In this document: one piece after another, positions 1 through 64,000 of the stretch
Layout: each line of letters starts with the position of its first letter
Position numbering within the stretch: the first letter of the stretch is position 1
Origin: Bacteroidota bacterium
GTDB lineage: Bacteria > Bacteroidota > Bacteroidia > Bacteroidales > FEN-979
Direction: 5' to 3'
Assembly (NCBI GenBank): GCA_026391805.1
Contig: JAPLDJ010000016.1
Location: forward strand, 186,001-250,000
DNA: 64,000 bases
Made by a program: the position numbers and the translations under genes
The notes under the pieces: generated by a model
The model's database searches: none
The model's input: the letters and a program-made list of their open reading frames with translations, nothing else
What the model was told of the DNA's origin: nothing

Positions 1-249
1 TCCATTCACGCTTTGCCGCGTAATGTATGTGCCTCCACGCAGGGAAATGGTATCTCCCGGATTAGCTGCCCACGAAGCCTTTGACAAACTTCGGAAGGGA
101 TTTACAATAGTTCCGTTTCCAGTGGTATCATTTCCCGTGACAGATACAAATATTCCGGCAAAAGAAACAGAGGATAATATACAAATCAGTAAAACGGATA
201 ATGCCGTTCTATGACTTAATGTTTGATAAATATTTGATGTATCCATCAT
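1..249 (-). CDS. Partial CDS (runs off the window edge): secreted protein with signal peptide and beta-helix/DUF1565-like N-terminus
   Basis: Manual minus-strand translation from ATG at 249: MMDTSNIYQTLSHRTALSVLLICILSSVSFAGIFVSVTGNDTTGNGTIVNPFRSLSKASWAANPGDTISLRGGTYITRQSVNG... The 'VSVTGND..GNGT..NPF.SL.KA....PGDTI.LRGGTY' pattern is typical of parallel beta-helix proteins. It is absent from the ORF track because it is truncated. Confidence 0.6.
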   Translation of the reverse strand, partial: MMDTSNIYQTLSHRTALSVLLICILSSVSFAGIFVSVTGNDTTGNGTIVNPFRSLSKASWAANPGDTISLRGGTYITRQSVNG

Positions 250-273
250 ATATTCGCTGTGAGTTTGCCTTGT

Positions 274-404
274 GCATAACGCCCCGCCGGCAGCCCCAGG
301 CCGGGTTTAGCAGAATTTAAGTTTGTTTATGTTTGCATGTTTATTAGATCCAATCAACTTTCTTAACCAACTGCCCCGGCTTGTCGGCTGCCGGCTTGTT
401 AGGC
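274..404 (-). repeat. attC-like imperfect palindrome (GCATAAC...GTTAGGC on +; reads GCCTAAC...GTTATGC on -)
   Basis: Ends GCATAAC (274-280) and GTTAGGC (398-404). Inner perfect 10-bp arms GCCGGCAGCC (286-295)/GGCTGCCGGC (386-395) and second arms GCCGGG (300-305)/CCCGGC (375-380). Total 131 bp. Confidence 0.5.
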
Positions 405-411
405 ACAGATT

Positions 412-1119
412 TTAATCATAAATTTCGTATTTTGGAATATGGATATTCGCTAAATTTAGAAGAAACATGCATGTTTTGTAAAAATTCTCTTCACTTCCAG
501 GAGTATACCTGATTGTTATATGGTATTGATTTTGGGTAACACCTTCAAGTATCCATGATGAAGAATCTTCTAAATCATTTACACCTTTTTGCAAATTCCA
601 AAACTTGCAAGCATTTAAGATTTGGATAAATTTTTCCCAATTTTTCAGCGGAACATGCACCGTGCCTTGATCATATACTCTTACGGGGTTATAGATTCCA
701 TTACCACTTGATTTTGACCAGAAAAGATTGATAGAATTCGAATCCTTTTCAATTCTGATAACAATAGATTCATGAATCGACCTTAGCCAAGTGAATCGAT
801 AGACATCTTTTTTGAATTTTACATTATAAAGTAAAGGTTCTTTCATTTGAAAGAGAAAATTGGAGAATTGTAATAACTCTGTACTATCTACGCTGTTTGG
901 TATAATAAACGGAATATTTGTTCCAGAGGTGTCTCCTACTAAATGGTGTAACACCACCTTTGGTAACAATGCTGGAGGGCAGTACGGCACGGTCTTTTCA
1001 AGGGGTACGTTTTTACCGTCCACTTTTATAGTGGAATCAACGTACAATCTTTGTCCTTGAGCGAACCCAAAGGAGTTTATGAAGATGCTAAAAACTAATT
1101 GTAAAAGAATTGTTCTCAT
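412..1119 (-). CDS. Hypothetical secreted protein (signal peptide)
   Basis: 235 aa ORF, N-terminus MRTILLQLVFSIFINSFGFAQGQ. Flanked by 19-bp inverted repeats (398-416 / 1118-1136). Confidence 0.7.
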   Translation of the reverse strand: MRTILLQLVFSIFINSFGFAQGQRLYVDSTIKVDGKNVPLEKTVPYCPPALLPKVVLHHLVGDTSGTNIPFIIPNSVDSTELLQFSNFLFQMKEPLLYNVKFKKDVYRFTWLRSIHESIVIRIEKDSNSINLFWSKSSGNGIYNPVRVYDQGTVHVPLKNWEKFIQILNACKFWNLQKGVNDLEDSSSWILEGVTQNQYHITIRYTPGSEENFYKTCMFLLNLANIHIPKYEIYD

Positions 1120-1181
1120 TAAAATTTGTGCCTAACGACTTTGTAAACTTATATGTTGAGTTTATTTTAACAATTACTTAA

Positions 1182-1213
1182 CCCCCTCCACAATCCTTAT
1201 CTCCTCCTCCGTC
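1182..1213 (-). pseudogene. Remnant of the 3' end of a Type IIG-like R-M gene (copy 1)
   Basis: CCCCCTCCACAATCCTTATCTCCTCCTCCGTC; minus strand reads T-E-E-E-I-R-I-V-E-G, matching the intact gene's C-terminus TEVEIRIVEGGG. Confidence 0.5.
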
Positions 1214-1219
1214 ATGTAC

Positions 1220-1240
1220 GGGCGGGTTCCGGACCCGCCC
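1220..1240. repeat. GC-rich palindrome GGGCGGGTTCCGGACCCGCCC
   Basis: Near-perfect inverted repeat; shares the core GGCGGGTYCCGGACCCGCC with the palindrome at 9778-9814. Confidence 0.6.
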
Positions 1241-1398
1241 CTTCCCCATTTGCTTTTTCCCGCCCGGTATTTATAGCAGAATTATAAATTCTGCTATGTT
1301 CAGAGCAGTCCCGGATTTCCGGGGCCACTCAGTGGGGTATTTCATGGTTATGAATAATTACTTTTGATAAGCACAAATACTTTTTTTCAGGAAAGCTT

Positions 1399-2589
1399 TC
1401 AATTGAAGATGTATCCTGCTTTGACGAGTTTCCAGGCATAAGATCCTGTCATGTCATGGATAATCACAGAATAACACCCGTCCGGTATATTCGTCATATC
1501 AACAATAGTATTCGGGGTGCCTGCCTCTGATTGAAAGACCTCTTGTCCGAGTACATTAATGATTCTGATCCTATAGTTTTTGTTATTTGCCTTCCATGAG
1601 CTGGGAACCTCAATTTTAACGAACTCTTTACAAGGATTTGGGTAAATTAAAGCGGTCAATTGACCATAGCTTCCATCAGTGATCCCGGTCATATCCAAAT
1701 TTTTGTAATAATAAAAGCTCCCGTATAGGGTTCCAGCCATAACATCCAGGTCGCCGTCCTTATCAAGGTCTCCGAATGCAGGCGAAGAGTAACCATCGGT
1801 ACTCGTTAATCCAAAAGGATTCTGCACAACAGTTGTAAAATTGGGTGAATGTGCTGTGCCGGTATTCTGAAAATAAAACAAACCACCATAGAGGCCCCCG
1901 GAAAGCACATCGAGGTCACCATCTTTATCCAGGTCACCAATGGTAGGAGCAGAATAGCCATCAATGCTGGTAAGCCCGAACGCCGGATTGACAGGAAGTT
2001 CAAAATAAGGGGAGTGAACAGTTCCAGTATTTTCAAAATAAAGTAATTGCCCATAAAGGTTACCGGAGACCATGTCAAGATCACCGTCTCCATCCAGGTC
2101 GCCAAAGGCAGGAGCGGAAAAACCATCGGTTCCTAAAAGACCGAATGGTGAACTAATAGGAAGTTCAAAATTTGGTGCGGTCGGCGTCCCGGTATTTTTA
2201 TAGTATTCAAAACCTCCATACATTTTACCGACCATCAGGTCCAGGTCACCGTCTCCATCCAGATCGACAAATACAGGGGAAGAATACCCCTCAGTGCCGA
2301 TCAATCCAAAAGGATTCTGAAGGCTTCCCGCAAAGGCCGGAGAATTTGCCGTTCCTGTGTTCTGATAGTAATACAGGCTCCCGTACAGGGTTCCTGCCAT
2401 CATGTCAAGGTCGCCATCTCCATCAAGGTCGCCAAATGCAGGGGCAGAATAACCTTCAGTACTTTCGATCCCGAAGGGATTCTGCACGTAAGGTTGAAAA
2501 TTCTGCGCATTGATATATTGCCGGGTAAATGCTGTCAGGACGAAGATCATTGCTATAATTATCTTCATTTTATTGTTTAGGTTTTTCAT
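1399..2589 (-). CDS. FG-GAP/VCBS repeat protein with T9SS type A C-terminal sorting domain
   Basis: 396 aa; signal peptide; repeated 'GYSAPAFGDLDGDGDLDMMAGTLYGSLYYYQNTGT' units; C-terminus 'LIYPNPCKEFVKIEVPSSW...VLGQEVFQSEAGTPNTIVDMTNIPDGCYSVIIHDMTGSYAWKLVKAGYIFN'. Confidence 0.9.
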   Translation of the reverse strand: MKNLNNKMKIIIAMIFVLTAFTRQYINAQNFQPYVQNPFGIESTEGYSAPAFGDLDGDGDLDMMAGTLYGSLYYYQNTGTANSPAFAGSLQNPFGLIGTEGYSSPVFVDLDGDGDLDLMVGKMYGGFEYYKNTGTPTAPNFELPISSPFGLLGTDGFSAPAFGDLDGDGDLDMVSGNLYGQLLYFENTGTVHSPYFELPVNPAFGLTSIDGYSAPTIGDLDKDGDLDVLSGGLYGGLFYFQNTGTAHSPNFTTVVQNPFGLTSTDGYSSPAFGDLDKDGDLDVMAGTLYGSFYYYKNLDMTGITDGSYGQLTALIYPNPCKEFVKIEVPSSWKANNKNYRIRIINVLGQEVFQSEAGTPNTIVDMTNIPDGCYSVIIHDMTGSYAWKLVKAGYIFN

Positions 2590-2662
2590 TTTGTTGCTAT
2601 TGGTTAACGATTGCGTTAGCTCAATGAGGTTATATACTGATTTATTGTTTCTGTTTTCTACG

Positions 2663-2694
2663 CCCCCTCCACAATCCTTATCTCCTCCTTCGTC
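2663..2694 (-). pseudogene. Remnant of the 3' end of a Type IIG-like R-M gene (copy 2)
   Basis: CCCCCTCCACAATCCTTATCTCCTCCTTCGTC, 31/32 identical to copy 1; minus strand reads T-K-E-E-I-R-I-V-E-G. Confidence 0.5.
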
Positions 2695-2701
2695 CTCTCA
2701 A

Positions 2702-2745
2702 ATCGCAAAATTGCAAGATGGCAATATTTTTTACAATTTTGCGAT
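2702..2745. terminator. Inverted repeat ATCGCAAAATTG / CAATTTTGCGAT (possible terminator)
   Basis: 12-bp perfect arms at 2702-2713 and 2734-2745, just 3' of the R-M gene. Confidence 0.4.
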
Positions 2746-2761
2746 CTTACCATTTTGCCAT

Positions 2762-5700
2762 TTATCCTCCCCCCTCAACTATCCTGATCTCCACCTCTGT
2801 CAAACCATATAACTCATAAACTAACTTATCAATCTCCTTCTCCAATGCACTTGTGTCAGCAATGGGGGAGATTTTTTTTGCAAATAGAATTTGGTTCACT
2901 TTTTCTGTCAACGTTTGTTTGGCTTCGTTTGAAATTTCTGGAATTGGAATCTGTTCAAAATATTGTGGTTTAACTTCAATAAATCCCCCACTTCGTATAA
3001 CACATATACTTGTAAGAAAATACCAAATTAGCTTTGAATTCAAGATGCCAAGTAGAGCTTTATCAGTTGTAGGAATGAAAACAGAGGGAGCATTTAAATA
3101 CGTCCCGGTTTCATCAAATGCAAATTTGTTTGAGTTTTGAAGATTTGGAAAGATTATTTTGGGCTGCTTAAATAAATCATAATAAGCGCAATTCCTGAGT
3201 TCCCACCAATATTCACCTTTATCATATCTTTTTTTTGCCAATTCTTCAAAAGGTAAAAGATGGTTGAAAATCTCCTGATAATCCTGTGACATCTTTTCTT
3301 TGGCACCTTCTTCAGAAAGATTACCAAATCTCTGCTTTGTAGATTTACTTTCAAAAACGATCATCCATTTGAATGGCAAGGGAGTATTCCATTTTTTAAT
3401 ATCCTTTCCATCATAGACAGGTTTCAATTCTTCATTATTGGATAGTTTTTTACTTAAGATAAATGCTTCATTCAGTGCGGTTTTTACACCATAAAAGCAT
3501 TTACTATAAACTTCTCTTAAACTCTTATTTTTCTGAAGAATTGCCAATATCTTACTTCCCTTTTCATCCCTGAAATTCCAAACATCAATTCTCATTGAAT
3601 TTTGGCTTACCTGGCTAAAATTTGATTTTAAGAACAATTTATCTTTATCACGGTATTGTATTTCATCGACTTTAAAAAAGTTGAAAAAATTATTTGGCTT
3701 TAACCCTTTTGCAGCCAATATAATAATCGGATAAGTAGTTGCTTCCTCAAAAACAATTACCGATGTAAAATCAATGTATTGTTCAATCTGGAAACTACCC
3801 ATAACAAATTCACGAAGCGCTTGTCCTGCAGCTGTTTTATCATAAGTGTTATTAATGAAACAGAATTTACCATTGTTGGTTAATATCTTATGAGATAATT
3901 CATAGAAATATGAAAAAACATCCCCACCAGATGCAAATAATTTATAGCTTTCTTTTAGATATTCTTTAAAATCCCCTAATTCATCTGCTCTGATATATGG
4001 TGGATTCCCAATCACAACATCAAACCCTATAAAATCTCCTTCGTCGTTTAAGACTTCGGGAAATTCAAACCTCCACTCAAAAGCATTTTCGAAAATTTTG
4101 TTTTCTTTTATTTCCTCGATTTCCTTGTTGAGTTTTGCAATCTGATCTTCGATCTTTTTCTGCTCCTTTTTCCTTTTATTTTCATGTTCTTTGCCTCCAT
4201 AGCCTTCTTCCGGCTCGAACAAAAAATGACCGGTGAACCTTTGATAGAGATCGCTTAGTAATTTATCGCGTTTTTTAATCCTGGGATCATTCTGGCCAAC
4301 CTCGGTCTGGAAGTCGCTTTTTATTTTATCGATCAACTGTTCCAACCCGCGTTTCTCTTCCTTGTTGGTTGCATTGCGATACGACATCACCGCCAGCCGG
4401 TAACTTCCGATGCTCCATTTACTGTTCTTCAGCGCCTGCCGAATATCCGCATCCAGTGCATAGCGCGAAATCAGCGAATTGCCGCATTTGATGTTGATGT
4501 CGATGTTGGGGAGCGTTTGCAGTTCAGCTGGTGAACTGGTGAGTTGGTGAACTGGTGAGTTTTCTGACTCACCAATTCGCAAGTTCACCAGTTCGCCAGT
4601 TTTTGCATAGTAACTGTTCTTCAGCAGCTCTATCCACAGCCTCAGCCGGCAGATCTTTACGGAATTGGGATTGATGTCGACGCCGAAGAGACAATTTTCG
4701 ATGATCGTCTGTTTCTCGCGGAAGAGGGTTTCCTGCACGCGCTGGCTCTCTTCGCTGTTGGGATTGTATTCGAACAGGTCGCCGTCTTCATCGGTTACGA
4801 TCAGCTCGTCATTCACAACTTCCACATGGTACTCCTTCAGCCGCTTTCCTTCCTTGTCCGCCAATATCCTCAGTTCACTCTTTATGGAAATGATCTCGTT
4901 CAGTGCCGAAACCAGGAAATGGCCCGAACCTACCGCCGGATCGCAGATCTTCAAACTGTTGATGATCCGGTTGGCCTCCTCCCGGCTGAAATCCGTACCG
5001 ATAGCGTTGTAAACGTCCGTCAGATCATTGTACCGCTCCCCTTCTCCTTCATCATTAAACTTCTGCACCACCGCCCGGCGGATCGTTTCGCGGCACATGT
5101 ACATCGTGATGAACCCCGGCGTAAAGAAGGAGCCGTCCTTGTAGCCGTTGATCTTTTCGAAGATCAGCCCGAGCACCGAGGCATTGATGAGCGTCTTGTT
5201 CTCCTCCTGGATCTCCTCCGAACCTTCGCCTGCGAAATCATAGGCATCGAGGAACTTAAAGAGGTAATCGAGCGCCGGCAGCTCGCCGGTGCACTTCTTG
5301 CCGTTGTTATCTTTCAGGACCGTTGAAGAGATCACCGGCAACCGGCCATCCTTCAACTGGCTGATGAACAAACAGGAATGTTCCACAGGCGTGGGCTCAA
5401 AGAGCGAACTGTTCAGGTAAGGGACATTGGCAAAAAGTTTTTTCGCCTCTTCGCTGCGGTCGCCCGGCATGCGCGCAAGGACTCCGAAGAAAAGTGTATT
5501 CAGGTCGTCGAAGTTCTGCACCTTTTCGCTGCTGAGAAAGGCAAACGACAGATCGCCCTTGTGATACCTGATCATCTGGGCTTCGAGGAGCTTCAGGAAA
5601 AGTATACGGTTGATCCAGGTTATGGAGAGCTCGAGGGCCACATTGAACAACCGTTCCTGCACTGTTTCGCCGAACTGCGCGGGCTTGTCGAGCCGTGCGA

Positions 5701-6598
5701 TCTTGTCGAGGTTATCGAGCTGGATGATGGCGCTTTCGATGAGCGAGCCGGCATTGCGTTCGCCCTCCTTCCTGCGCCCGATCAGTTTCTTACTTCCTTC
5801 CTTGGTTTCTGTTAATCCGATGATGTGGAGCAGTTCGGAATAGAAGGCCTTGTCGAGGCTGTTGCTGTCGTTGGCAAAGGGAAGCTTCAGCAGGTGTTCG
5901 GGCGAGAGCAGCTTAAAAAGCGCAATCAGTTTTGAATCGTCCTTTTTATCCTCGTTCCGCAACGGCTTATCATACTCCCTGAAATCGAACCAGGAGAAAC
6001 TGATCTCGGTATCCATGCCGGCCATGAAAGGCTCCGCGATCTCTTTATAGAAAAAGTCGGTGGTTTTCCCTGCAAGCCGTCCCTCCTCGAAATCGGTGAA
6101 GTGCTGAACCTGTCTCTTATCCTGCGCAAAAATCTTATCAAAAAGAATGGCATCGAAAACATACCACTCATAGATATTTGTTGCAACGAGGTGTTTGATC
6201 TCAAGGTTATGATTGGTAATCCGTTCCCGCAGGTAATAGAGGATCAGTTCATGAAATGCCTTTGCATTGAGGTTATCCGGCCGGATCATTTCGGCTTTGT
6301 TCGAAGGCTTTTTCGCCTCGATCAGCACCCCGGCAAAACTCTTTGAATCGTTGCCGTTGTGAATCACAAGATCGGTGCGTTCTTTCGTATTGATATAGAA
6401 CTTCGGATGGTAGAATGTATTCTTGAGGAAGTCACCCAGGTCGTTCTTCACATGTTCTTCCGACTCCGATTCGTCAAGTCCGTCGAGCAGTCCGATCAGG
6501 TTCTTCTTGAACAGTTCAATTTCGCTCCGGGTAGGTTTTACCTTGAGGTAGGCTTTGTTCAGTGATTTACGAGGAGATAAGAGTACACTTCGCAGCAT
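2762..6598 (-). CDS. Type IIG-like restriction-modification enzyme (nuclease-like N-terminus plus N6-adenine methyltransferase)
   Basis: 1278 aa; 'DLVIHNGNDSKSFAGVLIEAKKP' (D...ExK-like), 'ICDPAVGSGHFLVSAL' (motif I), 'DVVIGNPPYIRADELG' (NPPY); C-terminus 'YELYGLTEVEIRIVEGGG'. Confidence 0.85.
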   Translation of the reverse strand: MLRSVLLSPRKSLNKAYLKVKPTRSEIELFKKNLIGLLDGLDESESEEHVKNDLGDFLKNTFYHPKFYINTKERTDLVIHNGNDSKSFAGVLIEAKKPSNKAEMIRPDNLNAKAFHELILYYLRERITNHNLEIKHLVATNIYEWYVFDAILFDKIFAQDKRQVQHFTDFEEGRLAGKTTDFFYKEIAEPFMAGMDTEISFSWFDFREYDKPLRNEDKKDDSKLIALFKLLSPEHLLKLPFANDSNSLDKAFYSELLHIIGLTETKEGSKKLIGRRKEGERNAGSLIESAIIQLDNLDKIARLDKPAQFGETVQERLFNVALELSITWINRILFLKLLEAQMIRYHKGDLSFAFLSSEKVQNFDDLNTLFFGVLARMPGDRSEEAKKLFANVPYLNSSLFEPTPVEHSCLFISQLKDGRLPVISSTVLKDNNGKKCTGELPALDYLFKFLDAYDFAGEGSEEIQEENKTLINASVLGLIFEKINGYKDGSFFTPGFITMYMCRETIRRAVVQKFNDEGEGERYNDLTDVYNAIGTDFSREEANRIINSLKICDPAVGSGHFLVSALNEIISIKSELRILADKEGKRLKEYHVEVVNDELIVTDEDGDLFEYNPNSEESQRVQETLFREKQTIIENCLFGVDINPNSVKICRLRLWIELLKNSYYAKTGELVNLRIGESENSPVHQLTSSPAELQTLPNIDINIKCGNSLISRYALDADIRQALKNSKWSIGSYRLAVMSYRNATNKEEKRGLEQLIDKIKSDFQTEVGQNDPRIKKRDKLLSDLYQRFTGHFLFEPEEGYGGKEHENKRKKEQKKIEDQIAKLNKEIEEIKENKIFENAFEWRFEFPEVLNDEGDFIGFDVVIGNPPYIRADELGDFKEYLKESYKLFASGGDVFSYFYELSHKILTNNGKFCFINNTYDKTAAGQALREFVMGSFQIEQYIDFTSVIVFEEATTYPIIILAAKGLKPNNFFNFFKVDEIQYRDKDKLFLKSNFSQVSQNSMRIDVWNFRDEKGSKILAILQKNKSLREVYSKCFYGVKTALNEAFILSKKLSNNEELKPVYDGKDIKKWNTPLPFKWMIVFESKSTKQRFGNLSEEGAKEKMSQDYQEIFNHLLPFEELAKKRYDKGEYWWELRNCAYYDLFKQPKIIFPNLQNSNKFAFDETGTYLNAPSVFIPTTDKALLGILNSKLIWYFLTSICVIRSGGFIEVKPQYFEQIPIPEISNEAKQTLTEKVNQILFAKKISPIADTSALEKEIDKLVYELYGLTEVEIRIVEGGG

Positions 6599-6774
6599 AA
6601 GCAGGCAGTTCGTCCTTCAAAGTTAGGAAAATGTTGGAAAACAAGGGAAAAAATAAATTTAATCCATTTTCAGCTCTCTGGATTTCTCTCTAAGTTCCCA
6701 GCTGGCCGGGGACCATATCTACCGAACAATCGAATAATCGATCAACGAATTAAAAGTTGATCTGATGTCAAAGC

Positions 6775-6842
6775 TTTTGGGCTAAAGCCCTGTAAGCTGT
6801 GCTTTTCCTGAACCCCGCGCTAAAGCGCGGGGTAATTCATTT
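6775..6842. repeat. Dispersed palindromic repeat, copy 1 (GGGCTAAAGCCC ... CCCCGCGCTAAAGCGCGGGG)
   Basis: TTTTGGGCTAAAGCCC...CCTGAACCCCGCGCTAAAGCGCGGGGTAATTCATTTA; second copy at 7271-7339. Confidence 0.8.
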
Positions 6843-6859
6843 AGGTATAATTTCCTACA

Positions 6860-6943
6860 ATAATGTCACACCTAGAATAATGTCACACCTGCGGTGTTCA
6901 ATTGTATTTTTTCTTTTTGATTCCCTAAAATAATGTCACACCT
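6860..6943. repeat. Three copies of ATAATGTCACACCT
   Basis: Exact copies at 6860-6873, 6877-6890 and 6930-6943. Confidence 0.8.
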
Positions 6944-7270
6944 ACGCTGTTCAAAGGAATCTTATTTTTTTATTCTTCGAAAACCAACTCAGTTTAGCTA
7001 AGAAAAAAACGATAACAGTCGCCACACCTGCCTACCGGCAGGTGAGCAGCCTTGACCAGCGCGGGTCCAATGAGTGATATTAACCTGGGGCGGTTACAAG
7101 TTCAGTGCTGGGCGCAGCTGCGATGTGGCGACGAGGCCCGCCCGGCCTGAGGGCAAATATTTAATGACGTTACAGGTAGGCACGCGCTGCAAGCGCGCGC
7201 TAGCCAGCAAAGTCCTCCCGGCCTGAGGGCATATATTTAATGACGTTTTAGATGAGCACCCGCCAGAAAG

Positions 7271-7339
7271 TTTTGGGCTAAAGCCCGGTTAGCTTTCCTT
7301 TGCCTGAACCCCGCGCTAAAGCACGGGGTAATTCATTTA
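7271..7339. repeat. Dispersed palindromic repeat, copy 2
   Basis: TTTTGGGCTAAAGCCCGG...CCTGAACCCCGCGCTAAAGCACGGGGTAATTCATTTA. Confidence 0.8.
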
Positions 7340-7390
7340 CCAATAATTTCGCTACTTCGCTTTTCGCTACTTCGCTTTTCTCCGTTAAGG

Positions 7391-7422
7391 TTTGACTTTC
7401 TGCATTATATGTTGTATATTTG
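7391..7422 (+). promoter_or_regulatory. Bacteroidota-type promoter TTTG-N20-TATATTTG
   Basis: TTTG at 7391-7394 and TATATTTG at 7415-7422, upstream of the M4 protease. Confidence 0.6.
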
Positions 7423-7490
7423 CTTTTATACAGAATCTGATTGTATAAATATCACAGGGATTTTTATAATCAATTCAAAATGTTAATCAT

Positions 7491-9734
7491 ATGAAAAAAG
7501 AAGCGAAAAGTAACCGTGAAATCTTTAAAGGCAGTAAAAAGGGAACCAGGATAACAACACCTTTGGGGGATAAAATCCAGTTGACCAGGAACCTGCTGAC
7601 TAAAATTCCCAACCGTGTGATTGGAATAGATGTTTATCCAACCGTCCTCAAAAAAGGGAAAGTTCCCCTGACCAGGGAAAATATCGAGGCGACTTTTAAG
7701 AAGTTCTTAGTGGAAAATAAGACGCTCTTTAAAGTTGTGTCTAAAGATCTGAAAATGATTTCAGCGAAAAATATCAACAAGCGGTGGTATGTCAAATACG
7801 GGCAGTATTACAAAGGCCTTCCCGTATACGATGCCGTCGTAAACGTGGAATCATCCGAAGACGGCAAGGTAAGCTCATTCGCCACAAACTACCAGCCTGA
7901 TATCAAAGTAAGCATTGTTCCGAAGGTGAAACTGGAAAAAGCTATTGATAAAGCAACAGCAACATATCCGAAAAAGGATTCAAAGAAACTGAACCAAAAA
8001 GAGAGCATCCTGATCATCTACCCGGAAAAAATAAAAGACAAAATCGTCCATCATCTTGCCTGGAAATTATTGCTGGCCGGGGAAAAAACCAACCCGGAGA
8101 CAGAGAAGTATTTTATCATCGATGCTCATGACGGAAAAATAATCCGGTCATACACCGCTAATTTCCCGGGTGCAGATGTTACGGGCACGGTCCTCGGCGA
8201 GATCTATCCAGCAGTTCCGACCGACCCGGTAACCACGATGCCCATCAGGCACAGTTCGGTAGAAATTGAGGATGCAGGTACGGCAACCACGAACCACTCC
8301 GGCGCTTACTCCCAACATGTTCCCTGGTTTTGGGGGTTGATTTCACCCAGGCACGCCATATTCAAACTCGAGGGCCCCTATGCGCATGTCGAGAACAGCA
8401 ACGGCGCAGATTACACCGAGACCAGGGTGTGTGATACGGACAACCCGTGCGACCTGACCTGGACCGCCACCGACAGGGACCATATCAACCTCTTCTACCA
8501 CATGAACCTTTACCACGACTGGCTGGAAAGCGAACTTGGATACTCGTGGGTCAACCTGGACGGGACAAGCCGGTTCAACGCCCAGGTCAACTTCGGCTTC
8601 TCCAATGCCTATGCAGGCAATCCCATGACCTTCGGCACCAATAACTTTGCGAGAAGCAGTGACGTGATCTGCCACGAATGCACACACAACATTTTGTGCT
8701 ACGAATACGGCGATTATATCGGCTGGCCCAACAATTACACGGAAGCCTATGCTATGGACGAAGGCTTTGCGGACTATTTTTCCTGTAGCTATACCAATGA
8801 TTCAAGGCATGGCGAAGGCTATTCAGCAAACCCCAGGAATCTGGACAATAACACCCAATACTCCGGGAAAAGCAGTTTTAACCTCGAAGGCCACACCGGG
8901 GGAACGATCATTGCCGGAGCAGCCTGGGTGCTGCGTCAGCGGTTTGTCAGCCTCTATGGCGCATCAGGTGCGAGAATAGCGGATCAACTCCTTCTGGAAG
9001 CGCACCAGATACTCTCGACATATCCCAGGAATTATTACTTCTCCGATCCCCGTGAAAGCAACCTGCTTTCTGCACTTTACCGGGCTGCTGACATTGACAA
9101 CAATCTGCTGAACGGATTCCCTTACTTTAATGATATCCAGCAAGCATTCCACGCCCACAACCTCCTCCAGGCGGTCCTCGAAAGCGGAGACAGCTTCGAC
9201 TTCTCTAGCAACATCCTGGGCAGCTTTACCGGGGGCGATCTTTACTACTACCAGGGTAAATTCTGGGCAAACAATTACCACCAAAAAGGAGTAAAAGACC
9301 TGGGGGATATCGGAAACGCTGACCTGGCAACCGTCAGCATCCCCACCTCGGGCTTCACACGCTTTGGAGTAGCCGCAGCCCTGAACCATACCTATGTATC
9401 GATTGCGCAAGACGGGGAAACAGCAAGCTATATCGCATTTCGGGTTACGGCCATCAGCGCCGACAAATCAACAGTAACCATACGGCACCTCTACCGGTTC
9501 AATCCCAGCTGGCATGTCGCCAATCTCAATTCTAAAGAGATCCATAAACTGGACTGTCACTGGGCTTCCCTGATGCATGATCACAATAAATTATTCTGCA
9601 AGGATCTGAGTGAAGTAGCCAAGCTCATCAGAGAGAATGGATACAACGGGTGTCATTACTGCCTCCCCAGGTATGATACAGATACGCGAAGCATCACTAA
9701 AGTCCTGAAAAACCTGGAAGAAGATTTAGCGTGA
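7491..9734 (+). CDS. Thermolysin-like (M4) metallopeptidase with C-terminal Cys/His-rich domain
   Basis: 747 aa; 'DVICHECTHNILCYEYGDYIGWPNNYTEAYAMDEGFADYFSC' contains HExxH (HECTH) and a downstream E; N-terminal FTP/PepSY-like propeptide region; tail 'KEIHKLDCHWASLMHDHNKLFCKDLSEVAKLIRENGYNGCHYCLP'. Confidence 0.85.
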   Translation: MKKEAKSNREIFKGSKKGTRITTPLGDKIQLTRNLLTKIPNRVIGIDVYPTVLKKGKVPLTRENIEATFKKFLVENKTLFKVVSKDLKMISAKNINKRWYVKYGQYYKGLPVYDAVVNVESSEDGKVSSFATNYQPDIKVSIVPKVKLEKAIDKATATYPKKDSKKLNQKESILIIYPEKIKDKIVHHLAWKLLLAGEKTNPETEKYFIIDAHDGKIIRSYTANFPGADVTGTVLGEIYPAVPTDPVTTMPIRHSSVEIEDAGTATTNHSGAYSQHVPWFWGLISPRHAIFKLEGPYAHVENSNGADYTETRVCDTDNPCDLTWTATDRDHINLFYHMNLYHDWLESELGYSWVNLDGTSRFNAQVNFGFSNAYAGNPMTFGTNNFARSSDVICHECTHNILCYEYGDYIGWPNNYTEAYAMDEGFADYFSCSYTNDSRHGEGYSANPRNLDNNTQYSGKSSFNLEGHTGGTIIAGAAWVLRQRFVSLYGASGARIADQLLLEAHQILSTYPRNYYFSDPRESNLLSALYRAADIDNNLLNGFPYFNDIQQAFHAHNLLQAVLESGDSFDFSSNILGSFTGGDLYYYQGKFWANNYHQKGVKDLGDIGNADLATVSIPTSGFTRFGVAAALNHTYVSIAQDGETASYIAFRVTAISADKSTVTIRHLYRFNPSWHVANLNSKEIHKLDCHWASLMHDHNKLFCKDLSEVAKLIRENGYNGCHYCLPRYDTDTRSITKVLKNLEEDLA

Positions 9735-9777
9735 GACTTGTCTTTGGAGTAACTTGTCATTACGAGGACCCCGGGTA

Positions 9778-9814
9778 GTTAGAAGTGGCGGGTCCCGGAC
9801 CCGCCACTTCTAAC
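9778..9814. repeat. Perfect 18-bp-arm palindrome
   Basis: GTTAGAAGTGGCGGGTCC-C-GGACCCGCCACTTCTAAC, 44 bp after the protease stop; possible terminator or REP-like element. Confidence 0.75.
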
Positions 9815-10016
9815 GGTTATGCCGGGCACGCGTCAGAGATTTATCCGCCTTTGGAGGACGCGCGCCAGCCAGGGGTGCTTAAAATTTTCGGGCACGCGCT
9901 GCAAGCGTGCGTCAGCCATGTTTCACAGAAATTTTTTCTCCCCCTCGCCTTCAGGAGAGCCTGCCGGTAGGCAGGGGGGCAGGGGGGTGAGGTGCTCAGA
10001 CTTCAGACTTCAGACC

Positions 10017-11072
10017 TCAGACCTCCGTCTTCCGCTTATCAGGAAATATCATGGAAAGCAGCACGAAGAACGCCAGGATCCCGATGATGATTCCGAGCGA
10101 CATGCGCGTGGAGATGTGCAGGGCGAAGACCATCTTTACGCCGATGTAGGAGAGCAGGAAGGCCAGTCCGAGCTTGAGGAAGCGGAAGCGGTTCATGACG
10201 TTCAGCACGAGGAAGAAGAGGGAACGCAGTCCGAGGATGGCAAAGATGTTCGAGAAGAAGACGATGAGCGGGTCGCGGGTGACGGAGAAGACAGCCGGGA
10301 CCGAATCGACGGCGAAGAGGACATCGGAAAATTCAATGACGATCAGAACGATGAGCAGCGGGGTGATGTAAAACTTTCCGTTCTGCTTTACCCAGAAATG
10401 CTTTCCGGCCGGCTCATGGGTGACGGAAAAGAACTTCGACACCAGTTTTACAACGGGATGATGCTGCGTGTCGATCTTCCCGGCCGTTTTGCCTTTAAAG
10501 AACTCCCATCCGAGCTTGGCTCCCATGTAGATCAGGAGCACCCCGAATACGATGAGGATCCATTCGAACCGCTGGATCAGCGCGCTGGCCACGAAGATAA
10601 AGACAAACCGCATGATGATGGCGCCAAGGATGCCCCAGAAAAGGACCCGGTGATAGTACCGCTGCTCGATGCTGAACGAGATGAAGATCATGATGATCAC
10701 GAAGATGTTGTCGACCGACAGGGAATATTCGATCAGGTAGCCAGTGAGGAACTCGAGGGAGAGGTTGCGGTTGTATTCGGTGATGGCCGCCGGTAAGTCA
10801 GAGCCGGTGATATTGATCGGATGGTGGTAAAGGTTGATCAGCGACTGGATATCGGCCTTGTCGCGGATGGTATGAAGTTCATACCCGAAGAACCGGAGCA
10901 GCAGGTAAAAGATGATGGCGAGGCTGACCCAGAGGATGGTCCAGCCCAGGGCTTCACGGAACGACGGTGCATGACTTTTTTTGTTGAAAACCCCCAGGTC
11001 CAGCGCCAGCATCAGGATGATGAACAGGATAAAGGCAAAAAAGACGATTATTTCATGCAGACCGGTGAGCAT
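10017..11072 (-). CDS. TerC/Alx-family integral membrane protein
   Basis: 351 aa polytopic protein; 'LALDLGVFNKKSHAPSFREALGWTILWVSLAIIF', 'EYSLSVDNIFVIIMIF', 'EFSDVLFAVDSVPAVFSVTRDPLIVFFSNIFAILGLRSLFF'. Confidence 0.9.
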   Translation of the reverse strand: MLTGLHEIIVFFAFILFIILMLALDLGVFNKKSHAPSFREALGWTILWVSLAIIFYLLLRFFGYELHTIRDKADIQSLINLYHHPINITGSDLPAAITEYNRNLSLEFLTGYLIEYSLSVDNIFVIIMIFISFSIEQRYYHRVLFWGILGAIIMRFVFIFVASALIQRFEWILIVFGVLLIYMGAKLGWEFFKGKTAGKIDTQHHPVVKLVSKFFSVTHEPAGKHFWVKQNGKFYITPLLIVLIVIEFSDVLFAVDSVPAVFSVTRDPLIVFFSNIFAILGLRSLFFLVLNVMNRFRFLKLGLAFLLSYIGVKMVFALHISTRMSLGIIIGILAFFVLLSMIFPDKRKTEV

Positions 11073-11162
11073 TTATCAGGATATAAATGAGTATCAAAAC
11101 GGAAGTCAAAATTAGGAAAAATTATTAATTTTGCCGATCCTTTGAAGGATTACTGAACTCAT

Positions 11163-12668
11163 ATGAAAGACATCATTGCGCTGAACCCGAATCCACTCAT
11201 CCGCTTTCTCGAAAAACCCAGCAAGGATTTTACCAAGCATGACCTGATCCGCTTCATTGAATCGAACGGAATAGAGATGGTCAATTTCCGGTACGCCGGA
11301 GCCGACGGACGGTTAAAGACACTGAATTTCATCATCAACAACCGGCGTCACCTCGACAGCCTGCTGAGCGCCGGGGAGCGGGTGGACGGCTCAAGCCTTT
11401 TCCCCCATTATGTTGAGGCCGGGTCGAGCGATCTGTACGTGATACCGCGTTACCGGACGGCCTTTGTCAATCCGTTTTCAGCCGTTCCCACACTTGACAT
11501 CCTTTGTTCCTATTACGATAAAGACGGTTTACCCTTTGCCAACTCACCCGAGTACATCCTGCGAAAAGCGCATCAGGCGCTGAAGGATCGGACGGGCATG
11601 AGCTTCGAGGTGATGGGCGAGCTGGAATATTATATCATCAGCGATAAAAAATTGCTGTTTGAAGGGTTGGACCAGCGGGGATATCATGAATCAACCCCTT
11701 TCATCAAATGGGCCGATCTCAGGACGGAAGCCATGCATGCCATCGCCAAATGCGGGGGCAACATCAAGTACGGCCATTCGGAGGTCGGGAATTTCTCGGA
11801 AGGCGTTTTTGCCTTTGAGCAGAATGAGATCGAATTTATCCCTGTACCGCTGGAAGAGGCAGCCGACCAGCTCATGATTGCAAAATGGGTGCTGCGATCG
11901 CTCGCTCATAAAGCAGGCGTTACGGCGACATTCGCTCCCAAGATCACCACGGGGAAAGCCGGCAGCGGCCTTCACATTCATACAAAGCTGAAGAAAGGCG
12001 ACCAAAACGCGATGGTCGACAACGGCGGGCTTTCGGATACCGCGAAAAAAGCCATTGCCGGGTATGTCGACCTGGCGCAATCGCTGACAGCCTTCGGGAA
12101 TACAATACCCACGAGCTATTTCAGGCTTGTCCCTCACCAGGAGGCGCCGACGAACATCTGCTGGGGCGACCGCAACCGGTCGGTGCTGGTCAGGGTGCCG
12201 CTCGGATGGAACTCAAAGAACTGCATGATCTCCGACTGCAACCCCGCCGAAAAAGAACCTGACCAGGATTTCAGGCGCCGGCAGACGGTTGAATTCCGCT
12301 GCCCGGATGGTTCGGCCGACATCTACCTGCTGCTGGCCGGTCTTACCGTTGCTGCCCGGCACGGACTGGAGATGAAGAACGCGCTGAGCGTTGCCAAGGA
12401 GACCTACGTGGATGTGAATGTCTTCGAAGAAAAGCATAAAAGCAGGACCCATCACCTGAAACAACTTCCGGATTCCTGCTGGCATTCTGCCGATTGCCTT
12501 GAAAAGCAACGGGCAGTCTATGAAAAATACAACATCTTCCCTCATCAGATCATCGACGGCATCATTAAAAAGCTGAGAAGTTACAATGATGAGCAACTCA
12601 GGACAAGCATAAAGGACAACGAAAAGGAGATCCTGAAACTTGTAAACCAGTACCTGCATTGCGGATAG
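11163..12668 (+). CDS. glnA: Glutamine synthetase family protein (GlnA-like)
   Basis: 501 aa; 'EVMGELEYYI', 'GKAGSGLHIHTKL', 'HQEAPTNICWGDRNRSVLVRVPLGW', 'VEFRCPDGSADIYLLLAG'. Confidence 0.85.
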   Translation: MKDIIALNPNPLIRFLEKPSKDFTKHDLIRFIESNGIEMVNFRYAGADGRLKTLNFIINNRRHLDSLLSAGERVDGSSLFPHYVEAGSSDLYVIPRYRTAFVNPFSAVPTLDILCSYYDKDGLPFANSPEYILRKAHQALKDRTGMSFEVMGELEYYIISDKKLLFEGLDQRGYHESTPFIKWADLRTEAMHAIAKCGGNIKYGHSEVGNFSEGVFAFEQNEIEFIPVPLEEAADQLMIAKWVLRSLAHKAGVTATFAPKITTGKAGSGLHIHTKLKKGDQNAMVDNGGLSDTAKKAIAGYVDLAQSLTAFGNTIPTSYFRLVPHQEAPTNICWGDRNRSVLVRVPLGWNSKNCMISDCNPAEKEPDQDFRRRQTVEFRCPDGSADIYLLLAGLTVAARHGLEMKNALSVAKETYVDVNVFEEKHKSRTHHLKQLPDSCWHSADCLEKQRAVYEKYNIFPHQIIDGIIKKLRSYNDEQLRTSIKDNEKEILKLVNQYLHCG

Positions 12669-12709
12669 CTGCCCGCTGTGACCTTTTTCATTTAATTTAA
12701 ACTCTGAAC

Positions 12710-14902
12710 ATGGATAACATTCGATTCAGGGCGTTGGAAATTTCCATTCAGCGGAAACGGAAACCCGTTGAATTTCCCCAGGGAAAAGCGTCCGATTATT
12801 TTGGAGAGATGACCTTCAACAGTTCGGCCATGAAGGAATACCTTCCGGCTGAAGGCTACCGCCAGTTACGCAATGTCATTGACAAAGGCGGGAAGATCGA
12901 CCGGAAGACGGCCGACCTTGTTGCCGCCGGAATGAAGGCATGGGCATTGGCCAAAGGCGCCACCAATTACACCCACTGGTTTTTCCCGCTGACCGGCCTG
13001 ACGGCTGAAAAGCACGATTCCTTCCTCGATCCCATTGAGGGAGGGAAAGCCATCGAGAACTTCAGCGGATCCAACCTCTCGCAACATGAACCCGATGCCT
13101 CCAGCTTCCCGAGCGGGGGCATGCGATCGACGTTTGAGGCACGCGGGTACACGGCATGGGATCCGACTTCGCCGGCCTTTATCATCGATAAGACCTTGTG
13201 CATCCCGACGCTGTTTGTCTCTTACACAGGGGAACCGCTCGACTACAAGACCCCATTGCTGAAATCGCTCGCCGCCATTGACAAAGCTGCCGTTGATGTT
13301 TGCCGCTATTTCGATAAAAACGTATCAAAGGTCCATGCGACCCTTGGCTGGGAGCAGGAGTATTTCCTGGTCGACAGTGCCCTGTATGCAGCGCGTCCCG
13401 ACCTGGTCCTGACCGGGCGGACGCTGTTCGGAAATGCCTCCGCGAAGGATCAGCAGCTGGAAGATCATTATTTCGGTGCCATCCCGCAACGGGTGATCGC
13501 CTTCATGCAGGAGCTGGAGATTGAAGCCCACCGGCTGGGGATCCCCGTTAAGACAAGGCATAACGAGGTAGCGCCCAACCAGTATGAATGTGCGCCGGTG
13601 TTCGAGGAGGCCAACCTCTCGGTCGACCACAACCAGCTGATCATGCACCTGATGGAGAACATCGCAAAGAAGCATGATTTCACGGTCCTCTTCCACGAAA
13701 AGCCATACGCAGGCGTGAATGGTTCGGGCAAGCACAACAACTGGTCGCTGGCCACAGATACAAAAGAGAACCTGCTGTCGCCAGGGAAAACCCCGCTGGA
13801 AAACCAGCGTTTCCTTGTCTTCCTTGTCAATATCATGAAAGCGGTGTATGACAATGCCGATTTGCTTCGCGCGATCATTGCAACGCCCGGGAACGATCAT
13901 CGCCTGGGCGCCAACGAAGCTCCGCCGGCCATCATCTCTGTGTTCCTCGGCGCCCATCTCTCCTCGATGATCAGCCTGATCGAAAAGAGCGATAAAAAGA
14001 TCAGCCTGACCGCGCGGAAAGGAAATTCCGCCCTGTTCAAAAACCTCCCGCGCATCCCGGAGATCCTGGTGGATGAGACCGACCGGAACCGCACTTCGCC
14101 CTTTGCCTTCACCGGGAATAAATTCGAATTCCGGGCTGTGGGAAGCTCGCAGACCTGCGCGCCGGCGATGATCGTCCTTAACCTGATCCTTGCCGACCAG
14201 CTGAAGAAGTTCAAATCGGATACCGATAAGCTGATCAAGGGCAAGATGAGTAAGGACGATGCCATTTTCACCGTGCTGAAAAAATACATCCATGAATCCA
14301 AAAACATCCTTTTCGAAGGGAACAGCTACAGCCAGGATTGGGTGGAAGAAGCGGCACGCAGGAAACTTTCCAACCACCGTACCACCCCGAGTGCGCTGAA
14401 GGCATTCACTTCACGAAAAACCGTCAGGCTGTTTGAAGATAACAAGGTGCTGAGCGGCCGCGAGCTGCATGCCCGCCACGAGATCCACCTGGAGGATTAT
14501 ACCAAGAAGCTCCAGATCGAATCCCGCGTCCTAGGCGACCTTACCACCAACCACATCATCCCGGGTGCGATCAAATACCTGAACACCCTGTGTGAATGTG
14601 TCCAGCGGATGGAGGATGTTCTCGACCGCCATACCTTCTCGATGGTTTCCGGGAGCCAGGTTGAGACCATCACTGAGATCTCGGAACACATTGCCAAAGT
14701 GAAGACGTTTGTTCACGAGATGCTGGAAGCACGGAAAGCTGCAAACAGGATCACCGATGCGGAAGAAAAAGCATTCGCTTATTGCGATAAGGTATTTCCC
14801 TATTTCGATAAGATACGGTATCATACCAACAAGCTTGAACTTCTGATCGATGATGAGATCTGGTCGTTGCCCAAGTACAGGGAGCTATTGTTTGTAAGGT
14901 AG
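12710..14902 (+). CDS. glnN: Glutamine synthetase type III
   Basis: 730 aa; 'YFGEMTFNSSAMKEYLP', 'GWEQEYFLVD', 'TRHNEVAPNQYECAPVFEEANLSVDHNQLIM', 'NGSGKHNNWSL', 'NRTSPFAFTGNKFEFRAVGSS', characteristic of GSIII. Confidence 0.95.
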   Translation: MDNIRFRALEISIQRKRKPVEFPQGKASDYFGEMTFNSSAMKEYLPAEGYRQLRNVIDKGGKIDRKTADLVAAGMKAWALAKGATNYTHWFFPLTGLTAEKHDSFLDPIEGGKAIENFSGSNLSQHEPDASSFPSGGMRSTFEARGYTAWDPTSPAFIIDKTLCIPTLFVSYTGEPLDYKTPLLKSLAAIDKAAVDVCRYFDKNVSKVHATLGWEQEYFLVDSALYAARPDLVLTGRTLFGNASAKDQQLEDHYFGAIPQRVIAFMQELEIEAHRLGIPVKTRHNEVAPNQYECAPVFEEANLSVDHNQLIMHLMENIAKKHDFTVLFHEKPYAGVNGSGKHNNWSLATDTKENLLSPGKTPLENQRFLVFLVNIMKAVYDNADLLRAIIATPGNDHRLGANEAPPAIISVFLGAHLSSMISLIEKSDKKISLTARKGNSALFKNLPRIPEILVDETDRNRTSPFAFTGNKFEFRAVGSSQTCAPAMIVLNLILADQLKKFKSDTDKLIKGKMSKDDAIFTVLKKYIHESKNILFEGNSYSQDWVEEAARRKLSNHRTTPSALKAFTSRKTVRLFEDNKVLSGRELHARHEIHLEDYTKKLQIESRVLGDLTTNHIIPGAIKYLNTLCECVQRMEDVLDRHTFSMVSGSQVETITEISEHIAKVKTFVHEMLEARKAANRITDAEEKAFAYCDKVFPYFDKIRYHTNKLELLIDDEIWSLPKYRELLFVR

Positions 14903-15087
14903 TTGATGAGCTGACGAGTTAATAAGTTGATGAGGTTTTCGTGTCTTTCGTGTCTTCTTCGTGGACTTTCGTGAAATAATTCTTTGTTACACGAAAGCTT
15001 ACAAAATTCTATTGTGTTCTAATGTGACTATTGTGGTTAAAAAGATGACAACGAACAGTTGAAAATCAAGCATCTAAAAAATACAGT

Positions 15088-15169
15088 TGTCATTTTGTCG
15101 GTTGGAGATCAGGATGTTGTGTCATTTTGTCCGATAATTTCATTAGAAATCCGTTGGTACAGAAATTGA
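15088..15169 (+). promoter_or_regulatory. hsp20 upstream region: two TGTCATTTTGTC sites plus sigma54-like TTGGTAC-N5-TTGA
   Basis: TGTCATTTTGTC at 15088-15099 and 15120-15131 (32 bp apart); TTGGTACAGAAATTGA at 15154-15169. Confidence 0.4.
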
Positions 15170-15219
15170 CTGATGGAGGCCAAACACAATGTATAAATTA
15201 AATTATGGAGGATTAAGTT

Positions 15220-15645
15220 ATGGCTATCATCAGATTTAACAGACCAAACGCTTTAACAGACGCTTTTCAGAACTTTTTCGATTCTGATTTTGTAGACATC
15301 TTCAACCGCAGGGGGATTGATCCCGCCGCAAACATCATCGAGCATCCCGATGCTTTTGAGCTGGACCTTGCCGCACCGGGACTGAAGAAAGACGATTTCA
15401 AGATCCATCTTGAGAACAATATACTGACAGTTTCGTCTGAAGTGGAAGACTCGAAAGAAGAGGAAGGCAAGAATTACACGCGTAAAGAATATCATTACAG
15501 CTCGTTCAGCCGCTCGTTCAACTTACCGAAGACCATCGATCTTGAAAAGATCAAAGCCGATTATGATAACGGCATACTGAAGGTCATGCTTCCGAAGAAG
15601 GACGAGGCTAAGCTGGATGTACGCAAGGAGATCAAGATCTCGTAA
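15220..15645 (+). CDS. Hsp20/alpha-crystallin small heat shock protein
   Basis: 141 aa; 'AANIIEHPDAFELDLAAPGLKKDDFKIHLENNILTVSSE...YSSFSRSFNLPKTIDLEKIKADYDNGILKVMLPKKDEA'; GGAGG at 15206-15210. Confidence 0.95.
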   Translation: MAIIRFNRPNALTDAFQNFFDSDFVDIFNRRGIDPAANIIEHPDAFELDLAAPGLKKDDFKIHLENNILTVSSEVEDSKEEEGKNYTRKEYHYSSFSRSFNLPKTIDLEKIKADYDNGILKVMLPKKDEAKLDVRKEIKIS

Positions 15646-15662
15646 CTGTTTGCCAGAGGTTG

Positions 15663-15698
15663 AAAAAGGATCACTTTTGATAAGTGGTCCTTTTTTTT
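15663..15698 (+). terminator. Rho-independent terminator after hsp20
   Basis: GGATCACTT-TTGAT-AAGTGGTCC hairpin followed by eight T. Confidence 0.75.
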
Positions 15699-15734
15699 GC
15701 ATTTTTCAGTACTTTTGCCGCTTCTTCTGACGCC

Positions 15735-16655
15735 ATGAACCGTAACCTGAAGGCACACGCCGCACTGCTGCTCACCACACTGATCTTCGGGATACACTAT
15801 TCGATTGCCAAGAACATCATGCCCGTTCCCTTTCAGCCGATGCAGCTGCTTTTTCTCCGTTCGTTCGGTGCCGTGATTCTTTTCTGGGTCTTCCAGCGGT
15901 TTTATATCCGGGAAAAGGTTGAACGCAGGGATCTCTGGATGCTGGCCATCTGCGGTTTTTTCGGCTTTGCCGCTAACCAGGCGCTCTTTTACAAGGGGCT
16001 GAACCTCACCACACCGGTGGATGCCTCCATCATCCATGTCCTGAATCCTGTTTTTGTGCTGGTTTTTGCCAGCATCCTGATCCATGAAAAGGTGACGGTT
16101 TCAAAGATCCTGGGAATCGTCCTGGGCGCCGGCGGAGCGCTGATGCTCATCCTTTACGGCCGGTCGGTGAACATGAGCACAAATTCCTTTGCCGGCAATA
16201 TCCTGGTGATGGCAAACATGTTCTGCTATGCCATCTACATCGTATTGCTCAAACCCATGGTCGCAAAATACCATTCCATGACCATTCTCAAGTGGGTTTC
16301 ATTTTTCGGCCTGCTATGCATTCTTCCGTTTTGTGTTAAGGGAATGACGGAATTCCGGCCGGCAACTGTTTCAGTGAATGGCTGGCTGGGCGTAACATAT
16401 GTCGTAGTCCTCAACACCTTTGTAGCCTACCTGCTGATCAATTTCGCACTGCAAACCGTCGAAGCCAGCATGGTGAGTTATTATACGTACCTGCAGCCGG
16501 TCATTGCATCGGTGATGTCGCTTTCACTGGGAACGGAGATCATTACTTATCCAAAGATCGTTGCCGCCATCCTGATCTTTGCAGGGGTGTACATCGTCAA
16601 CCGGAAGAGCTGGAGGATGTCCGGCAGGCTAAAGCAGGTGCCTGAAGGGGATTAG
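15735..16655 (+). CDS. EamA/DMT-superfamily transporter
   Basis: Ten-TM EamA-type protein; likely start MNRNLKAHAALL at 15735 rather than 15684. Confidence 0.9.
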   Translation: MNRNLKAHAALLLTTLIFGIHYSIAKNIMPVPFQPMQLLFLRSFGAVILFWVFQRFYIREKVERRDLWMLAICGFFGFAANQALFYKGLNLTTPVDASIIHVLNPVFVLVFASILIHEKVTVSKILGIVLGAGGALMLILYGRSVNMSTNSFAGNILVMANMFCYAIYIVLLKPMVAKYHSMTILKWVSFFGLLCILPFCVKGMTEFRPATVSVNGWLGVTYVVVLNTFVAYLLINFALQTVEASMVSYYTYLQPVIASVMSLSLGTEIITYPKIVAAILIFAGVYIVNRKSWRMSGRLKQVPEGD

Positions 16656-17693
16656 GATGGTTTCGAAGATCTTCTCGATCAGCGGCCTGCGCTGCCACCG
16701 TTCAAAATTGAAATTCTCCGAATTCCGCAAGGTCTCATTCACATGTTCCTGGAGCTGACGAAGCACTTCAGGGTCTTTCCCGATCAGCGCGATCTCATAC
16801 TGGTAACGGAAACTGCGGTAATCGAAATTCGCCGAGGTGATGGAGAACACCGAATTGTCGATCATGATCAGCTTGGCATGCAGGTTATGGGGGATGAAAA
16901 AGAGGAATTTGACGTTGCTTTTGTAAAGCATGCCGAGGTACCTGTTCCGCAGGACGTCTATCATTCTTACATCCGAATGCTTCGGCATGATCACCTTTAC
17001 GTCGACACCTCGCTTTCCTGCATCCATCAAAGCTTTCCTTAACAGAAATCCCGGGAGGAAATAGGGCGTTTCAATGATGATCGACTTCTTTGCCTTGCGG
17101 ATCATCTGCACATATCGCTTCTTCATCCGCTGAAACGGGATCGAAGGAACATCCCGCAGAATTTCCCAGTCGTCCATTTTGACCGTCTGGGTAAAGGCCA
17201 GCTTGTTCGGTATCAGGTATGGATTGATCGATTCGAAATTCTGAAGGAAGACTTTCCGGAAAAGGGTGGTCAGCTCGCCTTTTATCCTTAGTGCCAGTTC
17301 CCTCCAGTTGAGGTTGTAACCGGTAATGTTCATCGACCCGATGTAGCTGATCTCGTCGTCGATGACCAGGATCTTCCGGTGGTCGCGCCGGTGGCCGCGG
17401 GTGAAGATATCGGTATTGAGCTTGATCTTTTCAAAGAATTTTACCTCTCCACCATGTTTGATCAGATCCTCAAAGAAAGAATCGGAAACAGGTCCACGGC
17501 CCCAGGAATCGATCATGATTTTCACGGTCAGTCCTTCGCGGGCCTTGCGGGTCAGTGCATCGCGGAATTTAACCCCGATGTGATCGTTGGCGAATTTATA
17601 GGTTTCAAGATAGATGAAACTCCGTGCATTTGCAATGTCGCTGAGCATGACATTGTAAAACTTCAGGGGATCGTCGAGCACAAGGAATTCCAT
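16629..17693 (-). CDS. Phospholipase D-like / cardiolipin synthase-like protein
   Basis: 354 aa with two HKD motifs: 'HRKILVIDDEISYIGSMN' and 'HAKLIMIDNSVFSITSANFD'. Confidence 0.9.
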   Translation of the reverse strand: MEFLVLDDPLKFYNVMLSDIANARSFIYLETYKFANDHIGVKFRDALTRKAREGLTVKIMIDSWGRGPVSDSFFEDLIKHGGEVKFFEKIKLNTDIFTRGHRRDHRKILVIDDEISYIGSMNITGYNLNWRELALRIKGELTTLFRKVFLQNFESINPYLIPNKLAFTQTVKMDDWEILRDVPSIPFQRMKKRYVQMIRKAKKSIIIETPYFLPGFLLRKALMDAGKRGVDVKVIMPKHSDVRMIDVLRNRYLGMLYKSNVKFLFFIPHNLHAKLIMIDNSVFSITSANFDYRSFRYQYEIALIGKDPEVLRQLQEHVNETLRNSENFNFERWQRRPLIEKIFETILIPFRHLL

Positions 17694-17739
17694 GAGGTAA
17701 AATTAGGATATTTTTGCGTAAGTTTGCAAAAAAGGATGT

Positions 17740-18627
17740 ATGATCATTTCTATGACCGGCTACGGGAAAGCTGCTGCAGAACTTCCCGGGCGAACCTATA
17801 TCATCGAGATCAAATCGCTCAACAGCAAAGGCCTTGATCTTTCGGTAAAAATCCCCGGGGTTTTCCGTGAGAAGGAGATAGAGGTAAGGAACCTGTTGTC
17901 GCAACGGCTGGTCAGGGGGAAAGTTGAACTGTACGTTTCACCTGAGCGGACGCCCGAGTCGGCTGCCCGGTCGATCAATGTACCCCTGGCGCTGCAGTAC
18001 CAGAAAGAGCTGAAGGAGCTGCAGGCATCGCTGAACGAAGAAACCGGTGAAGGGCTGCTGGCACACATCCTGAAAATGCCGGATGTCATGCAGGGCGATA
18101 CAAGTGAATTCGATGAGGCAAACTGGTCTGTCCTGGCGGAAGGCATTGAATCCGCCCTCAGAGCCACAGAAACGTTCCGGCTTTCGGAGGGAAAGATCCT
18201 GGAAGAAGACCTGAAATTGCGCGTCAATCTTATCCTTTCATTTCTCGACTCGATTGAACCCTTTGAACAGAACCGTATCAACGATATCAAGGAGAGGATC
18301 CGGACGGGTTTCCAGAACATTGCCGGCACCGATCAGATCCAGGCAAGGATCGATGAGAACCGTTTTGAGCAGGAGCTGATCTTTTACATTGAACGTCTTG
18401 ATATCACCGAGGAAAAAGTCCGCCTGAAGAAACATTGCGATTATTTCACCGAAACCCTCAATAATCCTGTTTCACAGGGAAAGAAACTGGGATTCATCTG
18501 CCAGGAGATGGGGCGTGAGATCAATACCATCGGGTCGAAGGCAAATGATGCGGCGATACAGAAGATCGTGGTGCAGATGAAGGATGAGCTGGAGAAGATC
18601 AAGGAGCAGTTGCTGAATATAGTATAG
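17740..18627 (+). CDS. yicC: YicC family protein
   Basis: 'MIISMTGYGKAA...IEIKSLNSKGLDLSVKIP' and 'GKKLGFICQEMGREINTIGSKANDAAIQKIVVQMKDELEKIKEQLLNI'. Confidence 0.95.
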   Translation: MIISMTGYGKAAAELPGRTYIIEIKSLNSKGLDLSVKIPGVFREKEIEVRNLLSQRLVRGKVELYVSPERTPESAARSINVPLALQYQKELKELQASLNEETGEGLLAHILKMPDVMQGDTSEFDEANWSVLAEGIESALRATETFRLSEGKILEEDLKLRVNLILSFLDSIEPFEQNRINDIKERIRTGFQNIAGTDQIQARIDENRFEQELIFYIERLDITEEKVRLKKHCDYFTETLNNPVSQGKKLGFICQEMGREINTIGSKANDAAIQKIVVQMKDELEKIKEQLLNIV

Positions 18628-18633
18628 TAATTC

Positions 18634-19209
18634 ATGAAGGAAAAAGCCATCATCGTTTCAGCGCCTTCGGGGGCCGGAAAAACTACCATTGTCAGACACC
18701 TGATGGCTGCTCTTCCGATCCTCGAATTCTCAGTCTCCGCCTGCAGCCGTTTGAAAAGAGAGAATGAAACCGATGACATCGACTATAATTTCATCTCTCC
18801 GGAAGCGTTCCGGAAAAAGATTGAAGCTGATGAATTCGTGGAATGGGAAGAGGTTTACCCGGGAAATTATTATGGTACGCTGAAGTCGGAACTGACCCGG
18901 ATCTGGAAGGATGGTAAGATTCCTGTTTTCGATGTGGACGTGGTTGGCGGATTGAACCTGAAGAAGTATTTCGGGGAAAATGCACTGTCTATTTTTATTC
19001 AGCCTCCTTCGGTCGAAACGCTGGAATACCGTTTGCGGAACCGGGGAACCGAATCAGAGGAAAGCCTCCGGAAACGCATTGGAAAATCAATGCAGGAGCT
19101 CGGATATGCCGACCGGTTTGACCGGACTGTCGTGAACGACGAACTCGACAGATCGGGCAATGAGGCGATCCGGATTGTGGAAGAATTCCTGGGCCATCAA
19201 GAAAGCTGA
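18634..19209 (+). CDS. gmk: Guanylate kinase
   Basis: 191 aa; P-loop 'IIVSAPSGAGKTTIVRHLM' and 'EFVEWEEVYPGNYYGTLKSE'. Confidence 0.95.
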   Translation: MKEKAIIVSAPSGAGKTTIVRHLMAALPILEFSVSACSRLKRENETDDIDYNFISPEAFRKKIEADEFVEWEEVYPGNYYGTLKSELTRIWKDGKIPVFDVDVVGGLNLKKYFGENALSIFIQPPSVETLEYRLRNRGTESEESLRKRIGKSMQELGYADRFDRTVVNDELDRSGNEAIRIVEEFLGHQES

Positions 19210-19216
19210 AACCGGG

Positions 19217-19801
19217 ATGGAAAAGAAAAGTAAAACCGGTTTGTTCTTCGGGTCCTTCAACCCGATCCACCAGGGCCACCTGATGATCGCCAATTACATG
19301 GTGGAATTTACCGACATCAGCCAGGTCTGGTTCATTGTTTCCCCGCACAATCCGTTAAAAGAAAAAAACACCTTGCTGGCCGACCATCACCGGCTTGCCA
19401 TGGCGAACATTGCTGTTGAAGATGATCAGCGATTCAGGGCATCGAATATTGAATTTCACCTGCCGCAACCTTCCTATACCATTGATACGCTGACCTACCT
19501 GTCGGAAAAATATCCCGAACGGGAATTCGTGCTTATCGCCGGCAGCGACAATCTTCCCTCCTTTCATAAATGGAAGAACTACGAAGAGCTGTTGAACCGT
19601 TATCACCTTTACATCTATCCTCGACCGGAGACGGTATCCAGCCCTTTTGACAACCATCCGCATGTGCATATGACTTCTGCCCCGCTCATTGAGATCTCAG
19701 CGAGTTTTATCCGGGATGGCATCAGGGAAGGCAAGAATATGCGGCAGTTTCTTCCGGAGAAAGTGTGGGAATACATTGAGGAGATGCATTTTTACAAGTA
19801 G
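19217..19801 (+). CDS. nadD: Nicotinate-nucleotide adenylyltransferase
   Basis: 'GLFFGSFNPIHQGHLMIANYMVE...SYTIDTLTYLSEKYPEREFVLIAGSDNLPSFHKWKN'; start MEKKSK at 19217, 8 bp after the gmk stop. Confidence 0.95.
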   Translation: MEKKSKTGLFFGSFNPIHQGHLMIANYMVEFTDISQVWFIVSPHNPLKEKNTLLADHHRLAMANIAVEDDQRFRASNIEFHLPQPSYTIDTLTYLSEKYPEREFVLIAGSDNLPSFHKWKNYEELLNRYHLYIYPRPETVSSPFDNHPHVHMTSAPLIEISASFIRDGIREGKNMRQFLPEKVWEYIEEMHFYK

Positions 19802-19827
19802 ATACTGGATGTCGGAGCATACAGCTA

Positions 19828-19848
19828 AGCGGAATTTCAAATTCCGCT
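19828..19848. terminator. Palindrome between convergent genes (possible bidirectional terminator)
   Basis: AGCGGAATTT-C-AAATTCCGCT. Confidence 0.45.
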
Positions 19849-19907
19849 CAGCATAGGGTGCTTTTTCCGACCTGCAAACTTTGTGACTCTGTTACTCTGT
19901 TACTCTG

Positions 19908-20723
19908 TCACTTTGTCAACACTTTCCTGGCAAACCCTCTTACCATCTCAAAGGTTTCTTCCGGCGCTTCGAAATAGCCCATGTGGCCGGCGTCGCGGAG
20001 CAGGAGGAGTTCGGAATGGGCGGGAAGGGAGATCATTTCGGAGATGCGTGAAAGCGGGGTTCTCGGATCTTTGAGCCCGAGGATAAACAGCACCGGCAAC
20101 GATGTCATCCGTAACAGTTCCTTTTGGTCTTCACGAACCTTCATTCCCTCCAGTGCTGCAATAACCGCTTCTTTCTTCATCTTCCCGGCTTCAGCGACCA
20201 ATTCCTTGATCTCTTTACTGAATTTTCCCCTGACCTCAGCAGGAAAAAGATCGGGGATGAAGCTGGTGATAAATTCGAATTTGTCCTGGTTCACAAGGCT
20301 GATCGTTCGTTCACGGTTCTTCCTGTCTTCCGCCGAATCCGCAAAAGAATGTGAATGAAACAGCCCGAATCCCTTCAGCATTTCCGGGTACTTGCCGGCA
20401 AAAGAGAGGGCCACATAACCTCCCATCGAATGGCCGACCAGGAGGCATTTCTTCACCTTTTCCTGTTTGAGAACGGCATGAACAACATCAGCCTGGAGCT
20501 CCATGGTATGGATCTTCCCGATGCATTCACTTTTACCGTGACCCGGAAGGTCGATCGCAATCACCCGGAATTCCCTTGAAAGCAAGCCGGTGAAGGTTTT
20601 CCAGATCGAAGAGGATTCAGTAAACCCATGCAGGAGGACAATGGTTTTGCCTTCGCCTTTGTCGTGATAAAAGATTTGCTTACCCTGAAAATTTATTGTT
20701 TTCATAGATGTATAAAAACTCAC
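19908..20723 (-). CDS. Alpha/beta hydrolase
   Basis: 'IVLLHGFTESSSIWKTF...VIAIDLPGHGKSE...CLLVGHSMGGYVALSFA'; start may be MKTINF at 20705. Confidence 0.9.
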   Translation of the reverse strand: MSFYTSMKTINFQGKQIFYHDKGEGKTIVLLHGFTESSSIWKTFTGLLSREFRVIAIDLPGHGKSECIGKIHTMELQADVVHAVLKQEKVKKCLLVGHSMGGYVALSFAGKYPEMLKGFGLFHSHSFADSAEDRKNRERTISLVNQDKFEFITSFIPDLFPAEVRGKFSKEIKELVAEAGKMKKEAVIAALEGMKVREDQKELLRMTSLPVLFILGLKDPRTPLSRISEMISLPAHSELLLLRDAGHMGYFEAPEETFEMVRGFARKVLTK

Positions 20724-20819
20724 CCCCTGCCCCTAACGGGGCTTAGGGTTGACTAAAAAGTTCATTTTTTTCTCGCAGATTTTAACTTATTGGTCAGTCC
20801 CATCGAGGAGGTGAGTTTA

Positions 20820-22208
20820 TTAACTGCTCATCATCGCCTCAATGTCGGCAACGGTCTTGGGGATCGGTTTCCCGAGCACCCTTGCACCGGTATCGGTCAC
20901 GAGGATATCATCTTCGATGCGGATGCCTCCGAAATCCTTATAGGTTTCGACTTTCTCGTAGTTGATAAAGTCGGCAAGCTTGTTTTCGGATTTCCAGATA
21001 TCAATGAGCTCGGGGATGAAATAGATGCCTGGCTCGATGGTCATAACGAAGTTTTTCTTCAGTTTCCGTCCGAAACGGAGAAAGGCCAGGCCGAACTCCT
21101 TGCTGCGCGTCACCTCCCCGTCATAGCCGACGAAATTTTCACCCAGTCCTTCAAGGTCATGTACATCCAGTCCCATGGGGTGGCCCAATCCGTGCGGGAA
21201 GAAAAGTGTATGTGCGCCTTTGTTCACGGCTTCGTTCACATCACCCTTCATGATGCCCAATGCTTTCATACCTTTTACAATTTCGGTGGCGGCCAGCAGA
21301 TGGATCTCTTTGAACGGAACACCGGGTTTGACAGCAGCAATGCCAGCCATGTTTGCATTCAGCACGATCTCGTAAATCTCGCGCTGACGCTGGGAAAATT
21401 TACCGCCGACGGGAACGGTTCTGGTGATATCGCTTGCATAATGCAGTCCCGATTCGCAACCGGCGTCGATCACCAGCATGCGTCCTTCCGCCAGGGTATT
21501 CCCGTGATAATGGTTATGAAGCGTTTGTCCATTGATGGAGAGGATCACCGGGAAGGAGACCGGACCGCCATGGGCCAGTGCAATCCCTTCAATCGTCCCG
21601 GCAATCTCCTGTTCCACAATTCCGGGCTTAGCCATTTTCATCGCCGTGGTATGCATGATGTATGCTACGTCGATCATCTTCTCGATCTCGGCAATCTCAC
21701 GATCATCCTTTTCCATCCTGAGCTTGATGACGCCCCGGATAAGCTCTTCGGAAGCCTCAATCTTCAGACCACCGTGGGGTATCCCGAGGAGGTCGGAGAG
21801 CCAGAGCTTTGTTTCGCCGCGGTAGGGCGGGAGAAAATGAATTGTGCGACCTTTATCCATGGCATCTTTCAGCACTGCGGAAAGAGCGTTCAGCGGGGCA
21901 GTGTTTTCCACACCCGCGTTTTTCGCCTGGTCCCAAATGGTGGGTTGCTTCCCCATCCAGATGATGTCGTCGATATCCACATCATTCCCGAAAATATGAT
22001 CGGTTCCGGTATCGAGGTCGATCACTCCGGCCAGGTCGGGATGATCCAGCCCGAAGAAATAGAGGAAACTGCTGTCCTGCCGGAAGCTGTAAGTATTGCC
22101 CGGGTAATTGAAAGGGGATTCCTGGTTGCCCAAAAGAAGAACCAGGCCTGTGTTCAGTTCTTTGCGGAGCCTTGCCCTGCGATCGGAATAAATAGTTGAC
22201 GGGAACAT
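20820..22208 (-). CDS. pepP: Xaa-Pro aminopeptidase (M24)
   Basis: 462 aa; 'LVIDAGCESGLHYASDITRTVPVGGKFSQRQREIYEIVL', 'FPHGLGHPMGLDVHD', 'FVMTIEPGIYF', 'GGIRIEDDILVT'. Confidence 0.93.
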   Translation of the reverse strand: MFPSTIYSDRRARLRKELNTGLVLLLGNQESPFNYPGNTYSFRQDSSFLYFFGLDHPDLAGVIDLDTGTDHIFGNDVDIDDIIWMGKQPTIWDQAKNAGVENTAPLNALSAVLKDAMDKGRTIHFLPPYRGETKLWLSDLLGIPHGGLKIEASEELIRGVIKLRMEKDDREIAEIEKMIDVAYIMHTTAMKMAKPGIVEQEIAGTIEGIALAHGGPVSFPVILSINGQTLHNHYHGNTLAEGRMLVIDAGCESGLHYASDITRTVPVGGKFSQRQREIYEIVLNANMAGIAAVKPGVPFKEIHLLAATEIVKGMKALGIMKGDVNEAVNKGAHTLFFPHGLGHPMGLDVHDLEGLGENFVGYDGEVTRSKEFGLAFLRFGRKLKKNFVMTIEPGIYFIPELIDIWKSENKLADFINYEKVETYKDFGGIRIEDDILVTDTGARVLGKPIPKTVADIEAMMSS

Positions 22209-22250
22209 AATTCAGAACGATTAAAAAAATAGTGAAAATATTGAATATGA

Positions 22251-22282
22251 TTTGTCCGGGTGAAAATTAAATCCTATTTTTG
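22251..22282 (+). promoter_or_regulatory. Bacteroidota-type promoter TTTG-N20-TATTTTTG
   Basis: TTTG 22251-22254, TATTTTTG 22275-22282, 32 bp before the sdhC-like gene. Confidence 0.6.
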
Positions 22283-22314
22283 AAACTACGAACAAAAATA
22301 CTTAAAAGCCTGTT

Positions 22315-22983
22315 ATGAATTCTTCTTTCCTGCATTTTTCATCCATCACCAAGAAAGTGTGGATGGCTTTACTGGGATTGTTCCTGATGGTCTTCCTGGT
22401 GGTCCATCTCGGGATCAATTTGTGTCTGCTCAGGGATGACGGCGGCCGATGGTTCCGCGACGCGGCGCATTTCATGGGAACCAATTACATAATAAAAGTC
22501 TTCGAGGTGATCCTTTTCGGAGGATTTATCCTTCATGTCCTCATCGGGATCATCCTTCAGATAAAGAACTGGTTCTCGCGACCGGTGAGGTACAAAATAT
22601 CGAATAAAACCACCACACCATTCCTTTCCAAGTATATGATCTACACGGGTGCGATCGTGCTGACCTTTCTCATCATCCACCTGTTCAATTTCTATTTTAT
22701 CAAATATGGCTGGGTTACGAGTCCCGTGTCACCCCTTGAAGGCGGTGAGCCGGATTTTGCGGCTGTTGCCAGGTCTCTTTTCGGGCAGCCCGTCTATTCT
22801 GCCATTTATATTGTCCTGATCATTTGCCTGGGATTTCACCTTTATCATGCTTTCCAGTCAGGTTTCCAGACCCTGGGGCTGGATCATAAGACCTATACCC
22901 CGTATATCACGGGCTTTGGTATTTTCTATTCGATCGTTATCCCGCTGGGATTTATTATCATACCAATCTATTTTCTTATCTGA
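22315..22983 (+). CDS. sdhC: Succinate dehydrogenase/fumarate reductase cytochrome b subunit
   Basis: 222 aa, five predicted TM segments, '[24 protein letters not shown]'; followed by flavoprotein and Fe-S genes. Confidence 0.92.
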
Positions 22984-22991
22984 CCTGCATT

Positions 22992-24929
22992 ATGGCTGAT
23001 TTAAATGCAAAAATTCCCTCCGGGCCGCTGACCGGAAAATGGACACAATACAAGAACCACCAGAACCTCGTCAACCCGGCGAACAAGCGGAAGCTGGACG
23101 TCATTATTGTCGGAACCGGGCTGGCTGGCGCTTCTGCCGCAGCATCATTGGGCGAGATGGGGTTCAACGTCAAGATTTTCTGTTACCAGGACAGTCCGCG
23201 CCGGGCTCACAGCATCGCGGCCCAGGGGGGCATCAATGCTGCAAAGAATTATCCCAACGACGGTGATAACATCTACCGGCTCTTTTATGATACCATCAAA
23301 GGAGGCGATTACCGGTCGCGGGAATCAAATGTTTACCGGCTCGCAGAGGTCAGCAACAACATCATTGACCAGTGCGTGGCGCAGGGTGTTCCTTTTGCCC
23401 GGGAATACGGTGGTTCGCTTGAGAACCGTTCTTTTGGCGGCGCGCAGGTATCACGTACCTTCTTTGCCCGCGGGCAGACGGGCCAGCAGTTGCTGCTGGG
23501 CGCATACAGCGCTTTAAGCCGCCAGCTCAAGATGGGAACGGTGAAATTGTTCAACCGCCATGAGATGCTTGAACTTGTCATCGTTGACGGAAAAGCACGC
23601 GGCATCATCGCCCGCGACCTTGTGACAGGAAAGCTCGAACGCCATTTCGGTCATGCCGTGGTCATTGCCACGGGCGGATACGGCAACGTATTTTATCTTT
23701 CCACCAATGCGATGGGATCCAATGTCAGCGCCTGCTGGCAGGTCTTTAAAAAGGGAGCCTGGTTTGCCAATCCCTGTTTTACACAGATCCATCCCACCTG
23801 CATCCCGGTTCACGGAGATTACCAGTCGAAGCTGACCCTGATGAGCGAAAGCCTCCGGAATGACGGCCGTATCTGGGTCCCGAAAAATAAAGAAGATGCC
23901 GAAAAGCACCGTAAAGGACTTATAAAGGCAAAAGATATCAGGGAAGAAGACCGTGATTATTACCTTGAAAGAAGGTATCCTGCATACGGGAACCTTGTCC
24001 CGCGCGATGTGGCCTCACGCGCTGCAAAAGAGCGTTGTGATGCCGGTTACGGCGTGGGTTCGACCGGCCTGGCTGTTTTTCTTGATTTTGAAGAGTCGAT
24101 CAAGCGCCTCGGCAGGCATGTGATCGAGGAACGGTACGGAAATCTTTTCCAGATGTATGAAAAGATCGTGGATGAAAATCCGTATGAAAACCCGATGATG
24201 ATCTACCCTGCCGTTCATTATACAATGGGCGGAATCTGGGTGGACTATGAACTGATGACTACCATCCCGGGCTTGTATGCACTGGGTGAAGCCAATTATT
24301 CCGATCACGGCGCCAATCGCCTCGGTGCTTCAGCGCTTATGCAGGGACTGGCCGACGGATATTTCGTGCTGCCTTACACCATTCAGAATTACCTGTCGGG
24401 TGAGATCCGCATTCCGAGGATGTCGACCGATAAAAACGAGTTTGTTGAAGCAGAAAACACCGTCAGGGAAAGGATCAATAAGCTGATGTCGGTGAAAGGC
24501 ACAAAATCGGTGGATCATTTTCACAAGGAACTGGGAAAGATCATGTGGGAATTTGTCGGCATGGGCAGGAATGAAGCGGGACTGAAGAAAGCCATCGAAC
24601 TCATTCGTGCACTGCGTACTGAATTCTGGAAAGATGTAAGGATCACCGGAGGCATAGAAGAACTGAACCCGGAGCTGGAAAAAGCAAGCCGTGTAGCCGA
24701 CTTCCTTGAAATGGGAGAATTGCTTGCGCTCGACGCCCTCAACCGGAATGAAAGCTGCGGCGGGCATTTCCGCGAGGAATACCAGACGAATGAAGGCGAA
24801 TGCCTCCGCAACGACCAAGACTTTATGTATGTGGCGGCATGGGAGTTTTTGAAAGAAGGGGAATTCAAACTGAACAAAGAACCCCTGAAATACGAAGAAA
24901 TTGAAGTTAAACAGCGTATTTATAAATAA
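22992..24929 (+). CDS. sdhA: Succinate dehydrogenase/fumarate reductase flavoprotein subunit
   Basis: 645 aa; '[22 protein letters not shown]...[28 protein letters not shown]', '[52 protein letters not shown]'. Confidence 0.97.
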
Positions 24930-24934
24930 TTTTT

Positions 24935-24993
24935 AGCGCCTTCGCGCCTTTGCGGTGAAAAAACCGTGAAGACGCGAAGACGCAAAGTTTCGC
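24935..24993. repeat. Word-repeat palindrome (GCGCCTTCGCGCCTTTGCGG ... CGTGAAGACGCGAAGACGCAAAG)
   Basis: Inverted repeated words between sdhA and sdhB. Confidence 0.6.
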
Positions 24994-25006
24994 AAAAAAT
25001 GCATGT

Positions 25007-25747
25007 ATGAAACTGACATTGAAGATCTGGAAACAACAAGATGCTCATTCCAAAGGAAAATTTGTAACCTATTCACTGGATTCGATCTCCCCGAATTGTT
25101 CCTTCCTTGAAATGCTGGACATCCTGAACGAACAGCTGATCCGGAAGAATGAAGAGCCGGTGGCGTTTGATCATGACTGCAGGGAAGGGATCTGCGGGAC
25201 ATGCAGTCTTTACATCAACGGGCGTCCGCACGGCCCGGATGATGCAATCACGACCTGCCAGCTGCACATGCGCAAGTTCAAAGACGGCGACACGATCATC
25301 ATCGAACCGTGGCGTGCAAAACCGTTCCCCGTTGTAAAGGACCTTATTGTTGACCGGGCGGCCTTTGACAAGATCATCCAGGAAGGAGGCTATATCTCCG
25401 TGAACACCGGCGGCGCTGCCGAAGCCAACCAGATCCTGGTGAGCAAGGTCAATGCGGAACTGTCGATGGATGCGGCTGCGTGCATCGGGTGCGGCGCCTG
25501 TGTGGCTGCCTGCAAGAACGCATCGGCCATGCTGTTCGTATCGGCCAAGGTATCTCACTTTGCGCTTCTTCCCCAGGGAAAGATCGAAGCCAAAGACCGT
25601 GTTAAAAAGATGGTCGCCATGATGGATCAGCTGGGGTTCGGCAACTGCACGAACACTTATGCTTGTGAGGCCGAATGTCCGAAGCTTATTTCCCGTTCCA
25701 ACATCGCCCGGATGAACCGCGAGTTCATCTGTGCAAAAGTTTCGTAA
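25007..25747 (+). CDS. sdhB: Succinate dehydrogenase/fumarate reductase iron-sulfur subunit
   Basis: 246 aa; '[34 protein letters not shown]', '[26 protein letters not shown]'. Confidence 0.97.
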
Positions 25748-25811
25748 ATTTTTTCTTCTTTATCGTATTACCTTTTCAGGATTTCCGGATTAAGGAGAAA
25801 GATCCTTAATC

Positions 25812-26000
25812 ATGCGTATGAATGAATTGATCCGGTTTATTCCTGTGGAGATCGTTTCGTGTGCCTGTTTTATAACCGGAAAGGGGAAGAAAGGGAGACC
25901 TGCCGGCATGGATGTCCTCTCGATTGTCCTGATCCCATGCGATAATTCAGGGAAGGTGGTGGTGACGGAATCGCCGTTCCCGGAGATCTTTATGCAGTAA
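25812..26000 (+). CDS. Possible small protein of unknown function
   Basis: 62 aa ORF in an otherwise empty intergenic region; no homology recognised. Confidence 0.3.
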   Translation: MRMNELIRFIPVEIVSCACFITGKGKKGRPAGMDVLSIVLIPCDNSGKVVVTESPFPEIFMQ

Positions 26001-26005
26001 CTTTT

Positions 26006-26101
26006 TTAACCACAAAGGACTCAAAGGAAACACGAAGGCCTCAAAGGAATTTGCACTTCTTAGTGTCCTTTGTGAAAAACCTTAGTGCCCTTTGTGGTTA
26101 A
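26006..26101. repeat. Word-repeat palindrome (TTAACCACAAAGG ... CCTTTGTGGTTAA)
   Basis: 13-bp perfect outer arms 26006-26018 / 26089-26101 with CAAAGG/CCTTTG words inside. Confidence 0.7.
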
Positions 26102-26125
26102 ATAAAAAGTATTTTTGCTTCCGGA

Positions 26126-27277
26126 ATGCGTTTCAGCGACATCATCGGACAGGAGCAGATCAAAAAGAAGCTGGCCCAGACAGTGCTGGATCACCGGGTG
26201 AGCCATGCCCAGCTTTTTTTCGGCCCGGAAGGGAACGAGAAGCTGGCCCTGGCCATTGCCTATGCACAGTACATCAACTGCCAGAACCGGACCACCGGTG
26301 AAAACCCTGATTCCTGCGGGGCTTGTCCTTCCTGCATAAAATACCAGAAACTGATTCATCCCGACCTCCACTTCATCTACCCGATAGCCACCACAAAAAA
26401 AGTCACGAAGAAGCCGAAAAGCATTGATTTTATTGAAGACTGGAGAAGCTTTCTCATTCAGAACGATTATCATGTCACCCTTCATGAGTGGTATGAAGCC
26501 ATCGGGATCGAGAACAAGCAGGGCATCATCAATGCCGACGACTGCATGGACATCATCCACACGCTCAGTTACAAGAGCTATGAGTCGGAATACAAGGTGA
26601 TGATCCTCTGGATGGTGGAAAAGTTGTACTATTCGGCTGCGCCGAAGATCCTGAAGATCCTGGAAGAGCCCCCCGAAAAAACACTGTTCATCCTGATCTC
26701 CGAAGATCCCGACCAGATCATCAGCACCATCCGGTCGAGGACGCTGCTGGTGAAGATCCCGAAGATCGGCCTGACAGACCTGGTTCAGTACCTTACATGG
26801 AAATATGGCATCGAGGAGCGCGAAGCCGGGATCATCGCACGCCGGTCGTACGGAAATCTGAAACAGGCCCTGAACCGGATGCAGCAGGTGGAAGAAGACC
26901 AGTTCAATTTCACCCAGTTCAGGAACTGGATGTTGCTATGCTACAACAACAAGATCGTTGATCTGGTCGGTTTTTCAGGCGAGATCGCCCGGATCGGCCG
27001 CGAAAACCAGAAGGCATTCCTGCTTTATGCACTGAAGGTGGTGGAGTATTGTACCGCAGTCACCTTCAGGACCTCAGAACAGGTGATGGCCGAGGGCGAA
27101 GAGCTGAAATTCGTGCATAAAATTGCCTCCTTTATCAACCCTTCCAATTTCGGACGGTTTACCGAACTGTTCAATACGGCCCTGTATCATGTTGAGCGGA
27201 ATGCCCATCCCCAGACACTTTTTCTCGATGTTTCACTGAAAGCAGTCAACCTCTTCCGGGAAGGTCAGAAAAAGTAA
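26126..27277 (+). CDS. holB: DNA polymerase III subunit delta'-like ATPase
   Basis: 'MRFSDIIGQEQIKKKLAQTVLDHRVSHAQLFFGPEGNEKLALAIAYAQYINC', 'CGACPSCIKYQKLIHPDLHFIYP', 'APKILKILEEPPEKTLFILISEDPDQIISTIRSR'. Confidence 0.9.
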   Translation: MRFSDIIGQEQIKKKLAQTVLDHRVSHAQLFFGPEGNEKLALAIAYAQYINCQNRTTGENPDSCGACPSCIKYQKLIHPDLHFIYPIATTKKVTKKPKSIDFIEDWRSFLIQNDYHVTLHEWYEAIGIENKQGIINADDCMDIIHTLSYKSYESEYKVMILWMVEKLYYSAAPKILKILEEPPEKTLFILISEDPDQIISTIRSRTLLVKIPKIGLTDLVQYLTWKYGIEEREAGIIARRSYGNLKQALNRMQQVEEDQFNFTQFRNWMLLCYNNKIVDLVGFSGEIARIGRENQKAFLLYALKVVEYCTAVTFRTSEQVMAEGEELKFVHKIASFINPSNFGRFTELFNTALYHVERNAHPQTLFLDVSLKAVNLFREGQKK

Positions 27278-27316
27278 GCCCCGGATACAGGTTGCATTTT
27301 TTTGTACCTTTGCTGT

Positions 27317-35420: not shown

Positions 35421-37991
35421 ATGAAAAGGTGTTCTCTAATTATTTTATTTATAGAATTGTTTTTCAATATTATTATTGCTCAAAGCCTCATCAACCCTGA
35501 TAAAGCAAAATTTATAGTTGTTACAACAAATGATACGGTTCTTACAAAAGGAGTATATAAAATATTTTATAACAATGGCTGGGAGGTAATTGACTCGTCA
35601 GAAGAGGCCGTATATTATCGAATAATAAAAATAAATTCTTTGGGAATTCCTTATGACACCGTAAGGGATTATTATTATTCTGGTGATCTATTACAATGGA
35701 AAGGAGGATTATCTTCCGTAAAGGATTACTCTTATTCCAATGATTTACAATATAAAGGAAGATTAGTTTCTTCTAATAATAATATTACAGTAGTGCCTGA
35801 AGGTGTTTGTACCTGGTATAATGTTTATGGTGGAGTAACTGACCAGGGATTTTACATCAATGGGGCGCAAAGATATAAACTAGAAGGGAATTTTAATGAA
35901 GGATTAGTGAAAGCCATAATAGGTGATTGGGGTAATTATAGAGTAGGTTTTATTGATAGGAATGGCGTTGAAATTGTTCCTGTAAAATACGATAATGTAG
36001 AAGTTTTTTCTGAAGGTCTTGCACTTGTAAAATTAAATAATAAATATGGGTTCGTTGACAAAAATGGTAAGGAAGTTATTCCAATAATTTATGAAAATGC
36101 CTTATCATTTCATGATCAATTAGCTGCAGTGCGGCTTAATGATAAATGCGGGTATATCGACAAAAAAGGGGAGCTAATTATCGGATTTAATTTCCAACAT
36201 GGAAATTATTTTTATTCTGGACTTGCTTCCGTCATGAAAAATGATAAATGGGGATATATAAACAAATCTGGTGTAGAACTAACAGAATTTAATTATGATA
36301 GTTACTATCATGAATATGAAGGGTTTATCCAAGTTAAAATAGGCGAAAAGTGGGGTTTTATTGATTCGGAGGGAAAGGAAGTAATCCCAGTAAAATATGA
36401 AGATGCAGGTCCGTTTTATGACGGTCTATCAATTGTAGAATTGAATGGGAAATATGGGTGCATTAATAAAAAAGGTGAGACCGTTATACCGTTTAATTAT
36501 GATCAGATTGGTCATATGGTTTTACCTCCTCTTTTCGGATCATACAAATGGGATCGTGTCATTGATTATGAAGGTTTGTCTCTTGTAAAAATTGGATATA
36601 AATATGGTTATATTAATCGTGCGGGAGAAATTATTGTTTCAATTAATTATGATGATGCATATTCCTTTTCAAATGGCCTCGCTGCAGTAAAACTTAACGA
36701 TAAATGGGGTTTTATAAATACAAAGGGAGAAATAAGCATACCCATGAAGTATGATGATGCAGCACCCTTCAACAGTGGTCTTGCATGTGTAAAACTTAAT
36801 GAAAAATGGGGGTATATTGATAATAAAGGAGAAGTAAAAATTCCATTTATTTATGATAGTCATGGTAGTTTTTCAGAAAGTGGTATTGCTGAAATAAGCT
36901 TTAATTATCTTGATAATACCATAATAAAAACTGTTTATATCAATACTAAAGGAGAAACCATAGGTGTTCCCAAAGTTAAATTCCCTAAAGGGGAAATGGT
37001 GGCACAATTTAAAATCCTCGAAAGTGCACAAGAAAAAAAGTATTTTATAATGTATTATGATAAAAGCATGAATGCAATGGGATGGTGTTTCAATTCGGAT
37101 AAGGAAACTGCATTAGATAATGCTTTTAGTAATTGCAAATCCTATGGTGGAAGAAATAATGCTGAGTTAGTTATTAATGAAAATCGAGCTGACCTTTTTG
37201 GTGCCGTATGTGTGGCATCTAATGAATCTAATAATTATTATGTATGCGCCTTTAGTCATTATTCCACTGATGATGCCGAAAAAAGAGCAAAAGATGCAAT
37301 GCTAGATGAATATAATATATCTAATTCCATTATTCTGTCCTCGTGGATCCCAAATGAAAATATTTCTTCTGGTTATGCTTTTAAAAAAATTGTTATTAAA
37401 CCAAAACATATAGATAATTACCCATCTTCATCAAACACGTTTGATAAAGCATTAACTACAGCTACAAATGTTTTAAATGTCATTACTTCACAAAACGGTT
37501 CAGTTAACTCAACTCTTTCAGCGACAAACATGCCTTCGTCTTCAACCGGTTCCCGCTCAACCTGCATTTGCACATTAAAGCATTGCTTAACAACAGTCGA
37601 ATGTTATTGTGATGGCTCATCAACGCCTTGTGGTAATAGTACAATTTATGGCACTCTTGTAAATGAAACCAGGTGCTGTATTGGCAGAGGAGTTGCCGGA
37701 CAGGCAACGTATAAAGCAGGTACTGTTGTTGCTTGTGGCGAATATGCATGTAATGGCACTTTAGCGTATGATCAGACATTTATACCGGCAGGACCGGGGC
37801 CAAATACCTTCGTTGTCTTTAAGGGAGGTACGGTAATTTGTTTTATTGGTGAAGACTTCATGTACAATGGACGGGACAATGGACGCGTGAACAGCGGGGT
37901 TTTAGCACAAGGAGCGACCATTAATGGCAATTACTACGAAGCAGGGTCATTTTTTATGTATAACGAGTCTGTAATTTGCTTCCCTTACTAA
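35421..37991 (+). CDS. WG-repeat secreted protein with DUF4189-like domain and Cys-rich C-terminus
   Basis: 856 aa; signal peptide; about nine 'GLA.VKLN.KWGFI(D/N)..G.E.IP..YD.A..F' repeats; 'KKYFIMYYDKSMNAMGWCFNSDKETALDNAFSNCKSYGG'; C-rich 'CICTLKHCLTTVECYCDGSSTPC'. Confidence 0.88.
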   Translation: MKRCSLIILFIELFFNIIIAQSLINPDKAKFIVVTTNDTVLTKGVYKIFYNNGWEVIDSSEEAVYYRIIKINSLGIPYDTVRDYYYSGDLLQWKGGLSSVKDYSYSNDLQYKGRLVSSNNNITVVPEGVCTWYNVYGGVTDQGFYINGAQRYKLEGNFNEGLVKAIIGDWGNYRVGFIDRNGVEIVPVKYDNVEVFSEGLALVKLNNKYGFVDKNGKEVIPIIYENALSFHDQLAAVRLNDKCGYIDKKGELIIGFNFQHGNYFYSGLASVMKNDKWGYINKSGVELTEFNYDSYYHEYEGFIQVKIGEKWGFIDSEGKEVIPVKYEDAGPFYDGLSIVELNGKYGCINKKGETVIPFNYDQIGHMVLPPLFGSYKWDRVIDYEGLSLVKIGYKYGYINRAGEIIVSINYDDAYSFSNGLAAVKLNDKWGFINTKGEISIPMKYDDAAPFNSGLACVKLNEKWGYIDNKGEVKIPFIYDSHGSFSESGIAEISFNYLDNTIIKTVYINTKGETIGVPKVKFPKGEMVAQFKILESAQEKKYFIMYYDKSMNAMGWCFNSDKETALDNAFSNCKSYGGRNNAELVINENRADLFGAVCVASNESNNYYVCAFSHYSTDDAEKRAKDAMLDEYNISNSIILSSWIPNENISSGYAFKKIVIKPKHIDNYPSSSNTFDKALTTATNVLNVITSQNGSVNSTLSATNMPSSSTGSRSTCICTLKHCLTTVECYCDGSSTPCGNSTIYGTLVNETRCCIGRGVAGQATYKAGTVVACGEYACNGTLAYDQTFIPAGPGPNTFVVFKGGTVICFIGEDFMYNGRDNGRVNSGVLAQGATINGNYYEAGSFFMYNESVICFPY

Positions 37992-38022
37992 AGGTATAAA
38001 CAAAGGTGTCCCTAGTGAGGAT

Positions 38023-38283
38023 AATTCTTTAAAGAAAAAGAGAATTTATAGTTTGTACCACAGTAAACATTCAATTGAACCCGGTGAAGAAAAGGATCCG
38101 ACATTTTATTTATACCGTAAAAAAGATCATCCATATCACATAGATTACTGTTTTGCTTCTGAAAAAATAATTGAACGCGGGGTTGATTTCTCAGTCGGTA
38201 ATGTTGATGAATGGATTGAATTCAGTGACCATACACCGATTTTTATTGATATCAAAAATAACGTGGAAAAACATCCTGCTTGA
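38023..38283 (+). pseudogene. C-terminal fragment of an endonuclease/exonuclease/phosphatase-family protein
   Basis: 'SLKKKRIYSLYHSKHSIEPGEEKDPTFYLYRKKDHPYHIDYCFASEKIIERGVDFSVGNVDEWIEFSDHTPIFIDI' matches only the C-terminal half of an EEP fold (HIDY, SDH). Confidence 0.55.
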
Positions 38284-38377
38284 CAGTAACAAAATGACAT
38301 CATTTACAGGATATGTATTGTAAACCATGCAATGCAAGCGGCCTTCCGCGTCACCCATCACGCATCACGAAAAATGA

Positions 38378-39514
38378 TCAACTAACCTTTGAAGAATCCG
38401 CATAAACCACCCCTCTCTCCCTCAACCCCTTCAGCATATACTTCACGCATTCCGGCTTGCGGCCGATGTACTCGGGCACGGTGATGCCCTTGTGCGTGTA
38501 AATTCCATCGGCGATCATGCGCAGGGCGACGGTTGCCGTATAGCCGGTGGTGCGCGCCATGGAATGAACTCCCGAAACGGGATCGTACCGGTCAAACAGG
38601 TCCCAGGTATATTTTGTTCTTTTCTTTCCTTTGATGCCCTCCACCTCCACGCGCATAACGGTGATGTCAGCTTCACCTTCTTTCAGTTTCCATTTCGGGA
38701 AGAGCAGTTTTGCCGTCAGGTCGATCGGGCGGATTTTCTGCCTGCCCACCTCCACAAGGTCCTGGCGGAAGAAGCCGGTTTCGCGGAGCACCTTCATCTT
38801 CTCAATATGACCGGGATAACGGAGGGTTTTCTCCTTCATGTTCGGAGCCTTGATGGTGCGGATCAGGGAGCGCAGGCCGTCGGTATTGAAGGCTTCAAGG
38901 GTTCCGATGCCCGGGAAATTCATCAGTTCCGGGTCTGAAAGAGCAGGCCGGATAACCTCGACCCCGTTCTCGATGAACCGTGCAGGACGGGTGTATTCCT
39001 CAATCACATCGACAGGGGAGAAAACAGCCTTGTATTCCCAGGGCCATTCGCGAACTTCAGGCAATCCGCCTACGTAATAGACGACCTTCTCGGTTTTATC
39101 GAGCATGTGATCTGCATAACCGATCAGGATGTTGCACATGCCGGGCGCCACGCCGCAGTCCATGATGGCGGTCACGCCATTTTTCTTTGCCAGCGCATCG
39201 AGCTCAAAGGGATCTTCGATGAAGAAAGCGATGTCAACGACATTCTTCCCGGCTGAGATGATGGCTTTCAGTGTCTGGAATCCCATAAAGCCGGGAACGG
39301 CGTTGATGACCATGTCATAGCCGGCGACAAGTTTCTTAACATCCACCGGGTTGGAAAGATCTTTCTGCAGGATGTTTACGGGACCCTTTTTCGCCAGTTG
39401 CTGAAGCGCCTCTTTGCTGAAGTCAGCCACGGTAACTTTGAAACGCTTTTCTTTTGCAAGGTCGAGGGCCATAGGGCCGCCGACGAGGCCGGCGCCGAGA
39501 ATGATGATGTTCAT
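38378..39514 (-). CDS. Saccharopine dehydrogenase-family NAD(P)-binding protein
   Basis: 378 aa; 'MNIIILGAGLVGGPMALDLAKE', 'GYDMVINAVPGFMGFQTLKAIISAGKNVVDIAFF', 'DCGVAPGMCNILIGY'. Confidence 0.9.
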   Translation of the reverse strand: MNIIILGAGLVGGPMALDLAKEKRFKVTVADFSKEALQQLAKKGPVNILQKDLSNPVDVKKLVAGYDMVINAVPGFMGFQTLKAIISAGKNVVDIAFFIEDPFELDALAKKNGVTAIMDCGVAPGMCNILIGYADHMLDKTEKVVYYVGGLPEVREWPWEYKAVFSPVDVIEEYTRPARFIENGVEVIRPALSDPELMNFPGIGTLEAFNTDGLRSLIRTIKAPNMKEKTLRYPGHIEKMKVLRETGFFRQDLVEVGRQKIRPIDLTAKLLFPKWKLKEGEADITVMRVEVEGIKGKKRTKYTWDLFDRYDPVSGVHSMARTTGYTATVALRMIADGIYTHKGITVPEYIGRKPECVKYMLKGLRERGVVYADSSKVS

Positions 39515-39559
39515 AATGGTATTTTTAAGAAAATAAGATTAAGTGTTTGTGGTCTTTTT

Positions 39560-39667
39560 TTCTCGCAGAGTTACGCAGAGGTAATCGCAGAGTCACGCAG
39601 AGAAATTTATAATTTAACTTTTTACTCTGCGAAACTTAGCGTAAAACTTTGCGAAACTCTGCGTGAC
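39560..39667. repeat. Word-repeat palindrome (CGCAGAG words vs CTCTGCG words)
   Basis: tctcgcagagttacgcagaggtaatcgcagagtcacgcagag...ctctgcgaaacttagcg...ctctgcgtgac. Confidence 0.6.
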
Positions 39668-39704
39668 ATTTTTTTTCTTTTTTAGCAACCTCGTGCAGGT
39701 GGGG

Positions 39705-41678
39705 TTATTCAATCGTCACCTCGTAAACCTTCCCATCAAGATCATTCAGCGGGAAAGGAATGTTGGCCTGATCGTACGCCGACCCCACCCACCAGCGGGT
39801 GTTGTGGAATTCCTGCGAAATGATCAGCACCATCTGGTTGTTCGGGATGGAGGTGACCGAATTGTTCACATATCCTACCACGCGCAGCTTATCTTTCGAC
39901 GGACCGATCCGCCAGATGATCTCCGTCGGCCGCCAGTCGATCTGGAAATAATAATATTCAGAACCGAACAGCTCATCATCTTTTTCCGGCACCTTTTCCG
40001 TGATGGCGCGGTAGCCCTTGTCCCACCGGTAGGCCCAGAAGGTCTGATCACCGAAATCAACCGCACGGCAGCCGTCGCTGAACTCATCCGGTTCCCAGCA
40101 GGCCATGTCCCAGTTCGTGGTGCATACCTCCACATTCCCGTCATCGGCAACTACCTCTTCCGGGAAGGGAACATTCCAGTTTGCCATGCGGTGCTGGTTG
40201 TCAGTACCGAAGTTGTATGCGGGCGGGAAGAGGTACTGCGGACAGTAGGGAACGGTCTTCAGGATCTCGAAGTCAATCTCCGAATAGGCGACCGACGGAA
40301 CCCGCTTGTCGGCCTGTCCGCCGTAATAATTGGCCAGGTATCCTTCCTTGTTGCAGCTCCGGCGCAGGTTCCACTCTTCCTGTGCCTGGGTGATCAGCCA
40401 GATCGCATTGGTCAGCCCGTTCCAGAGGCCGTTCTTATTCAGAAGCTCGGTCAGCTTTGCCCTGACGGTCCATTTTCCATAGGTCAGCCCGTGGCGGGTA
40501 ATGATCCCGACATCCTGCTTTTCCCATTTTCCGAATTCGGTTCCGGGATTCTTAATATTGATCAGATGTTTTTCAGCATCGGAACTTACCGTTTGGCACG
40601 GGGCTTTTGTTGTCGAGGCGGTGACTGCGATCAACTCTTCCTTCCGCCAGAACTGTTTGTTCCAGTTATAATCCATCCGGGAATAATTTCCGCTGATCAC
40701 ATCGGAAATGACCGGGATGTTGTACCATTTGGTGGTGGGATCAATGTAATGGATGAACTGGGCGAAGGGAGCATTGCTGAATTGGGAATCGTCCTGCCCG
40801 CAGGTGGAGCAGAAGTATTTCCCGTCTTTCTCTTTTGTGAAGAACGACGGAGGAATATAGATCCCTGCCCCCGGATCGGGATCGGCGATCACCTTCAGCA
40901 TGACCGGTGATTTCAATACAACCGTATTCTCCATTGACCGTCCTTCGCCTTTGAGGAAGTAGAAGAACGGGTTGAGGAAGTCGCCATTTACGGGGTGACT
41001 GATATTGGTGATCCCATCAGGTAATTTATTGTTATTAATAGTATTTTCGGTGGTGACAACCAGCATAAAACTATAGTTGCCAACCCTTGGATTTCTTTTC
41101 CACCGGTCGTTCTTTCCGTTTGAATAATACCGCTGTTCGTTCCTTGGATTTCCCACGATCCTGAAGCTCCCGGTTACCGGATGAAACTGGTTGTCGGCAG
41201 CAACCTCAGCGGTTTCCATGAAGGTAATCCCGGTATCTTCCCAGCTCCCGTAAAAATTCTCACCGGCATAAAAGTTCTGGCGGGTGGAATCGATTTTATC
41301 AGCTTCCGGAAATTTGTAGCTCTCATTCTGGTAATAGATTTTATAGCGAAATTTAGCAGGAGCTGTCCCGGTATTCTTAATGAAAAACCCGAACTCAAAG
41401 GTTCCGCTGTGCACCTGGCGGAGGGTCGGGATGATAAAGCCGGAGGTAATGGCGCCCGTATAGTCTAGTTTAATGGATTTGCTGATGAGCAGATCGTTTG
41501 TCTGATTGCCCTCTGCATCATAATTCCAGTTGGTCAGCGGAATAAAATCGCGGACGATGAAATCTTCGGTTTTAATCTCTGCTTTCCGCTGTGACGAATT
41601 GCATGAAGCAAGGAACAGCAGAACACCGCTGATGAGGAGAAGCGTATTTTGAATATGTATGCCGTTCCTGTTGTTCAT
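39705..41678 (-). CDS. Lipoprotein with GH16-like (laminarinase/lichenase-type) domain
   Basis: 657 aa; lipobox 'LLFLASCNS'; 'YGKWTVRAKLTELLNKNGLWNGLTNAIWL', 'YSEIDFEI' (ExDxE). Confidence 0.65.
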   Translation of the reverse strand: MNNRNGIHIQNTLLLISGVLLFLASCNSSQRKAEIKTEDFIVRDFIPLTNWNYDAEGNQTNDLLISKSIKLDYTGAITSGFIIPTLRQVHSGTFEFGFFIKNTGTAPAKFRYKIYYQNESYKFPEADKIDSTRQNFYAGENFYGSWEDTGITFMETAEVAADNQFHPVTGSFRIVGNPRNEQRYYSNGKNDRWKRNPRVGNYSFMLVVTTENTINNNKLPDGITNISHPVNGDFLNPFFYFLKGEGRSMENTVVLKSPVMLKVIADPDPGAGIYIPPSFFTKEKDGKYFCSTCGQDDSQFSNAPFAQFIHYIDPTTKWYNIPVISDVISGNYSRMDYNWNKQFWRKEELIAVTASTTKAPCQTVSSDAEKHLINIKNPGTEFGKWEKQDVGIITRHGLTYGKWTVRAKLTELLNKNGLWNGLTNAIWLITQAQEEWNLRRSCNKEGYLANYYGGQADKRVPSVAYSEIDFEILKTVPYCPQYLFPPAYNFGTDNQHRMANWNVPFPEEVVADDGNVEVCTTNWDMACWEPDEFSDGCRAVDFGDQTFWAYRWDKGYRAITEKVPEKDDELFGSEYYYFQIDWRPTEIIWRIGPSKDKLRVVGYVNNSVTSIPNNQMVLIISQEFHNTRWWVGSAYDQANIPFPLNDLDGKVYEVTIE

Positions 41679-41684
41679 TTCCGT

Positions 41685-43532
41685 CTAGTCATTTTTAGAA
41701 AAATATGGAAGAGCATAAACCTGGATCGTGTTTGGTAGTTCCGGTCGGTCATCGAATTCAATGCATTTCCCTGTTCCCGGATCCGATTTCTTACAGTTCC
41801 TTCCGATTACCAGCAGTGAAGTTTTTCCCGGTTCAATAAAACAGCCGGGAATGATCCTTAAGATCTCAAAATACTTCGGGTTATGATCTTTTTCATATCC
41901 TTTGAAATCAACATTTCCGTGGATACAGTATCCTGAATTTTCAAATGAGAGCAGCTTCAGGTCAAAGCGCCAGTCGCGGTTGTACTTCAGGAACAGTCCG
42001 GGCATGCCGAAATTTCCGGTGAGGATCTGATCGCCCGGATTGAGTACATCCGGTCCGGGAAGCGTATCATGGAGTTTTTGCTTATACCGGAAAAGCCGTT
42101 TAAACTGGCCTGTCACAGGATCCAGCACGTGCAGTGAATACTTTACCGAAGCATGATCCTGTGTTTCCATAATGGCCAGAATCGTTTCTTCCCATGACGG
42201 CAGCGGTCTGAATTCACCTGCGAAGAAAGAAATCCTGCCTCCCTCATCCATCCATTCCGTTACCGTATGAGCTTCTGCACTGCTTACCTGTTCCCATCCG
42301 GCTTCCGAAAATTTAAACAGGTGCCAGGTTCCGTCAGCTTCAGCGGCAAAAAGTTCAGAGATGTCATCACCGTTGATATCCGGCGCAAGGAATTGGAATT
42401 TCTTAAGATCCGCGACAGGGAACGGCATCGCCGTTTTCCGGATCGGTCTCATTAAAATTTCTTTACCCGCAACATTTTTACTGAATCCGGCCAGCAGGAT
42501 CTCTTTCTCCTTAATAAAGATCAATTCCGAAGCAGAGCGACTGGAAAATCTGCCGGCAAGTATTACCGGTGAATCCATGAAAGGCTGAATCGAGGGATCA
42601 ACATTGACGCTAATCATTGAAAACGCTTTTTTCTCCCTGCTGTAAACGAATAGTTCCGGTTTTTTGCCAGGATTGAGCACCAGCAGCTGATCCAGCCCGG
42701 AATTATCCCCGGTGAAATTGCGGGTAAAGAGCCTGTCGTCGGGAGAGATCAGTCCCTGCTTTTGTTTACCGTCATCAACAAGAAAAGCTGAACTGTGATT
42801 CCCGATCTCCTGCTTTTCAGCCATGATAAACGGGAACGGAGGAGTGTTCAGTTTCGCCGTAAACGGCTTTTGAAGCGTCATATCCACATAGGTTGTATCT
42901 CCTTTCCGTTCGGGCGACGTTCCGAAGACCATGTAAAAGTCATCGACAAGGATATCGGCCTTGCTGTTGTTCCAGTAGAAAAGCTGGAGGCGGTAGTCAG
43001 CATTTATCTCTTTATCTGCAAGGTCGAAGAATCCGCTCACCTTGAACCATTTTCCCATCGGAAGCCGCGTGCCTTCAACGATCACCTTTTTCCAGATCAC
43101 ATTCACGCCAAGCTTGTTCGAGATCCCAAGGATAAGGTCAGAGGTGATGTCAGCCTTTGTCGGAAAGATATAGACCCATGCGCTGACGCCAATGGCTTTC
43201 AGTTCACCGGGGCCTGTTTCGGAAACTTTCCGTTCAATGGCAGGGCTGTAACTGTTTATACCAAATACCTTTGCGGAGAAGGAACCGGAATGTGCGATGC
43301 CCTTATACAACCCGGCAGGGGTTTCAGTGTTCGGAGCAGGTTCGAAATTAAAAGAAACCGAATTCGGGGACTGATCTTCCTGTTGCTGATTGACAAATTC
43401 CTTTTCATTCAGCGGAGAACGGTGAAGCAACCGGCCGACCGGAAGCCAGAGGTACCCTGCCACGATCAGAATGATCAGCAGGAGAAAAATCATCAGAACC
43501 CTGATGCGAACCGGCTTTCTGTCAGTCTCCAT
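41685..43532 (-). CDS. Membrane-anchored protein with jelly-roll-like region and VCBS-like repeats
   Basis: Start METDRKP at 43532; N-terminal TM; 'DYRLQLFYWNNSKADILVDDFYMVFG'; 'FLAPDINGDDISELFAAEADG'. Confidence 0.65.
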   Translation of the reverse strand: METDRKPVRIRVLMIFLLLIILIVAGYLWLPVGRLLHRSPLNEKEFVNQQQEDQSPNSVSFNFEPAPNTETPAGLYKGIAHSGSFSAKVFGINSYSPAIERKVSETGPGELKAIGVSAWVYIFPTKADITSDLILGISNKLGVNVIWKKVIVEGTRLPMGKWFKVSGFFDLADKEINADYRLQLFYWNNSKADILVDDFYMVFGTSPERKGDTTYVDMTLQKPFTAKLNTPPFPFIMAEKQEIGNHSSAFLVDDGKQKQGLISPDDRLFTRNFTGDNSGLDQLLVLNPGKKPELFVYSREKKAFSMISVNVDPSIQPFMDSPVILAGRFSSRSASELIFIKEKEILLAGFSKNVAGKEILMRPIRKTAMPFPVADLKKFQFLAPDINGDDISELFAAEADGTWHLFKFSEAGWEQVSSAEAHTVTEWMDEGGRISFFAGEFRPLPSWEETILAIMETQDHASVKYSLHVLDPVTGQFKRLFRYKQKLHDTLPGPDVLNPGDQILTGNFGMPGLFLKYNRDWRFDLKLLSFENSGYCIHGNVDFKGYEKDHNPKYFEILRIIPGCFIEPGKTSLLVIGRNCKKSDPGTGKCIEFDDRPELPNTIQVYALPYFSKND

Positions 43533-45348
43533 TTTTTTCAAAAACCTCCAACTTAAAATTGTCGACATCGAAACTTTCCTTATTCCTGTTCCAGATATAG
43601 ATTTTCAGAATGTCGCTGGATTTCCTGATCTCCGGAGTAAGGTATTCAAAGCTGTATTTTTTCCATTGCATCCGGGCTGTATCAGGCTTTATTTCAGGGG
43701 CTGAATAAGCGTAGCTCTTCCCATTGTGTTCCATCGTCGTCACAAGACAGGGTCCATTTCCGGATGTAGTGGGGAAAAAAACATCGAGACTGACCACCAC
43801 CCAGATGTGGTCTTTCACTGTCAATTCACTGTATTTGAATTGCCGTGTCAATACATATTCCTGGTCTTTCCCCACACTGTAATATTTATTCCCTTCCCCA
43901 TCCTGAACAACGCCTTCCGGATTGCCCGGTTCATCAAATGCCAATTCCTGTGCAAGTACTGAATGGTAATCTGTACGGTTATCAAATGACATTTTTCCGG
44001 TAAAGTCGTGGCCGATCAGCAGGAGTTTCTTTTCTTCATCCGTTACTGAGGTCTTCAGGAACGTCGCCCAATAAAATCCTTTTGTGGTACGATAGGGATC
44101 GAGGATGTAATGTTTGAGCTGCCACCACTGGAACTGGTTCAGGAAGGTGAAGAGGATGACGATGACAATAAAAACGGATTTCATGATGATCCCTTTTTTG
44201 CCAAGGTAAACCAGGAAATATCCGAGGCTGATGGCAAGGATGGGATAGACCGTGATCAGGGGACGCATGGAAAATGCGGCTCCGTACCACCATTCGGTCC
44301 AGCTTGCGATGATGCAGAAGGCAACAAGGAAATAGCCGAAAAGGCTGAGGAAGATCTTCCTGTTATTCCTGAAAAGAAAATAAAAGCCAATCAGTGAAAA
44401 TGCCATCACGGGCGTATAGATCAGCCAGCCTTTACGGTAGCTGATAAGGACATCCAAAATGTGGGGCGATGAAAGATCCAGGCCGATGCCGGGATTCTTG
44501 TAGCTGTCGTAAATGAACGATCCTGTTTTTATCCGCCAGTAAAGCAATTGCGGAAGAACAATGATAAAGCAAAGGATCAACGTGATCACAATCTGTTTCC
44601 AATTGGTTCTGATCAGCCGGATCTTTTCTTTCAGGCTTTCACGGGAGCTGATGTTCCAGAGCAGCGGGATCAGCACGATGAGGATCTCGCTGGGTTTCAC
44701 CAGCGCCATCAGGATGATCCCGGCGCCAACGGCAAGCAGGTATTTCAGCTTCTGTACTTCGTGCCAGCGGATCGTGTACCAGATAATAATGTTGACCAGC
44801 ATGAACAGCACATTCACCGTCTCAAGGTCCTTCAGGGTAAGGTGATGGATGTAGTTTGTGCTGAAGACGATGATCAGCATGACCAGGGCCGTGACCCGTT
44901 CGGAGAAGAAGCGTTTCAGGTTTTTTCTCAGGAAGATGAGGCCGATCAGGGTGTAGATGATCGCGCCAATGACCATTGCATACTGGTAGGGCAGCGTGAA
45001 CCCGTCCGCGGGGATCTTCAGCAGGAAAGCGAAAAAATGTCCCGCAAAGAAAAAGGGAAGATAGAGCAACGCCATCCCGAAAAGGAAAAAGTAGAGCGGC
45101 TTTCCGTCGTCTGTTTCGGAGACCTGGTAAAGGGTTCCGCTCAGGTTCCGTTCATCGTTGATCTTCCGGATCCAGTCGGTTTTGTCGAGCATCGGGTCAT
45201 GATAAATAAACGTTGCCGGAAGCGGCAGATAGTACCCGAGCACATCCCATGAAATTTCTTTTTCATTTACGTTGGTGATCCGGTAGAGGGAAAGGATGAG
45301 CCCGGTGGCCAGGAGCACGAATAGTGAAAGGTTCTTTGAGAATTTCAT
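43522..45348 (-). CDS. Polytopic GT-C/GT39-like membrane protein with C-terminal jelly-roll-like tail
   Basis: 608 aa; 'ISWDVLGYYLPLPATFIYHDPML' after TM1; C-terminus 'SSDILKIYIWNRNKESFDVDNFKLEVFEKNGD'. Confidence 0.75.
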   Translation of the reverse strand: MKFSKNLSLFVLLATGLILSLYRITNVNEKEISWDVLGYYLPLPATFIYHDPMLDKTDWIRKINDERNLSGTLYQVSETDDGKPLYFFLFGMALLYLPFFFAGHFFAFLLKIPADGFTLPYQYAMVIGAIIYTLIGLIFLRKNLKRFFSERVTALVMLIIVFSTNYIHHLTLKDLETVNVLFMLVNIIIWYTIRWHEVQKLKYLLAVGAGIILMALVKPSEILIVLIPLLWNISSRESLKEKIRLIRTNWKQIVITLILCFIIVLPQLLYWRIKTGSFIYDSYKNPGIGLDLSSPHILDVLISYRKGWLIYTPVMAFSLIGFYFLFRNNRKIFLSLFGYFLVAFCIIASWTEWWYGAAFSMRPLITVYPILAISLGYFLVYLGKKGIIMKSVFIVIVILFTFLNQFQWWQLKHYILDPYRTTKGFYWATFLKTSVTDEEKKLLLIGHDFTGKMSFDNRTDYHSVLAQELAFDEPGNPEGVVQDGEGNKYYSVGKDQEYVLTRQFKYSELTVKDHIWVVVSLDVFFPTTSGNGPCLVTTMEHNGKSYAYSAPEIKPDTARMQWKKYSFEYLTPEIRKSSDILKIYIWNRNKESFDVDNFKLEVFEKNGD

Positions 45349-45393
45349 AAATCCAAAGGTAAAAAAAGATTCAACCCGGTGAGTCTTTTTAAT

Positions 45394-45486
45394 CTCTGTG
45401 TACCTCTGTGTCTACTCTGTGAACCTCCGTGTAATAAAAATTTGTTTCACAGAGAACCACAGAGTAGACACAGAGGCTCACAGAGG
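45394..45486. repeat. Word-repeat palindrome with 19-bp perfect arms
   Basis: CCTCTGTGTCTACTCTGTG (45403-45421) / CACAGAGTAGACACAGAGG (45458-45476), with further CTCTGTG/CACAGAG words outside. Confidence 0.85.
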
Positions 45487-45504
45487 ATTTTGCGTCTTCG
45501 CGTC

Positions 45505-45536
45505 TTTGCGGTGAATAAAAAGAAAGAGTACTTTTG
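45505..45536 (+). promoter_or_regulatory. Bacteroidota-type promoter TTTG-N20-TACTTTTG
   Basis: TTTG 45505-45508; TACTTTTG 45529-45536; ATG at 45542. Confidence 0.6.
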
Positions 45537-45541
45537 TTAAG

Positions 45542-47527
45542 ATGAACAGCAGTAAAATAAGCAACAATAATTGGTCTTCAGCGGCCGGCAGGACTGAAAA
45601 ATACCTTGTCCCGTTTCTTCTGCTCTTCCTGCTGATCGTATTTCTTGTTATCTCTTTCCTGTCGGAAGGGTTTTACGGCGGTGCCGACAACATCAACCAT
45701 TATTTCATTTCGCGGTATTCATGGCAGCGTCCTGAACTTCTCTTCGACGGCTGGGGCCGGCCGCTCTATACCATTCTCAGCTCTCCCTTTGCACAGTTCG
45801 GCTTCCAGGGGATCAAAGTGTTCAATGTGATCCTGGCCGTGCTGACATTGTGGACCGGTTACCTGACCGCCCGCAAACTCAACTACGCTCCTTCACTCCT
45901 GGCCTTTGTGATGATCGGGTTCGCCCCCATTTATTTCATTATGATCTTTACAGGGCTGACGGAGATCCTGGCCGGTTTTGTCCTGATCCTTGCAGTATAT
46001 TTGTTCTTCCGCGAAAAATACATCGCTTCTGCGGTAGTGCTCTCCTTTATCTATTTTGCACGCAGCGAAGCGATGATCTTCTATCCGATATTTCTCGCAG
46101 CATATGTGTTTAAAAAGCAGTACAAAGCAATTCCGTTTCTGCTCGTTGGTGTTTTGTTCTTTACTGTCATCGGCGGGTGGTTCTTCAACGACTACCTCTG
46201 GCTGATCCACAAGTTTCCTTATCCGGTCCATCACAAGATCTATAAAGAGACAGGTCCGCTGCTGCACTTTGTCAATCAGCGCGACTATATATTCGGGATC
46301 CCTTTGGAAATCCTGCTTGTGCTGGGGACAATCATTCTTTTCAGGCAACTGTTCTCAAAACAGGAACCGGTCCGGAAACAGTCATTTTATGAGCTTTTGC
46401 TGATCCTTTTGCCGTTTGCCGGGTATTTTGCCATGCATTCGGTCTTTTACTGGAAGGCGCTTGGCGGGTCGATCGGACTGATCCGCGTGATCACGGCGGT
46501 GATGCCGCTTGCGGGGCTCATCTGTCTGAAGGGATATGACTTCCTTGATCAGAAGCTGAAATCGAATCCCCGCAGGAGAAACGGAGCAATGATCCTGACC
46601 AGTGTCATCATCATCATCGTAACCTTTATCACCTATCACGTCCCGGTCAGGCTCGACGACAGCGAAAAGACGCTGAAGGCTGCCGCCGGTTGGTTCAAAA
46701 CGTCGGAATATTCGAAAAAGCTGGTCTTTTATACCGATCTGAACTTTCCGTTCTTCCTCGACATCAACCCCAACGACATCAAACGTTCGGCCCTGCTCTT
46801 CTACGCCCGTTCGATCCCGACACTGCCCGACAGCTGTGTCGTGGTCTGGGAGTCGCATTTCGGTCCGCATGAAAATGAAATACCGCTCGACACCATCCTG
46901 AATAATAAAAATTACCGGTTGCTGAAGGTCTTCAAGCCTGAAAAAGAGTTCACCACTTTGGGAGGACTGCCTTATGAAGTGAGGGTTTTTCTGAAGCTGC
47001 CTGCTGACCTGTCGGTTGATGACCTTGCCCGGACGGGATGGAAACAGCAGCAGGAAAGCGAACCCGGAAGGATCTCATTCTTCAATGATTTTGAGCAGGC
47101 TGTTTCCGGGTTTCATCCTTCAAAATTCACAACCAGCTTCAGCCATTCGGGCAGTCAATCCTTCCGGATGGATACGGCATCCCTGTACAGCCCGGCATTC
47201 GTTCTTAAATGGAAGTACCTCCTGGAAAGACCTGTGGAAACCGGGATTTGGGTTTCATATTACATTTATCCTACGGCCGCGTTTGGGAAAAATCCACCGT
47301 CGATCGTGATTTCGCTTGAGAATGGCAAGACCTCCTATTTCTTCCGTGCGAAGAACCTGAAGGAGATGAACCTTGTTACGGGCCGGTGGAACAAGGCTGA
47401 AATGGATGTACAGCTGCCCGCGGTCAATTCATTGTCGGACCTTCTTAAAATATACATCTACAATCCGTCAAAGGAGCCGTATTACATCGATGACATGAAT
47501 GTGACATTACTGCGAAAGCGAAAGTGA
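45542..47527 (+). CDS. Polytopic GT-C-like membrane protein with C-terminal jelly-roll-like tail (paralog 1)
   Basis: 661 aa; 'SEGFYGGADNINHYFISRYSWQRPELLFDGWGRPLYTILSSPFAQFGF'; C-terminus 'LLKIYIYNPSKEPYYIDDMNVTLL'. Confidence 0.8.
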   Translation: MNSSKISNNNWSSAAGRTEKYLVPFLLLFLLIVFLVISFLSEGFYGGADNINHYFISRYSWQRPELLFDGWGRPLYTILSSPFAQFGFQGIKVFNVILAVLTLWTGYLTARKLNYAPSLLAFVMIGFAPIYFIMIFTGLTEILAGFVLILAVYLFFREKYIASAVVLSFIYFARSEAMIFYPIFLAAYVFKKQYKAIPFLLVGVLFFTVIGGWFFNDYLWLIHKFPYPVHHKIYKETGPLLHFVNQRDYIFGIPLEILLVLGTIILFRQLFSKQEPVRKQSFYELLLILLPFAGYFAMHSVFYWKALGGSIGLIRVITAVMPLAGLICLKGYDFLDQKLKSNPRRRNGAMILTSVIIIIVTFITYHVPVRLDDSEKTLKAAAGWFKTSEYSKKLVFYTDLNFPFFLDINPNDIKRSALLFYARSIPTLPDSCVVVWESHFGPHENEIPLDTILNNKNYRLLKVFKPEKEFTTLGGLPYEVRVFLKLPADLSVDDLARTGWKQQQESEPGRISFFNDFEQAVSGFHPSKFTTSFSHSGSQSFRMDTASLYSPAFVLKWKYLLERPVETGIWVSYYIYPTAAFGKNPPSIVISLENGKTSYFFRAKNLKEMNLVTGRWNKAEMDVQLPAVNSLSDLLKIYIYNPSKEPYYIDDMNVTLLRKRK

Positions 47528-47706
47528 ATAAACCAGAGATGCTGATCTTCATTCATAAACTTTCCCGGGGCTGACCAAAAAGTATTTTTTATTCTCGCAG
47601 AGTTTCGCAGATGACTGATAACGTACAAAATAACTTTGCGTAACTCTGCGAAAAAATCATATGTTTACCTTTTTAGTCAGTCTCAGGATTATTATCTTTG
47701 CCAGCT

Positions 47707-49671
47707 ATGGCATTCAGCAAGACTGAGAAATACCTTGTTCCGATTCTTCTGCTTTCCCTTCTGATCGTTTTCCTTACGATTGCATTTGTATCGGAAGGCT
47801 ATTACGGCGGGGCCGACAACATCAATCATTACCTGATTGCCCGCTATTCATTTCAGTATCCCGTACTTTTCTTCCACGGCTGGGGACGTCCTCTTTATAC
47901 CATCCTCAGTTCTCCCTTTGCGCAGTTCGGGTTCATGGGCATCAAGGTTTTCAATTCGCTCCTTGCTGTTCTGACGTTATGGATAGGTTACCTGACGGCT
48001 AAAAAACTGGGCTATTCTCCTCCCATCCTGATCCTGGTCATGATCGCTTTCATGCCGGTTTATTTCATCATGATCTTTACCGCACTGACGGAGATTTTAG
48101 CCGGTTTTGTTCTCATCCTTTCAGTCTATCTTTTCTTTCGCGGAAAATACATTGCTTCGGCGGTGGTGATCTCCTTCATCTATTTTGCACGTAGCGAAGC
48201 CATGATCTTTTACCCGATCTTCCTGGCTGCTTATCTTTTCAAAAAACAGTTTAAGGCGATTCCTTTCCTTTTCCTCGGAATCCTGCTTTTTACCGTCGTT
48301 GGCGGTATCTATTTCAGGGATTTCCTCTGGCTGATACACAAGTTCCCTTACCCGATCCACAGCGAAATCTATAAGGAACACGGTCCGTTGCTTCATTTCT
48401 TCACCAAGCGGGATGAACTCTTCGGCCTTCCGCTGGAGATCCTGCTCGTATTGGGGATCATCCTTATTTTCGTTCAACTGTTTTCGAAGAAGAAAGATGT
48501 CAGGAATCAACCTTTCTTCGAGCTGGTGTTGCTGCTGGCACCGTTTGCCGGTTTTTTTGCCATGCATTCGGTGCTCTACTGGAAAGCCCTCGGCGGATCG
48601 ATCGGGTACATCCGTGTGATCACGACCGTAATCCCGCTTGCATCCCTGATCTGCCTTAAAGGCTATGACCTGATCGACCAGCAGCTAAAAAAGATACCTT
48701 TTATCCGGTATATTTTTATGGCGCTGATCAGTTGCTGGATCATTTCCGTTGCCCTGAAAACTTACGTCGTCCCGGTACAGTTGAGCGAGGACGAAAAGAT
48801 CATTAAAAATGTTGCAGGATGGTTTAAAAATTCGGAATATGCCAACCACCTGGTTTATTATACTGATCCGAATTTTGCCTTCTATGCGGACCTGGATCCA
48901 TACGACGAATCACGCGATGTACCGATCTTCCACGCTGCGAACCTTCATAATGTACCCGACAGTGCAATCCTGGTGTGGGATTCCCATTTCGGACCGAATG
49001 AAAATGCGATCCCGCGGGATTCCGTTATTCACAATCCGCGCTACAGGATACTGAAAGTCCTCACGCCCTTCAAGGAAAAGATTACCCTGGGCGGATATCC
49101 CTACGAGGTGCTTGTCCTGTTACGACTGCCGGCCGGGCAATTGTTCGATAACCAGGAATTCCTCAAGAATCTGAAAGAAAGGGATGATCTGTCCTGGAAA
49201 GAAATCAAATCGTTCAGCAACGATTTTGAAACTCCGCTCCAGGGTATGAATTCTTCGAAGCTCACGACAGAGACCGCGCATTCCGGGAAGAGTTCGTACC
49301 GGATGGACGAAGCAACAGAATTCAGTCCCGGTTTTCTCATTCAATGCAGCGAACTGAAGAAAAATCAAGGGGCATTAAAGGTCAGGGTGTCCTTATTTAT
49401 TCTTACCCCTACCTTAATAGATACCGACCAGCCTTCCCTGATTGTTTCACTGGACGATAAAAAAACATCCTACGATTATAACTTTAAAAGTCTTCGCCTG
49501 ATGAATCTTTCAGTAAACCAGTGGACACAGGTTGAATATGAAGTGAACCTTGTGCCGGTCCATGCAGGAACCGACATGCTCAAGGTTTATATTTACAACC
49601 CCGGGAAGAATCTCTTTTTTATTGATGACCTGAAGGTTGATGTACTTGGAAATATTGTTAATCTGAAATAA
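47707..49671 (+). CDS. Polytopic GT-C-like membrane protein with C-terminal jelly-roll-like tail (paralog 2)
   Basis: Strongly similar to 45542-47527 by eye; start MAFSKTEKY at 47707 (not the TTG at 47698); C-terminus 'MLKVYIYNPGKNLFFIDDLKVDVL'. Confidence 0.8.
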   Translation: MAFSKTEKYLVPILLLSLLIVFLTIAFVSEGYYGGADNINHYLIARYSFQYPVLFFHGWGRPLYTILSSPFAQFGFMGIKVFNSLLAVLTLWIGYLTAKKLGYSPPILILVMIAFMPVYFIMIFTALTEILAGFVLILSVYLFFRGKYIASAVVISFIYFARSEAMIFYPIFLAAYLFKKQFKAIPFLFLGILLFTVVGGIYFRDFLWLIHKFPYPIHSEIYKEHGPLLHFFTKRDELFGLPLEILLVLGIILIFVQLFSKKKDVRNQPFFELVLLLAPFAGFFAMHSVLYWKALGGSIGYIRVITTVIPLASLICLKGYDLIDQQLKKIPFIRYIFMALISCWIISVALKTYVVPVQLSEDEKIIKNVAGWFKNSEYANHLVYYTDPNFAFYADLDPYDESRDVPIFHAANLHNVPDSAILVWDSHFGPNENAIPRDSVIHNPRYRILKVLTPFKEKITLGGYPYEVLVLLRLPAGQLFDNQEFLKNLKERDDLSWKEIKSFSNDFETPLQGMNSSKLTTETAHSGKSSYRMDEATEFSPGFLIQCSELKKNQGALKVRVSLFILTPTLIDTDQPSLIVSLDDKKTSYDYNFKSLRLMNLSVNQWTQVEYEVNLVPVHAGTDMLKVYIYNPGKNLFFIDDLKVDVLGNIVNLK

Positions 49672-49677
49672 CGCCCA

Positions 49678-51435
49678 ATGCTTATTCTGAAAAACATCCT
49701 TTTATTTCTGAAATCGATCATTCCCGAGGTTCTTATTATTGGTATTTTTATCTTCTTAATCAATAATTACATTGGAAATGAAAAGGCTACGATTAAATCG
49801 GATTCCATAGGTTATTATGATTATTTGCCTTCGATCTTCATCCATCACGATTTCGTCAGAAAAGATGTTCCCGTCAAGAATGACCATGGCATTTACAAAC
49901 GTATAAATAACATCGACTTTTATATTGATTACGATGGTTACAAGGTCAACAGATGTCCATGCGGTACGGCGGTTTTAGAGATGCCATTTTTTATCAGGGC
50001 GCTTCTGAAAACAGACCTTGAAAGAAATTTTGCGGATGGTTATCAAACTCCCTTTCATATAGCGGTATTTCACGCAGCGGTTTTTTATTTATTTCTGAGC
50101 ATCTTTTTCCTGAAAAAAATACTTAAGCTGTACGATATCAAAAAGCACATTATCATCTTATGTCAATTACTTTTAGTTCTTGCTACTTCCGTTACAAATT
50201 ATGCAAATTTTGATGCAGGATTCAGCCATGTTTACTCCTTATTTGCAATTACTGCATTCCTTTACTTTATTGCGTCATACTTTAAAAAGAGAGATTTTAA
50301 TCATTTCATTTTAGCTTGTCTTCTTTTTGGATTGATCCTCCTTCTTCGCCAGGTAAATGTTCTGATCATTTTCTTTGTTCCCTTTCTGGCCGGCTCAATA
50401 AAAAATTTCAAAGATGGAGTGATCCATCTTTTCAGGCATCCTTTCATATTCCTGTCCGGGATATTTCTGACCTCAGCAGTATTTCTCATTCAGTCTTTAT
50501 GCTATTATTTGCAGGCAGGACATTTCTACATCTACACATACCAGGGATATGGATTTAATTTTCTGGATCCCCAAATCATTAATATTCTGTTCAGTTACAG
50601 GAAAGGGCTGTTTGTATATTCTCCTGTTTTATTTCTGACCTTATCCGGCCTGGTTTATTTAGTATACCGGCGAAAGTATTATCTGGTGCTGACATGGTCT
50701 GCTTTTTTTATCTTCCTTACCTATGTTCTTTCATCCTGGTGGGTATGGTATTATGGTGCCAGCTACGGATTGAGAGCATACATTGATTACTATGCAGTTT
50801 TTTTTATCCCGTTCGCCATCATGTTGAACGAGATCCCAAGGGTACTGAAATTCATCTTCATCGGGCTTTCACTGCTAACCATCCCGCTGAACATCATCCA
50901 GACCTATCAGTATAAAAACTACATCCTTGAATGGGGCGTGATGGACAGGGTAAAGTACTGGAAAGTGTTCCTGAAGACAGACAAGAGGTATGAAGGAATA
51001 TTATGGAAGAAGCATTTTGATGACTCGCAATACCGGACCTTAAAGGAGGTTAATATTGGGAATATCAGGATTCCATCCAACAGTGAAAAAGTTTATTGTA
51101 TGCTGAGCAGTAAGGATATCCCCGGTTTCCAGGAAATCAATATGATCCAGATTCTGATCGATAATGATTTCCGGGAATCGAATGATGCGGAATTGTTTAT
51201 GACGGTCAACGAAACGGATCGTAGTCATTTTTCTTTATGGAGCAAGCGGTTTCTGATTCATTTTGCTGACGACAGTTTTAATAAATGGCAAACGGGGGTG
51301 TTCTATTTTGAATTGGATCCCATCACTGACCCGAAGGAAAAGATCTTCGAACTTGCCGTGATCAGCGGAAAGTATGCGGGTACATTAAAAAACGTGAGAT
51401 TGAGATTCATGAGTTCTGTTAAAACAAATAAATAA
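49678..51435 (+). CDS. Polytopic GT-C-like membrane protein
   Basis: 585 aa; 'IKSDSIGYYDYLPSIFIHHDFVRKD' resembles the first loops of 43522 and 57041 proteins; soluble C-terminus. Confidence 0.75.
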   Translation: MLILKNILLFLKSIIPEVLIIGIFIFLINNYIGNEKATIKSDSIGYYDYLPSIFIHHDFVRKDVPVKNDHGIYKRINNIDFYIDYDGYKVNRCPCGTAVLEMPFFIRALLKTDLERNFADGYQTPFHIAVFHAAVFYLFLSIFFLKKILKLYDIKKHIIILCQLLLVLATSVTNYANFDAGFSHVYSLFAITAFLYFIASYFKKRDFNHFILACLLFGLILLLRQVNVLIIFFVPFLAGSIKNFKDGVIHLFRHPFIFLSGIFLTSAVFLIQSLCYYLQAGHFYIYTYQGYGFNFLDPQIINILFSYRKGLFVYSPVLFLTLSGLVYLVYRRKYYLVLTWSAFFIFLTYVLSSWWVWYYGASYGLRAYIDYYAVFFIPFAIMLNEIPRVLKFIFIGLSLLTIPLNIIQTYQYKNYILEWGVMDRVKYWKVFLKTDKRYEGILWKKHFDDSQYRTLKEVNIGNIRIPSNSEKVYCMLSSKDIPGFQEINMIQILIDNDFRESNDAELFMTVNETDRSHFSLWSKRFLIHFADDSFNKWQTGVFYFELDPITDPKEKIFELAVISGKYAGTLKNVRLRFMSSVKTNK

Positions 51436-51514
51436 AACCAACCCTGATCAATACATATTTGAAGGAATGTTGCACTGATCTCTTCATTCAGATCAATGAA
51501 AAAAACGAAAAAAA

Positions 51515-52240
51515 ATGGATAAAACAATCATTATCATTCCGGCATATAATGAAAGCACCAAAATCGGAAATGTTGTAAATAAGGTGAATTTGTATTGCAA
51601 AACAATGATTGACAGGATATGTGTTGTGGATGATTGTTCCACGGATAATACTTCCGAAATTGCCTCTAACGCCGGCGCTCATGTTCTCAGGCATGAAAAA
51701 AATCTCGGCGTCGGTGCTGCTATCCGGACAGGTTTAGATTATGGATACCGTGAAAATTTTGATATCGCGGTTGTAATATCCGGAGATGATCAGCATAATC
51801 CTCAGGAGATGGATCGCGTTTTAGACCCTGTTAAACGCGATGGATTTGATTTTATCCAGGGATCAAGATTCCTTAAAGGTGGTACGACAATAAATCAGCC
51901 TTTATTCAGAAAAATACTTACAAAAGCATACCCCATTATTTTTTTTATCCTGACCGGAAAAAAATGTACAGATATAACAAATGGTTTCAGGGCTTTTAAA
52001 ATTAAAACTGTTTATGAGGATACTTCAATAAATCTTCATCAGGATTGGTTAAATTCGTATGAACTCGAGGTTTATTTACTGTACAAAGTTTATCATTCGA
52101 ATAAATATTTAGTAAAAGAAGTCCCTATCTCAATTTTATATCACAAGGAAATGAAAGAACGGACTAAAATGAAACCATTTATTGATTGGTGGCGAATTTT
52201 CAGACCAATGATTTTATTAAAATTAAAGATTAAAAAATGA
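51515..52240 (+). CDS. GT2 glycosyltransferase (DPM1-like)
   Basis: 'IIIIPAYNESTKIGNVVNKV...RICVVDDCSTDNTSEIASNAGAHVLRHEKNLGVGAAIRTGLDYG...VVISGDDQHNPQEM'. Confidence 0.92.
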   Translation: MDKTIIIIPAYNESTKIGNVVNKVNLYCKTMIDRICVVDDCSTDNTSEIASNAGAHVLRHEKNLGVGAAIRTGLDYGYRENFDIAVVISGDDQHNPQEMDRVLDPVKRDGFDFIQGSRFLKGGTTINQPLFRKILTKAYPIIFFILTGKKCTDITNGFRAFKIKTVYEDTSINLHQDWLNSYELEVYLLYKVYHSNKYLVKEVPISILYHKEMKERTKMKPFIDWWRIFRPMILLKLKIKK

Positions 52241-53202
52241 ACAAACAACAATTATTAACTGATTATGCCGGTGCCGAGGTGCTGGTAACAGGTGGCGCAG
52301 GATTCGTAGGTAGTAATCTTGTAAAAGAACTTGTAAAGCACAATGCTCATGTTACAGTTCTTGATGATCTATTTACCGGGGATCTCTCTAATCTGAAAAA
52401 TCTGAAAATTAAGAAGTTCATTAAAGGTGATGTTCGTGATGAAGCATTAATGAAAAAAATTGTCGTAAACTTCGACTATATTTTTCACCTTGCCGCAAGA
52501 AATATCATTGTATCCACGAAGAATCCGCTCGAAGATTTTGCTGTCAATATCGGAGGGACCCTGAATATTCTTAATAACCTGAAACGGAGCAAAAGGTTGC
52601 AAAAATTTATTTATACCTCGTCCGTATCTATTTATGGAAATACCAGGTATCTCCCGATCAATGAGGATGACTCCTATAATCTGCTCTCCCCCTATGCAGT
52701 AAGCAAGCTTGGAGGAGAAAATTATGCCAGGGTTTTTTATGAAAATTTTGATCTGCCAACTGTAGTTGTGAGGTATTCAAATGTCTATGGAATTTTTCAA
52801 AGTACTGCCAATCCTTATTGCGGTGTTGTTGGTAAAATTATTGACCGGATTCATAATGACAAAAGGCCCGTTATTCATGGGGATGGAGAACAAACAAGAG
52901 ATTTTACCTATATCCAGGATGCTGTGGATGCAACTCTGCTTGCAGGAATATCAGATAAAAGTGTTGGAGAGGTATTTAATATTGGCACAGGTATAGAAAT
53001 AAGCATTAATAATTTAGTAAAAAACATCAACGAAATAATGGGAAAAGATATTCTTCCGGAATATATCGACCGCAGAGACATTGATAACATCCGGCGACGG
53101 GTTCTGAACATTGAAAAAATCCGGAGAGTGTTGCGGTGGTCCCCTCAATTTACCCTGAGGAAGGGTCTTTCTGAAACCATCGAATGGTACAAAACAATTT
53201 AG
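52237..53202 (+). CDS. NAD-dependent epimerase/dehydratase (extended SDR)
   Basis: 'VLVTGGAGFVGSNLVKELVKH', 'YTSSVSIYG', 'YAVSKLGGENYARVF'; 4-bp overlap with upstream GT2. Confidence 0.92.
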   Translation: MNKQQLLTDYAGAEVLVTGGAGFVGSNLVKELVKHNAHVTVLDDLFTGDLSNLKNLKIKKFIKGDVRDEALMKKIVVNFDYIFHLAARNIIVSTKNPLEDFAVNIGGTLNILNNLKRSKRLQKFIYTSSVSIYGNTRYLPINEDDSYNLLSPYAVSKLGGENYARVFYENFDLPTVVVRYSNVYGIFQSTANPYCGVVGKIIDRIHNDKRPVIHGDGEQTRDFTYIQDAVDATLLAGISDKSVGEVFNIGTGIEISINNLVKNINEIMGKDILPEYIDRRDIDNIRRRVLNIEKIRRVLRWSPQFTLRKGLSETIEWYKTI

Positions 53203-53242
53203 GAAGAATTGAATAATTTTTGTTCATCAATAAATAAAAATC

Positions 53243-54184
53243 ATGATAGCGGTAATCATTCCATCGTTCAGGGTCAGGGACCACATCCTTGGTGTACTTG
53301 CAGGCATCGGGCCGGAAGTCGGGAAGATTTATGTTGTCGATGATGCCTGTCCGCAGGGAACCGGAAACTTTGTAAAAGAGAATTGTTCCGACGATCGGGT
53401 TGAAGTGATTATAAATCCGAAGAACCTTGGTGTTGGCGGTGCTGTAATGGCCGGTTATAAGAAGGCGCTGGAAGATGGCTGCACGATCATGGTGAAGCTG
53501 GATGGCGACGGCCAGATGGCACCTTCACTGATCCCGAAACTGGTCGAACCGATTGCAAAGCAGGAAGCGGATTATGTCAAGGGAAACCGGTTCTACGATC
53601 TGCGGTACCTTCGGAAAATGCCCGGTATCCGCCGTTTCGGCAACTCGATGGTGTCGTTCATCAGTAAAATGGCATGCGGCTACTGGAACATCATGGATCC
53701 TGCCAACGGCTTCACCGCCATCAGTGCCACGGCATTGAAATACCTTCCGCTCGACAGGATCGACAACAGGTTCTTTTTCGAAAACGACATGCTCTTCCGG
53801 CTTTACACCATCCGGGCTGTTGTAAGGGATATGCCGCTGCAGGCAGTTTATGGAAACGAAACCAGCAATATCAGCATCTCGAAAATTGCGTTCCAGTTTC
53901 CATTCAAATATTTGAACCGGCTGTTCAAACGGATCTTTTATACCTATTTCCTCCGCGATTTCAACATCGGGTCACTGGAGCTGGTGATGGCCTTTATCTT
54001 CCTTCTCTTCGGATTCATCTTCGGAGGCATCCATTGGTTAAGAAGCGTCGAAACACACCAGCCGGCCACGGCAGGTACGGTTCTCCTCGCCGGTTTGCCG
54101 ATCATCCTCGGGTTCCAGTCATTGCTGGCTTTTCTGCATTATGATGTGGCAAACATTCCGCAGAAGGTGATCACGGAAGATTAA
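53243..54184 (+). CDS. GT2 glycosyltransferase with C-terminal TM segments
   Basis: 'VIIPSFRVRDHILGVLAGIGPEVGKIYVVDDACPQGTGNFV...NPKNLGVGGAVMAGYKKALEDGCTIMVKLDGDGQM'. Confidence 0.92.
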   Translation: MIAVIIPSFRVRDHILGVLAGIGPEVGKIYVVDDACPQGTGNFVKENCSDDRVEVIINPKNLGVGGAVMAGYKKALEDGCTIMVKLDGDGQMAPSLIPKLVEPIAKQEADYVKGNRFYDLRYLRKMPGIRRFGNSMVSFISKMACGYWNIMDPANGFTAISATALKYLPLDRIDNRFFFENDMLFRLYTIRAVVRDMPLQAVYGNETSNISISKIAFQFPFKYLNRLFKRIFYTYFLRDFNIGSLELVMAFIFLLFGFIFGGIHWLRSVETHQPATAGTVLLAGLPIILGFQSLLAFLHYDVANIPQKVITED

Positions 54185-54206
54185 TGTGGTTATTTTTCTA
54201 TTTCTA

Positions 54207-54255
54207 TCACCGCTAAGGCGCGAAGGCGCAAAGTGATTTAGCGTCTTTGCGGTGA
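54207..54255. terminator. Palindrome between convergent genes (TCACCGC...GCGGTGA with GCGAAGGCGCAAAG/GCGTCTTTGCG)
   Basis: caccgctaaggcgcgaaggcgcaaagtgatttagcgtctttgcggtga; possibly bidirectional terminator; word-repeat class. Confidence 0.5.
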
Positions 54256-54264
54256 AAAAAGATA

Positions 54265-55722
54265 TCAGAACCTGAAGTAGATAAACGGGCTGAATCCTGA
54301 GGCGATGATTGTCGCGGCATTCAGGATGAACAGGAGAATTGACAGGACGGAAAAGAGGATCAGGGATTTTTTTCCGGGGCTGAGATAGAGCCTGTTGATC
54401 CATTCCTCCACGATTTTGAATCCACCCCAGAAGGAGAAGAGAACAGCAACGGCCAGCATGGTCAGGAATTTCTCGTTCAGCCAGATCATGTTATCGCCAC
54501 CCCTGAACTGGAACATCCGACGGAGGAAGAATCCTGCATCGTCGAGGCTCTGTGAGCGGAAGATCACCATGCTGATGACGAGCAGTAAAAAAGTGATGAG
54601 GATGGATGGAACCTTTCCGGCTTTTTTTAAATATTTCAGCAGGAACAGCCGGTCGACGATGAGGAAAAATCCCATGTAAGCGCCCCAGGCGATGAAGGTC
54701 CAGGCAGCGCCATGCCAGAATCCGCACAGCAGGAATGTAACGGAGGCCGCGATCAGGTAAAGTATCTTGTCGGTTCTTATTCCTGCATAATGTTCCTTCG
54801 GAAGCTTCCTGGAAGTGGAATAGGCCAGCGGCAGGAAGATATAATCGCGGAACCAGAAGGAGAGCGTGATGTGCCAGCGGCGCCAGAATTCGGTGATGCT
54901 TTGCGAGACATAGGGCGAGTTGAAATTTTCGGGAAGCCTGAACCCCACCATCCGTGCCAGCCCGATCGCCATATCGGAATAGCCGGAGAAGTCGAAATAG
55001 ATCTGGAAGGTATAGGCCACGGCACCGGTCCAGGCCATGCCGGTGGATAATCCGGCGGAGGAAAGTGCGAAGATGTCGTTCACCGATGCGCCCAGTGTGT
55101 CGGCAATGATCACTTTCTTCGCAAGCCCGATCATGAACCGATAAAAACCGATAAGGCGGTTGTCGATGGTCTCCTGGCCTGTACGGTCTTTTATCTGATC
55201 AGAGATCTGCCCGGGACGGACAATCGGCCCCGACAGCAATTGCGGGAACATGAAGATGTAAAGTGCATAATCCTGGATCTTTTCAAAGCCAGGATGCCTC
55301 TTTTTATATACCTCCAGCACATAGGCCAGCTTCTGGAATGTAATGAAGGAGATCCCGACCGGAAGCATGATCCTGGTCCAGCCGGTAGGTCTGCTTCCGA
55401 ATCCGCTGAGGATGACATTCACCTGGTCGGCAAAGAAATTCATGTACTTGAACCAGATCAGCAGTCCGAGGTTGAGAAAAACGGAAACCCAAAAGAGGAT
55501 GCGTGCTGTTTTACCTTCAGCTGCTGACATTCTGCGGATCACGAAGAAGTCAACCAGCACCGAAGCCATCACCACAAAAACAAAAACCGGCGCTCCCCAG
55601 GCATAGAAACAGAGGCTCGCCAGCAGCAGGACCCAATTCCTGAGCTTCTTGCCGGCCAGGTAATAAACGATCAGCAGGACCGGCAGAAAATAAAAAAGAA
55701 AGAGGCTGCTGGTGAAAATCAT
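54265..55722 (-). CDS. MBOAT-family O-acyltransferase (AlgI-like)
   Basis: 485 aa; 'LPVGISFITFQKLAYVLEVYKK', 'YFDFSGYSDMAIGLARMVGFRLPENFNSPYVSQSITEFWRRWHITLSFWFRDYIFLPL', 'FLLCGFWHGAAWTFIAWG'. Confidence 0.95.
   Translation of the reverse strand: MIFTSSLFLFYFLPVLLIVYYLAGKKLRNWVLLLASLCFYAWGAPVFVFVVMASVLVDFFVIRRMSAAEGKTARILFWVSVFLNLGLLIWFKYMNFFADQVNVILSGFGSRPTGWTRIMLPVGISFITFQKLAYVLEVYKKRHPGFEKIQDYALYIFMFPQLLSGPIVRPGQISDQIKDRTGQETIDNRLIGFYRFMIGLAKKVIIADTLGASVNDIFALSSAGLSTGMAWTGAVAYTFQIYFDFSGYSDMAIGLARMVGFRLPENFNSPYVSQSITEFWRRWHITLSFWFRDYIFLPLAYSTSRKLPKEHYAGIRTDKILYLIAASVTFLLCGFWHGAAWTFIAWGAYMGFFLIVDRLFLLKYLKKAGKVPSILITFLLLVISMVIFRSQSLDDAGFFLRRMFQFRGGDNMIWLNEKFLTMLAVAVLFSFWGGFKIVEEWINRLYLSPGKKSLILFSVLSILLFILNAATIIASGFSPFIYFRF

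Positions 55723-64000: not shown

Follow-up and report, generated by a model that had tools for sequence, protein, structure and literature searches.

The gene for a 235-aa hypothetical protein in the window (the whole 64-kb stretch of DNA analysed here) is near certainly carried by an integron cassette, and the interval from 280 to 1135 is very probably a mobile gene cassette of a Bacteroidota-type integron whose integrase lacks the additional domain of IntI, the recombination itself being inferred. The cassette and attC reading, put forward in an earlier note on this DNA, is borne out by homologous sites with compensatory changes, by same-strand arrays and by breakpoints that fall exactly at G^TT. 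That the domain-less integrase is the recombinase moving these cassettes is an inference that we regard as probable. A broader conclusion, which we hold to be likely, is that Bacteroidota harbor a phylum-wide class of integrons in which a domain-less IntI-like recombinase captures hairpin cassettes, a class that has been missed by domain-based tools and serves as a platform mobilising tet(X), lnu(H) and lnu(I).

Borders, cargo and attC site of the cassette

In integrons, a box on the right of an attC is part of the cassette that follows, and the start of each cassette pairs with its own R'', the canonical consensus of the R boxes being RYYYAAC / GTTRRRY. As the earlier note had described, the gene of the window is bracketed by an inverted match of 18/19 positions that reaches both its start and its stop codon: on the minus strand, GTTAGGCACAAATTTTAAT (1136-1118) continues into the ATG at 1119, the start of the open reading frame falling within GTTAGGCACAAATTTTAATG, and ATTAAAATCTGTGCCTAAC lies at 416-398. 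The sole mismatch between these inverted copies is at position 11 and is explained by a near-constant internal loop that the whole family has at this position. The boxes GTTAGGC and GCCTAAC fit the consensus, as had been claimed, and are the cassette's own complementary boxes. GTTATGC, in turn, does depart from the consensus, but this is no evidence against a cassette, because the box at the right junction of an integrated cassette belongs to the next segment.

The 131-bp imperfect palindrome reported beyond the gene (404-274) is equally present, with its 10-bp (395-386/295-286) and 6-bp (380-375/305-300) stems. Its fold energy is -28.5 kcal/mol (z = -4.1), a value that 0/200 shuffles equalled, and no Rfam family matches the attC region. 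A strict signature scan, defined as GTT + N7 matched by its inverse ahead of a hairpin, finds one place only on both strands of the window and none in 1.3 Mb of Markov-shuffled DNA. The cargo protein has no Pfam or NCBIfam match; distant homologues (33-38%, C-terminal ~150 aa) occur in four further genomes of Bacteroidia, and the cassette signature is absent from their short flanks, so that movement of this cargo gene itself is not demonstrated.

A transposon or IS with terminal inverted repeats would likewise present one gene flanked by 19-bp inverted borders. This explanation retains hardly any weight, as the cargo is without a Pfam or NCBIfam transposase match, the 131-bp structured site on the right is absent on the left, and homologous sites border unrelated genes. 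Xer/pdif modules, which are flanked by 28-bp dif-like sites recombined by host XerC/XerD, are a further point of comparison; by eye, the borders in the window are unlike pdif pairs, being asymmetric, with a short start box and a hairpin of ~130 bp.

Table 1. Positions of the parts of the window cassette and of the resistance and toxin-antitoxin cassettes
Feature	Position	Strand	Description and basis
Gene cassette	280..1135	(-)	856 bp; opens with TTAGGC... and ends on the G of the last G^TT; boundary rule from arrays and the comparison of tet(X3) in two contexts
attI-like site	1134..1176	(-)	43 nt ending CG^TT; homologous to the attI beside the sister-genome integrase; 4-way alignment
Cassette start box GTTAGGCACAAATTTTAAT	1118..1136	(-)	R' side; pairs with own R''
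Cargo gene, 235-aa hypothetical protein	412..1119	(-)	hydrophobic N-terminus, signal-like by eye
Extended R'' box ATTAAAATCTGTGCCTAAC	398..416	(-)	overlaps the stop of gene 412-1119; 18/19 complementary to the start box
attC site GCCTAAC ... GTTATGC	274..404	(-)	131 bp; covariance model, folding, 81-site covariation
L'' arm GCCGGCAGCC	386..395	(-)	pairs with 286-295; three compensatory changes relative to the C13:182945 copy
L' arm GGCTGCCGGC	286..295	(-)	pairs with 386-395, perfect 10-bp stem
Inner stem, 5' arm	375..380	(-)	6 bp, pairs with 300-305; two compensatory changes
Inner stem, 3' arm	300..305	(-)	pairs with 375-380
Right junction GTTATGC	274..280	(-)	the cassette ends on this G, and TTATGC opens the neighbouring segment; established integron cassette topology
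tet(X3) cassette, Acinetobacter p34AB	L185 5640-7200		behind an attI-like site and a truncated integrase
tet(X3) cassette, Empedobacter brevis pSE1-3-9kb	L220 650-2050		behind another attC, own attC complete
lnu(H)/lnu(I)/toxin-antitoxin/phosphotransferase cassettes	L216 1970-3153; L218 3193-5165; L222 2159-3116		

The attC family and its association with an integrase

A homologous attC closes another gene 3.3 kb away on the same contig (C13:182945-183072); this second local cassette begins at a GTT without an obvious attI or attC. Between the two C13 copies, 5/22 stem pairs are changed on both sides (11/116, 13/114, 15/112, 23/105 and 24/104), and 21/22 modelled pairs form in both. A plain blastn search of the window attC against its own genome returned the self-match only, hence the need for a covariance model, which was built from the two C13 sites. 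It recovered a third, decayed site on contig C1 (L024 5189-5314 = C1:199189-199314), whose R'' reads ATGAC and whose cassette start is not recognisable, which brings the attC-type sites of this genome to three only.

Across the relatives, covariance-model matches occur in 23/61 genomes, many of them as same-strand series with a spacing of about 0.5-3 kb; such arrays are found in G004, G005, G033 and others, and the window itself has one cassette. The family consists of hairpin sites of ~125-130 bp, in the R boxes of which only YAAC/GTTR is conserved. Over 81 sites, compensatory changes are observed at 21/22 pairs, with a covariation of 0.248 versus 0.083 in shuffled and at most 0.042 in slid alignments. 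This alignment was fitted to the covariance model; the unfitted L arms pair at 8.5/10 positions versus 7.25 (maximum 7.65) when shuffled among sites. Short 60-bp versions with the same start/R'' signature are interspersed among the ~128-bp ones in the g2 genomes (L027 2592-2651; L076 11254-11313, 9743-9802 and 2-61).

Each cassette opens with 15 nt (GTTR...) that show complementarity to a YAAC-terminated 15-nt stretch of its own attC. At 47 neighbouring sites, own start and own R'' match at 9.1/15 of positions 5-19, versus 4.9 when starts and R'' are paired otherwise; agreement extends over positions 1-10, is almost always lost at position 11 and returns at positions 12-15. Specifically, in 30 genuine pairs position 11 is matched in 2 and positions 12-15 in 27, 25, 24 and 21, versus 7 for position 11 and 3, 3, 2 and 0 for positions 12-15 in 13 Vibrio VCR cassettes. 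At the loop, the start has an A, and the other copy has a G or a T insertion. A ten-bp match of own start and own R'' was considered as a hallmark of the family and discarded, Vibrio cassettes also pairing to about position 10-11; what sets the family apart is only that pairing is interrupted by the loop at 11 and resumes at 12-15.

No integrase lies in the window, as the earlier note had stated: the genome's integron-integrase profile matches include none inside it and one on contig C12. As to the suggestion of a CALIN-type remnant, a CALIN being a cluster of two or more attC without a neighbouring integrase, the two attC on C13 are separated by 3.3 kb and have no integrase match in their vicinity; the locus is not simply the remnant of a textbook integron, given that an intact, matching domain-less integrase is present on C12 and that the left border is attI-like. 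The C12 reading frame (366-1517, minus strand, about 366-383 aa) lies at the contig edge, matches TIGR02249 in two blocks (5-179 and 241-315) with a score below the 265-bit cut-off, and keeps its catalytic motifs intact. When a 43-nt attI from the sister genome fen_979 was scanned over 136 kb of this genome, the C12 attI matched at 36/43 and the left border of the window cassette at 31/43, ending exactly at GTT, with the next best match at 25/43. Because its left border resembles the attI beside the integrase, the window cassette is taken to sit in an attI-like site. A 19-base pattern drawn from the C12 attI and the window border occurs nowhere else in the genome without mismatches, an observation that is descriptive only. 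By inspection, many integrase loci show a short palindrome after the stop codon, followed by ...CG^TTR.

The integrase is physically linked to the arrays. Directly downstream of the G004 homologue (369 aa) there are at least 10 same-strand attC sites, the cassettes of this array including a RelE-like toxin/HTH pair, and in G005 the integrase heads the array in the same layout; integrase and cassettes share one strand, with the integrase upstream. A scan of the genome collection identified 80 integrase loci, mostly in Bacteroidota, with isolates of Algoriphagus, Arundinibacter, Arenibacter, Belliella and Seonamhaeicola among them; where MAG labels point outside the phylum, binning errors may account for some, and the integrase/cassette family spans Bacteroidota. 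On the integrase strand, 33 strict signatures lie downstream (259 kb) versus 0 upstream (630 kb), and position 11 is mismatched in 33/33 of the downstream ones; the opposite-strand control gave 4 matches and is not clean, since inverted borders are symmetric. Moreover, a contig end falls within 2.5 kb of the integrase on the downstream side in 51/80 cases versus 9/80 on the upstream side, as expected because repetitive arrays break assemblies. Ahead of the core-binding domain, the integrase has an N-terminal extension with 'IPGARW-P--KCWHI'-like motifs in one to several copies, found in L012 369-1466 (-) and its homologues, proteins of 366 to about 560 aa; a plasmid search with the N-terminal part of a flavobacterial integrase gave almost no matches.

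An integrase without the IntI domain

Judged from the spacing of its sequence motifs, the family integrase is devoid of the ~41-residue additional domain specific to IntI: the distance from the box-I Arg to H-x-x-R-H is 91-96 residues in 30 family members versus 133 in 22 IntI proteins, and 92-105 in the Xer-like proteins of these genomes. In the phylogenetic tree, the family stands apart from IntI (100/99) and from XerC/D-like proteins, its own branch is supported by 84/40 only, and the tree contains long branches; relative to IntI, the family could be ancestral or parallel. The AlphaFold model (pLDDT 83) has IntI4 (2a3v) as its best PDB match, followed by XerA.

In the proposed mechanism, the folded bottom strand of attC is inferred to be the substrate of the integrase, and the folded, single-stranded attC of an excised circle would be recombined at G^TT by a C12-type enzyme, the target being an attI or a site resembling it. 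An integrase-mediated insertion of this kind may have placed the secreted-protein gene in the window, although this remains an inference, neither the movement of this gene nor an empty site having been shown. Weighing against the mechanism are the location of the integrase on a contig other than that of the cassette, the small number of attC-type sites in this genome, and the second local cassette, with neither an attI nor an attC evident at its starting GTT.

The missing domain leaves room for another recombinase to move the cassettes, since in IntI it has been reported as necessary (Messier & Roy 2001, as cited in the available portion of PMC2426708). It has also been described as needed for activity, its origin posing a chicken-and-egg paradox (PMC4792948). 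Accordingly framed, the integrase would recombine only its double-stranded attI, and another enzyme, such as host XerC/XerD, would move the cassettes; the absence of ~41 aa held to be needed for attC hairpins speaks for this, as do attI-like sites that are palindromic, as for Xer-type enzymes. We consider it unlikely, because in many genomes the arrays lie specifically downstream of the integrase gene and because, within the genus, the border of a cassette is itself attI-like.

Still less probable is a canonical integron remnant, the cassette having been inserted by a standard IntI that has since disappeared or that acted from another species. The attC architecture is integron-like and bona fide IntI is common elsewhere in the phylum (107/393 genomes over the cut-off), but G202 is the only genome listed as the same class that has it, and of the 21 site-bearing genomes searched, G006 alone has an IntI match over the cut-off, with GLN for GLR and no classical attC near. 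Furthermore, arrays and attI adjoin the domain-less integrase, and Vibrio cassettes do not share the position-11 loop. The G006 protein was considered as a classical control and set aside, the catalytic Arg of GLR being absent and attC lacking nearby; it possesses the additional domain, sits between electron-transfer (Hdr-like) genes (G006:C64:6297-7229; L162 6273-7232) and is possibly decayed or repurposed. The position of a domain-less integrase at the head of attC arrays makes the question of the origin of the IntI domain directly testable.

Resistance cassettes and comparison with known systems

The 'xerD/tpnF' gene that neighbours tet(X3)/tet(X5) on Acinetobacter plasmids belongs to the integrase family and is truncated at the 5' end (74.6% identity, C-terminal part), and tet(X3) on these plasmids has an attI-like palindrome and G^TTATGTGCCATTTTT upstream and half an attC downstream. 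The Acinetobacter and Empedobacter copies of the tet(X3) cassette are homologous along 1283 bp (97.5%), the first base of this stretch being the G of G^TT. The start and R'' of tet(X3) agree only at positions 1-4, 9-10 and from 12 on, so that the pair has drifted. Signature-bearing cassettes on Empedobacter and Riemerella plasmids also carry lnu(H), lnu(I), a RelE/HTH toxin-antitoxin pair and a phosphotransferase; arr likewise has an attC after it.

A non-mobile intergenic palindrome, be it a REP-like repeat or a transcription terminator, that is complementary to the start-codon region merely by chance could be envisaged from the REP-like palindromes and the RAYT-like transposase gene in the neighbourhood of the window. 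It is barely tenable against a start/R'' match that is far above chance and cassette-specific, sites that form arrays with unrelated genes, and a tet(X3) context that switches exactly at G^TT.

The tet(X) unit (ISCR2-xerD-tet(X)-res-ISCR2) thus corresponds to a truncated family integrase followed by attI and the tet(X3) cassette, with the differences that the Acinetobacter integrase has lost its 5' end and that the attC there is shortened. The spread of tet(X) in Acinetobacter has been attributed to ISCR2 (PMC7530245), and the authors who described tet(X14) observed that xerD adjoins tet(X), detected no integron and raised the question of a mobilisation of tet(X) by XerD, which they asked to have validated (PMC7473080). 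The Bacteroidota-type integron offers a concrete mechanism for this unexplained adjacency.

A laboratory result in Riemerella anatipestifer fits cassette mobility: according to the available part of the report, aph(3')-IVb moves together with a 27-bp 5' UTR and a 140-bp attC-like 3' UTR, without flanking homology, and lnu(H) is said to behave alike (PMC13148043, 2026). The lnu(H) cassette carries the same signature in the present analysis. In contrast to the system described here, that part of the report names no integrase, attI, arrays or cassette rule, and the tool used there detected no integron (PMC13148043).

Like IntI/attC integrons such as the V. cholerae superintegron and class 1, the Bacteroidota-type system closes each gene with a hairpin attC that has R and L stems, lines up its cassettes in same-strand arrays, has its exchange point at G^TT and its attI beside the integrase, includes a tyrosine recombinase closest in fold to IntI4, and carries toxin-antitoxin and resistance genes. 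Conversely, it differs in an integrase that lacks ~41 aa (91-96 versus 133 aa), has the N-terminal extension and lies upstream of the array on the array's strand, and in R boxes that keep YAAC/GTTR only, extend to ~15 bp and break at 11. Typical IntI of Spirochaetota are generally in reverse orientation (PMC9668308), and these 'reverse' integrons resemble the present ones in having the integrase reversed relative to the usual orientation, but theirs is an IntI by the domain-based definition, which the Bacteroidota-type enzyme does not satisfy. IntegronFinder requires a tyrosine recombinase with the IntI-specific additional domain (PMC9668308). Among the canonical criteria, that domain and the full RYYYAAC/GTTRRRY consensus (family-wide) are not met, whereas paired R/L attC palindromes, G^TT bounds, an attI by the integrase and same-orientation arrays are; Bacteroidota-type integrons thereby show annotators what domain-based tools overlook.

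In a subgroup of integron-like recombinases, the insertion is not fully conserved and yet is called essential for integron function (Smyshlyaev et al. 2021, PMC8138268, as far as the available portion of that paper goes). The Bacteroidota-type family may be among these domain-less members, to which the same portion assigns no cassette arrays, whereas here arrays adjoin domain-less enzymes. Bacteroidetes have been reported as nearly devoid of complete integrons, with In0 only in earlier work and then one in Salinibacter ruber (PMC9024848). No prior description of the Bacteroidota-type system was found in the open-access literature, preprints and subscription papers excluded, and its novelty is provisional because the search was limited in this way.

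Lastly, the surroundings of the window cassette have features of their own. A 1278-aa protein with a VIGNPPY motif (2762-6598, minus strand) resembles a type II restriction-modification enzyme of the N6-adenine methylase fusion type. Palindromes of the form GGCCCCGGAAATCCGGGACC ... GCAGAATTTNTAATTCTGC are repeated in the window (1260-1345) and in L011 (6370-6470 and 8500-8580), and the RAYT-like (REP-associated) transposase gene lies at L011 5698-6300.
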